Source: Campylobacterales bacterium (lineage in GTDB: Bacteria > Campylobacterota > Campylobacteria > Campylobacterales > Nitratiruptoraceae). Taken from it: 42,594 bases of DNA. Location of the stretch: assembly GCA_027082175.1 (NCBI GenBank), contig JALWIX010000078.1, positions 1 to 42,594 of the forward strand, written 5' to 3'. The stretch's first letter is position 1. The number at the start of each line of letters is the position of its first letter. Shown here piece after piece: positions 1 to 42,594 of this stretch. The translations under genes and the position numbers were made by a program. The notes beneath the pieces are model-generated. The model searched no databases. It had not been told where the DNA came from and was given only the letters and a program-made list of their open reading frames with translations.

Positions 1-1574
1 ACATCTCCAAAAATGATAGGCGGTTTAACACATCTACTTCCATAGCTTTGAACCCATCCGTTTTGGCTAAAAGTTACGCCTTCAAGCATCTCTCCGAAAT
101 ATTCAACCATATCGTTTCTCTCAAATTCGCCGTGAACCAAAACATCTAATCCAACATCTTCTTGTACTTTTATACAATAATCAATAAACTCTTTTATTTT
201 TGATTTGTACTCATCTTCGCTAATGAGACCTTGTTTAAAATCACGTCTTACTTTTCTAACTTCTGCGGTTTGAGGAAAACTTCCTATAGTCGTAGTTGGC
301 AGTATAGGATATTTTAAAACTTCATGCTGAATTTTTAATCTATCCTCTGCGTTCGTATCTCTTTGTTTTTCACTATCTTTTAGATTTTTTAGTCTGTTTT
401 GAACATCAGCGCTATGGATCTGTGTAGATGTCTTTCGTGTTATATTGGCTTTTTTGTTAGCTTCATATATTTTTTTCTCTTTTTCGTTAAGAGATTCGTT
501 TTTAAAAAGTTTATCGATAACTTTTATCTCGTCCAGTTTTTCCAAAGCAAAAGCGAGCCAAGATTTTATATTTTCATCCATTTTCTCTTCATATTTTAGC
601 GTATATGGGACGTGGAGTAATGAGCAGCTTGAAGCCACATAGACTCTGTTTTTATCTATATTTAACGAGTTTAGAAACTTAACTTTTTCGTCTATGTCGC
701 TTATCCAGATATTCCTGCCGTCAACAACACCTGCGACTAAGATTTTGCCGCTTTTTGCGATTTTCTCCACAGCATTGATATTTTTAGGACCGTGAACAAA
801 ATCTAAACCTATACCTTTTATGTTGCACTCTGTCAATATATCTACAGCTTCTAAAGCATGTTCAAAGTATGTCGATACGAAAATATCAACATTTTCAGTC
901 GCATTTCCAAGTTTTTCATAAGCAAATCTTAGAGCGTCCAACATTTTTTTAGTTGGATCTTTAACTAAAGCAGGTTCGTCAAACTGAACCGTTACGTTCT
1001 CATCAAGCTTTGAAACAATTTTTAAAATATCCACATAGGCGTCCACCGCACTTTTTATCTCATCAAGCGGATCGTTTCCTTTAGCGCCTCTTGAAAAGCT
1101 TAAAAACGTAACGGGACCGATTATATTGATTTTAGGTTTTATTTCAAGCTCTTTCGCCTCTGAATATTCTGCAATTATTTTGTCAAGATTTGGCTTAAAC
1201 TCCTGTTTGGGCTCTATTTGCGGAACAAAATAGTGATAGTTGGTATTTAACCATTTTGTCATAGGGAGAGCTTTGTGCTCTTTATCTCCTCTTGCCATTG
1301 AAAAATATCTATCGATTCCCTCTAAGTCAAGATACTCTTTAGGTTCGCAACCCAACATAACTATAGTGTCTATCATGTTGTCGTAAAAACTAAAATCGTT
1401 TACGCTTATAAAATCTATTCCGGCCTCTTTTTGATATTTTAAATGTCTAATGCGTAATTCTTTTGCAACTTTTTGAAGCTCATCTATCTCTATCTGTTTA
1501 CTCCAATACTTTTCCAAAGCAAATTTTAGCTCTCTTTTCTCACCAATTCTAGGAAAACCGTGAATATAGGTCAT
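1..1574 (-). CDS. metE: Cobalamin-independent methionine synthase, N-terminal two thirds (partial)
   Basis: Transfers the methyl group of 5-methyltetrahydrofolate to homocysteine, the last step of methionine synthesis, in the cytoplasm without B12. The minus strand reads open from an ATG at 1574 to the window edge (524 codons). It begins MTYIHGFPRIGEKRELKFAL, the classic MetE amino terminus, and the whole N-terminal barrel is present. The C-terminal catalytic barrel has just started (HGEFERNDMVEYFGE near the edge), so the zinc-binding His/Cys residues lie outside. A full MetE is about 755 residues. GGAG lies about 9 bases upstream of the ATG. The gene is transcribed away from ruvX. The end at base 1 is a window cut, not a truncation. 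Confidence 0.96.
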   Translation of the reverse strand, partial: MTYIHGFPRIGEKRELKFALEKYWSKQIEIDELQKVAKELRIRHLKYQKEAGIDFISVNDFSFYDNMIDTIVMLGCEPKEYLDLEGIDRYFSMARGDKEHKALPMTKWLNTNYHYFVPQIEPKQEFKPNLDKIIAEYSEAKELEIKPKINIIGPVTFLSFSRGAKGNDPLDEIKSAVDAYVDILKIVSKLDENVTVQFDEPALVKDPTKKMLDALRFAYEKLGNATENVDIFVSTYFEHALEAVDILTECNIKGIGLDFVHGPKNINAVEKIAKSGKILVAGVVDGRNIWISDIDEKVKFLNSLNIDKNRVYVASSCSLLHVPYTLKYEEKMDENIKSWLAFALEKLDEIKVIDKLFKNESLNEKEKKIYEANKKANITRKTSTQIHSADVQNRLKNLKDSEKQRDTNAEDRLKIQHEVLKYPILPTTTIGSFPQTAEVRKVRRDFKQGLISEDEYKSKIKEFIDYCIKVQEDVGLDVLVHGEFERNDMVEYFGEMLEGVTFSQNGWVQSYGSRCVKPPIIFGD

Positions 1575-1998
1575 CTCTTCTCCTTCTATTTTATATAAAA
1601 TTTTTACATACTCTATTTCTAACTATTAAAATGTTTAATATAATCTTGATTTTGCGGCTGTTATATCAAAGGAGGAGAGATACCGGTTTTAGTTTTTCTG
1701 CATTTACATATAGGCGGTTTTTTAATACGGGAGAGTTTTAGTATCTTGTGCGCCAAACAGGCGAAAAAAAGGTTACAATAACAGGGTTTGTCGGTTTTTA
1801 GAGACAAAAATGAAATGGAGTTTAAAAAAAATTCAATTATAGGCGGCGGATCCTCGCTAAAATTTTCATCCTCTTTTTTAAATCTTAAAATCTTTAAAAT
1901 ATAATATTTAAATGAACGGTTTTTAGATGATATTAATATATATGAAGTAGTAGCGGTTATAGCTTGAAGCGTAAAATATCTGCCTTTAAAACCTTTTG
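1575..1998. other. Long spacer between metE and ruvX, mostly without a convincing gene
   Basis: This is the longest stretch without a secure gene (424 bases). It holds one doubtful minus-strand reading frame (see 1661-2005) and, close to metE, a small inverted repeat, ATTAAA-ATG-TTTAAT at 1625-1639. That repeat lies about 50 bases upstream of the metE start and could be part of its promoter or operator. No tRNA fold, riboswitch I recognise or clear terminator is visible. Confidence 0.5.
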
Positions 1999-2005
1999 CT
2001 ACCAT
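1661..2005 (-). CDS. Doubtful 114-residue ORF overlapping the ruvX stop
   Basis: Not recognised. An open frame of 114 codons starts at an ATG that overlaps the ruvX stop codon (ATGGTAG), an arrangement often seen with translational coupling. Codon choice resembles the neighbours. Against it: the ribosome-binding site is weak (AGAAAG), no domain or membrane segment is evident, and the C-terminal third is an unusual run rich in Lys, Pro and Cys (for example KKPPICKCRK). It may be a real small lineage-specific gene, a decayed gene or chance. Conservation in relatives would decide. Confidence 0.25.
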   Translation of the reverse strand: MVAKGFKGRYFTLQAITATTSYILISSKNRSFKYYILKILRFKKEDENFSEDPPPIIEFFLNSISFLSLKTDKPCYCNLFFACLAHKILKLSRIKKPPICKCRKTKTGISPPLI

Positions 2006-2397
2006 TTTTTACTTTCTAAAAATCTCTCTAAAATTAGCGATGCGGCAATAGAGTCTATCTTACCGTCTCTTTTTTGTTTAATTTTGCCTTTTGCGATTTC
2101 TTTTGCTTCTTGTGAGGAAAAACTCTCGTCAATAAAAAAAACTTCTCCTTCAAAATCCAAAAGTTTTACAAAATGCTCCGCCCTTTTTCTCATCTCATCT
2201 TCACTACTTCCGCCAATAGGCACGCCAACGACTAAAGTCTCGATATCCCACTCTTTTAAAATCTTACTAACATCGTTTGCGGCTTGATTTCTATTTTTTC
2301 TAATAACGGCATTTTGTGGCAATACTATCTTACCGTCTAAAGATATAGCAAAACCTATCCTCTTTAAACCTATATCTATAGCCGCAAGTTTTTTCAA
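1999..2397 (-). CDS. ruvX: RuvX/YqgF family putative pre-16S rRNA nuclease
   Basis: RNase-H-fold nuclease implicated in 5' processing of pre-16S rRNA and formerly proposed as a Holliday junction resolvase. The 132 residues are full length for the family. Visible motifs are the first acidic strand (AAIDIGLKRIGFA, D8), VVGVPIGG in the middle, IDESFSS with the second acidic residue, and a C-terminal DSIAASLILERFL with the third catalytic Asp. The start is TTG at 2397, with GGAG at 2403-2406 five bases upstream. Divergent from the HAD phosphatase gene at 2632. Confidence 0.93.
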   Translation of the reverse strand: MKKLAAIDIGLKRIGFAISLDGKIVLPQNAVIRKNRNQAANDVSKILKEWDIETLVVGVPIGGSSEDEMRKRAEHFVKLLDFEGEVFFIDESFSSQEAKEIAKGKIKQKRDGKIDSIAASLILERFLESKKW

Positions 2398-2540
2398 ATC
2401 GTCTCCAAATTTTTATAAAATTGTATCAAAATTTCTATAAAATATCATTTTATGATTTTAGTTTGATATTTGGCTTTTTTAATTTTTTTTGAGATTATAT
2501 CAAAATAGAAAAAAAATCTCTTTTTAAGATTTATTTTGTT

Positions 2541-2594
2541 AGAAATTGAGTGTTTTAAATAGATAGTGATTCTCTCAACAATTTCTATCTATTT
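2541..2594 (+). promoter_or_regulatory. Overlapping, mutually exclusive inverted repeats upstream of the HAD phosphatase gene
   Basis: In the divergent ruvX/gph spacer, AAATAGATAG (2558-2567) pairs with CTATCTATTT (2585-2594), a 10-base stem with a 17-base loop. A second pair, AGAAATTG (2541-2548) with CAATTTCT (2579-2586), shares two bases (2585-2586) with the first. The two hairpins end about 40 bases before the gph start. Leader structure or protein-binding dyad are both possible. There is no U-tract, so a simple terminator is unlikely. Confidence 0.4.
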
Positions 2595-2631
2595 AGAGTT
2601 TTCAAATAATAAATTTTTTTAAAGATGAGAT

Positions 2632-3315
2632 ATGTTTAAAAATAAGAAACTGATAATTTTTGATTTGGATGGAACACTAATCGACAGCGCTAAAAGTTTG
2701 GCAAAAGCTTTAAATTTTACGCTTAATTCTCTAGGGAGAACAAGTTTTAGCGAAGACATAGTTAGAACCTGGATAGGAAACGGAGCTCAGGTATTGGTAA
2801 AAAGAGCTCTTGCGGGAAAAAAAGATTTTACTGAGAAAGAAATAGACGATGAGTTATTTAAAAAGGGTTTAGATATTTTTTTGGATTACTACGCTCAAAA
2901 TTTAACTAAAGAGACAACTCTCTATCCAAAAGTAAAAGAGAGCTTAGAAAAGTTAAAAAATAGCGGTTATAGATTGGCGATTGCTACAAATAAACCTACA
3001 AAATTTATCAAGCCCATATTGGAGTTTTTTGAGATAATTGAGCTTTTTGAACTATACCTCGGTGGAGATTCGGTTTCAAAGAAAAAACCTGACCCTCATA
3101 TGCTTATTGAAGTTTGCAAAAAAGCGGATATAGACCCGAATTTTGTCGTAATGGTTGGTGATTCCAAAAATGACTCGATTGCCGCTTTAAGAGCTGGGAT
3201 TGATTTTATAGCTGTTACTTACGGCTATAAAGATAATGCCGACTTTTTAGAAACAGAAGTTACAGTAGATGATTTTGAGAAAATATTGGATTATTTTAAG
3301 GTAAAAGATGAGTAG
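2632..3315 (+). CDS. gph: HAD-superfamily phosphatase, phosphoglycolate phosphatase-like
   Basis: Predicted cytoplasmic haloacid-dehalogenase-type phosphatase. In the Gph family it hydrolyses 2-phosphoglycolate from DNA repair or oxygenase side reactions. All four HAD motifs are present in 227 residues: FDLDGTL (nucleophile D11, acid D13), ATNKPT (118-123), KKKPDP (lysine around 150-152) and GDSKND (176-181). A helical cap lies between motifs I and II (C1 cap type). The next gene starts inside its stop codon (ATGAGTAG), so the two are probably co-transcribed. Exact substrate is uncertain; pyrophosphatase PpaX and other C1-capped HADs look similar. Confidence 0.85.
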   Translation: MFKNKKLIIFDLDGTLIDSAKSLAKALNFTLNSLGRTSFSEDIVRTWIGNGAQVLVKRALAGKKDFTEKEIDDELFKKGLDIFLDYYAQNLTKETTLYPKVKESLEKLKNSGYRLAIATNKPTKFIKPILEFFEIIELFELYLGGDSVSKKKPDPHMLIEVCKKADIDPNFVVMVGDSKNDSIAALRAGIDFIAVTYGYKDNADFLETEVTVDDFEKILDYFKVKDE

Positions 3316-4738
3316 AGCCAAAATTGCAATTGTAGGCGGAGGAGTAGCTGGTGTTACTGCAGCTTTGACTCTAAAAAACTTTGACTTGGATATAACTCTT
3401 TTTGAAAAACAGAGTAGTTTAGTTGGAGGTCCTCCATTTTGCCATCTGCATGCAGGAGGAAATCTTTATAGAGAAATATCAGATGCCCAATGTATCCGTC
3501 TTTTGAAGGAATCCATAGATTTTTTACGCTTTTATCCATTTGCAGTTGATTTTAGACCTACGGTTATTGCCGTTCCTGTTAAAGATAGCGGAGATCCAAA
3601 AGATTTGCTAGATAGACTAGAGGTTTTAAAAAGCGAATATAAAAAACTAATAGAAAAAGAACATGATAATAAAGTTTTAGGCGAACCTCAAAACTACTAT
3701 AAACTTTATGATCGAATAGATTTAGAGGCTTTAAAAAACAAAGAGCCTGTTAACAATCCAAAAAGTTTAGAAGAGTGGTTAATCCCCGTAGCAAAATACG
3801 TAAATTTAGAGAGTATAAAATATCCTCTAATTATAGTCCAAGAGTATGGATTAAATCTATTTAGAGTCGCAGCGGGAGCAACTCTAGCGCTTCAAAAAGC
3901 TAAAAATGTTGATTTGAAGTTAAGTTGTGAAATAGTAAATATAACACAAAAAAAAGAGCAATTTTTCGTAAGCTATAGATGCGGTGAAAAAAGTGAAACT
4001 AAACAGTTTGATTATCTCATAAACGCTGCCGGATTTAATAGTGGGGTTATCGATGACATGTTAGGATTTAAAAGAGAAAGACTTATAGAGTTCAAAGCCG
4101 CCTATGTAACTAAATGGGAAGATTGCAATATCAAGTGGCCGGAAATTATTTTTCACGGAAAAAGAGGAACTCCTCAAGGAATGGCGCAATTTACCCCATA
4201 TCCGGATGGTTATTTTCAACTTCACGGTATGACAAAAGAGATAACTTTGTTTAATGACGGATTGGTTAAAAATCCTGTTAACAGCTCACAGCCGAGACTT
4301 AATCAAAAATTTTTAGATAAAATATACAAAGGATGGAAAAAAGAGGATATAGAAAAAAGAACAAAAAAAGCTATAAAACATTTCTCCTGTTTTATCCCTG
4401 AATTTGCCAAAAATGCCAAAGTAGCTTCAAAACCGCTATTTGGAGCTCAGCAAATTCCCGGAGATGATCCTGATTTAAGAGCCGCCGAAATATCTTTTGA
4501 AGGCGATAGATACGCAAGATGTGAGATTGTAAAAGTATCTTCCGCTCTTAGTATGACAGATGAGATAGTAAAAAAGCTAATAGAACTTAAAATGGTTGAT
4601 AGTTCATATTATGGTAAAAGAGACTATAGCTACTTAAAAGATTTGGAAGAAAAAAAGATTTCTGAATTAGCCAAAGAGATAGCAAAAAAAAGGGGTTATC
4701 CCACATCTATGGCAAACAGGGTTTTATATAAGATTTAA
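3308..4738 (+). CDS. FAD-dependent oxidoreductase, DAO-type fold
   Basis: A 476-residue flavoprotein with an N-terminal Rossmann dinucleotide motif (AIVGGGVAGVTAAL, glycines 10-12 and 15) followed by an acidic residue ending strand 2 (FEKQSSLVGG). A second FAD-contact segment, YLINAAGFNSG, is typical of DAO-like enzymes. No signal peptide or membrane segment. The start overlaps the phosphatase gene by 8 bases. Substrate is not evident. Similar proteins are sometimes labelled malate:quinone-oxidoreductase-like, but I do not see enough resemblance to classical MQO to claim that. Its stop is 3 bases from the convergent mnmE stop. Confidence 0.8.
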   Translation: MSRAKIAIVGGGVAGVTAALTLKNFDLDITLFEKQSSLVGGPPFCHLHAGGNLYREISDAQCIRLLKESIDFLRFYPFAVDFRPTVIAVPVKDSGDPKDLLDRLEVLKSEYKKLIEKEHDNKVLGEPQNYYKLYDRIDLEALKNKEPVNNPKSLEEWLIPVAKYVNLESIKYPLIIVQEYGLNLFRVAAGATLALQKAKNVDLKLSCEIVNITQKKEQFFVSYRCGEKSETKQFDYLINAAGFNSGVIDDMLGFKRERLIEFKAAYVTKWEDCNIKWPEIIFHGKRGTPQGMAQFTPYPDGYFQLHGMTKEITLFNDGLVKNPVNSSQPRLNQKFLDKIYKGWKKEDIEKRTKKAIKHFSCFIPEFAKNAKVASKPLFGAQQIPGDDPDLRAAEISFEGDRYARCEIVKVSSALSMTDEIVKKLIELKMVDSSYYGKRDYSYLKDLEEKKISELAKEIAKKRGYPTSMANRVLYKI

Positions 4739-4741
4739 ACT

Positions 4742-6091
4742 CTATTTGCCTAAACAAAACTCTCCAAACATTTTATCTAGCAACTCGCTACTCTCCATAG
4801 GTCTTGTTATAGACGCAACAGCCCTTATAGCATCGTTAATATGATATGCGAAAATCTCAAGCTCTCCCATATCCAGAGGTTCAAAGGCCTCTTCAATGGA
4901 ATCGAGAGCCTTTTTAACAGAATCAATTTGTCTTTTTGAAATAAGCAAAATATCATCGTTTTTTGCATAGCCGTCTAGTATATTTTTTAACCTATCTATT
5001 AAAGGCGATATATCATTTTTCACGCTCAAAAGCAGAGGTTCAAAGTCTTTTACTTTATCAATATCTTTATTTGCGCCAAGGTCTGCTTTATTTAAAACTA
5101 TAATAAAATCTTTTTCTTCTTTGAAACTATCAATTAACTCTAAAATCTTCTCATCCTCATCTTCAAACTCTTTTGATGAGTCAAACATTGCGATAATTAT
5201 ATCGCTCTCTTTTATAGCTTTTATACTTCTTTCAATTCCTATTTTTTCTATCTCGTCTTTTGCCTCTCTGATACCAGCGGTATCAATAACCCTAACAAGA
5301 TGAGTGCCGATCTTAACATTTTCTTCTATCGTATCTCTCGTAGTACCTGCAATATCACTAACTATAGCTCTATCATATGAAAGAAGTCTATTTAGTAAAG
5401 AGCTCTTCCCCGTATTTGGTTTTCCGATTATTGATATTTTAAAACCTTCCAATATTCCTGCTCTTCTCTCACTGGATTCTAGCATATTTTTGAGTCTATT
5501 TTTTAGCTCTTTTAATTGATATTTCATAGATTCTGACATATCATCAGGAAGGTCTTCTTCTGCATAATCGATATTGACTTCTACAAATGCTAAAATTCTA
5601 ATAAGCGCTTCTCTGATATTTTCGATATACTCTTTTAGCTCCCCTTTTAAATGTTTGGCAAGTATTTTTGCAGCATCTTCACTTTTCGCTTCTATAAGTT
5701 TTGCTATAGCTTCCGCCTCGGTAAGATCTATCTTTCCGTTTAAAAAGGCTCTTTTGCTAAATTCTCCTGGCTCCGCTAATCTTGCTCCATATTCTATTAC
5801 TGTATCTAAAATCTTTTTTGCTACGATTATACCGCCGTGACATTGAAACTCTACAATATCTTCGCCCGTAAAAGAGTGAGGCGCCTTAAAATATATCACG
5901 ATCGATTTGTCTATTAGTTCATCTTTTTTATCGTAAAGAGATGTAAGAGTGGCATATCTTGGAGGGAAACTCTTTTTTTTAGAGATTTTTTTAGCTATTT
6001 CAAGCGCTTTATCACCGCTAACTCTAACAATAGCGATAGAGCCGATGCCATGTGATGTGGCAACGGCCGCAATAGTACTGTTACTGTTCAT
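4742..6091 (-). CDS. mnmE: tRNA modification GTPase MnmE
   Basis: With MnmG it installs the carboxymethylaminomethyl or related group on U34 of certain tRNAs. The 449 residues are full length. The N-terminal folate-binding domain (1-115) contains FTGEDIVEFQCHGG. A helical domain follows, then the inserted G domain with GKPNTGKSS (223-230), DIAGTTRDT (246-254), DTAGI (270-274) and NKADLG. The C-terminal FCLGK (445-449) is the family signature with the catalytic Cys. It is the last gene of the rpmH-rnpA-yidD-yidC-jag-mnmE run and overlaps jag by 11 bases. Confidence 0.97.
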   Translation of the reverse strand: MNSNSTIAAVATSHGIGSIAIVRVSGDKALEIAKKISKKKSFPPRYATLTSLYDKKDELIDKSIVIYFKAPHSFTGEDIVEFQCHGGIIVAKKILDTVIEYGARLAEPGEFSKRAFLNGKIDLTEAEAIAKLIEAKSEDAAKILAKHLKGELKEYIENIREALIRILAFVEVNIDYAEEDLPDDMSESMKYQLKELKNRLKNMLESSERRAGILEGFKISIIGKPNTGKSSLLNRLLSYDRAIVSDIAGTTRDTIEENVKIGTHLVRVIDTAGIREAKDEIEKIGIERSIKAIKESDIIIAMFDSSKEFEDEDEKILELIDSFKEEKDFIIVLNKADLGANKDIDKVKDFEPLLLSVKNDISPLIDRLKNILDGYAKNDDILLISKRQIDSVKKALDSIEEAFEPLDMGELEIFAYHINDAIRAVASITRPMESSELLDKMFGEFCLGK

Positions 6092-6992
6092 TTTTCTTAT
6101 TAAACTGGTTGACTATAATATACTTTTCACCCTGTCTGTTTGTTCTTATGGCAACATATTTGTCACGAAATTCGGCTCTAAGCTCTTTTAAAGCTATCTG
6201 AACCAAAACGCCGTCGAGAGGTTTAGTCTGTCCTCTCCCCTCTTTTTTAATTTTTTCAATTACAGGTTTTAAATAGTTTTTTACCATCTCTTCTTGAGTT
6301 TTTAAAAACTCTGCAATTTCAAGTCTTATTTGAAGATCATACTTTGCGTTTATCCAGTTAAATAGCATATATGAAAGAGCCTTGTACCTATAACCCTCTT
6401 TTCCTATCAAAAGCGCCGAATCTGCACCGCTAAACTCGATAAGAACGGTATTTTCGTCATAAGGATTTACTTTTATTTTTTCTATCTCGAAACATGAGTG
6501 TTTGAAAAGATCGTTTATATCGTTTTCTATAGTTTGCGCTATCTCCTCAATACTTACACTATCTTTATAAAAGTCTTGAAATTCGTCTTTGACTTGCGGC
6601 AATTCGAATCTTTTTTCAACTTTTTGAGTCTCTTTTGGTGGCTCCTTATCTTCCTTAACGATCTTTTGTTTAATTTCTGCTTTGGGCTTTTCTTCCCTCT
6701 TTATAACTTCTTTTTTCTCTATTTTTATACTCTCTTTCAATTTTTGCGGTTTTGTATCTTGAGTTTTTTCTACAATTTCATCCTCTTTTTTTTCAAGTTC
6801 TATCTTGTTATCATTTTGCTCTTTTTTCTTACAGGTCGCTATGATGATCGCATTTTTTTTGCCAATACCTAAAAAACCTTTGGACGGATTTTGTACTATC
6901 TCAATCTCTAAATCCGTAATAGAACAATCTAACTCCTTCGAGGCAAGCTTGTACGCCTCTTCCAAAGTAGGAGCCTCTATTTTCTTGCTCAT
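6081..6992 (-). CDS. jag: Jag/KhpB-type RNA-binding protein
   Basis: Cytoplasmic RNA-binding partner usually encoded next to yidC. The 303 residues show a Jag-N domain (about 1-50, with NPSKGFLGIGKKNAII), a Lys/Glu-rich linker (about 55-135) and a KH domain (about 165-235, containing LLIGKEGYRYKAL). The C-terminal R3H-like segment ends VAIRTNRQGEKYIIV. In that last part the R-xxx-H signature appears as RAEFR, so the histidine is absent and the motif looks degenerate. Overlaps yidC by 4 bases and mnmE by 11. Confidence 0.9.
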   Translation of the reverse strand: MSKKIEAPTLEEAYKLASKELDCSITDLEIEIVQNPSKGFLGIGKKNAIIIATCKKKEQNDNKIELEKKEDEIVEKTQDTKPQKLKESIKIEKKEVIKREEKPKAEIKQKIVKEDKEPPKETQKVEKRFELPQVKDEFQDFYKDSVSIEEIAQTIENDINDLFKHSCFEIEKIKVNPYDENTVLIEFSGADSALLIGKEGYRYKALSYMLFNWINAKYDLQIRLEIAEFLKTQEEMVKNYLKPVIEKIKKEGRGQTKPLDGVLVQIALKELRAEFRDKYVAIRTNRQGEKYIIVNQFNKKNEQ

Positions 6993-8578
6993 TTTGCTTC
7001 CTTTTGGACAGCTTTTTTACTCTCAAAAGCTTTATTAACAATAACTTGCTGGATAATTGAGAGAACGTTGTTAACAAACCAATAAAGCGTAAGACCCGCC
7101 GGGAATGTGATAAAGAAGAATGTAAATACTATAGGAAGATATTGGAATATTTTCTGCTGCATTGGATCTGTAATAGTCGTAGGAGTAATTTTTTGATGAA
7201 TATACATAGTTATACCCATCAAAATAGGCAAGATAAAATACGGATCCATCACGCTCAAATCTTTAATCCACAAAATCCACTCAGCACCTTTTAACTCAAT
7301 AGCGTTTAACAAAACTCTATATATCGCGAAAAATACTGGTATTTGAAGCAACAGAGGCAAACATCCGCCCATAGGATTGGCGCCATGTTTTTTATAAAGC
7401 TGCATCATATGGGCGTTTAGTTTTTGCGGATCACCTTTATATTTTTGCTGTAACTCTTTAATTTTAGGCGATAAATCTTTAAGTTTTTGCATAGATACCA
7501 TACCCTTAAATGTTAAAGGGAAAAGTAAGATTCTAATAAAAATTGTCAAAATAACTATAGCCCAACCCCAATTGCCCACAACGTTATAAATAGCAAGCAA
7601 TATTTTAAACATAGGTTTGGCTATAAAGGTAAAAAACCCATACTCTATAACATCCGTAAGCTCCGGATTGATATTTTTTAGCGTATTATAGTCTTTGGGA
7701 CCCAAATATCCGTTAACTTCAAAACGCTTTTCACCCTCGACAAAAATTATAGGATTTGCCTCTTCATCTTTTGAAATAACTACATTAAGCCCTTTTTTCA
7801 GATCGTAAAAGAAAGTTGAGTAATATCTGTCTACGGCAGCGGCAATTTTGGCCTTTCTGAAACTTTCTATCCCTTTTGCGTCTCCATCGTCTATCATAGT
7901 TATCGTATTGTCAGCCTCTTTTATCAAAACTCCGTGGAACGTATATCCATCAACTCTTACATCGGGTCTAAAACCTGGTGATATAAAATACTTCTTTTCA
8001 TTAGAGAGATTAACTTTTAGTTCATAATGCCCGTCCGGATATATTTTGATCTTTTTTACCACTGTTAGATTGGAAAGGTTTTGAGTTAAAGTAAGTTCTA
8101 CCGGTTTGTCTTCTATTTTAATCTCTTTTTTATCGGATATATAAGGAACTTTAAAGGCTTCTAAATTAGTTTTTTCATCACTAAATCTAATCTCTAACGG
8201 TTTAGGAAGTTTTGAGTCATTAAAAAGTTTTATATGCTCCCCGTTTTCCGTGACGAATCTCTTATCTTTTAAAACAACCTGTTTTATCCTACCTATATTG
8301 TCTATTATCATTGTGAAATGTTTAGAGTCAATTGTGACGAGTTTTTCACCCAAAAGAGTAGATTGATGATCGTTTTGCGATTTATAGTTAGTAGTTTGTT
8401 CGCTGTTTTCGTCGTTTGTTTTTGGAGCAGCTACACTTTTTTGAATCTCTTTTTTAGTCTGTGCGTTTTCAGTAGGATTAGGTTTGGGCATAAAGAAGTA
8501 ATCATAGATTAAAAAAACTCCTAATGATAGCACTGTAGCTATGATGACTCTTTGATTAGTATCCATCTTTTCAAACAT
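6989..8578 (-). CDS. yidC: Membrane protein insertase YidC
   Basis: Inserts and folds inner-membrane proteins, alone or with SecYEG. The 529 residues follow the Gram-negative plan: an N-terminal membrane segment (about 9-29), a large periplasmic P1 domain (about 50-310), then five hydrophobic segments. WGWAIVILTIFIRILLFPL holds the conserved arginine of the hydrophilic groove. The segment GGCLPLLLQIPVFFAIY is typical of the family, and the protein ends in a short basic tail. ATG at 8578 lies one base after the yidD stop. Confidence 0.97.
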   Translation of the reverse strand: MFEKMDTNQRVIIATVLSLGVFLIYDYFFMPKPNPTENAQTKKEIQKSVAAPKTNDENSEQTTNYKSQNDHQSTLLGEKLVTIDSKHFTMIIDNIGRIKQVVLKDKRFVTENGEHIKLFNDSKLPKPLEIRFSDEKTNLEAFKVPYISDKKEIKIEDKPVELTLTQNLSNLTVVKKIKIYPDGHYELKVNLSNEKKYFISPGFRPDVRVDGYTFHGVLIKEADNTITMIDDGDAKGIESFRKAKIAAAVDRYYSTFFYDLKKGLNVVISKDEEANPIIFVEGEKRFEVNGYLGPKDYNTLKNINPELTDVIEYGFFTFIAKPMFKILLAIYNVVGNWGWAIVILTIFIRILLFPLTFKGMVSMQKLKDLSPKIKELQQKYKGDPQKLNAHMMQLYKKHGANPMGGCLPLLLQIPVFFAIYRVLLNAIELKGAEWILWIKDLSVMDPYFILPILMGITMYIHQKITPTTITDPMQQKIFQYLPIVFTFFFITFPAGLTLYWFVNNVLSIIQQVIVNKAFESKKAVQKEAK

Positions 8579-8579
8579 C

Positions 8580-8909
8580 TCAAACCTTTGTTTTATTAAA
8601 ATTTTTAATTAAATAATATCGATTTTTATCTTTTGGTATTAACCAATACTTAATATTAATAACGTCTCTTTTTTTTATGCAATCTAACTTTTTGGTAATT
8701 ACAGGGTACTCTATGCCTCCTGCAAAAAGTTGATTGCATCTTAGAATTCTTAAAACAATAAAAAATATGGCTTTAAAAATATTTTCATTTTCAATACGCC
8801 ATTTGGCATACTCTGAACAAGTCGGATAGTATCTGCAACTCCCCGGCGATATTACCGATAAAAATTTTTGATAAAAAATCAAAAGCTTCAAGAAAAGTTT
8901 TTTAACCAT
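8580..8909 (-). CDS. yidD: YidD membrane protein insertion efficiency factor
   Basis: Small membrane-associated protein that helps YidC-dependent insertion. The 109 residues carry the family core LLIFYQKFLSVISPGSCRYY, then PTCSEYA, and later RILRCNQLFAGG, including the three conserved cysteines. The tail beyond residue 75 is longer and more basic than in many homologues. Start ATG at 8909 overlaps the end of rnpA by 8 bases. Confidence 0.94.
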   Translation of the reverse strand: MVKKLFLKLLIFYQKFLSVISPGSCRYYPTCSEYAKWRIENENIFKAIFFIVLRILRCNQLFAGGIEYPVITKKLDCIKKRDVINIKYWLIPKDKNRYYLIKNFNKTKV

Positions 8910-9243
8910 TTTTCAATAGCTTGATATTTCGCAATGATCTCTCAAAGCTTTTTTTGATTTTTTCAAAATCTGCTTCCAAAATATCTTTTTTCGCCACAAA
9001 AACATAAAGACCAGGCTTTAAAAGATCGCAAAACTCTATAAACAGAGCCTTGAGTCTTCTTTTGGCTCTGTTTCTTTTGACCGCATTTCCTATCTTTTTA
9101 CTCGCAACAAATCCAACTTTTTTGGCATCGCTTTGTTTATGGAAGATTACAAAAAACGGCGAATGCCAACTTTTTCCTCTTTTGTAAACAAAGTTGAACT
9201 CACCGCTAGATTTTAGCGTCGAGAAATCTTTTATACCGCCAAT
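8902..9243 (-). CDS. rnpA: Ribonuclease P protein component, apparently starting at ATT
   Basis: Protein subunit of RNase P, which matures tRNA 5' ends. The minus-strand frame gives 113 residues with [20 protein letters not shown] near the start and the RNP signature [20 protein letters not shown], then stops at 8902. Upstream in frame there is a TAG at 9267-9265, and no ATG, GTG or TTG occurs between it and the conserved domain. The codon ATT at 9243 lies 7 bases after AAGGAAG (9257-9251), an ideal ribosome-binding site, so ATT is the best start (ATA at 9234 is second choice). It overlaps the rpmH stop, and its end overlaps yidD. The identity is certain; the start codon is inferred. Confidence 0.93.
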
Positions 9244-9365
9244 CTTTTTCTTCCTTTCGCACGTCTAGCGTTAATCACTTTTCTTCCGTTTTTACTTTTC
9301 ATTCTAACTCTAAATCCATGAGTTCTTTTTCTTCTAGTGTTATGCGGTTGATAAGTTCTTTTCAT
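9231..9365 (-). CDS. rpmH: 50S ribosomal protein L34
   Basis: The 44-residue protein reads [20 protein letters not shown] and ends [10 protein letters not shown], the standard L34 sequence and length. Start ATG at 9365 is preceded by GAAGGGG at a good distance. It is first in the cassette and overlaps rnpA by 13 bases, so the two are translationally linked. The Shine-Dalgarno bases lie in the arm of a hairpin (see 9374-9395). Confidence 0.98.
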
Positions 9366-9373
9366 CAGTTACC

Positions 9374-9395
9374 CCTTCAATATATTTTTTGAAGG
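9374..9395 (-). promoter_or_regulatory. Hairpin enclosing the rpmH ribosome-binding site
   Basis: On the minus strand CCTTCAA (9395-9389) and TTGAAGG (9380-9374) form a 7-base stem with an 8-base A/T loop. The 3' arm runs directly into the Shine-Dalgarno GAAGGGG, whose last G is 6 bases from the rpmH ATG. Folding would hide the ribosome-binding site. There is no T-run after it, so it is not a typical terminator of the upstream CBS gene. Confidence 0.5.
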
Positions 9396-9438
9396 CTAAG
9401 TTTACTAAAAATATGCTTAAATCTTATTTAGCGTTTTA

Positions 9439-9828
9439 TTATATCTCATCCAATAAAACGCCAATAATATCGGTCATCGTAATAATACCGTGAAGCTCGT
9501 TATTATCTATTACCAAAACCCTTTTTATACTATGATTTATCATCATTTTAGCAACATATTTCATCTCAACTTTTCTTGTAACGCTTATTGCTGGGATAGT
9601 AGCTATATCGTAAACGTTTAAAAGGTCTATATCACCTTCTTGTGCCACAATAGCTTGCAAAACATTTTTAAAAGTTACAAGCCCATATGCTCCATTGTGC
9701 CCATTTTTGTCCACTACTACCGATTTTATTTGATATTTTTTCATAAGCTCAAGCGCTTCTCTAACAGGAGCCAACTGATCAACAATTACTAGCTTGTCTT
9801 TTGGAGTCATTACTTCTTCAACTAACAT
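9439..9828 (-). CDS. CBS-domain pair protein
   Basis: A 129-residue protein consisting almost only of two CBS motifs (about 5-62 and 72-129), for example VEEVMTPKDKLVIVDQLAPV and later VLVIDNNELHGIITMTDIIG. Such Bateman modules bind adenine nucleotides and act as energy or ligand sensors on partner proteins. No enzyme or membrane domain is attached. It is third in a run with the PII-like and DUF1538 genes, which suggests it senses nucleotide state for that membrane protein (inference). A hairpin lies between it and the PII-like gene. Confidence 0.85.
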   Translation of the reverse strand: MLVEEVMTPKDKLVIVDQLAPVREALELMKKYQIKSVVVDKNGHNGAYGLVTFKNVLQAIVAQEGDIDLLNVYDIATIPAISVTRKVEMKYVAKMMINHSIKRVLVIDNNELHGIITMTDIIGVLLDEI

Positions 9829-9849
9829 ATTTTCTCCTTTTTATTTTTA

Positions 9850-9882
9850 GTCGAGTAGTTTTGAACCCTCCTCCTACTCAAC
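9850..9882 (-). other. Intercistronic hairpin between the PII-like and CBS genes
   Basis: On the minus strand GTTGAGTAG (9882-9874) pairs with CTACTCGAC (9858-9850) with one G-U pair, around a 15-base loop. No T-run follows, so mRNA processing, stability or differential expression is more likely than termination. Confidence 0.4.
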
Positions 9883-9894
9883 TTCTTGTCAAAT

Positions 9895-10245
9895 CTAAAG
9901 TATCGTCTTTATTTCACTCTCAAACTTGTGAAGCTCCTCTTTGTTCAGTCCTACTACGTGATCTATTGGAAACGTAAAAATAAGCGAACTATTGTCAACG
10001 TTGTCCACATCCAATTTGTCTCTAAGCGCTTTTAATACTTTTAGAGAGAGTCTTCTCGGAAGGATAAACAGAAGAACTGACATACTCTCTTCCAAAGTTA
10101 CTCCAAAAAATATCTTTTTCTCTTTCAAGCCTATGTTTCTACCGTTTAAGATAGTAACTGCGCCGGCTCCGGCTTTTTTTGCTTCTTCTATACCTTTTTC
10201 TTCCATCTCTTGAGGAATGATAGCTACAAGCGCTACAAACTTCAT
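9895..10245 (-). CDS. PII-like small signalling protein linked to DUF1538
   Basis: A 116-residue protein with the beta-alpha-beta repeat of the PII superfamily: an N-terminal strand (FVALVAII), a helix with EEAKKAGAGAVTILNGRN, a short T-loop-like region (about 36-47), the strand SMSVLLFIL, a second helix, and IFTFPIDHVVGL matching the PII ending VFPVEQV. It lacks the T-loop tyrosine of GlnB and the TGK-x-GDGK nucleotide loop, so binding properties probably differ from GlnB. The tight spacing (3 bases) to the DUF1538 gene suggests it regulates that membrane protein, as GlnK does AmtB; that is inference. Confidence 0.75.
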   Translation of the reverse strand: MKFVALVAIIPQEMEEKGIEEAKKAGAGAVTILNGRNIGLKEKKIFFGVTLEESMSVLLFILPRRLSLKVLKALRDKLDVDNVDNSSLIFTFPIDHVVGLNKEELHKFESEIKTIL

Positions 10246-10248
10246 ATC

Positions 10249-11739
10249 TTATCCTTTTCTTTTTAATTCAGCATATATTCCATAGCTCATTACTGTTATC
10301 ATTGGAAAAAGCGAGGCAAAGGCTATCAGACCAAATCCGTCAATTAACGGATCTCTTCCTTCTAAATTTTGAGCTAGTCCCAGACCTAAAGCCGCTACAA
10401 GCGGCACGGTAACGGTAGATGTCGTAACACCTCCGCTATCATACGCTATAGGTATGATATATCTTGGCGCAAAATATGTCATTATAATCACTATTATATA
10501 TCCTACTATTATATAGTAATGTATCTCTCCTCCAGAAACTATTCTATAAGCTCCAAGAGCTATACCTATAGCGACACCTAAAGCTACAAAAACCCTTAAT
10601 ATTGTACTATTTATTCTTTCATCGCTAACTTCCTGCGCTTTGATAGCTATAGCCAAAAGAGCCGGTTCGGCCATAGTAGTGGAAAAACCTATTAAAAACG
10701 CAAAAAGATAGATCAAATATATCTGTTTCATCGAGGTAAGTTGAAATGCCAAAGTTTCGCCAATAGGAAAAAGCCCTATCTCCAACCCTAATATAAAAGC
10801 ATACAATCCCAGAACTACCAATATTATTCCAAAAGATATTTTACGAAGATGAGGAAGCGATCTTTTAATAACTCCGTATTGAAAAAATAAAATCACAACT
10901 ATTATTGGCAAAATATCCTTAACAACCGAGATAAGATCAAAAAAAATCTTTTTTATCTCAAAATGTTCCACCTGTTTTACAGTCTCTGTAACTGCTTTTG
11001 CCAAAAAAACAGTCTCATTAGCTCTATTTTGCGCAAAATATTCCGCGCCTATACCGTAAAGCTGAACAAAAATCATAGGCGTTAATGATGCGAAGGCTAT
11101 CAGCCCAAATCCATCAATTACGGGATTTCTACCCTTGATACTAGATGCGAGTCCTATACCTAAAGCCGCAACCAAAGGGACAGTTACGGTAGACGTTGTT
11201 ACTCCTCCGCTATCATAAGCTAGTCCTATAATCTCTTTTGGAGCAAAAAAAGTTATCAAAACAACCATAACATAACCGCTAATGATATAGTAATGGATAG
11301 GATGACCTAAAATGATTCTAAATACTCCCAAAGCTATCGCAAAACCTACTGAAAACGCCACTGTTACTCTAAGAAAAAAAGCATCAATCTTTCCACTGCT
11401 TATAGCTTCGGCTTTGTCAGCTATAGCTATAAGAGCTGGTTCCGCTATCGTTGTAGAAAAACCTATTAAAAATGCAAAAAGGAGAAGCCAAAAAAGACTT
11501 CCTTTTTTTGCAAACTCTATAGCGAGATTTTCGCCAACAGGAAAGATACCAAGTTCCAATCCTCTGATAAATAGCGCAAGACCGACGGCTACTATGAAAA
11601 GTCCTATGATAATAGAGAGAGTATTATCAGGTATTTTCTGTATGATAACCAGCTGAAAAAAAGCAACGACTATAATGATAGGGATTAGGTCTTTAAAAGA
11701 GTTTTTTATATCTTTTAAGAAAATCTTCATAAATTCCAT
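10249..11739 (-). CDS. Tandem DUF1538 integral membrane protein
   Basis: A 496-residue, roughly twelve-segment inner-membrane protein built from an internal duplication. The motif [20 protein letters not shown] occurs at 175 and again at 433, and FPxGE with GFSTT-x-AEPAL occurs near 67-102 and 325-361. Conserved Asp/Ser/Thr and Glu inside membrane repeats point to a transporter with inverted or pseudo-symmetric halves. I know of no established substrate for the family. Start ATG at 11739 is preceded by AAGG. It heads the DUF1538 / PII-like / CBS run. Confidence 0.88.
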
Positions 11740-12006
11740 TTTTTACCTTGAAAACTTAAATCCATAATCTTGCAATAGGGTCTTTACATAATTGAATGCT
11801 CTGAAAAATTACAAAATTTCACTCAGGAGAGTTGAAATTTTTAATAAAACCAACGTTTGTCAATTACTTGAACAAATCTATCGCAAAATTAAGATTAATA
11901 AAATATACTGATAGATTATACTTAAATGTGAGAAAAATTTTATGATTTTAGCTAAAAAGTGTTTATGCAAAAGGTAGTTTGTTACGAAAGGGGAAGGAAC
12001 AAAGGG
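11740..12006. other. Spacer between clpB and the DUF1538 operon
   Basis: A 267-base gap carrying the 3' end of the clpB transcript and the promoter region of the DUF1538 run, both on the minus strand. Besides the hairpin at 11813-11841 I see no gene, tRNA or clear promoter consensus. Confidence 0.5.
11813..11841 (-). terminator. Possible clpB terminator hairpin
   Basis: AAAATTTCACTC and GAGTTGAAATTTT form an 11-12 base stem with one bulge around the loop AGGA. Read on the minus strand it is followed by GTAATTTTTC. It lies about 165 bases after the clpB stop, so it could end that transcript; the stem is AT-rich and the T-run is interrupted. Confidence 0.4.
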
Positions 12007-14595
12007 TTATACCCTCTGTCCGTTTACGACGACTATCACATCGTCCCCATCAGCATCGAAAACCACGCTGTCTCCATCTTTAACTTTGTCCTCAAGTATA
12101 AGTTCGGCAAGTCTATCCTCAACTAACTCATATAAAGCTCTTTTGAGCGGTCTTGCTCCATATACGGGATCAAAACCTGCTTTTGCGACAATTTTTTTCG
12201 CGCTTTCTGTAAGTTCGATTTTGATATCTCTCTCTTTGAGTTTATTTTTGATCCCTTCAAACATAATATCTACAATCTTAACAATCTCTTGCTCTCCTAA
12301 AGGATTAAAAATCACAATATCGTCAAGTCTGTTTAGAAATTCAGGTTTGAAATATCTTTTTAATTCATCTTTAACGGCTTTTTCTCTATCTTCAGGGTCT
12401 CTAAACTCCATAATCTTATCACTGGCAATATTGCTTGTCAAAATAATTATAGTATTTCTAAAATCTACCGTAACACCTTTATTATCCGTTAATCTTCCAT
12501 CATCAAGAACCTGTAACAAGATATTAAAGACATCAGGATGGGCTTTTTCTATCTCGTCAAATAAAACAACACTATAAGGTTTTCTTCTCACGGCTTCAGT
12601 TAGTTGTCCTCCCTCTTCATAACCCACATATCCAGGAGGTGCGCCCACAAGTCTTGATACTGCATGCTTTTCCATATATTCGCTCATATCTATCCTAATA
12701 AGAGCTTTTTCGGTGTCAAAAAGAAATTTGGCCAAAGTTTTGGCAGTCTGGGTTTTACCCACACCTGTAGGTCCTAAGAACATAAAACTGCCAATCGGTC
12801 TATTTGGTTCGGAAAGTCCTGCTTTATTTCTTTTTATTGCTCTTGAAACCGCTTTAATAGCCTCATCTTGACCGACTACATATTTTTTAAGTTCGTCTTC
12901 TACATGTAAAATTTTTTCCTTTTCGCTTTGAAGCATTTTAGTTACGGGAATACCGGTCCATTTGCTGACAATTGCGGCTATCATCTCCTCATCAACCGCA
13001 TTTTTAAGAAGCGTACCCGCCTCTTGCATCCTTTGCCACTGCTCGTTAAGCTCTTTTAGTTTGCTTTCTAACTGAGGAATTTGACCGTATTCTATCTCGG
13101 CTGCCTTATTGTAATCGCCCTCTCTTTTTGCCCGTTCCGCCTCAACTTTTTTCTTTTCAATCTCTTCTTTCGTTTTGGCAATCTCTTTAAAAACCCTTTT
13201 TTCATTTTCAAATTGAGTTTCTAGTTCTCTCTTTTTCTCTTCAAGATTTGCCAACTCTTTTTCGATTTCTGATAGTCTTTCTTCATTCTTTTTAGATTCT
13301 TCCATCATCAAAGCCTCTTTTTCAACCAACAGTTGTTGAATCTCTCTTTTTATTTTTGAGAGTTCAAAAGGCTCTGATTCTATCTGCATTTTTAGTTCCG
13401 CCGCAGCCTCATCTATAAGGTCTATAGCTTTATCGGGCAGATATCTATCCGTAATGTATCTGGCGCTCAATTTTGCAGCCGCAACTAAAGCGCTGTCAAG
13501 TATCTGAACATTGTGATGGGCCTCTAATCTCTCTTTGATACCTCTTAATATCTGTAAAGCTTGATTGATACTCGGCTCATCTACTTTAACCGGCTGAAAT
13601 CTTCTTTGAAGAGCCGCGTCTTTCTCAAAATATTTTCTATACTCCTTAAGCGTCGTGGCGCCTATGGTGTGCAGTTCTCCTCTAGCAAGCGCCGGTTTTA
13701 ATATGTTTGCGGCGTCCATACTTCCTTCGCTAGCTCCCGCGCCTACAATAGTGTGAATTTCATCTATAAAAAGGATTATATCGCCGCTCTGTTTTACTTC
13801 GTCTACAACGGCTTTTAATCTATCTTCAAACTCGCCTCTATATTTTGCTCCCGCAATAAGAGCCGTCATATCAAGAGCGATAACCCTTTTGTTTTGAAGG
13901 CTTATAGGAACCTCTTTGTTGACGATTCTTTGCGCTAATCCTTCTACGATAGCCGTTTTACCTACGCCGGGTTCTCCTAAAAGTATAGGGTTGTTTTTTG
14001 TTTTTCTAATAAGTATCTGCATAACCCTATGAATCTCTTCATCTCTGCCAATAACGGGATCAAGCTCTCCTTCGGCAGCTTTTTTAGTCAAGTCTATACC
14101 ATACTTTTCCAAAGCCTCTAAAGTTTCATCGGCTGTTTGTTTATCTATCTTTTTACCGCCTCTAATGGCCTCTAGCGTCTTTTTTAGTTCAAAAAGATCA
14201 ACATATTTGCCAAGAATCTCTTTAAAAACGGAATCGTCTATATTGGCTTCTATCCAGGTATCTACGGCAAGATATTGATCTCCGTTTTTTACCATCTGAC
14301 CTTCTGCTTTTTGGAGACTCTCGGCTAAATTTCTTGAGATTTTTATATTTTCTTTAGTTATAGACGAAACTTTTGGAAGTCTATCAGCTACACTTTTTGC
14401 TTCAAGTTCAATAGGGGCTTTATCTATGCCCATTTTGTTTAAAGCTTGATTCAATATAGAAGAACTATCCGTAAGTAGCGCCCACAGCATATGAGCGACG
14501 TCAACTTCAGGATTCTTGTTGTGCAGCGCTAAACTTACTGCGGAATCTATGCTTTCTGTCATTTTATGGGTAAGTTTTTCAAAAATGTTACTCAT
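12007..14595 (-). CDS. clpB: ATP-dependent disaggregase ClpB
   Basis: Hsp100 chaperone that, with DnaK, extracts proteins from aggregates. The 862 residues have the full plan: Clp-N repeats (1-145), NBD1 with GEPGVGKT (207-214) and ILFIDEIHT (274-282), a long coiled-coil middle domain (about 405-525), NBD2 with GPTGVGKT (608-615) and [13 protein letters not shown], and the C-terminal small domain. The middle domain separates it from ClpA and ClpC. Start ATG at 14595 with GGAG upstream. Its promoter carries an HspR-type element. Confidence 0.98.
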
Positions 14596-14622
14596 ACCCT
14601 ACTCCTTTTTTAGTTTTTTGTT

Positions 14623-14651
14623 ATTATACAACTTTAGTCTAATAATGTCAA
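14623..14651 (-). promoter_or_regulatory. Sigma70-type promoter of clpB
   Basis: On the minus strand TTGACA (14651-14646) and TATAAT (14628-14623) are perfect hexamers separated by exactly 17 bases. The -10 box lies 27 bases upstream of the clpB ATG. Both boxes at full consensus is unusual in this group, where -35 boxes are normally poor. A promoter this strong would need repression, which fits the overlapping operator-like dyad. Confidence 0.85.
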
Positions 14652-14652
14652 G
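14632..14652 (-). promoter_or_regulatory. HAIR-like HspR operator on the clpB promoter
   Basis: The sequence CTTGACA-N7-ACTAAAG matches the HAIR consensus CTTGAGT-N7-ACTCAAG in 11 of 14 positions with exact spacing. It covers the -35 box and most of the spacer. HspR represses chaperone operons, including clpB-type genes, in Campylobacter and Helicobacter. The hspR gene is not in the window. No CIRCE (HrcA) element is visible here. Confidence 0.6.
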
Positions 14653-14759
14653 TTTATTTAGCCATTCTTTTACAATAATTTACTGCATCTTATTTTTTTC
14701 GATATTTAACACAAAAACAGTGCTTTAAAAAGTTTAGCCAATTTTTATCAATTTTTAAC

Positions 14760-14765
14760 TATAAT
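14760..14765 (+). promoter_or_regulatory. -10 box upstream of ctpA
   Basis: TATAAT 38 bases before the ctpA ATG, with an AT-rich stretch and no good -35 box upstream, as usual for this phylum. It could drive the ctpA-purC-purS-purQ-plsC run. Confidence 0.5.
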
Positions 14766-14803
14766 CACCTTGGTTTTTTCTACAAATTAATAGAGGTAAA
14801 AAA

Positions 14804-16132
14804 ATGATAAAAATGAGATACTTAACGGCGGGTTTTTTAACTAGCGCTATTCTTAGTTACTCCCTTTTTCAAACTCAACTATACGCCAAAAACAGCGATG
14901 AACTAAATATTACGTCACGATTGGACGCGATAGCTAAATTTACGAAGGTAGTAGGAACGGTTGAGAAATATTATGTGGACCCATTAACTATTGAAGAGAT
15001 TATAAACAAAGCTATAGCAGGTCTTCTCAACAACTTAGACGCTCATTCTTCTTTTCTGGACAAAAGACATTTTAAAGAGTTGAAAATACAAACGGAAGGA
15101 GAGTTTGGCGGACTTGGTATCACCGTAGGCATCAGAGACGGCGCTTTGACGATAATAGCTCCGATTGAGGGAACTCCGGCGGATAAAGCAGGGCTCAAAG
15201 CCGGAGATATAATCTTAAAAATTGACGATAAATCCACTATCGATATGACATTAGACGAGGCCGTAAGCCTCATGAGAGGAAAGCCTGGAACCAAAATATC
15301 TCTTACTATAGTTAGAAAAGGCGAACCAAAACCGATAAAAGTGGAAATAGTGCGAGATATTATAAAAATAGACTCGGTTTATGCAAAGCATATCTTAAAT
15401 GAAGATATACTCTACTTAAGAGTTGTCTCTTTCGACAAAAAAGTCGTAAACGAAGTCAAAAAATTTATCAAAGAAAACGAAGAGAAAACAAAAGGAATAG
15501 TTTTAGACTTAAGAAACAATCCCGGCGGACTCTTAGATCAAGCGGTGGGACTTGTAGACCTTTTTGTCGATAAGGGAGTAATAGTTTCTCAAAAAGGTAG
15601 AATCGAGTCTGAAAATAGAGTCTATAAGGCTAAAAAATCCGGCACATATAAAAATATCCCATTGGTTGTTTTAGTTAACGGCGGAAGCGCTAGCGCCAGC
15701 GAAATCGTAAGCGGTTCTTTGCAAGATCATAAACGCGCCATAATAGTAGGCGAAAAAACATTCGGAAAAGGTAGCGTACAGGTAATCTTGCCAATAGATA
15801 AAAACGAGGCTATAAAACTAACTATAGCGAGGTATTATCTTCCAAGCGGAAGAACTATTCAAGCTTTAGGAGTGACGCCAGATATAATCGTTCATCCAGG
15901 AGAACTAAAAATTCAAGAAGATGAGTTTATGATAAAAGAGGCTGAACTAAAGAAACATCTAAAAAGCGAGCTTGAAAAACTAGAAGGCAAGAAAAAGGAT
16001 GAGAAAAAAGATAAAGAGAAAAAAGATGAAGATGGCTTAATAACCGAAAAGGACCTTAACAAAGATACGCAGCTTAAAGAGGCTGCCGACATTTTAAAAG
16101 CATTAATAATAATTCAATCTAAAAAGGGTTAA
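14804..16132 (+). CDS. ctpA: Carboxyl-terminal processing protease (S41 family)
   Basis: Exported serine protease of the Prc/CtpA type that trims or degrades envelope proteins. The 442 residues show a signal peptide (about 1-28, ending near LYA), a PDZ domain (about 95-180, containing GGLGITVG and [13 protein letters not shown]) and the S41 core. The catalytic Ser-Lys pair is S297 (GSASASE) and K322 (FGKG), 25 apart as in Prc. A Lys/Glu-rich tail follows (about 365-420). RBS AGAGGT precedes the ATG at 14804; the ATG at 14813 is an alternative. It is 2 bases from purC. Confidence 0.95.
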
Positions 16133-16134
16133 AA

Positions 16135-16851
16135 ATGGAAAAAAAAGAGCTTTTATACGAAGGAAAAGGGAAAAAAATATTTTTAACGGACGATGAAAAA
16201 TTTTTGATTGCGGAGTTTAAAGACGATTTAACCGCTTTTGATGCCGTAAAAAAGGGCTTTGAAAAGGGAAAAGGGGCGTTGAACTGCCAAATAAGTTCCG
16301 AGCTTTTTGAGCTTTTGGAAAAAGAGGGCATACCTACTCACTACGTAAAAAGAATTAGCGATAGGGAAATGGTTATAAAAAGAGCCGAAATGATTCCTAT
16401 AGAGGTTGTCGTTAGAAATATAGCGACTGGCTCTTTAACTAAAAGATTAGGTATTCCCGACGGAACGAAACTGCCTTTTTCCCTTGTAGAATTTTATTAT
16501 AAAAACGACGATCTTCACGATCCTATTATTAACGATGAACACGCTTTGATACTAGAGCTTGCAGAAAGTGAAAGCGAACTTGAAGAATTGAAAAGACTCG
16601 GACGCGAAATCAACGTTATACTTAAATCTTTTTTCGATAAAAGAGAACTTATATTGGTTGACTTTAAACTCGAATTCGGAAAAGATATCGATGGCAAAAT
16701 AATCTTGGCAGACGAAATAAGTCCTGATAGTTGTAGATTTTGGGACAAAAATACTGGCGAAAAACTTGATAAAGACCGATTTAGACAAGATTTAGGAAAT
16801 GTAAAACTCGCATACGAAGAGGTTTTGAAAAGAGTATTAAATAATCAATAA
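16135..16851 (+). CDS. purC: SAICAR synthetase
   Basis: Joins CAIR and aspartate with ATP in de novo purine synthesis. The 238 residues are the usual bacterial length. The glycine-rich start [13 protein letters not shown] and the core [14 protein letters not shown] and [12 protein letters not shown] are diagnostic. Followed 11 bases later by purS, so purine genes form a block inside the ctpA-plsC run. Confidence 0.97.
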
Positions 16852-16862
16852 AGGACTAAAAA

Positions 16863-17105
16863 ATGAAAGCTATAGTTGACATTTACCTAAAGCCCGGAGT
16901 TTTAGACCCTCAAGGTAAAGCCGTTCATCACGCTTTAGAATCATTGGGTTTTAACGAAGTTAATGATGTAAGAGTTGGAAAACAGATTATTTTAACTCTT
17001 AACGAGAGTGATGAAAATAGAGCAAAAGAGAGGGTAAAAGAGATGTGTGAAACCCTTCTTGCTAATACGGTTATAGAAGACTATAAAATAGAGATCGAAA
17101 AATGA
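16863..17105 (+). CDS. purS: FGAM synthase subunit PurS
   Basis: The 80-residue dimeric subunit that couples PurL and PurQ in the three-part FGAM synthase. Family features are VDIYLKPGVLDPQGKAVHHA and the core VRVGKQIIL. RBS AAGGAC lies upstream of the ATG. Its stop overlaps the purQ start (ATGA). purL is not in the window. Confidence 0.96.
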   Translation: MKAIVDIYLKPGVLDPQGKAVHHALESLGFNEVNDVRVGKQIILTLNESDENRAKERVKEMCETLLANTVIEDYKIEIEK

Positions 17106-17773
17106 GAGTAGCGATAGTTAGATTTCCTGGAACAAATTGCGAATTTGACACCGAATATGCTTTTAATCGTATAGGTTGTAAAACCGAGATTATCTGGCAT
17201 AAGCTAGAAGATATTCCTAAAGGTACGGAACTTGTGGTGATTCCTGGCGGTTTTAGCTATGGGGATTATCTTAGAAGCGGAGCGATAGCTAGATTTAGTC
17301 CTATTATGAAAGCAGTTAAAGAGTTTGCAGATAGAGGCGGATACGTTCTTGGCATATGCAACGGTTTTCAAATACTGCTAGAGTCTCATTTGCTGCCGGG
17401 AGCTATGAAAAGAAATGAAAACCTCCATTTTGTATCCAAATTTCAATATATTAAAGTTTTAAGCAATGAAAATAGATTTTTATCAAAACTTCAAAAAGGC
17501 GATATTTTAAATATCCCAATAGCGCATGCGGAAGGCAACTACTTTGTTGAAAAAGATAGATTAAAAAAGATGTACGATAAAGGACAAATTATTCTTCAAT
17601 ATTGCGACAAAGAGGGAAATATCGACAATCCAAACGGTTCAGTAGACGCGATAGCCGGAATCTGTAACGAAAATAAAAACGTTTTTGGACTTATGCCGCA
17701 TCCTGAGAGAGCCTGTGAAAAAGTGCTAGGCAGTGAAGATGGGATAAAAATGATTAAAGGATTTATCGATTAA
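17102..17773 (+). CDS. purQ: FGAM synthase glutaminase subunit PurQ
   Basis: Class I glutamine amidotransferase that supplies ammonia to PurL. The 223 residues carry [21 protein letters not shown], the nucleophile motif LGICNGFQ (C86) and the His/Glu pair in MPHPERACE. Overlaps purS by 4 bases. Confidence 0.97.
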
Positions 17774-17777
17774 AGGT

Positions 17778-18851
17778 TTGTTAAAGTTTGTTTTTATACC
17801 GATTTTGTTGTTAAATCTATATAGCGAAGAAATAAATTTTGGTATAAGGAGCGACTCCTTATACCTCTCATATCATAATATACCTAAAAAAATATTCGTA
17901 AATCAGATATTTCCGGTAACTATAAAAGTAATAGTAACCGAAGAAACATATAAGAATCTCTCGTACAATTTTGAAAATTCGCAAGGCGTGCTGCCTATTA
18001 GCAGCGATATTCCGGAACGGCACGAAGGCATATATATCTATAAAACTTTCTATTTTAAGGCTTTAACTCAAAATATAAGAATACCTGATATCACCGTATA
18101 TCTTCTTAAAGACAATTACAGTCCCGTAATAAAAGATATTTTACCTGGAAAAAGCATAAAAGCGATAAAACTTAATCCTCCTAATGATTTTTGCCGCGTT
18201 TTGGCAAATTTTTTAAAGATTAAAAATTTTCAGGCAAATCAATATGATAAAAATCAAAATCTTATAGTTATCAACATTGAAGCCAATCTATCAAATCTAG
18301 AAGATTTTAATCTAGATTTTGCCGATAAACAAGGAATTGAAGAGATACGCCAAAACTTTCCTTTAACAGAAATAACATATTTTGCCATAGTTCCTTCATA
18401 TTTAAAAAATTTCAAATTTTCATACTTTAATTTATCAAAAAACAGATTTGAGCATATATCTAGAAAAATTGAAGTAAAAGATGAAACCGTAAGTACTCAG
18501 TCTGACATCAGACCCAGTGAAAATAGTCACAAAACTATAAAAATCATTATTTTACTATCTATCTCTACGTTTTTTTTAATAATAGCCCTTTTTAAAAAAT
18601 CTTTTTTATATCTTTTTATAGCTTTTATTTTTGGCGGATACGGAGCATACCTTTCGATACCTTTAAAAACTGTGTGTATTAAAGAAAATAGTAAGGTATC
18701 GTTACTGCCGACTAAAAACAGCACCATATTTTTTATTACAGATTACAATTTCAAAACAAAAAGATTGAACCATACAAACGGTTATACCAAGATAGAACTG
18801 CCTAACGGCAAGATAGGATGGGTAAAAGATGAAGATCTTTGCGAAAATTAG
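17778..18851 (+). CDS. BatD-like membrane protein with C-terminal SH3-like domain
   Basis: Function unknown. The 357 residues show a short N-terminal signal (1-16), beta-rich periplasmic domains reminiscent of BatD/CARDB folds (about 18-235), two adjacent membrane helices (about 253-271 and 275-294), and a C-terminal SH3b-like segment (296-357) with GYTKIELPNGKIGWVKDEDL. The position between purQ and plsC matches the putative periplasmic protein Cj0515 of C. jejuni, as I recall it. The only available start is TTG at 17778, one base after AAGG, which is poor spacing, so the true start is uncertain. Overlaps plsC by 23 bases. Confidence 0.75.
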   Translation: MLKFVFIPILLLNLYSEEINFGIRSDSLYLSYHNIPKKIFVNQIFPVTIKVIVTEETYKNLSYNFENSQGVLPISSDIPERHEGIYIYKTFYFKALTQNIRIPDITVYLLKDNYSPVIKDILPGKSIKAIKLNPPNDFCRVLANFLKIKNFQANQYDKNQNLIVINIEANLSNLEDFNLDFADKQGIEEIRQNFPLTEITYFAIVPSYLKNFKFSYFNLSKNRFEHISRKIEVKDETVSTQSDIRPSENSHKTIKIIILLSISTFFLIIALFKKSFLYLFIAFIFGGYGAYLSIPLKTVCIKENSKVSLLPTKNSTIFFITDYNFKTKRLNHTNGYTKIELPNGKIGWVKDEDLCEN

Positions 18852-19530
18852 AGGAGTTTGGGCTGCAGCCGTTATTATTGCGCTAGTTACATTTAACATT
18901 TTAGCATTTTTGATTTTCCCAAAAAGTCAATACAAAAAAATAAAAATGTTTTTTACTAAAAACATATTGAGATTTCTAGGGATAAAAGTAGTAACAGAGG
19001 GTGAGATTGATAAAGAAGCGAAAATGATTATAATGAATCACTCAAGTTTTATAGATATTCCGGTTATTGAAGCCGTTTATCCGTTTGACATGGTATGGAT
19101 AGCCAAAAAAGAGCTTTTCGATACGCCATTTTTTGGATTATTGCTTAAACTTCCGGAAAATATAAGACTTGATAGACAAGATAAAAGAGCCATAATAAAA
19201 CTTTTAAAAGAGGCCAAAGAGAAAGTTAAAAGAAAGACTATAGCAATTTTCCCTGAAGGCACCCGTTCTAGCAAAGATAGACTTCTTCCATTTAAACCTG
19301 GAGCAAAGGTAATAGCGGACAAACTTAATCTTAAAGTGCAACCTATCGTTATCGTATGCGCAAGAGAGAGATTTAACAGTAAAAAGTTAGAGTTAAACCC
19401 CGGAGTTATAAAAGTGAAATACCTTCCTTCTTTTGAGGCTAAAGAGGAGGAAGATTGGCTAAAAAATCTTAGAGAAGAGATGCAAAAGGTTTTAGACGAT
19501 GAAAAAAGAAAGCTTTGTCCTAAAGCTTGA
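18829..19530 (+). CDS. plsC: 1-acylglycerol-3-phosphate acyltransferase
   Basis: Acylates lysophosphatidic acid to phosphatidic acid at the inner membrane. The 233 residues have an N-terminal hydrophobic anchor (about 10-30), the catalytic box NHSSFID (HX4D) and the acceptor-binding box FPEGTRSS, spaced as in PlsC. It is the last gene of the ctpA run and its end overlaps the convergent ABC ATPase gene by 11 bases. Confidence 0.95.
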   Translation: MKIFAKIRGVWAAAVIIALVTFNILAFLIFPKSQYKKIKMFFTKNILRFLGIKVVTEGEIDKEAKMIIMNHSSFIDIPVIEAVYPFDMVWIAKKELFDTPFFGLLLKLPENIRLDRQDKRAIIKLLKEAKEKVKRKTIAIFPEGTRSSKDRLLPFKPGAKVIADKLNLKVQPIVIVCARERFNSKKLELNPGVIKVKYLPSFEAKEEEDWLKNLREEMQKVLDDEKRKLCPKA

Positions 19531-20092
19531 TTATCTTGTCACTGCACCATTTAGCCAAATCCAAATCATGCGTTATTAGCAGTATCCCCACCCTATCCAA
19601 AAGCTTTACTAAAAGTTTCATAACCTCAAGCTGTATGATATTATCAAGCGCCGATGTCGGCTCGTCTGCCAATAAAAGGTCAGGTTTCATCATAATAGAC
19701 CTTAAGATAGAGCATCTTTGAAGCTGTCCTCCCGAAAGTTCATGCGCTCTTTTATATAACAGTTCACTATCAATTTGCATCATATTAGCCAGCTCTTCGA
19801 TACCTTCTGTGGAGCATACATCCGAAATCTGCTCTATTATAGTGTATGAAGGGTGAAATGACGTATAGGGGTCTTGAAAAATTTGTGAAATCTTTTTAAC
19901 CTTAATTGAGCCTTTTATAGGTTTTAAAAATCCCCCTATCAACTCAAAAAGAGTGCTTTTTCCAACTCCGCTTGGACCAACGATGGAGACTATATCTCCT
20001 CTATAAACCTCAAGGGAAAAATCTCTAAAAAGAAGATTTTTCGCATCATATCCGAAAGTTAAATCTCTAATCTCTAATACTTTATCTTTCAT
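19520..20092 (-). CDS. Orphan short ABC transporter ATPase, peptide/nickel-type
   Basis: A complete minimal ABC nucleotide-binding domain in 190 residues: Walker A GPSGVGKST (39-47), Q-loop IFQDPYTSFHP (71-81), signature LSGGQLQRC (119-127), Walker B LLLADEPTSALD and H-loop ITHD (173-176). The Q-loop style (FQDPYTSFHP) and overall look resemble DppF/NikE-type oligopeptide or nickel ATPases. These are normally 250-330 residues with a C-terminal oligopeptide extension that is missing here. No permease or binding protein is adjacent, so the transport partner is unknown. Confidence 0.85.
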   Translation of the reverse strand: MKDKVLEIRDLTFGYDAKNLLFRDFSLEVYRGDIVSIVGPSGVGKSTLFELIGGFLKPIKGSIKVKKISQIFQDPYTSFHPSYTIIEQISDVCSTEGIEELANMMQIDSELLYKRAHELSGGQLQRCSILRSIMMKPDLLLADEPTSALDNIIQLEVMKLLVKLLDRVGILLITHDLDLAKWCSDKIIKL

Positions 20093-20259
20093 AAAGCAAT
20101 TATTCCATTTTTTATCTTAAAAGCGCCTCTAAATTATAAAAATAGACTTCAATGCCCTTTTTACTCTTACAAAAATATAAACTCATATATTAATATTTTT
20201 TTTCATTTAGTTATTATTTTTTTTCTAATAAAATCTTATTACAAATGATTGGAGAGTTA
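20093..20259 (+). promoter_or_regulatory. Control region of the first efflux operon
   Basis: A very AT-rich spacer divergent from the ABC gene. It contains the inverted repeat TAATAA-AATC-TTATTA (20226-20241) just upstream of the RBS GGAGAG (20251-20256). It could be an operator or simply promoter-type AT sequence. No regulator gene is adjacent to this operon. Confidence 0.35.
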
Positions 20260-20562
20260 ATGAGTTTGAAAAAGAAAATTCTAGGTTTGCTTATAATCGG
20301 CTTTTCGTTTTTGGTTTTTCACGATTTTGTTTTCGAATACATAGACCCTTGCCCGGAAAAAGTCGTATGTGTAGATGAACTTGATAAAAAAGAGTTAGAT
20401 GCGGCTTGTCAACTTCATGCGGATATTCATCACAGTTTTTTTCTTTTGGATAACATAAATATCTCGTTTGCCGACTTAAAAAGAGAGGAAGTGCACTATA
20501 GTGAAAATCCTTATAACGATCACCTAGAAATCTCCATATTTCATCCGCCTGCCACAGTTTGA
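20260..20562 (+). CDS. Small exported Cys/His protein heading the first RND operon
   Basis: Not recognised. From the ATG at 20260 (preceded by GGAGAG; the in-frame ATG at 20245 has no RBS) it is 100 residues. It begins MSLKKKILGLLIIGFSFLVF, a signal or membrane anchor. The exported part holds CPEKVVC, then CQLHADIHH, further acidic residues and a C-terminal HPPATV. Clustered Cys and His suggest metal binding. Its place ahead of an outer-membrane factor, adaptor and pump resembles small sensors such as CzcI in Cupriavidus, but I see no clear homology. Confidence 0.7.
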   Translation: MSLKKKILGLLIIGFSFLVFHDFVFEYIDPCPEKVVCVDELDKKELDAACQLHADIHHSFFLLDNINISFADLKREEVHYSENPYNDHLEISIFHPPATV

Positions 20563-20650
20563 CCGCTTTTTTTAAAAAAATTTTGCGACAATACCGATAA
20601 AACTTTTTATTAATCAATCGACAAAAAAATTTATGTATGAAAGGATATAA

Positions 20651-21850
20651 ATGAGATATATTATATTTATATCTTTAATATTTTCACTCTCTATCGCAAA
20701 AGAGGTGAATTTAGAAGAGATTATAAACGAGGTAAAAAAGAGTCACCCACTAGTAAAGATCATCGAAAAAGAGAGAAAGCTGATAGAAGTGGAGAATAAA
20801 CTTTCAATATCAGATGAACCGTTACAAATGGAAGTTTTGGGAGCATACGCGGAAGATAATGACGGTAGTAATGGAAATGAGTTTTATTTAAATCTCTCAA
20901 AAGAGTTTTTAACTCCAAATACAAAACAGATTATCAAAAAAAGCGGAGATATATTTGCCGAAGCGAAAACGCTTCAACTACAAAGCAGACTTTTAAAGGT
21001 TATCTATTCTATTAAAAATAGCTATTATGAAACCTGTTTTAACAAGCGGATATATACGTTAAAAAAAGAGAATTTTCAAAACTTGAAAGAGTTTGCCCAA
21101 AAAATGAGAAAAGCTTATGAGTTAGGAGAGATATCAAAAAAAGATATCTTAAGTATTGAAATGGAACTCCAAAGAGCCAAAAACGATCTTTTATTGGCCC
21201 AAAACGAAATCAAAAATTCATTGATGAGATTGAAAGAGATTCTCTCTTCTACAAAAATAGAGTTTGACGATATATATTGCGCGGAAAATAGCAAACTTGA
21301 GAATATCGTTTTTAATATAGACTCCATTTTAAAAGAGTCGCCAAATATAAAAGCTAAAAAATTGCAAATAGAGGCTTTGAAAAATTTACTTAAAAAATAT
21401 GAGTCATTTATAGAGAAATATTCGATAAACGTTGAGTATAGCGATGAATTTGGCACAAAAAAATATACCGCGGGCATAGGAATACCGCTTTATTTCACTA
21501 CTTCAAAAAGAGAGTTGGAAAAGAGAAAAGTTATGGAAAACATCACTTTAAAACAGACCCAATTAAATAGTGATATATCTCAAACAAAAGCCACTATATT
21601 AAAACTTAAAACTAAGTTGGGTTTAGTGATGAAAAATTACGAAATTACGAAAAAAATGGAAAAAGAACTAAAAGAGCTTAATGAGATTGTACAAAGAAGC
21701 TACTTAAACGGAGAAAGCTCCATCTTGGAACTTTTAAGTATAAAAAGAGATTTGATAAATACGAAAATAAAACAAATCGAATATAAAAAAGAGTATGCCA
21801 ACATATTCTTTGAGATATTAAGCACAGCAGGTATAAAGGAGACAAAATGA
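20651..21850 (+). CDS. Outer-membrane factor, TolC/CzcC family (first RND system)
   Basis: Forms the outer-membrane channel of the tripartite efflux pump. The 399 residues have a signal peptide (1-16, ending IAK) and the two OEP repeats of long amphipathic helices, for example KAYELGEISKKDILSIEMEL and SYLNGESSILELLSIKRDL. It has no N-terminal lipobox Cys, unlike many CzcC/CusC proteins. RBS AAGGAT upstream. Overlaps the adaptor gene by 4 bases. Confidence 0.88.
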   Translation: MRYIIFISLIFSLSIAKEVNLEEIINEVKKSHPLVKIIEKERKLIEVENKLSISDEPLQMEVLGAYAEDNDGSNGNEFYLNLSKEFLTPNTKQIIKKSGDIFAEAKTLQLQSRLLKVIYSIKNSYYETCFNKRIYTLKKENFQNLKEFAQKMRKAYELGEISKKDILSIEMELQRAKNDLLLAQNEIKNSLMRLKEILSSTKIEFDDIYCAENSKLENIVFNIDSILKESPNIKAKKLQIEALKNLLKKYESFIEKYSINVEYSDEFGTKKYTAGIGIPLYFTTSKRELEKRKVMENITLKQTQLNSDISQTKATILKLKTKLGLVMKNYEITKKMEKELKELNEIVQRSYLNGESSILELLSIKRDLINTKIKQIEYKKEYANIFFEILSTAGIKETK

Positions 21851-22929
21851 GAAAATTTATAATAACGGTTTTTTTAAGCGCATTAACGCTTTTTGCGAGT
21901 CAAACTATAACTTTAACAAAAAATCAAATTGAAAATTGGCAAATTAAGAGTAAAAAGATAGAATATACCAATGAGATTCCTTTAGGAGAGTATCTATCTC
22001 AGATAAAGGCTCCTCCATCAATGATCTATTCCGTATCTTTACCTTTTTCCGCTACTGTAGAAAAATTGGAAGTTGGCGAATACGATTTGGTACAAAAAGG
22101 AGCCATTTTAGCCAAAGTTACTTCAAAAGAGTGGATTGAAACTCAAAATGATCTAATCAAACTAAATATTGAGTTATCAAGAGTAAAAATAGATTATGAA
22201 AGAAAATCAAAATTATGCGAAGAGGGCATCATTCCTCAAAAACAGTGTCTTTTTTCAAAAGCGGAATATGAAACAATCAAAAATGAGTTTAAAAGCAAAA
22301 AATCGCTATTGAAGCTTTACGGCGCAACAGATAAAGATATACAAGATATCTTAAAAAATGCCAAAATCAAAAAAAGCCTGGTTATAAAGGCCCCCACACG
22401 AAGCATTGTTAGTAAGCTGCACGTAAATGTCGGCTCAACCACGGAAACTTCAAATCCTTTATTAACGCTTATATCCACTGAAAAAAAGGTTTTAGATATT
22501 TATATGCCGCTTAATACTTCTAAAAATCTAAACATTGGACAAAAAGTTAGGCTTTCTCTAAATTCTTATAATTTTAATAGTCGCGTATTAAAAAAATCAA
22601 AAATAATAAACCCGCAAAATCAGACTCAAAGAGTTAGATTTTTTGTTCCTTCAGATTTAGATTTGCTACTTGATTACAAAACAAACGCAAAAATCAAGAT
22701 ATTAAAAAAAGCTTTAAAAATACCAAAAATAGCCGCTATTTACATATCTAAAAAATATTATATCTTCAAAGAAACCGAAAAAGGTTTTGAACCGATAGTC
22801 ATAGAGATATTAGCTGAAGATAAAGAGTTTTTCTACGCAAAACCAGATAATAGATTAGAAAGTAACGACAAAATAGTGGTAGAAGGCGCAATGGTTCTTA
22901 AAGGTATGATGGAGGAGACAAATGATTGA
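21847..22929 (+). CDS. Periplasmic adaptor, CzcB-like (first RND system)
   Basis: Membrane-fusion protein linking the pump to the outer-membrane factor. The 360 residues have a signal peptide (about 1-18), a biotinyl-lipoyl half motif (VEKLEVGEYDLVQKGAILAK), a short helical hairpin (about 98-165), the second lipoyl half (APTRSIVSKLHVNVGSTTE) and beta-barrel domains. It lacks the Met-rich N-terminal copper segment of E. coli CusB. Overlaps the pump gene by 8 bases. Confidence 0.88.
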   Translation: MRKFIITVFLSALTLFASQTITLTKNQIENWQIKSKKIEYTNEIPLGEYLSQIKAPPSMIYSVSLPFSATVEKLEVGEYDLVQKGAILAKVTSKEWIETQNDLIKLNIELSRVKIDYERKSKLCEEGIIPQKQCLFSKAEYETIKNEFKSKKSLLKLYGATDKDIQDILKNAKIKKSLVIKAPTRSIVSKLHVNVGSTTETSNPLLTLISTEKKVLDIYMPLNTSKNLNIGQKVRLSLNSYNFNSRVLKKSKIINPQNQTQRVRFFVPSDLDLLLDYKTNAKIKILKKALKIPKIAAIYISKKYYIFKETEKGFEPIVIEILAEDKEFFYAKPDNRLESNDKIVVEGAMVLKGMMEETND

Positions 22930-25900
22930 TAATATCATTAAATTTTCGCTCTCGCAAAGACTTTTTATACTGTTGTTGGCTCTAATAATACTTGGTTTTG
23001 GCATTAAGTCGTATAAAGAGCTTCCTATTGACGCTTTCCCGGATATTTCGCCTACTCAAGTTAAGATTATTATAAAGTCAAGCGGTATGACGCCATCCGA
23101 AGTAGAATCGCGTATAACTACGCCTATAGAGCTTGCTATGCTAGGCATCCCACACCAAAGTATCGTAAGGTCTATTTCAAAATACGGACTTTGCGATATA
23201 ACAATAGATTTTGAAGAGGGTACCGATATTTACTGGGCTAGGCAACAGGTAAGCGAAAGATTAAACTCTATAAAAGATGAGCTTCCAAAAAATATAGAAG
23301 GCGGTCTTGCGCCTATTAGTACTCCGCTAAGTGATATATTGATGTTTACTATAGAATCGGACAAACTCTCTTTAACTGAAAAAAGAACTATTCTCGATTG
23401 GATTATAGCCCCAAAAATCAGAAGTATAAACGGAGTTGCGGAAGTAAACTCCTTAGGCGGTTTCGTAAAAACATATCAAGTAACTCCCAACTTAGAAAAA
23501 ATGCAGGCTTTTGGCATTCACATGGATATGTTAAAAACCGCTCTTCAAGAAAACAATATTAACGATGGAGCGGGAAGAGTAACTGTGGGACCAGAGAGTT
23601 TTTACGTTAGAAGCGTGGGAAAGATTGAAGATATAGAAGATATTAAAAATAGAGCGGTAAAAAAAATAGGCGATAAAATCATAAAAGTTAAAGATATCGC
23701 AGAGGTGAGCATCGGACACCTAACAAGAGCCGGTTTTGTAACAAAAGACGGAAAAGGCGAAGCTGTAGAAGGGATAGTTCTTTCACTCAAAGGCGCTAAT
23801 GCCGCAAAAGTTATAAAAGAGGTTAAAGACGAATTAAAAAAAATGGAAAAATCATTACCCGAAGGAACTTCGATAAAACTTCTATATGATAGAAGCGAGC
23901 TTGTAAATATCGCCACACATACGGTTAAAAAAGCTCTTATAGAAGCGGTGGTTTTGATCGTTGTGATACTTCTTGTGATGCTTGGAAATATAGCTTCTGC
24001 TATCTCAGTCGCCTTAATACTTCCTTTCGCTTTGCTTATGAGTTTTATCGCTATGAAAATGTTTGGACTTAGCGCAAATCTTATGAGTTTGGGAGGACTT
24101 GCCATAGCGGTCGGAATGCTGGTTGACTCGGCAGTTGTTATGGTAGAACACATAACGGCTGAGTTGGGAAATCCAAAGCATAAAAAACAGACAAAAACAG
24201 ATATTATTTTAAGAGCGGCTAGAGAGGTTGCCCCCTCTATCGTAACGGGAGTTTTGATTATTATTATAGTTTTTATGCCTCTTTTGACGCTTGAGGGACT
24301 AGAGGGAAAACTCTTTAAACCCGTTGCGCTAAGCATCGTTTTCGCACTTTTTAGCTCTCTTGTTTTAGCCATAACTTTAATACCTGTATTTAGCTATATG
24401 ATACTAAAAATTAGACCTGATAAAGAGTCTTTTGTTATGAGATTATTGCTAAAAACATATAAACCTTCCCTACTTTTTGCCATCAAAAACCAGTGGCTTG
24501 TTGTGTTAACCGCCTTTATTTTAATGGGAAGCGCCGTATATATGTTTACTCAAGTTGGTAAAACTTTTATGCCTACGATGGATGAAGGGAGTATTATTAT
24601 AGGGATAGAAAAAAACCCTTCTATAAGTCTTGATGAGAGTAAAGTTATGGACCTAAAAATACAGCAAAAGATTCTTAAAGAGGTTCCGGAAGTAATCTCT
24701 ATAGTTGCTAGAACGGGAAGCGACGAACTTGGTCTTGACCCGATGGGATTAAACGATACGGATACTTTCTTAGTGCTCAAACCAAAAGATGAGTGGAGAA
24801 AACCGGATAAAGAGTGGCTAATAAACGAGCTTAGAAAAGTTTTAGAAGAGTTTCCTGGCATTGAATATAGTTTCACTCAGCCCATAGAGATGAGAGTTTC
24901 GGAGATGCTAACCGGCGTTAGAGGCGATCTTGCCATAAAGATTTACGGAAGCGATCAAGATGTTTTAAACGAACTTGGAAAAAAGATAAAAAAACTTTTG
25001 GAAAAAGTTCCGGGAAGTACGGACGTGTATAAAAAAGCAAATGAGGGTTTTGAGTATCTAGAACTTGTTTTCAACCACAACGCTTTAGGACTTTACGGAG
25101 TTAGCGAAGCCGAAATAGCAACATATTTAAAAACGCTTATTGATGGGGTTAAGATAGGAATTATACAAGAGGGTATGAGAAGAGTTGATCTAGTTATAAA
25201 AGGAGAAGAGACTCTGCAAAAATCGATCTCAAAACTTAAAAAGTTAAACTATACTTTGCCAAACGGCAAAACTGTTCCTTTGACTCAACTCGTAATGTTC
25301 AGGCAAACCGGCGGCCCGGTTCAGATTGAACATGAAAAAGGGCTTAGAAAAACGGTAGTGCAAAGCAACGTAGAAGGAAGAGACCTTGTAGGATACGTAG
25401 AAGACGTTAAAAAACTGATAGATAAAGAGATAAAACTTCCGGCCGGCTACTTTATAGAGTATGGCGGAGAGTTTGAAAATCAGCAAAGAGCGGCAAAAAG
25501 ACTTATGATAATTGTTCCTATTTCGATTTTTATGATATTTATACTGCTTTTTATGTCTTTTAACTCTTTGACGCAAGCTCTATTGGTTTTAGTAAACATA
25601 CCTTTGGCCTTAGTCGGAGGAATTGCCGGTCTATATTTTACCGGAGAGTATCTATCCGTTCCGGCTTCAGTCGGCTTTATCGCACTTCTTGGTATAGCTA
25701 TACTTAACGGAGTCGTAATGGTAAACTATTTTAATCAACTAGTATTAAACGGTATGAGCGTAAAAGACGCGGTAATTACAGGAGCTATGAGAAGATTAAG
25801 ACCCGTTTTAATGACGGCTCTAATTGCCGCTTTAGGTCTGCTTCCACTAATGTTTGCAACGGGTCCAGGTTCTGAGATACAAAGACCTCTAGCCATAGTC

Positions 25901-25993
25901 GTTATATATGGACTCGCTAGCTCCACTATGCTTACGTTGGTAGTCCTTCCTATTTTGTATCTTAGATTTATAAAAGATATAAACAATAAGTAA
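22922..25993 (+). CDS. Heavy-metal RND efflux pump, CzcA-like, not copper type
   Basis: Proton-driven inner-membrane pump of the HME subfamily. The 1023 residues have the usual duplicated layout. TM4 carries GGLAIAVGMLVDSAVVMVEH with proton-relay D402. Aligned by eye with CusA, the three copper methionines are absent: G561, an Asp in the GLNDTDTF segment, and Glu in RVSEMLTG. This favours divalent cations (Zn, Co, Cd, Ni) or another substrate over Cu/Ag. The end coincides with the start of a strong terminator hairpin. Confidence 0.92.
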   Translation: MIDNIIKFSLSQRLFILLLALIILGFGIKSYKELPIDAFPDISPTQVKIIIKSSGMTPSEVESRITTPIELAMLGIPHQSIVRSISKYGLCDITIDFEEGTDIYWARQQVSERLNSIKDELPKNIEGGLAPISTPLSDILMFTIESDKLSLTEKRTILDWIIAPKIRSINGVAEVNSLGGFVKTYQVTPNLEKMQAFGIHMDMLKTALQENNINDGAGRVTVGPESFYVRSVGKIEDIEDIKNRAVKKIGDKIIKVKDIAEVSIGHLTRAGFVTKDGKGEAVEGIVLSLKGANAAKVIKEVKDELKKMEKSLPEGTSIKLLYDRSELVNIATHTVKKALIEAVVLIVVILLVMLGNIASAISVALILPFALLMSFIAMKMFGLSANLMSLGGLAIAVGMLVDSAVVMVEHITAELGNPKHKKQTKTDIILRAAREVAPSIVTGVLIIIIVFMPLLTLEGLEGKLFKPVALSIVFALFSSLVLAITLIPVFSYMILKIRPDKESFVMRLLLKTYKPSLLFAIKNQWLVVLTAFILMGSAVYMFTQVGKTFMPTMDEGSIIIGIEKNPSISLDESKVMDLKIQQKILKEVPEVISIVARTGSDELGLDPMGLNDTDTFLVLKPKDEWRKPDKEWLINELRKVLEEFPGIEYSFTQPIEMRVSEMLTGVRGDLAIKIYGSDQDVLNELGKKIKKLLEKVPGSTDVYKKANEGFEYLELVFNHNALGLYGVSEAEIATYLKTLIDGVKIGIIQEGMRRVDLVIKGEETLQKSISKLKKLNYTLPNGKTVPLTQLVMFRQTGGPVQIEHEKGLRKTVVQSNVEGRDLVGYVEDVKKLIDKEIKLPAGYFIEYGGEFENQQRAAKRLMIIVPISIFMIFILLFMSFNSLTQALLVLVNIPLALVGGIAGLYFTGEYLSVPASVGFIALLGIAILNGVVMVNYFNQLVLNGMSVKDAVITGAMRRLRPVLMTALIAALGLLPLMFATGPGSEIQRPLAIVVIYGLASSTMLTLVVLPILYLRFIKDINNK

Positions 25994-26016
25994 TATACGG
26001 GCTTAGCCCCGTATAT
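25993..26016 (+). terminator. Rho-independent terminator after the first RND operon
   Basis: ATATACGGG (25993-26001) pairs perfectly with CCCGTATAT (26008-26016) around CTTAGC, followed by TTTGTCTATTTTGTC. It separates the two efflux operons. Confidence 0.75.
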
Positions 26017-26050
26017 TTGTCTATTTTGTCTCTTACACGCTTTTTCCACA

Positions 26051-26102
26051 TATAAAAAGTTATCATTTTCCGTTCAAAAACCAGACAAAGGATGGAAAAT
26101 GA
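26051..26102 (+). promoter_or_regulatory. Promoter and start-codon dyad of the copper efflux operon
   Basis: TATAAA at 26051-26056 is a possible -10 box. Downstream, TCATTTTCC (26063-26071) is exactly repeated in inverse as GGAAAATGA (26094-26102). The right arm contains the ATG of the YtkA-like gene and the loop contains the RBS AAGGAT. It could be a translational switch or an operator for the response regulator encoded downstream. Confidence 0.4.
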
Positions 26103-26473
26103 GACTAAAAACAATTATTTTGACTATGTTTTTAGTTGTATCCTCTTATGCTGCAGGGTTCCAAAAGCATATTAAATACAGAGGTTTCAATGTAGAATTT
26201 ATTTCTACAAAACCGCTAACTTCTGGAGAAAACAGTTTGACCTTAAAAATCAGCAAAAAGGGTTTAAATCCAAAAGAGGTCAAAGTAAAGTTTTTTATGC
26301 CCGCAATGCCTGGAATGCCATATATGGAAAATTTTGCAAAAGTCAAGCCTTTAAAAGATGGAGAATATCTTTTAAATGTAAAGTTTCCAATGAGAGGAAC
26401 CTGGCAGGTACACATTTTTGTTATAGACAAGAATGGGAAAAAGTATAGAGTTAAAACTTCGGTGAGTTTTTAA
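26099..26473 (+). CDS. Met-rich YtkA/FixH-like periplasmic protein
   Basis: A 124-residue exported protein with a signal peptide (1-19, ending SYAAG) and an immunoglobulin-like YtkA-type domain. The loop MPAMPGMPYM (67-76) places four methionines three residues apart, a typical Cu(I) or Ag(I) ligand arrangement, and W102 and H105 in GTWQVHIFV lie on the closing strand. As first gene of the CusA operon it probably scavenges or hands over periplasmic copper, in the role CusF plays in E. coli (inference). It lies 1 base before the outer-membrane factor gene. Confidence 0.82.
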   Translation: MRLKTIILTMFLVVSSYAAGFQKHIKYRGFNVEFISTKPLTSGENSLTLKISKKGLNPKEVKVKFFMPAMPGMPYMENFAKVKPLKDGEYLLNVKFPMRGTWQVHIFVIDKNGKKYRVKTSVSF

Positions 26474-26474
26474 A

Positions 26475-27656
26475 ATGAAACTCCTTTTAATTTTTATACT
26501 TTCGGCGTCTCTTTTTGCCGAAAGTATAGAGGATATAGTCAAAACGGCTTTAAAAAACAGTCCAAATCTAAAATCTATAAAAGAACTGTTACGGCTAAAA
26601 GAGACAAAAACCAAAAGAAGCAAAAATCTTCAAAATCCTGTTTTAAAAATAGGTATTAACGATTTAAGATTGGATAACCCATCAAGAAGAGATTTAGAAC
26701 CTATGCAAAGCGAATATATATCTATTAAACAGCAATTTCCATATTTTGGAAAAAGAGATTTGGATAAGAGATTGGCTATAATCGAAAAAAATATCACTTT
26801 TGCAAACTATCTGGAAGCAAAAAGCTATCTTGTGAAATCTATATATTTAAATATCGCAGATTATATAGAAATAAATGAATCTTTGAAAATTTTCAATAAA
26901 TATATAGACTTGACAAAACAGAGTATCGATCTTTATAGATCATTTACCATAACTAACGATTCAAGTCATCTTTTTTTAATGAAATCAGAACTCTTTTTGA
27001 CAAATTTGAAAACAAAAACAGTAGATTACAATTCAAAAAAAGAGGAGATTTTACAAAATATCTCATATATAGCCTCAAAAAAATTAGTGAAGATAGATTA
27101 TGATATTAACCGTTTATCAAAAATCGATTTTAAAGGAGTAAAAAAGAATCCAAAACTAATAGCTTTAAGTGAAAAAATCAAATACCAAAAACATAAAATT
27201 GCAAGAGTAAAACTGGATAAATTTAGCGATTTTGCCATAGAACTAGGATATTACCGTAGAGATAAATTTCAAGATTATATCTCTTTTGGGATATCTTTTT
27301 CACTTCCAATTTACGGAACAGAAAGTGTAAGGTTGGAAGAAGAGAAGATAAAAAAAATCTCTTTAAGTATGAAAAAAAGAGATTTTGAAAACTACCTTCT
27401 AAGCAGACTGACTTCACTCAAAATAAGATACGATTCATTAAAAAAGAAAATAGAACTGATTGAAAAAGAGAGTCTTCCCAAAATAGAACATATGTTTGAA
27501 CTAACAAATGCCGGTGTAATCTCAGGCAGCACACTTTTTAAATATATAGACACACTAGAAAGAAGATTTAATCTTGAGTTGAAACTTATTAGATTTAAAG
27601 CGCAACTTATTAGGACGAAAGCCCAAATTTTATGGCTGGAAGGGAGAACTCAATGA
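26475..27656 (+). CDS. cusC: Outer-membrane factor of the Cus-type system
   Basis: TolC-family channel subunit, 393 residues, with a signal peptide (about 1-15, ending LFAES) and coiled-coil OEP repeats. The segment YISIKQQFPYFGKRDLDKRL is common in CusC/CzcC-like factors of copper operons. No lipobox Cys. It shares little obvious sequence with the first system's factor. The stop overlaps the adaptor ATG (ATGA). Confidence 0.83.
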   Translation: MKLLLIFILSASLFAESIEDIVKTALKNSPNLKSIKELLRLKETKTKRSKNLQNPVLKIGINDLRLDNPSRRDLEPMQSEYISIKQQFPYFGKRDLDKRLAIIEKNITFANYLEAKSYLVKSIYLNIADYIEINESLKIFNKYIDLTKQSIDLYRSFTITNDSSHLFLMKSELFLTNLKTKTVDYNSKKEEILQNISYIASKKLVKIDYDINRLSKIDFKGVKKNPKLIALSEKIKYQKHKIARVKLDKFSDFAIELGYYRRDKFQDYISFGISFSLPIYGTESVRLEEEKIKKISLSMKKRDFENYLLSRLTSLKIRYDSLKKKIELIEKESLPKIEHMFELTNAGVISGSTLFKYIDTLERRFNLELKLIRFKAQLIRTKAQILWLEGRTQ

Positions 27657-28630
27657 GAAGTTTAATTATGCTTATTCCTCTGATGCTCTTTTCGCAAGAG
27701 ATCAATATAGAACAGTTATTTAACGTTAAAACCACAAAAGTTATAGAAAAAACGGTTAGCGAAAAGAGAAGCTATTATGGCTTTTTAAAGCTTGATGAAA
27801 AAAAAATCTACGATATTGCCCCTAGATTTGGTGGATATATAGAAAAACTTTATGCAAAAGAGATCTATCAAAAAGTAAAAAAAGAAGAAAATCTTGCAAA
27901 AGTTTATAGTCCAGAAGTCTATAGAGCAAAAGAGGAGTATGCAAGCTCTTTGATATACAAACGGGATAAGAAAATGATAGAGGCTACATTTGAGAAGCTA
28001 AAACTTTTAGATATTGATAAAAATGAGATCGAAACAATCAAAAAAACTAAAAAATCATCTGCTTATACATTTATAAAATCTCCTATAGATGGATTTATTA
28101 TAAAAAAAAGTGTAAATAACAAAAGTTCTTTTAACAAAAAAGAAAAAATTTTTCAAATTGCAGATATGTCAACGCTTCAATTTTTGGCAAAAATTCCACA
28201 AAAAGAGATATCTTTTGTCAAAAAAGCTCAATATTTCAATATCTACATAGATATACTAAATAGATATTATTATGGGAAAAACCTTCATATATATCCTATT
28301 ATTTCTAAAAATGATTCTTTTATAACCTTAAAAATAGATATAAAAAATGACGGAGAGCTAATAGCAGGAATGTATGCAAAACTTGAAGTTGGTTTGAAAG
28401 ATAAAAAATTTCTTCTAATCCCAAAAAGTGCCGTTATAAGAAAAGATGGAAAATGGTATGCATTTAAAGTAGGAGAATTTGAAGGAGAATATGAGCCGGT
28501 AGAGATAGAAGTAAAACCGCTAAACAATAAATTCTACAAACTAATTTCAGGATTGCAAAAAGGGGATGAGATAGCAGACAGTGCTATGTTTTTGTTAGAT
28601 AGCGACGCACAAATAAACGGACTATTTTAG
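27653..28630 (+). CDS. cusB: Periplasmic adaptor, CusB-like
   Basis: Membrane-fusion subunit for CusA. I choose the ATG at 27653 (325 residues) over the in-frame ATG at 27632 for three reasons: it follows GAAGGGAG at good spacing, it overlaps the upstream stop as ATGA, and it gives a clean signal peptide MRSLIMLIPLMLFSQ. Family features are RFGGYIEKLYA, VYSPEVYRAKEEYASSLIYK (the CusB PEL-AQ-EY motif), SPIDGFIIKKSVN and a C-terminal FLLDSDAQINGLF. It stops 8 bases before cusA. Confidence 0.88.
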   Translation: MRSLIMLIPLMLFSQEINIEQLFNVKTTKVIEKTVSEKRSYYGFLKLDEKKIYDIAPRFGGYIEKLYAKEIYQKVKKEENLAKVYSPEVYRAKEEYASSLIYKRDKKMIEATFEKLKLLDIDKNEIETIKKTKKSSAYTFIKSPIDGFIIKKSVNNKSSFNKKEKIFQIADMSTLQFLAKIPQKEISFVKKAQYFNIYIDILNRYYYGKNLHIYPIISKNDSFITLKIDIKNDGELIAGMYAKLEVGLKDKKFLLIPKSAVIRKDGKWYAFKVGEFEGEYEPVEIEVKPLNNKFYKLISGLQKGDEIADSAMFLLDSDAQINGLF

Positions 28631-28638
28631 GATGTAAA

Positions 28639-31600
28639 ATGATTGAAAAAATTATAGAGTACAGCATCAAAAACAGAGTAGTGATTTTTATAATATTTGC
28701 AATATTAAGTTTGCTATCTATTTATTCAATCAAAAATACGCCACTAGACGCCATACCGGATCTTTCCCCTCCACAGGTAATAGTTCAAGTAAAGTGGGAA
28801 GGACAAAGTCCAAATATCATAGAAGACCAGGTAACCTATCCTCTGGTAAGCTCTTTTTTAGGTATTTCAGATATTGAGACCGTAAGAGGCTTTTCTACTT
28901 ATGAAAATGCTTTGATTTATATTATTTTCAAAGATGGGGTAGACCTTTACTGGGCTAGAAGCAGAGTTTTAGAAGAGCTCTCTTCCATCGCCTCATCTTT
29001 GCCAAAAGGTGCCGAAGTATCTTTGGGACCTGATGCTTCAGGTGTTGGCTGGGTTTATGAGTATGCACTTATTAGCAAAACAAAAGATCTTGGTTTTTTA
29101 AGAACTTATCAAGACTATACTCTAAAATATGCTCTTACAGCCATAGATGGTGTAAGCGAAGTAGCTACTATTGGGGGATTTGTTCCTAATTTTCAGGTTA
29201 CTGTAAAAAACGATGATCTTATTAGATACAGTTTAAGTGTAGAAGATATCATAAAAACTCTAAAAAGCAACAACAACGATACTGGCGGCAGGGTCATACT
29301 AAAAAATGGCTATGAATGGATGGTTCAAGCCAGAGGATATATAAAAAGCTTACAAAATATTGAAAATCTGACAATAAAAACTCAAGAAAAAATTCCTCTG
29401 AGAATAAAAGATGTTGCAAATGTTGAAATAGTGGCATCTCCTAGAAGAGGTATGGCTGATTTAAACGGTGAAGGTGAAGTAGTTGGTGGCATTGTTATAG
29501 CAAAATATGGCGCGGATGTGTACAACACTATCAAAAATATTAAACAAAAGATAAAAGAGCTACAAACAGATGATATAAAAATAGTCCCGGTTTATGATCG
29601 CTCTAAGCTCATAGAAGACTCCATAGAAAATCTAAGAAATACACTGATAGAAGAGAGTATCATTGTTATTATTATTATTGCCCTGTTTCTTTTTCATTTT
29701 AGAAGCTCTTTTATTTTGATTATAGTTTTACCGTTGACCATAGGTTTGACATTTTTACTTATGAAACTTTTTGGTATCGGATCTAATATTATGAGTTTAG
29801 GAGGAATTGCCATAGCGATAGGAGCTATGGTTGATGCTTCTATAGTTATGATTGAAAATGCACATAAAAAAATAGATGAAATAACACAGACAAAACTAGA
29901 GATTTCAAACAAAGAGAGGCTTAAGGCAATATTGGAATCTTCAAAAACCGTTGGAAGACCGATATTTTTCGCACTAGCACTTGTAGTTATCTCTTTTTTA
30001 CCAATTTTTGCTCTAAAAGGTCAAGAAGGATTACTGTTTTCGCCTCTTGCCTTCACAAAAACATTTGCTATGAGTGCCGGAGCTTTGATAGCTATAACCT
30101 TAGTTCCTGCACTGATGGTTATTTTTATAAAAAAGGTTCCTAAAGAGTCCAAAAATCCTATTAACAGATTTTTTATCTGGTTATATCACCCATTTTTAGT
30201 TTTTGCTATGAAATTTAGATACTTGGTTTATGCCGCTGCAATAGCAGCACTCTTTTTTTCATACCCTCTTTATCAGAAACTAAAATGGGAGTTTATGCCT
30301 CCTTTAAATGAAGGGGTATTGATGTATATGCCAGTTACTCCTTACGGCATAAGTGTAGACCTTAGCAAAGAGCTTACACAAAAAACAGACAAGATTATAA
30401 AAAGTTTTCCGGAAGTTGAGACCGTTTTCGGAAAAGGAGGAAGAGCTGATACTGCAACAGACCCAGCTCCTTTATCAATGATAGAGACTATTATAACTTT
30501 GAAACCTAAGAGCCAATGGCGAGAGGATATGAGTATTAAAAAATTAATAGAAGAGCTGGATGACTCTTTGCAAATACCAGGGCTGGTAAACTCTTGGACA
30601 TATCCCATAAGAGGTAGAATAGATATGCTTCTTAGTGGAATTAGAACTCCTGTTGGAATAAAACTTTATGGGGACGATACAAAAAAACTACAAGCTTTGG
30701 CAAAAGAGATAGAAGAGAGATTGAAAAACCTAAAAATAACAGAGTCTGTTTTTGCCGATAGAAGCGATACAGGATATTTTATAAATATAGATATTGATGA
30801 AGAGAAACTATCTTTATATAATCTAAATAAAAATAGTGTTTTAAATTTTGTCAGCAGTGCCATAGGAGGCAAAAAAGTTACAACCTATATAAAAAATTTA
30901 GAGAGATATCCGATTTCCGTTAGATTCGACGAGGAAGAAAAAAGAGATTTAGAAGATATAAAAGAGCTTAAAATCAAAACCGATTACGGTTATATTCCTT
31001 TAAAAGAAGTAGCAAATATTTACTATAAGCAGAGTTCTTCTGTCTTGAAAAGTGAAAAAGCAAAACCGGTTACATATATTTATATTACTCCTATAAATGG
31101 AGTCAGCGGAAGCGAATATAAAAAAATGGCTGAAGAACTTTTAAAAGATATAAAACTTCCTGCAGGATACTTCTATGAGTGGGCAGGAGAATCGAAGTAT
31201 CTTGAAAGTGCTATGGAGACAATCAAGTGGATAGTACCTACAGTTTTGGTGATAATTTTTATCTTGATATATCTTGCACTAAATGAACTAGTTCCAACTT
31301 TTATCGTTTTTACGACTCTTCCTTTTGCTTTTTTGGGTGGTCTGTTTTACATTGATTTTCTAAACTTCAATATGAGCATAGCTGTTATCGTAGGTTTTTT
31401 AGCTCTATTGGGTATAGCTGCGCAAACAGCCATTGTTATGATAATATATTTAAAAGAAAATATTCGTAATATAATAGAAAACGAAAAAAAATTAAATAAT
31501 AAAGATATTTATAAAGCTATATATGAAGGTGCAGTAAAAAGAGTAAGACCGAAGCTAATGACAGTTTTTGCCATACTTGCTGGACTATTCCCTATTATGT

Positions 31601-31770
31601 TTAGTAATGGAATTGGAAGTGAAATTATGCAACGTATCGCAGCACCAGTTATTGGAGGAGTTATTTCTTCAGCCATTTTGTCTTTAATAATTATACCTAT
31701 TATATATATGAGTTATATTAAAATCAAATTTAAAAAAAGGCTAGATACAAATGAAAATACTTTTACTTGA
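28639..31770 (+). CDS. cusA: Copper/silver RND efflux pump CusA
   Basis: Proton-driven exporter of Cu(I)/Ag(I), 1043 residues. TM4 reads GAMVDASIVMIENAHK, the HME4 monovalent-metal signature, with relay D399. The three methionines that bind copper in E. coli CusA (M573, M623, M672) are matched by M564 (LMYMPVT), M614 (APLSMIETI) and M663 (RIDMLLSGI). ATG at 28639 follows AGGAT. Its end overlaps the response regulator gene by 20 bases, so pump and regulator are one transcript. Confidence 0.95.
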   Translation: MIEKIIEYSIKNRVVIFIIFAILSLLSIYSIKNTPLDAIPDLSPPQVIVQVKWEGQSPNIIEDQVTYPLVSSFLGISDIETVRGFSTYENALIYIIFKDGVDLYWARSRVLEELSSIASSLPKGAEVSLGPDASGVGWVYEYALISKTKDLGFLRTYQDYTLKYALTAIDGVSEVATIGGFVPNFQVTVKNDDLIRYSLSVEDIIKTLKSNNNDTGGRVILKNGYEWMVQARGYIKSLQNIENLTIKTQEKIPLRIKDVANVEIVASPRRGMADLNGEGEVVGGIVIAKYGADVYNTIKNIKQKIKELQTDDIKIVPVYDRSKLIEDSIENLRNTLIEESIIVIIIIALFLFHFRSSFILIIVLPLTIGLTFLLMKLFGIGSNIMSLGGIAIAIGAMVDASIVMIENAHKKIDEITQTKLEISNKERLKAILESSKTVGRPIFFALALVVISFLPIFALKGQEGLLFSPLAFTKTFAMSAGALIAITLVPALMVIFIKKVPKESKNPINRFFIWLYHPFLVFAMKFRYLVYAAAIAALFFSYPLYQKLKWEFMPPLNEGVLMYMPVTPYGISVDLSKELTQKTDKIIKSFPEVETVFGKGGRADTATDPAPLSMIETIITLKPKSQWREDMSIKKLIEELDDSLQIPGLVNSWTYPIRGRIDMLLSGIRTPVGIKLYGDDTKKLQALAKEIEERLKNLKITESVFADRSDTGYFINIDIDEEKLSLYNLNKNSVLNFVSSAIGGKKVTTYIKNLERYPISVRFDEEEKRDLEDIKELKIKTDYGYIPLKEVANIYYKQSSSVLKSEKAKPVTYIYITPINGVSGSEYKKMAEELLKDIKLPAGYFYEWAGESKYLESAMETIKWIVPTVLVIIFILIYLALNELVPTFIVFTTLPFAFLGGLFYIDFLNFNMSIAVIVGFLALLGIAAQTAIVMIIYLKENIRNIIENEKKLNNKDIYKAIYEGAVKRVRPKLMTVFAILAGLFPIMFSNGIGSEIMQRIAAPVIGGVISSAILSLIIIPIIYMSYIKIKFKKRLDTNENTFT

Positions 31771-32401
31771 GGACGATATTTTGTTAAGTAAACTAATTAA
31801 AGAACATTTAATGGAGAAAGGATATGACATAGTTCACTTTTCAAATGGTGAAGATGCTTTTGAATTTTTATATGAAAAAAAAGTAGACCTAATATTATTA
31901 GATATAAAAGTTCCAGGTATCAGTGGTTTTGAAATACTTAAAAAACTTAGAGAAAATAAAAATACTACTCCGGCTATTATGATAACGTCAGCTAATAGCA
32001 GCAAAGACGTAAAAGAAGGCTTTAAACTAGGATGTGATGATTATATAAAAAAACCTTTCGATTTTGAAGAACTAGACGCTAGAATAGAACATATATTGAA
32101 ATTATTTAATATTATTGATACTACAATAGATTTAAAAATATTAAAGTTTGACCATAAAAGGCATCTGCTTATTTTTGAAGATAGAGAAATCTTACTAACT
32201 CCTAAGGCATCAGAGATTTTGTATTATCTTTATAAAAATAGAGGAAAAATAGTAACTAAAGAAGAGTTAATACAAAATATATGGAATTATAACGAAATAC
32301 CAACTGAAGCGACTATAAGAAGTTATATAAAAATGCTGAGAAAATATATACCTTTTATCAAAACTTATAGAGGAATAGGATATGAGCTTGAGCTATTATG
32401 A
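31751..32401 (+). CDS. OmpR-family response regulator of the copper operon
   Basis: The 216 residues contain a receiver domain with acidic pocket E7/D8/D9, phospho-acceptor D51 (LLLDIKVPG), the switch T79/S80 and K101 (KKPFD). The winged-helix DNA-binding domain (about 122-216) ends RSYIKMLRKYIPFIKTYRGI. Its coupling to cusA and to the kinase gene makes control of this operon by periplasmic copper likely (CusR-like role, inferred). Low CpG content matches the rest of this module. Confidence 0.92.
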   Translation: MKILLLEDDILLSKLIKEHLMEKGYDIVHFSNGEDAFEFLYEKKVDLILLDIKVPGISGFEILKKLRENKNTTPAIMITSANSSKDVKEGFKLGCDDYIKKPFDFEELDARIEHILKLFNIIDTTIDLKILKFDHKRHLLIFEDREILLTPKASEILYYLYKNRGKIVTKEELIQNIWNYNEIPTEATIRSYIKMLRKYIPFIKTYRGIGYELELL

Positions 32402-33524
32402 AAAAAGGTCTCTTTTTCGTTTTATGTGCATATATATTAGCTCTGTTCTGATAGTAATAATAGGTTTTGGTATGCTATTTTATGTTGTTGAAATTGAATC
32501 TTATAAAGATAAAGTTTTCAATAAATTGAGAATCGAAGCTTTCAAAATTGTATCATCAGCTATAGATGCGCATATGAAACAAAAAAAATTTACCATTCCA
32601 AAAAATTCGGACTTTATGCTTCTAGATAAAAATAAACAATTTATCGACGGTACTTTTAAAGAAGAAGTAGATACAAAAAAGGACTTTTTCATTAAAAATG
32701 GAAGTGCTTATTATGTAGATAAGGGAGCTAAAGGACATCTTGGAATAAACTTTATAGTTTTAAAAGACAAAGACTTTGAAAATTATCTTAAATCAATATT
32801 TAAAAAAACTATTTTTATATCTTTATTTGCTTTTATTTTTTTAATGTCCGTCGGCTGGTATCTTGGAAAACTTTTTTTAAAACCTATGAAAGAAAAAATC
32901 AAAGAGCTAGATAAATTTATAAAAGATAGTACACATGAACTAAACACTCCTGTTACCTCTATACTTTTAGCAACCCAAAAAATTGAACAAAAAGGTGCAA
33001 ATCCAACTTATGTAAAAACATTAAAAATGAGTTCCAAACTAATTTCAAAAATATATCAGGATATGAGTTTTATATCTTTCAATCAACATAGCAATTGTGA
33101 AAAAAAATTGGTGGATATATCTAAAAAATTGGATAATAGTCTGGATTTTTTTGCTCTTTTAATAGAACAGAAAGATTTAAAAATAAAAAAAGAAATAAAT
33201 CCTTGTCATATAAAAGCAGATCCTAATCATATAGATATTTTAATAAAAAATCTTGTAGATAATGCTATCAAATATGCAAAACCAAATAGTATTATCACGG
33301 TAACTTTAAAAAATTGTACATTATCAGTTACAAATGAAGGAAAAACCATTAAAAACGATAAATTATTACAAATTTTTGAAAGATATGAGAGAGATGATGA
33401 AACTACAGGAGGCTTTGGAATAGGTCTTGATATAGTATCCACCATCTGCAAAAAATACCACTTCAAAATAGATGTAATATCTAAAAATGATGTTACAACC
33501 TTTAAAATATTTTTCCTTCAATGA
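32382..33524 (+). CDS. Sensor histidine kinase of the copper operon
   Basis: The 380 residues have TM1 (about 12-36), a periplasmic domain of about 105 residues, TM2 (about 142-164), then directly the dimerisation helix with H185 in DSTHELNTPVTS. No HAMP domain fits in the 20-residue gap. The ATPase domain has the N box KNLVDNAIKYAK and the G2 box GGFGIGL (343-349). The G1 region reads VTNEGKTI, without the usual D-x-G-x-G. Overlaps the regulator gene by 20 bases. Probably senses periplasmic Cu or Ag from context alone. Confidence 0.9.
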   Translation: MSLSYYEKRSLFRFMCIYISSVLIVIIGFGMLFYVVEIESYKDKVFNKLRIEAFKIVSSAIDAHMKQKKFTIPKNSDFMLLDKNKQFIDGTFKEEVDTKKDFFIKNGSAYYVDKGAKGHLGINFIVLKDKDFENYLKSIFKKTIFISLFAFIFLMSVGWYLGKLFLKPMKEKIKELDKFIKDSTHELNTPVTSILLATQKIEQKGANPTYVKTLKMSSKLISKIYQDMSFISFNQHSNCEKKLVDISKKLDNSLDFFALLIEQKDLKIKKEINPCHIKADPNHIDILIKNLVDNAIKYAKPNSIITVTLKNCTLSVTNEGKTIKNDKLLQIFERYERDDETTGGFGIGLDIVSTICKKYHFKIDVISKNDVTTFKIFFLQ

Positions 33525-33607
33525 GTGTTTAAAAAATCATAATTAATAATATGTAATAAAATCACTAAAGCGAAAAATATTTAAATTTAATCCAAAAAAA
33601 ATTTTTA

Positions 33608-33613
33608 TATAAT
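33608..33613 (+). promoter_or_regulatory. -10 box upstream of the EAL gene
   Basis: TATAAT 43 bases before the ATG, in an AT-rich spacer (33525-33656) with RBS AAAAGGG next to the start. The spacer otherwise shows no gene and no clear terminator for the kinase operon. Confidence 0.5.
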
Positions 33614-33656
33614 TAAGTTTGATTTGAAGTCGCGAAGGTTCTAAAAAGGGTCAAAA

Positions 33657-35630
33657 ATGGAATATATAAATATTTTAAAAAAGCATTTACCTTTCATATT
33701 AAAAAATATAAAATCTTCTATCTATAACGATCCGACAATTTATCAATTTGTATCAAAAGAGGAGCTTGAAAAGCTCTTAAATATTCAGGAAAAACTTATA
33801 GAAGATTATCTGCTATCTTTTAACGAAAAAAGTCTTGATGAAAGAAAGTGTTATCAGTTTTACAAAGACTTAACAATACCTTATGCGATAATTATAAAAA
33901 GCCTTAATCTTTTAAAAACTGAACTTTTAAAAAAACTAATACTAGAACTAGATAAGAGTTTAATTGCGGAACTAAATCAACATTTCCAATATTTTATAGA
34001 TTTAGTCGCTAAAGTTTATCTAAAAAAAGAGATAACAAGTTTTAAAAACAGAAAACAGCTAAATGATTACTATCTTTTAACGGCCCACAAAGACTTTTTA
34101 AACAAAATCATTGAAGTTATTCAAAAAGACGATATCTCGCTTTATCCCATAGACACCGCCGATAATTGCCAATTTATAAAATATATGGAGTATTTAGAGT
34201 CTATGATGGTCTGTATGGATATAAATTTGTGCAACTATTTACACGATCTTCATACGCTTTTGCATAAATTGGCCAACTCATTTTACTTTTTTTATAAAAG
34301 AGGCTCGTATAATGAGGCTTATCTGGTATTTAAAGATTTCAAAGAGATTGTTTTCAAATTTGAAAACGTTATCGTCGAACTACATTTTGTAACTTTTACC
34401 GATCTTGAAGGAAGTTTTTTTAAATTTATTGAGATATATAACTCTCCCGGAAACGAATATATAACGATGATTGATCTAAAAGGGTTAAAATATCTCAACC
34501 AAATATATTTAGAAAGCACAGTGACAAAAGCTATAAAAATTGTTGAAGAAAAAATAAAAAACCTTCTAAGTCAAAAAGATAAATATCTGGTAATTAGAGG
34601 CATTACCGCCGATTTTTATATATACTCCTCAAATGTTTTAGAAAGCGAATATATAGAGATTATAGAACATATAAAAAATCTGATAGAAACTCCCGTAAAA
34701 GTTGATGATAAAACGGTTACGTTAAGCCCTATAATTATCGGTATACAAAAAGATGAAAGCATAAGCATAAAATCAAATGAGTATATAAAAATATTTCATT
34801 CATTAAAAAAGAGAGCTAAAGAGGAAGGCATACAGAAAAATCTCTTGCTAGACGAAAAAGGAAAAAAGATTTTACAAAATTTTTTAAGCGACAAATACGA
34901 TATGAGTTTTATTAAATCAAAAATAGACAACGAACAAATAACCCTACATTTTCAACCTATAGTCACTACCGAAAAAAAAGAGTTATTTGCTATTGAAGCG
35001 TTAGCTAGAATAAAAGATTCTAAAAGACTTATCCCAGCCGGAGTTTTTATAGAAAGAGTTTTAGAGTTTGATCTAATCGATCAATTTGACATAGCGATTT
35101 TACGACATATTTTGGAAATGAAAGAAAAAATCCAAAAAGCCGCTCCTAGACTGTTTATAAATATAAACGCGCAATCTTTAAAAAACTCTACATACATAGA
35201 ACTTTTAGATCAAATCTTAAATACTTTAAATATAGAAATAATCTTAGAGATAACTGAGCAAACGATGCTTTATAATTTAGAGCTAATTCAAACGATACAT
35301 AAAAAACATAACGTTTTTTTTGCCGCAGATGACTTTGGCACAGGTTATACCTCCATAAAAACCATAACGGATATGGCTAAAAATAAAATATTAAAGGTAT
35401 TAAAGATTGACGGTAGTTTAGTAAAAAATATGCATAACGATATTTATGATCAAAAAACTATCAATGTAGTGGCTCACCTTGCAAAAGAGTTTGGATTATA
35501 CAGTGTAGCCGAATTTGTTGAAAATGAAAAGATTTTAGAACTTTTAAAATATAACGGCATAGAGTTTGCCCAGGGTTTTCATATAGCTAAACCTATGGAT
35601 TTAGATGAAATCCTACTAAATTTTAAGTAG
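33657..35630 (+). CDS. Degenerate-GGDEF/EAL protein, probable c-di-GMP phosphodiesterase
   Basis: A soluble 657-residue signalling protein. The N-terminus (1-240) is all-helical and of no family I recognise. It contains C171, C186, C192 and H196, H199, H203 in a short span. A GGDEF-fold domain follows (about 245-405), but the active site reads RGITADF, so cyclase activity is unlikely. The EAL domain (about 415-657) keeps E447 (EALARI), N503, E531/E534, D558/D559 (DDFGTG), K583/D585, E619 and Q639. It therefore probably hydrolyses c-di-GMP. Expressed alone from its own promoter. Confidence 0.9.
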   Translation: MEYINILKKHLPFILKNIKSSIYNDPTIYQFVSKEELEKLLNIQEKLIEDYLLSFNEKSLDERKCYQFYKDLTIPYAIIIKSLNLLKTELLKKLILELDKSLIAELNQHFQYFIDLVAKVYLKKEITSFKNRKQLNDYYLLTAHKDFLNKIIEVIQKDDISLYPIDTADNCQFIKYMEYLESMMVCMDINLCNYLHDLHTLLHKLANSFYFFYKRGSYNEAYLVFKDFKEIVFKFENVIVELHFVTFTDLEGSFFKFIEIYNSPGNEYITMIDLKGLKYLNQIYLESTVTKAIKIVEEKIKNLLSQKDKYLVIRGITADFYIYSSNVLESEYIEIIEHIKNLIETPVKVDDKTVTLSPIIIGIQKDESISIKSNEYIKIFHSLKKRAKEEGIQKNLLLDEKGKKILQNFLSDKYDMSFIKSKIDNEQITLHFQPIVTTEKKELFAIEALARIKDSKRLIPAGVFIERVLEFDLIDQFDIAILRHILEMKEKIQKAAPRLFININAQSLKNSTYIELLDQILNTLNIEIILEITEQTMLYNLELIQTIHKKHNVFFAADDFGTGYTSIKTITDMAKNKILKVLKIDGSLVKNMHNDIYDQKTINVVAHLAKEFGLYSVAEFVENEKILELLKYNGIEFAQGFHIAKPMDLDEILLNFK

Positions 35631-35634
35631 GATT
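35609..35634 (+). terminator. Hairpin at the end of the EAL gene, between convergent genes
   Basis: AATCCTACT (35609-35617) pairs with AGTAGGATT (35626-35634) around an AT loop and is followed by ATATTTATG. It includes the EAL stop codon and faces the proA end at 35648. The T-run is poor, so efficiency is uncertain. Confidence 0.5.
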
Positions 35635-35647
35635 ATATTTATGAAAA

Positions 35648-36883
35648 TTACTCTCTAATCTGTCCTTCTCCGTAAATTTTGTATTTGTAAGTAGTAAGAT
35701 CGTTTATGCCCATTGGACCGCGTGAGTGAAGTTTGTTGGTACTTATCCCAACTTCCGCGCCAAATCCAAAAACACCGCCGTCAGTAAATCTTGTGGACGC
35801 GTTTACATAGACGCAAGCGGCGTCTATACTATTTAAAAATTTCTCCGCGGTTGAATAATTTTCAGTAACTATTGCTTCACTATGTCCCGAACCATATTTT
35901 CTTATATGTTCTATCGCTCCCTCAACTCCGTCAACCACTTTTATGGAGAGTATATTTTCAAGATACTCCGTATGAAAGTCCTCTTCGGTAGCTTCTTCAA
36001 CTTCTATAATCTCTCTTGTTATAGAACATCCTTTCAAAGTAGTAAGATGAGGTTTAAAAGCTTCATAAAGTTTTAAAAGTATCTCATCTTTTATAGCATA
36101 ATCCACTAAAAGCGTCTCCATAGCGTTACAGACGCCAGGCCTTTGAACTTTAGCGTTAACCGCTATCTTTATAGCTTTTTCAAAATCAGCGTCTTTATCT
36201 ATGTATGTATGGCAAAGTCCTTTGTCATGTTTTACAACCGCAACCGTAGCGTTTTGACTAATATATCTTATAAGAGCTTCGCCTCCTCTTGGTATGATGA
36301 GGTCTACGTATTTATCCATCTTTATAAGTTTAGCCACCCCTTCCCTACTATAATCTGGAAGCAAAGAGATTATATCTTTTGGAAGAGAGTTCTTTTCCAA
36401 AACATCTCTTAAAATCTTAGCGATAGCTTCATTGGAGTGTTGAGCCTCTTTCCCACCCTTAAGAATACAGACATTAGAGCTTTTAAAACATAACGCAGCC
36501 GTATCGCTTGTAACGTTTGGTCTTGATTCGTAGATGATCCCTATAACCCCTATTGGAATGGAGACTTTTTCTATTCTTAGTCCATTATCAAGAACCCAAC
36601 CGTCAAGCACTCTGCCTACCGGGTCTTTTAACGCGGCTATCTCGGCAACTGAGTTTGCCATATCCAAAACTCTTTTTTTATTCAACAAAAGCCTATCTTT
36701 TAAAGCTGTACTAAGATCGTTTTCCTCTGCATATCGCATATCTATCGCATTTGCATCTAAAATCTCTTTTTCATGTCTAACTAAAGCTTCAGCCATCTCT
36801 TTTAAAACTTTTTTCTTCTTTTCTCCAGTTATTTGCGATAAAACTGATGCACTTTTTTTTGCTCTTTTTAAAAACTCCTCCAT
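35648..36883 (-). CDS. proA: Gamma-glutamyl phosphate reductase
   Basis: NADPH-dependent second step of proline synthesis. The 411 residues are full length, with YESRPNVTSD, LKGGKEAQHSN and the catalytic cysteine C252 in QRPGVCNAMETLL, and a C-terminal GGVFGFGAEVGISTNKLHSR. proB is not adjacent. Divergent from the oxidoreductase gene at 37009, a pairing I recall from Campylobacter (Cj0558c/Cj0559). Confidence 0.97.
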   Translation of the reverse strand: MEEFLKRAKKSASVLSQITGEKKKKVLKEMAEALVRHEKEILDANAIDMRYAEENDLSTALKDRLLLNKKRVLDMANSVAEIAALKDPVGRVLDGWVLDNGLRIEKVSIPIGVIGIIYESRPNVTSDTAALCFKSSNVCILKGGKEAQHSNEAIAKILRDVLEKNSLPKDIISLLPDYSREGVAKLIKMDKYVDLIIPRGGEALIRYISQNATVAVVKHDKGLCHTYIDKDADFEKAIKIAVNAKVQRPGVCNAMETLLVDYAIKDEILLKLYEAFKPHLTTLKGCSITREIIEVEEATEEDFHTEYLENILSIKVVDGVEGAIEHIRKYGSGHSEAIVTENYSTAEKFLNSIDAACVYVNASTRFTDGGVFGFGAEVGISTNKLHSRGPMGINDLTTYKYKIYGEGQIRE

Positions 36884-37008
36884 TATCTTTCCCCTTTTTT
36901 TGTCGATATTTTACAAACTTACAGCTTTTTAAACAATTAAAAAAATATTTTATAGGGTTTTAAGCTTTAAAGCATAATAATATAAGAAATTTTTATACAA
37001 GGAAACCT
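36884..37008. promoter_or_regulatory. Divergent control region proA / flavin oxidoreductase
   Basis: AT-rich, 125 bases. It holds TATAAG at 36981-36986, a possible -10 box for the plus-strand gene, and the palindrome GCTTTAAAGC at 36964-36973. RBS AAGGAAA precedes the ATG at 37009. Confidence 0.35.
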
Positions 37009-37968
37009 ATGAAAAAGATGTTCGATATAGCGATCATAGGAGCTGGACCGGCAGGTATAGGGACTGCAATAGAAAGTTATATTTTTGGCATAAAAAATAT
37101 TTTACTTATAGAAAAAGCGGATAATCATTCGGCAACTATTAGAAATTTCTACAAAGATAACAAAAGAGTTGATAAAGATTGGATGGGACAGACCGTTGAG
37201 TGCGAGGGTAGAATAGTGTTTATGGACGGAACAAAAGAGACAACGCTTGATCTTTTCGATAAACTTCTAGATAAGCACAAAATTGAGACTCTTTTTAATA
37301 CCGAAGTAGAAAAAGTTGAAAAAAAAGAGGATTTTTTTGAAATATATACTACGGATAACAAAATATTTAAAGCTAAAAATGTGGTTATTGCAATAGGTAA
37401 AATGGGAAAACCAAACAAACCGAGTTATAAAATACCGCCTTCGATAAAGCAGTTTGTCAACTTTAATCTAGATAAATGCTCAAAAAATGAGAAAATATTA
37501 GTAGTGGGAGGAGGAAACTCAGCGGCTGAATACGCCTATTTTTTAGCTGACAGCAACGAAGTTACCCTCAATTACAGAAGAGAAAAGTTCACAAGGTTAA
37601 ACCCTGAAAACGAAAAAATCATAAATGAATATGTAAAAAATGGAAAGCTCAAATTAAAAATGGGAATAGACATCAACTCTTTAGATAGCGAACATGGAAA
37701 ACCTAAAGTTAATTTTTCGAACAGTTCTAGCGAAATTTACGATAGGATCATATACGCCATTGGAGGAACGACTCCTATAGATTTTTTAAAAAAATGCTCA
37801 ATTGAAGTTGCAAACAACAAAGTAGAAGTTGACGAAAACTTCCAAACAAAAATCCCCGGACTTTTTGCCGCCGGAGATATTGTCACCGCAACTGGAGGTT
37901 CTATAGCGATCGCTCTAAATCACGGCTATAAAATAGCGTCTTATATTACTAAGAACCGAAAGATTTAA
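37009..37968 (+). CDS. Thioredoxin-reductase-like flavin oxidoreductase without CxxC (YpdA-like)
   Basis: The 319 residues show two Rossmann motifs: GAGPAG for FAD (11-16) and GGGNSAAE for NAD(P)H (167-174). The C-terminal FAD motif is GLFAAGDIVTATGGSIAIAL. The redox CxxC of thioredoxin reductase is absent, placing it with YpdA or ferredoxin-NAD(P) reductase-like members. The substrate is unknown. Its end overlaps the convergent HDOD gene by 20 bases. Confidence 0.85.
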   Translation: MKKMFDIAIIGAGPAGIGTAIESYIFGIKNILLIEKADNHSATIRNFYKDNKRVDKDWMGQTVECEGRIVFMDGTKETTLDLFDKLLDKHKIETLFNTEVEKVEKKEDFFEIYTTDNKIFKAKNVVIAIGKMGKPNKPSYKIPPSIKQFVNFNLDKCSKNEKILVVGGGNSAAEYAYFLADSNEVTLNYRREKFTRLNPENEKIINEYVKNGKLKLKMGIDINSLDSEHGKPKVNFSNSSSEIYDRIIYAIGGTTPIDFLKKCSIEVANNKVEVDENFQTKIPGLFAAGDIVTATGGSIAIALNHGYKIASYITKNRKI

Positions 37969-38707
37969 CGATTTCGTCAAAGTTTTTTTTGCCTTTGCAG
38001 TCATCTTTTGGCTCTTTTAAAATCTCTCCTTTTATATTGAGATTTTCTCTGATAATATAAAGGGATTTCGCTATCTCATTTTCAGAGCACTCTTTTGAAG
38101 ATAAAATTATATCTATAAGTCTTTTGTCAAAATTCCATTTTTCAAAAATCGCGCCTGTAACCTCAAGCGTGTTAAAACCTAAAAGTTCTTTTTCTAAATT
38201 ATCTATATCTATTAAAGAAAAGGTATCTTCAAGCAAAAAAGAAATATTGTTTGATTTTACATATTTTGCGATTATTACCTTTCCTATATCGCTTAAAAAA
38301 GCGGCGCTTTTTAAGAGAGACTGATCATTTTTATCATCAACCAATAAAGCAAACCTGCTTTTTAGAGTCGACAACTTTAAAAACTCCTCTTCGTCAATAC
38401 CGTAAGGCGTAAGGTCTATACGAAAACTGTTTTTGATAGCAGACATTATCGCAAAATCCAAAATCTCTTCAAATCCAAAAAGGACTATAGCATGTCTTAA
38501 ATCATAAATTTCATGCATAAAACCGTAATAAGGCGAATTTGCCAATTTCAAAATATCCGCTACTAGCAGCGGATCGTTTTTTATGATCTCTTCTAACTCT
38601 TTTGCGGTTATATCTTCATCTTCATACGCCTCTTTTAATCGTTGCACCGTCTGAGGTAACGGAGGCAACTTTTCTATCTCCTCTATTATAAACAGTTCTG
38701 ATTTCAA
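37949..38707 (-). CDS. HDOD-domain signalling protein
   Basis: The 252 residues carry an HDOD domain (about 8-205): IEKLPPLPQTVQRL, LLVADILKLANSPYYGF and RHAIVLFGFEEILDFAIMSA. HDOD domains are HD-related but usually lack catalysis, and act in motility, biofilm or stress signalling. No second domain is evident. Start is TTG at 38707, overlapping the gpsA stop (TTGA), so it is probably translated by coupling. Confidence 0.85.
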   Translation of the reverse strand: MKSELFIIEEIEKLPPLPQTVQRLKEAYEDEDITAKELEEIIKNDPLLVADILKLANSPYYGFMHEIYDLRHAIVLFGFEEILDFAIMSAIKNSFRIDLTPYGIDEEEFLKLSTLKSRFALLVDDKNDQSLLKSAAFLSDIGKVIIAKYVKSNNISFLLEDTFSLIDIDNLEKELLGFNTLEVTGAIFEKWNFDKRLIDIILSSKECSENEIAKSLYIIRENLNIKGEILKEPKDDCKGKKNFDEIVKSFGS

Positions 38708-39588
38708 CTCAAAAGATCCTTTAAACTCATTAATGGATTTTTACCTTTAATAACTTTAAAAACTTCCGTAGCAATTGGCACATAAATACTTTTTTGTAAA
38801 GATATCTTATATATGGCTTCCGCTGTATAAACACCTTCTGCCACTTCGCCCAATTCGTTCAAAATCTCTTTCATATTTTTTCCTTTTGCTATCCCAATGC
38901 CTACTCTATAATTTCTCGATAGAGTGCTGCTAGCAGTTAAAAAAAGGTCTCCCGCTCCGCTAAGGCCTAAAAAAGTTTCTATTTTGGCGCCGAAATAGCT
39001 TCCAAATCTCTCCATCTCCACAAGACCTCGCGCAAGCAAAGAGGCTCTAGCGTTATTTCCAAGCTTTAAGCCGTCACAAATACCGGCTGCGATTGCAATA
39101 ACATTTTTATAAGCGCCGGCAATCTCGGCTCCAATAACGTCATCGCTTACATAGGTTTTGATAAAATCGGGAAAAGCAGAGGAAAATTTTTTGGCTAAAT
39201 CTTGATTGTACGCATTTATGACAAGAGCGGTTGGAAGTCCCTCTTTTACCTCTTTAGCAAAAGATGGTCCCGTTAAAAAAGAGATATTTTCACGAGGCAA
39301 ATGTTTTTCATATATTTGATTTAAAAATTCGCCTGTTTGTACATCGATTCCTTTTGAAGCGACCATAATTTTTTTATCTTTCCCAATCTCGTGATTTTGA
39401 AGCCAAACTCTAGTTATCTGAGCTGGAAGAGCAATTACTAGATACTCAATCTTTATTATCTCTTCAAAGGAAACAAAATTGGGCAAATCTTTTTTTCTTC
39501 TAGAAGTTATATACACTTCGTTGTTTTTCGACAGGGCATATCTTAACGCTTCTCCCCATTTACCGGCACCTATAACACCAATTCTCAT
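38704..39588 (-). CDS. gpsA: Glycerol-3-phosphate dehydrogenase [NAD(P)+]
   Basis: Makes sn-glycerol-3-phosphate from dihydroxyacetone phosphate for phospholipids. The 294 residues start RIGVIGAGKWGEALRYAL (GxGxxG). The substrate site includes FLTGPSFAKEV and the conserved Lys in EIAGAYKNVIAIAAG, followed by GNNARASLLARGL and GLSGAGDLFLT. Slightly shorter than the usual 310-340 residues. Two bases after the RCK gene. Confidence 0.96.
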   Translation of the reverse strand: MRIGVIGAGKWGEALRYALSKNNEVYITSRRKKDLPNFVSFEEIIKIEYLVIALPAQITRVWLQNHEIGKDKKIMVASKGIDVQTGEFLNQIYEKHLPRENISFLTGPSFAKEVKEGLPTALVINAYNQDLAKKFSSAFPDFIKTYVSDDVIGAEIAGAYKNVIAIAAGICDGLKLGNNARASLLARGLVEMERFGSYFGAKIETFLGLSGAGDLFLTASSTLSRNYRVGIGIAKGKNMKEILNELGEVAEGVYTAEAIYKISLQKSIYVPIATEVFKVIKGKNPLMSLKDLLS

Positions 39589-39590
39589 AC

Positions 39591-40322
39591 TTACCCTTGA
39601 TTAGTATAATTTTGGGAACTATTATACAACTCTTTTTCAAATCTATCTATACTCTCTTTTTTGCCTATGACAACTAAAATATCTCCTGCGTCAAGTTTAT
39701 GGCTAACGCCTTTGGTTATAAAAGTAAATTTATTTCCAAGCTCTTTATCTACAATGCCTATAACGATAATATCAAATCTACTTTTTAATTTTGCATCTTT
39801 TATATTAACACCGTCTAAAAAAGAGTTTGGCGGGATTTTAATCTCTTTAAAAGCTAAAGATGGGTCTTTAAAAAGTATGTGATCGATAGCCTCTGTAACC
39901 GCCTGTTTTTCCAATATAAAAAAAATTCTGTTTGCCGCTGCCTCCATAGTGTCAATAACTTTGTCGGCTCCCGCTAATTTTAGTTTTCTCTCCGTCTCTT
40001 TAGATTCGCAAATAGCTATAATATCTATTTTTTTAAAAATAGCTTTAAACGTAATTGTTAGGTATATATTCTCTTCTTCATTATCAAAAGCGCAAAAAAT
40101 TTTTCTAAAACCGTTATCCAACAGTAGATTAGTAAGTTCATCGTCGTTTTCAATATCAACGACCATTATATGTTCAAATCCGTCAATCTTGGCGCGTTTT
40201 AGGTTTCTTTTGTTATACTCTGCTATATAAACCTCATAATTGTTATATAACAACTCTTTAGCTATCTGTTCCCCATATTTTCCATATCCGAAAAGTAAAA
40301 CTTTATCTTTTTTTTCTAGCAT
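39591..40322 (-). CDS. Stand-alone RCK (TrkA-N/TrkA-C) regulator
   Basis: A soluble 243-residue protein with an N-terminal Rossmann RCK domain having an intact nucleotide motif (LLFGYGKYGEQIA) and a C-terminal TrkA-C domain (about 150-230, ending DILVVIGKKESIDRF). It overlaps the adjacent K+ channel gene by 20 bases. Since that channel's own RCK region has lost the glycine motif, this protein may supply nucleotide sensing to the same channel (inference). A Trk/Ktr transporter subunit role is the alternative, but no such permease is nearby. Confidence 0.87.
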   Translation of the reverse strand: MLEKKDKVLLFGYGKYGEQIAKELLYNNYEVYIAEYNKRNLKRAKIDGFEHIMVVDIENDDELTNLLLDNGFRKIFCAFDNEEENIYLTITFKAIFKKIDIIAICESKETERKLKLAGADKVIDTMEAAANRIFFILEKQAVTEAIDHILFKDPSLAFKEIKIPPNSFLDGVNIKDAKLKSRFDIIVIGIVDKELGNKFTFITKGVSHKLDAGDILVVIGKKESIDRFEKELYNSSQNYTNQG

Positions 40323-41895
40323 TCTTTATACTGCTTTCCGTCACTAATGTTTTAAAATTATTTATACTTATATTGTAACCCATAATTATTAAAATATCGT
40401 TTGCTTTTAACTTAAAATCTGCCCTTGGATTAAAAAAGAACTCTTTTTTCAAATTAATCGAAAAATCTTCCTCTTTAACTCTTATTACTCCAAGCAAAAT
40501 CAGTTTATATTTTCCAAGGTCTATCTCGCCTACTCTTCTATTTTCTAAAAATGAACCTTTTAAAACCTCTACTTGATCACATAAAGCATTCTTTTTTGCA
40601 GTTAAAATATCGTTTATAGCCTCTATTGCTATAGGCTGTTCTATTATTTTGGCGCCAAAAATTCCGGCAGTTTCATATGGAGATATAAGATAATCGGCGC
40701 CGGCCAATTTTAACTTTTTATACGAGTTTTTATCTATAGTTCGCGATATCAAAAAAACATCTTTGCTAAAACTTCTAACGTTCAAACATATAAAGATATT
40801 GTGCATATCTTTCTCGGTTAAAGTAACAACGGCTTTAACTCTTTTAAAATCAATCCTTTTAAACGCCTCTTTTTTTGTAGCGTCCGCTGTTATAGCCAAA
40901 TACCCTTTAGAGAGCGCTTTTTCGATTTTTTCTTTTTTAATATCCAAAATTATAAAAAACTTCTTCTCCCTTTTAAGTCTGTTAGCCAGCAATTCAGCCA
41001 TATGAGTATATCCGCAAATAATATAAAAATTGTTTAATTTGTTTATATTTTGAATTATCCTGTTCTCTTTTACTTCATCCATCTTTTCGTTAAATGCCGA
41101 AACTATGATCGATGTAGCAAAAGAGATTAACCCGATGCCGGTAAGTATGATAATAAGTGTTATTGCCCTTCCCTCTTTTGTCTGCGGCGTAATATCTCCA
41201 TACCCGACTGTAGAGATAGTAACCAACGACCAATAAAAAGCGTCAAAAAGTGTGGAAATATTTGGGTTTTGCTGCTCTTCAAAAACATATATGCTTATAC
41301 CCGATATTAAAACAACAAATGTAACTAAAAGCAAAAGAGTAAACAACTCTAATTTTTTAGAAGCTAAAACTTGCAAAAAATGAGTTATGTTTTGAGAGTA
41401 TCTTAGAAGTTTAAAAACCCTAAAAAGCACAAAAACTCTTAATATCCTCAACTCTCTGTAGCTCGGCAAAATAGCTAAAAGGTCTATAATAGCAAGAGGA
41501 GAAGTTACGTACTCGATCTTTTTTTTGATTATCTCTTTTAAAACTTTTTTCGTATCAAACTCTTTTTCGAGAAAAATCGAGTTTTCAAACTCCTCAATTA
41601 TGATCTTTCTAGAATCGTTGTAAACCCACATTCTCAATAGATACTCGACTAAGAATATCCCGGTGACAAAATAGATATCGTAGTAATATAGCCATTTGTT
41701 TATGGGAGTTTTTACCTCTTCAATAATTATAGCAACACTAGAGAGGATTAAAAAAATCATAAAATAGTCGAAATACTTTTTATATTTATAATCATCATTT
41801 TCAAGTAGATTTTTAAAAAAGAGTTTTATTTTTTTATATTTTTGAGAGCCTTCCAGATGGAAGGCAAGATTGACTAAAAAAGTAGAAAGTTTCAC
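40303..41895 (-). CDS. Voltage-gated-type K+ channel with C-terminal RCK region
   Basis: A 530-residue membrane protein with six segments. The S4-like helix [19 protein letters not shown] (147-165) has regularly placed arginines. The pore loop has the selectivity filter TVGYGD (229-234), followed by S6. A cytoplasmic RCK/TrkA-N region (about 288-410) and TrkA-C (about 440-520) follow. The Rossmann start reads [16 protein letters not shown], so the GxGxxG is broken. Start is GTG at 41895 overlapping the gatB stop (GTGA). Confidence 0.92.
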
Positions 41896-42594
41896 GAAGA
41901 GAGTCTCTCTTTGAGAAGTTTGTTAACTAGCTTTGGATCCGCTTTTCCACGACTCGCTTTCATAACCTGACCTACAAAGAATCCAAACAGCTTTTCTTTT
42001 CCGTTTTTATACTCTTGTACCTTGTCCTCGTTATTAGATAAAATCTCATCAATCATTGCGACGATAGCGCCTTCGTCACTTATCTGTTTAAGACCCAGCT
42101 TATCGATCGCTTCATCTACCTCTACACTATTTTCCATCAGATAGTCTAAAACGTCTTTTGCCGCTTTTCCGCTTACTGTTTTATCCTCTATTCTTTTTAC
42201 AAGTTTAGAGAGTTTTTTAGCGTCAACAGGAGAGTTGTCTATTCCAACTCCAGCTTTATTTAATCTTGCAGCTAATTCAACAGTTAGCCAGGTAACCGCA
42301 TTTTTTGCGTCAATATCTTCTTTTAGCATTTCCTCGAAAAAGTTAGCCATCTCAATAGAACCGGCTATTAAAGCGGCATCATAAGCTCTGATACCGTAAT
42401 CTTTTATAAATCTCTCCTCTTTTTCGTCGGGAAGTTCTGGAATATTTTTAGTCTCTTTAAAAAACTCATCAGGAATCACAACCGGCAAAAGATCAGGATC
42501 GGGAAAATATCTATAATCTGCGCTCTCCTCTTTGCCTCTCATACTTCTAGTAACACCCTTTTGAGAATCAAAAAGTCTTGTCTCTTGAACTATC
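41892..42594 (-). CDS. gatB: Asp/Glu-tRNA amidotransferase subunit B, C-terminal half (partial)
   Basis: GatB binds misacylated Asp-tRNA(Asn) or Glu-tRNA(Gln) and, with GatA and GatC, converts it to the amide. The 5' end is outside the window. The frame is open from the window edge ([20 protein letters not shown]), so the internal ATG at 42542 is not the start. Visible are [16 protein letters not shown] of the catalytic domain, the helical linker and the C-terminal YqeY-like tail ending [20 protein letters not shown]. 233 codons are in view out of about 475. Overlaps the channel gene by 4 bases. Confidence 0.97.

Follow-up and report, generated by a model that had tools for sequence, protein, structure and literature searches.

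Gene content of the copper cluster

The window analysed in this study, the whole stretch of 42,594 nucleotides, is contig C78 of a 1.83-Mb draft genome in 115 contigs (G000), and its relatives place it in the Campylobacterota. The genome shares a genus with the sister species G003, and G005 represents another genus of the same family. By comparison with PMC7728183, G003 matches Nitrosophilus labii HRV44, G005 matches Nitrosophilus alvini EPR55-1, and G009 matches Nitratiruptor sp. SB155-2. The window genome is that of a Nitrosophilus-like species, a hydrothermal-vent bacterium. Three congeners (G001, G002, and G004, the last 85% complete) and the Nitratiruptor-group genomes with a Cus-type cluster (G006-G009) were also compared. 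The features of the locus are as follows:

25992-26017, plus strand: terminator-like hairpin at the end of the older RND operon tolC1-mfp1-rnd1 (10 pairs, T-rich tail)
26033-26098, plus strand: leader of the copper cluster and left edge of the tract proposed to be recently exchanged (left break at 26032)
26033-31422, no strand: tract 3.3% divergent from sister G003, flanked by segments of 9.1% and 19.6% (two-change-point fit)
26099-26473, plus strand: ytkA, YtkA-like protein with an MPxMPGMPxM motif (PF13115, E 1.9e-19; CpG o/e 0.32)
26475-27656, plus strand: cusC, CusC-like outer-membrane channel (PF02321)
27632-28630, plus strand: cusB, CusB-like adaptor without the N-terminal region of the E. 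coli protein (PF16576)
28639-31770, plus strand: cusA, CusA-type RND pump (TIGR00914); more diverged allele from about 31423
31724-31750, no strand: site of a P-type ATPase gene (about 2.2 kb) in relatives (G003 and three Nitratiruptor-group genomes), missing here
31751-32401, plus strand: RR, OmpR-type response regulator (PF00072 and PF00486)
32382-33524, plus strand: HK, sensor histidine kinase (PF02518; CpG o/e 0.54); right end of the low-CpG segment

CusCFBA-CusRS of Escherichia coli is a tripartite RND efflux operon for Cu(I)/Ag(I). The window resembles this system in holding a CusB-like adaptor, a TolC-type channel, an OmpR-type regulator, and a kinase in one cluster with the pump. The pump scored 986.8 bits against the CusA/CzcA heavy-metal RND family (TIGR00914; cut-off 701.45), and its best PDB match, and closest solved relative over the full length, is CusA. 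Its methionines M564, M614, and M663 form the Met triad, which is kept as MMM in all 25 related loci; the aligned positions are the periplasmic metal site of E. coli CusA. The adjacent pump rnd1 has other residues at the positions of the Met triad, and its best solved match is ZneA. Judged from its sequence, the cluster would be a CusCBA-type efflux island exporting Cu(I)/Ag(I).

The window also differs from the E. coli system. The CusF profile (PF11604) found no match in the window's own genome, and the same profile was positive in the E. coli control. The adaptor lacks the N-terminal metal-binding region of E. coli CusB: its match begins at residue 91 of chain 3ne5_B, and 28 residues precede it here. 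Unlike E. coli Cus, the cluster is led by a Met-rich YtkA-like protein, whose MPxMPGMPxM motif is present in all 21 aligned rows (one from the window and 20 from loci with a match, out of 25). In a by-eye comparison, a TTTTCCACATTTA-like stretch was also seen ahead of ytkA in loci L044 and L046. Both regulators fall under the curated cut-offs for copper regulators, RR with 132.4 bits versus 279.2 for the CusR type (TIGR01387) and HK with 108.2 bits versus 292.55 for the CusS type (TIGR01386). The pump is predicted to be switched on by this RR-HK pair of its own cluster.

Through PF13115, the YtkA-like protein is related to Bacillus subtilis CtaK/YtkA and to the YtkA domain of YcnJ. According to PMC13344008, YtkA-domain proteins of B. 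subtilis (CtaK/YtkA, YcnJ) act in extracytoplasmic copper handling. In B. subtilis this function is tied to the assembly of an oxidase copper centre, whereas the window gene accompanies an efflux pump. A literature search, which covered few subscription journals, found no paper that brings YtkA, copper, and CusA together. We propose that the YtkA-like protein is a periplasmic metal partner that may hand metal to the pump. The EAL gene at 33657 was considered as a further member and placed outside the cluster because its CpG o/e is high (1.30) and no ortholog was found in the genus.

Base composition of the cluster

The CpG o/e is 0.65 over 26099-33524 versus 1.13 in the remaining window. A recount reproduced exactly the CG counts of the preliminary description (29 in 22921-23580, 10 in 28681-29340, and 8 in 31741-32400), and its statement that low CpG runs from the YtkA-like gene through the kinase holds for all six genes (ytkA 0.32, cusC 0.85, cusB 0.74, cusA 0.61, RR 0.75, HK 0.54), compared with 1.10-1.30 in the adjoining genes (rnd1 1.18, mfp1 1.14, tolC1 1.19, EAL gene 1.30, proA 1.10). 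The edges are sharp, with the onset at ytkA and the end before the EAL gene. When 465 kb of the own genome were sampled (about 25%, 372 ORFs), none of 74 half-overlapping 7.4-kb blocks was lower than the cluster (mean 1.06, sd 0.16). The cluster is thus foreign in composition to its host genome, as a horizontally acquired genomic island would be.

Single genes gave a more graded picture. A CpG o/e below 0.65 was found in 21 of the 372 sampled ORFs; by translation, these are mostly restriction-modification-, phage-, or sugar-nucleotide-like candidates. The sister species was sampled for orthologs over 47% of its chromosome, which yielded 131 ORFs with a G003 ortholog, and none of these was below 0.68. 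Therefore, the objection raised in the preliminary description itself, that many core genes might be equally low, does not apply. Some core-like genes lie at 0.68-0.75; cusC deviates just mildly (17.7% of the sampled genes have lower values) and RR moderately (12.1%). NCG codons occur at 0.79-1.60 per 100 codons in the cluster versus 2.89 in the genome sample, about half, and Arg CGN codons are rare in the cluster and the genome sample alike.

Low CpG could also be a property of the CusA protein, a possibility that was ruled out: in all six relatives outside the genus (G009, G029, G024, G005, G037, G059), cusA tracks its host, with cusA/background ratios of 0.91-1.18 on background samples of just 40-60 kb each. 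The ratio is 0.56 in the window genome and 0.71 in G003. In the Nitratiruptor-group genome G009, unlike the window, cusA is near the host level (0.91). The G003 cluster is itself low in CpG, with 4.9% of G003 blocks lower, so G003 is not a perfect donor. Within the group, CpG o/e spans 0.31 (G002) to 1.20 (one 6-kb locus of G001). Where CpG varies this widely, a low-CpG stretch can mark a recent import from close relatives.

Genomic site and mosaic divergence from the sister species

The cluster follows the hairpin at 25992-26017, in line with its earlier description as placed behind the terminator of an older operon. In the congener G001, rnd1 and a hairpin are followed directly by proA, and the copper cluster is absent; such an empty site in a close relative is typical of a genomic island. 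Sister G003 shares the window's hairpin, and the one that immediately precedes proA in G001 is a different one. In the congener G002, the ABC gene and proA are separated by other genes. In G003 the cluster occupies the same site as in the window, and core genes flank the cluster on the window contig in the G003 order. No close homologue of the cluster was found in the congeners G001, G002, and G004 (the 85% complete genome). The simplest reading is that the cluster reached this site in the lineage that gave rise to both G000 and G003. The order ytkA-cusC-cusB-cusA-RR-HK is kept in the four Nitratiruptor-group genomes, with CusA about 72% identical; unlike in the window, the neighbours there are other genes, and in three of the four an ATPase lies between cusA and RR.

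The marks of an island borne by a mobile element (integrase or transposase, tRNA site, flanking repeats) were not seen: the window holds no tRNA, the genes scanned from 20245 to 35630 hold no mobile-element domains, and there are no clear flanking repeats at the cluster ends. A plasmid vehicle was also considered and rejected, as no close match was found and all plasmid matches among the best 5000 records were below 60%.

Divergence from G003 changes abruptly along the locus. It stands at 9.1% across mfp1-rnd1 and the beginning of the intergenic stretch, drops to 3.3% between 26033 and 31422, and reaches 19.6% over the final 301 alignable bases of cusA. Two change points fitted to the alignable part fell at 26032 and 31422 (LLR 103.8); beyond about 31700 the alignment with G003 fails because of the missing ATPase. 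The right break alone has an LLR of 53.6 versus a maximum of 9.4 in 300 permutations. The left break lies just 3' of the terminator, at the start of the cluster leader, and the right break lies within cusA. Fourfold identity to G003 is 0.88-0.95 in ytkA, cusC, cusB, and cusA, compared with 0.57 in RR, 0.68 in HK, and 0.69 in 22 flanking genes pooled. The preliminary description had the whole module gained as one unit, a view at odds with this mosaic.

Values of at least 0.85 were also found in 28 of the 131 sampled orthologs elsewhere, which means that the tract is not alone in its high similarity to G003. Exchange between G000 and G003, or rate variation, is not confined to the copper cluster; the strength of the evidence lies in the abrupt local steps. 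Faster protein evolution of the window copy was considered as well, and no clear difference emerged: derived protein changes numbered 47 in G000 and 34 in G003 for the cluster, and 62 and 56 for the flanking genes.

In G003 and three of the four Nitratiruptor-group genomes, cusA and RR are separated by about 2.2 kb that hold a P-type ATPase gene with a CPH motif. Its frame is open in loci L046 and L047 and interrupted in L043 and L044; L045 lacks the gene. The ATPase is likewise missing between cusA and RR in the window, and the single P-type ATPase of the own genome lies on contig C69. The absence in the window would reflect a loss rather than a gene that was never present.

Source of the cluster and its significance

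Trees were built for CusA (30 rows), CusB (26), RR (22), and HK (20). In those of CusA, CusB, and RR, the window groups with sister G003 and then with the Nitratiruptor group, the latter joining with modest support in the RR tree (84/82); the HK tree gave no resolved order among the window-G003 pair, the Nitratiruptor group, and the Hydrogenimonas group. The ClpB tree shows the same family-level picture. The gene trees thus do not conflict with the core tree in the way expected of an island, with one exception: CusA of G005 falls in a separate branch despite belonging to the same family. Agreement with housekeeping genes had been named beforehand as evidence against acquisition, and it was found here at the family level. 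Because CusA, CusB, and RR follow the core relationships of the family, no distant donor is indicated. A distant low-CpG donor is not supported by searches either: in a scan of named genomes (at least 80 loci), the closest of the matches listed, at 63-68%, came from Campylobacterota or from unnamed bacterial records, and the remaining listed matches stood at 42-47%. Of the lower-CpG donor proposed earlier, the foreign low CpG stands, and the source is best placed within the genus or family. If the donor was not G003's own lineage, it is likely to have been a close relative outside the collections.

The timing was approached through CpGs found in only one of the two species, which are unpolarised (G000 gain or G003 loss). 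Their numbers (G000:G003) are 489:185 for 24 genes flanking the cluster in the window, compared with 14:17 for ytkA-cusA and 10:14 for RR plus HK (Fisher p versus flanks of 0.0019 and 0.0021, respectively). Neither part of the cluster took part in the CpG drift that separates G000 and G003, in keeping with its having arrived late in the lineage of the window. Codon-plus-CpG models, for which about 20-28 kb of each genome served as training data, fitted ytkA, cusB, cusA, and RR best with G003 and cusC and HK best with G005; all seven comparison genes, EAL included, fitted best with their own genome. The preference is small: 8.0% of the genome's own genes lie even further on the G003 side.

We consider it probable that this genome received its Cu/Ag island recently and through at least two events, the source being lower-CpG relatives within its genus or family. 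In the lineage leading to the window and its sister, the cluster would first have come in behind the older RND operon's terminator and ahead of proA. The 5.4-kb tract 26033-31422, from the leader through most of cusA, would then have been exchanged between both lineages or received from a common source, probably via homologous recombination. The 3' end of cusA, together with RR and HK, would represent a more diverged allele, and the P-type ATPase present in relatives is missing from the window copy. Alternatively, a lower-CpG donor could have supplied pump, adaptor, channel, YtkA-like protein, and two-component system in a single step, with only drift since then. Low CpG in both parts of the mosaic (0.65 and 0.67), the gene set and order kept in the Nitratiruptor group, and the empty G001 site agree with such a gain, but uniform composition of a cluster does not imply a single transfer. 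Drift does not readily account for a step from 3.0-3.3% to 19.6% within cusA, nor for the contrast in fourfold identity between ytkA-cusA (0.88-0.95) and RR-HK (0.57-0.68), and the trees offer no donor outside the family. A single gain is thus unlikely, and it could be saved if the window lineage gained the cluster once and then passed just ytkA-cusA to G003.

Vertical inheritance within the genus, with loss from G001, G002, and G004 and with low CpG explained by slow amelioration or local mutation and selection, is improbable. The G001 junction is clean, the neighbours in the Nitratiruptor group differ, and in other genera cusA CpG follows the host; moreover, G000 and G003 differ in the CpG of the flanking genes at corresponding positions but not in that of the cluster. 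The agreement of the CusA, CusB, and RR trees with ClpB and the 72-73% identity of CusA to the Nitratiruptor group speak for it, but the mosaic would require exchange in any case. An artefact of assembly or binning, in which the contig is a chimera of two strains or species, is very improbable. A draft in 115 contigs with a tract resembling sister G003 invites this suspicion; against it, the flanking core genes lie on one contig in the G003 order, the tract is 3.3% away from G003, and the reading frames are open through both breaks. CpG also stays low past the right break, a composition that a simple chimera would leave unexplained.

In sum, the preferred reading of this cluster is that it came in recently, from close relatives, and by at least two events. 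More tentatively, and with rather less confidence, the copper cluster of the Nitratiruptoraceae may be a recombining cassette whose parts are replaced through homologous exchange between species, with breakpoints inside genes; in it the ATPase would be repeatedly broken or lost, and the Met-rich YtkA-like protein would take the metal-delivery role of CusF and the CusB N-terminus. The cluster is a candidate variant of the Cus system with a YtkA-like protein standing in for CusF, and it offers a testable case of metal-resistance genes moving among hydrothermal-vent bacteria.

Gene content of the copper cluster in relatives

The copper clusters of relatives vary in a P-type ATPase gene with a CPH motif, whose state in five loci is as follows (L numbers denote loci of individual genomes).

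L043, 11392-13619: ATPase gene, interrupted
L044, 5372-7572: ATPase gene, interrupted
L045, 10131-10438: corresponding place, gene absent
L046, 11320-13520: ATPase gene, open
L047, 5107-7297: ATPase gene, open

The gene is open in two of the five loci, interrupted in two and absent from one, and is also missing from the window; these differing states suggest that it was lost repeatedly. In L045 and L047, a multicopper-oxidase-like frame, read by eye (HCHILEHED), seems to end directly 5' of ytkA; to judge from this frame end, the cluster may have an extra partner in some Nitratiruptor genomes.

An EAL-domain gene beside the cluster

One further gene lies between the sensor histidine kinase gene and proA.

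Window, 33657-35630: EAL-domain gene, CpG o/e 1.30

This gene is a separate insertion of native-looking composition. The corresponding place in the sister species G003 and in the congener G001 lacks it; a search for an ortholog within the genus found none, the best match besides its own copy being 29%, in G024, a relative outside the genus.

CpG content and similar tracts within the genus

CpG o/e varies widely within the genus: about 0.31 in the congener G002 (L118, L119), 0.83 in G003 (L042, L102-L106, L232-L271), 1.08 in the window's own genome, G000 (L061-L101), and 1.20 in G001, sampled from one 6-kb locus (L029). When L249, L232 and L254 of G003 were compared with L086, L090, L079 and L095 of G000, further gene runs showed fourfold identity of about 0.85-1.0, the mean being 0.757; these runs are possibly more exchanged tracts. 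Further low-CpG stretches were located in G000.

L086, 12500-20000: low-CpG stretch
L094: low-CpG stretch
L093, 14000-19700: low-CpG stretch
L063, 3000-8300: low-CpG stretch
L064, 6000-11100: low-CpG stretch

Judging by appearance, they carry genes of restriction-modification, phage-like and sugar-nucleotide kinds, and a low CpG content may serve as a convenient sign of accessory DNA in G000.
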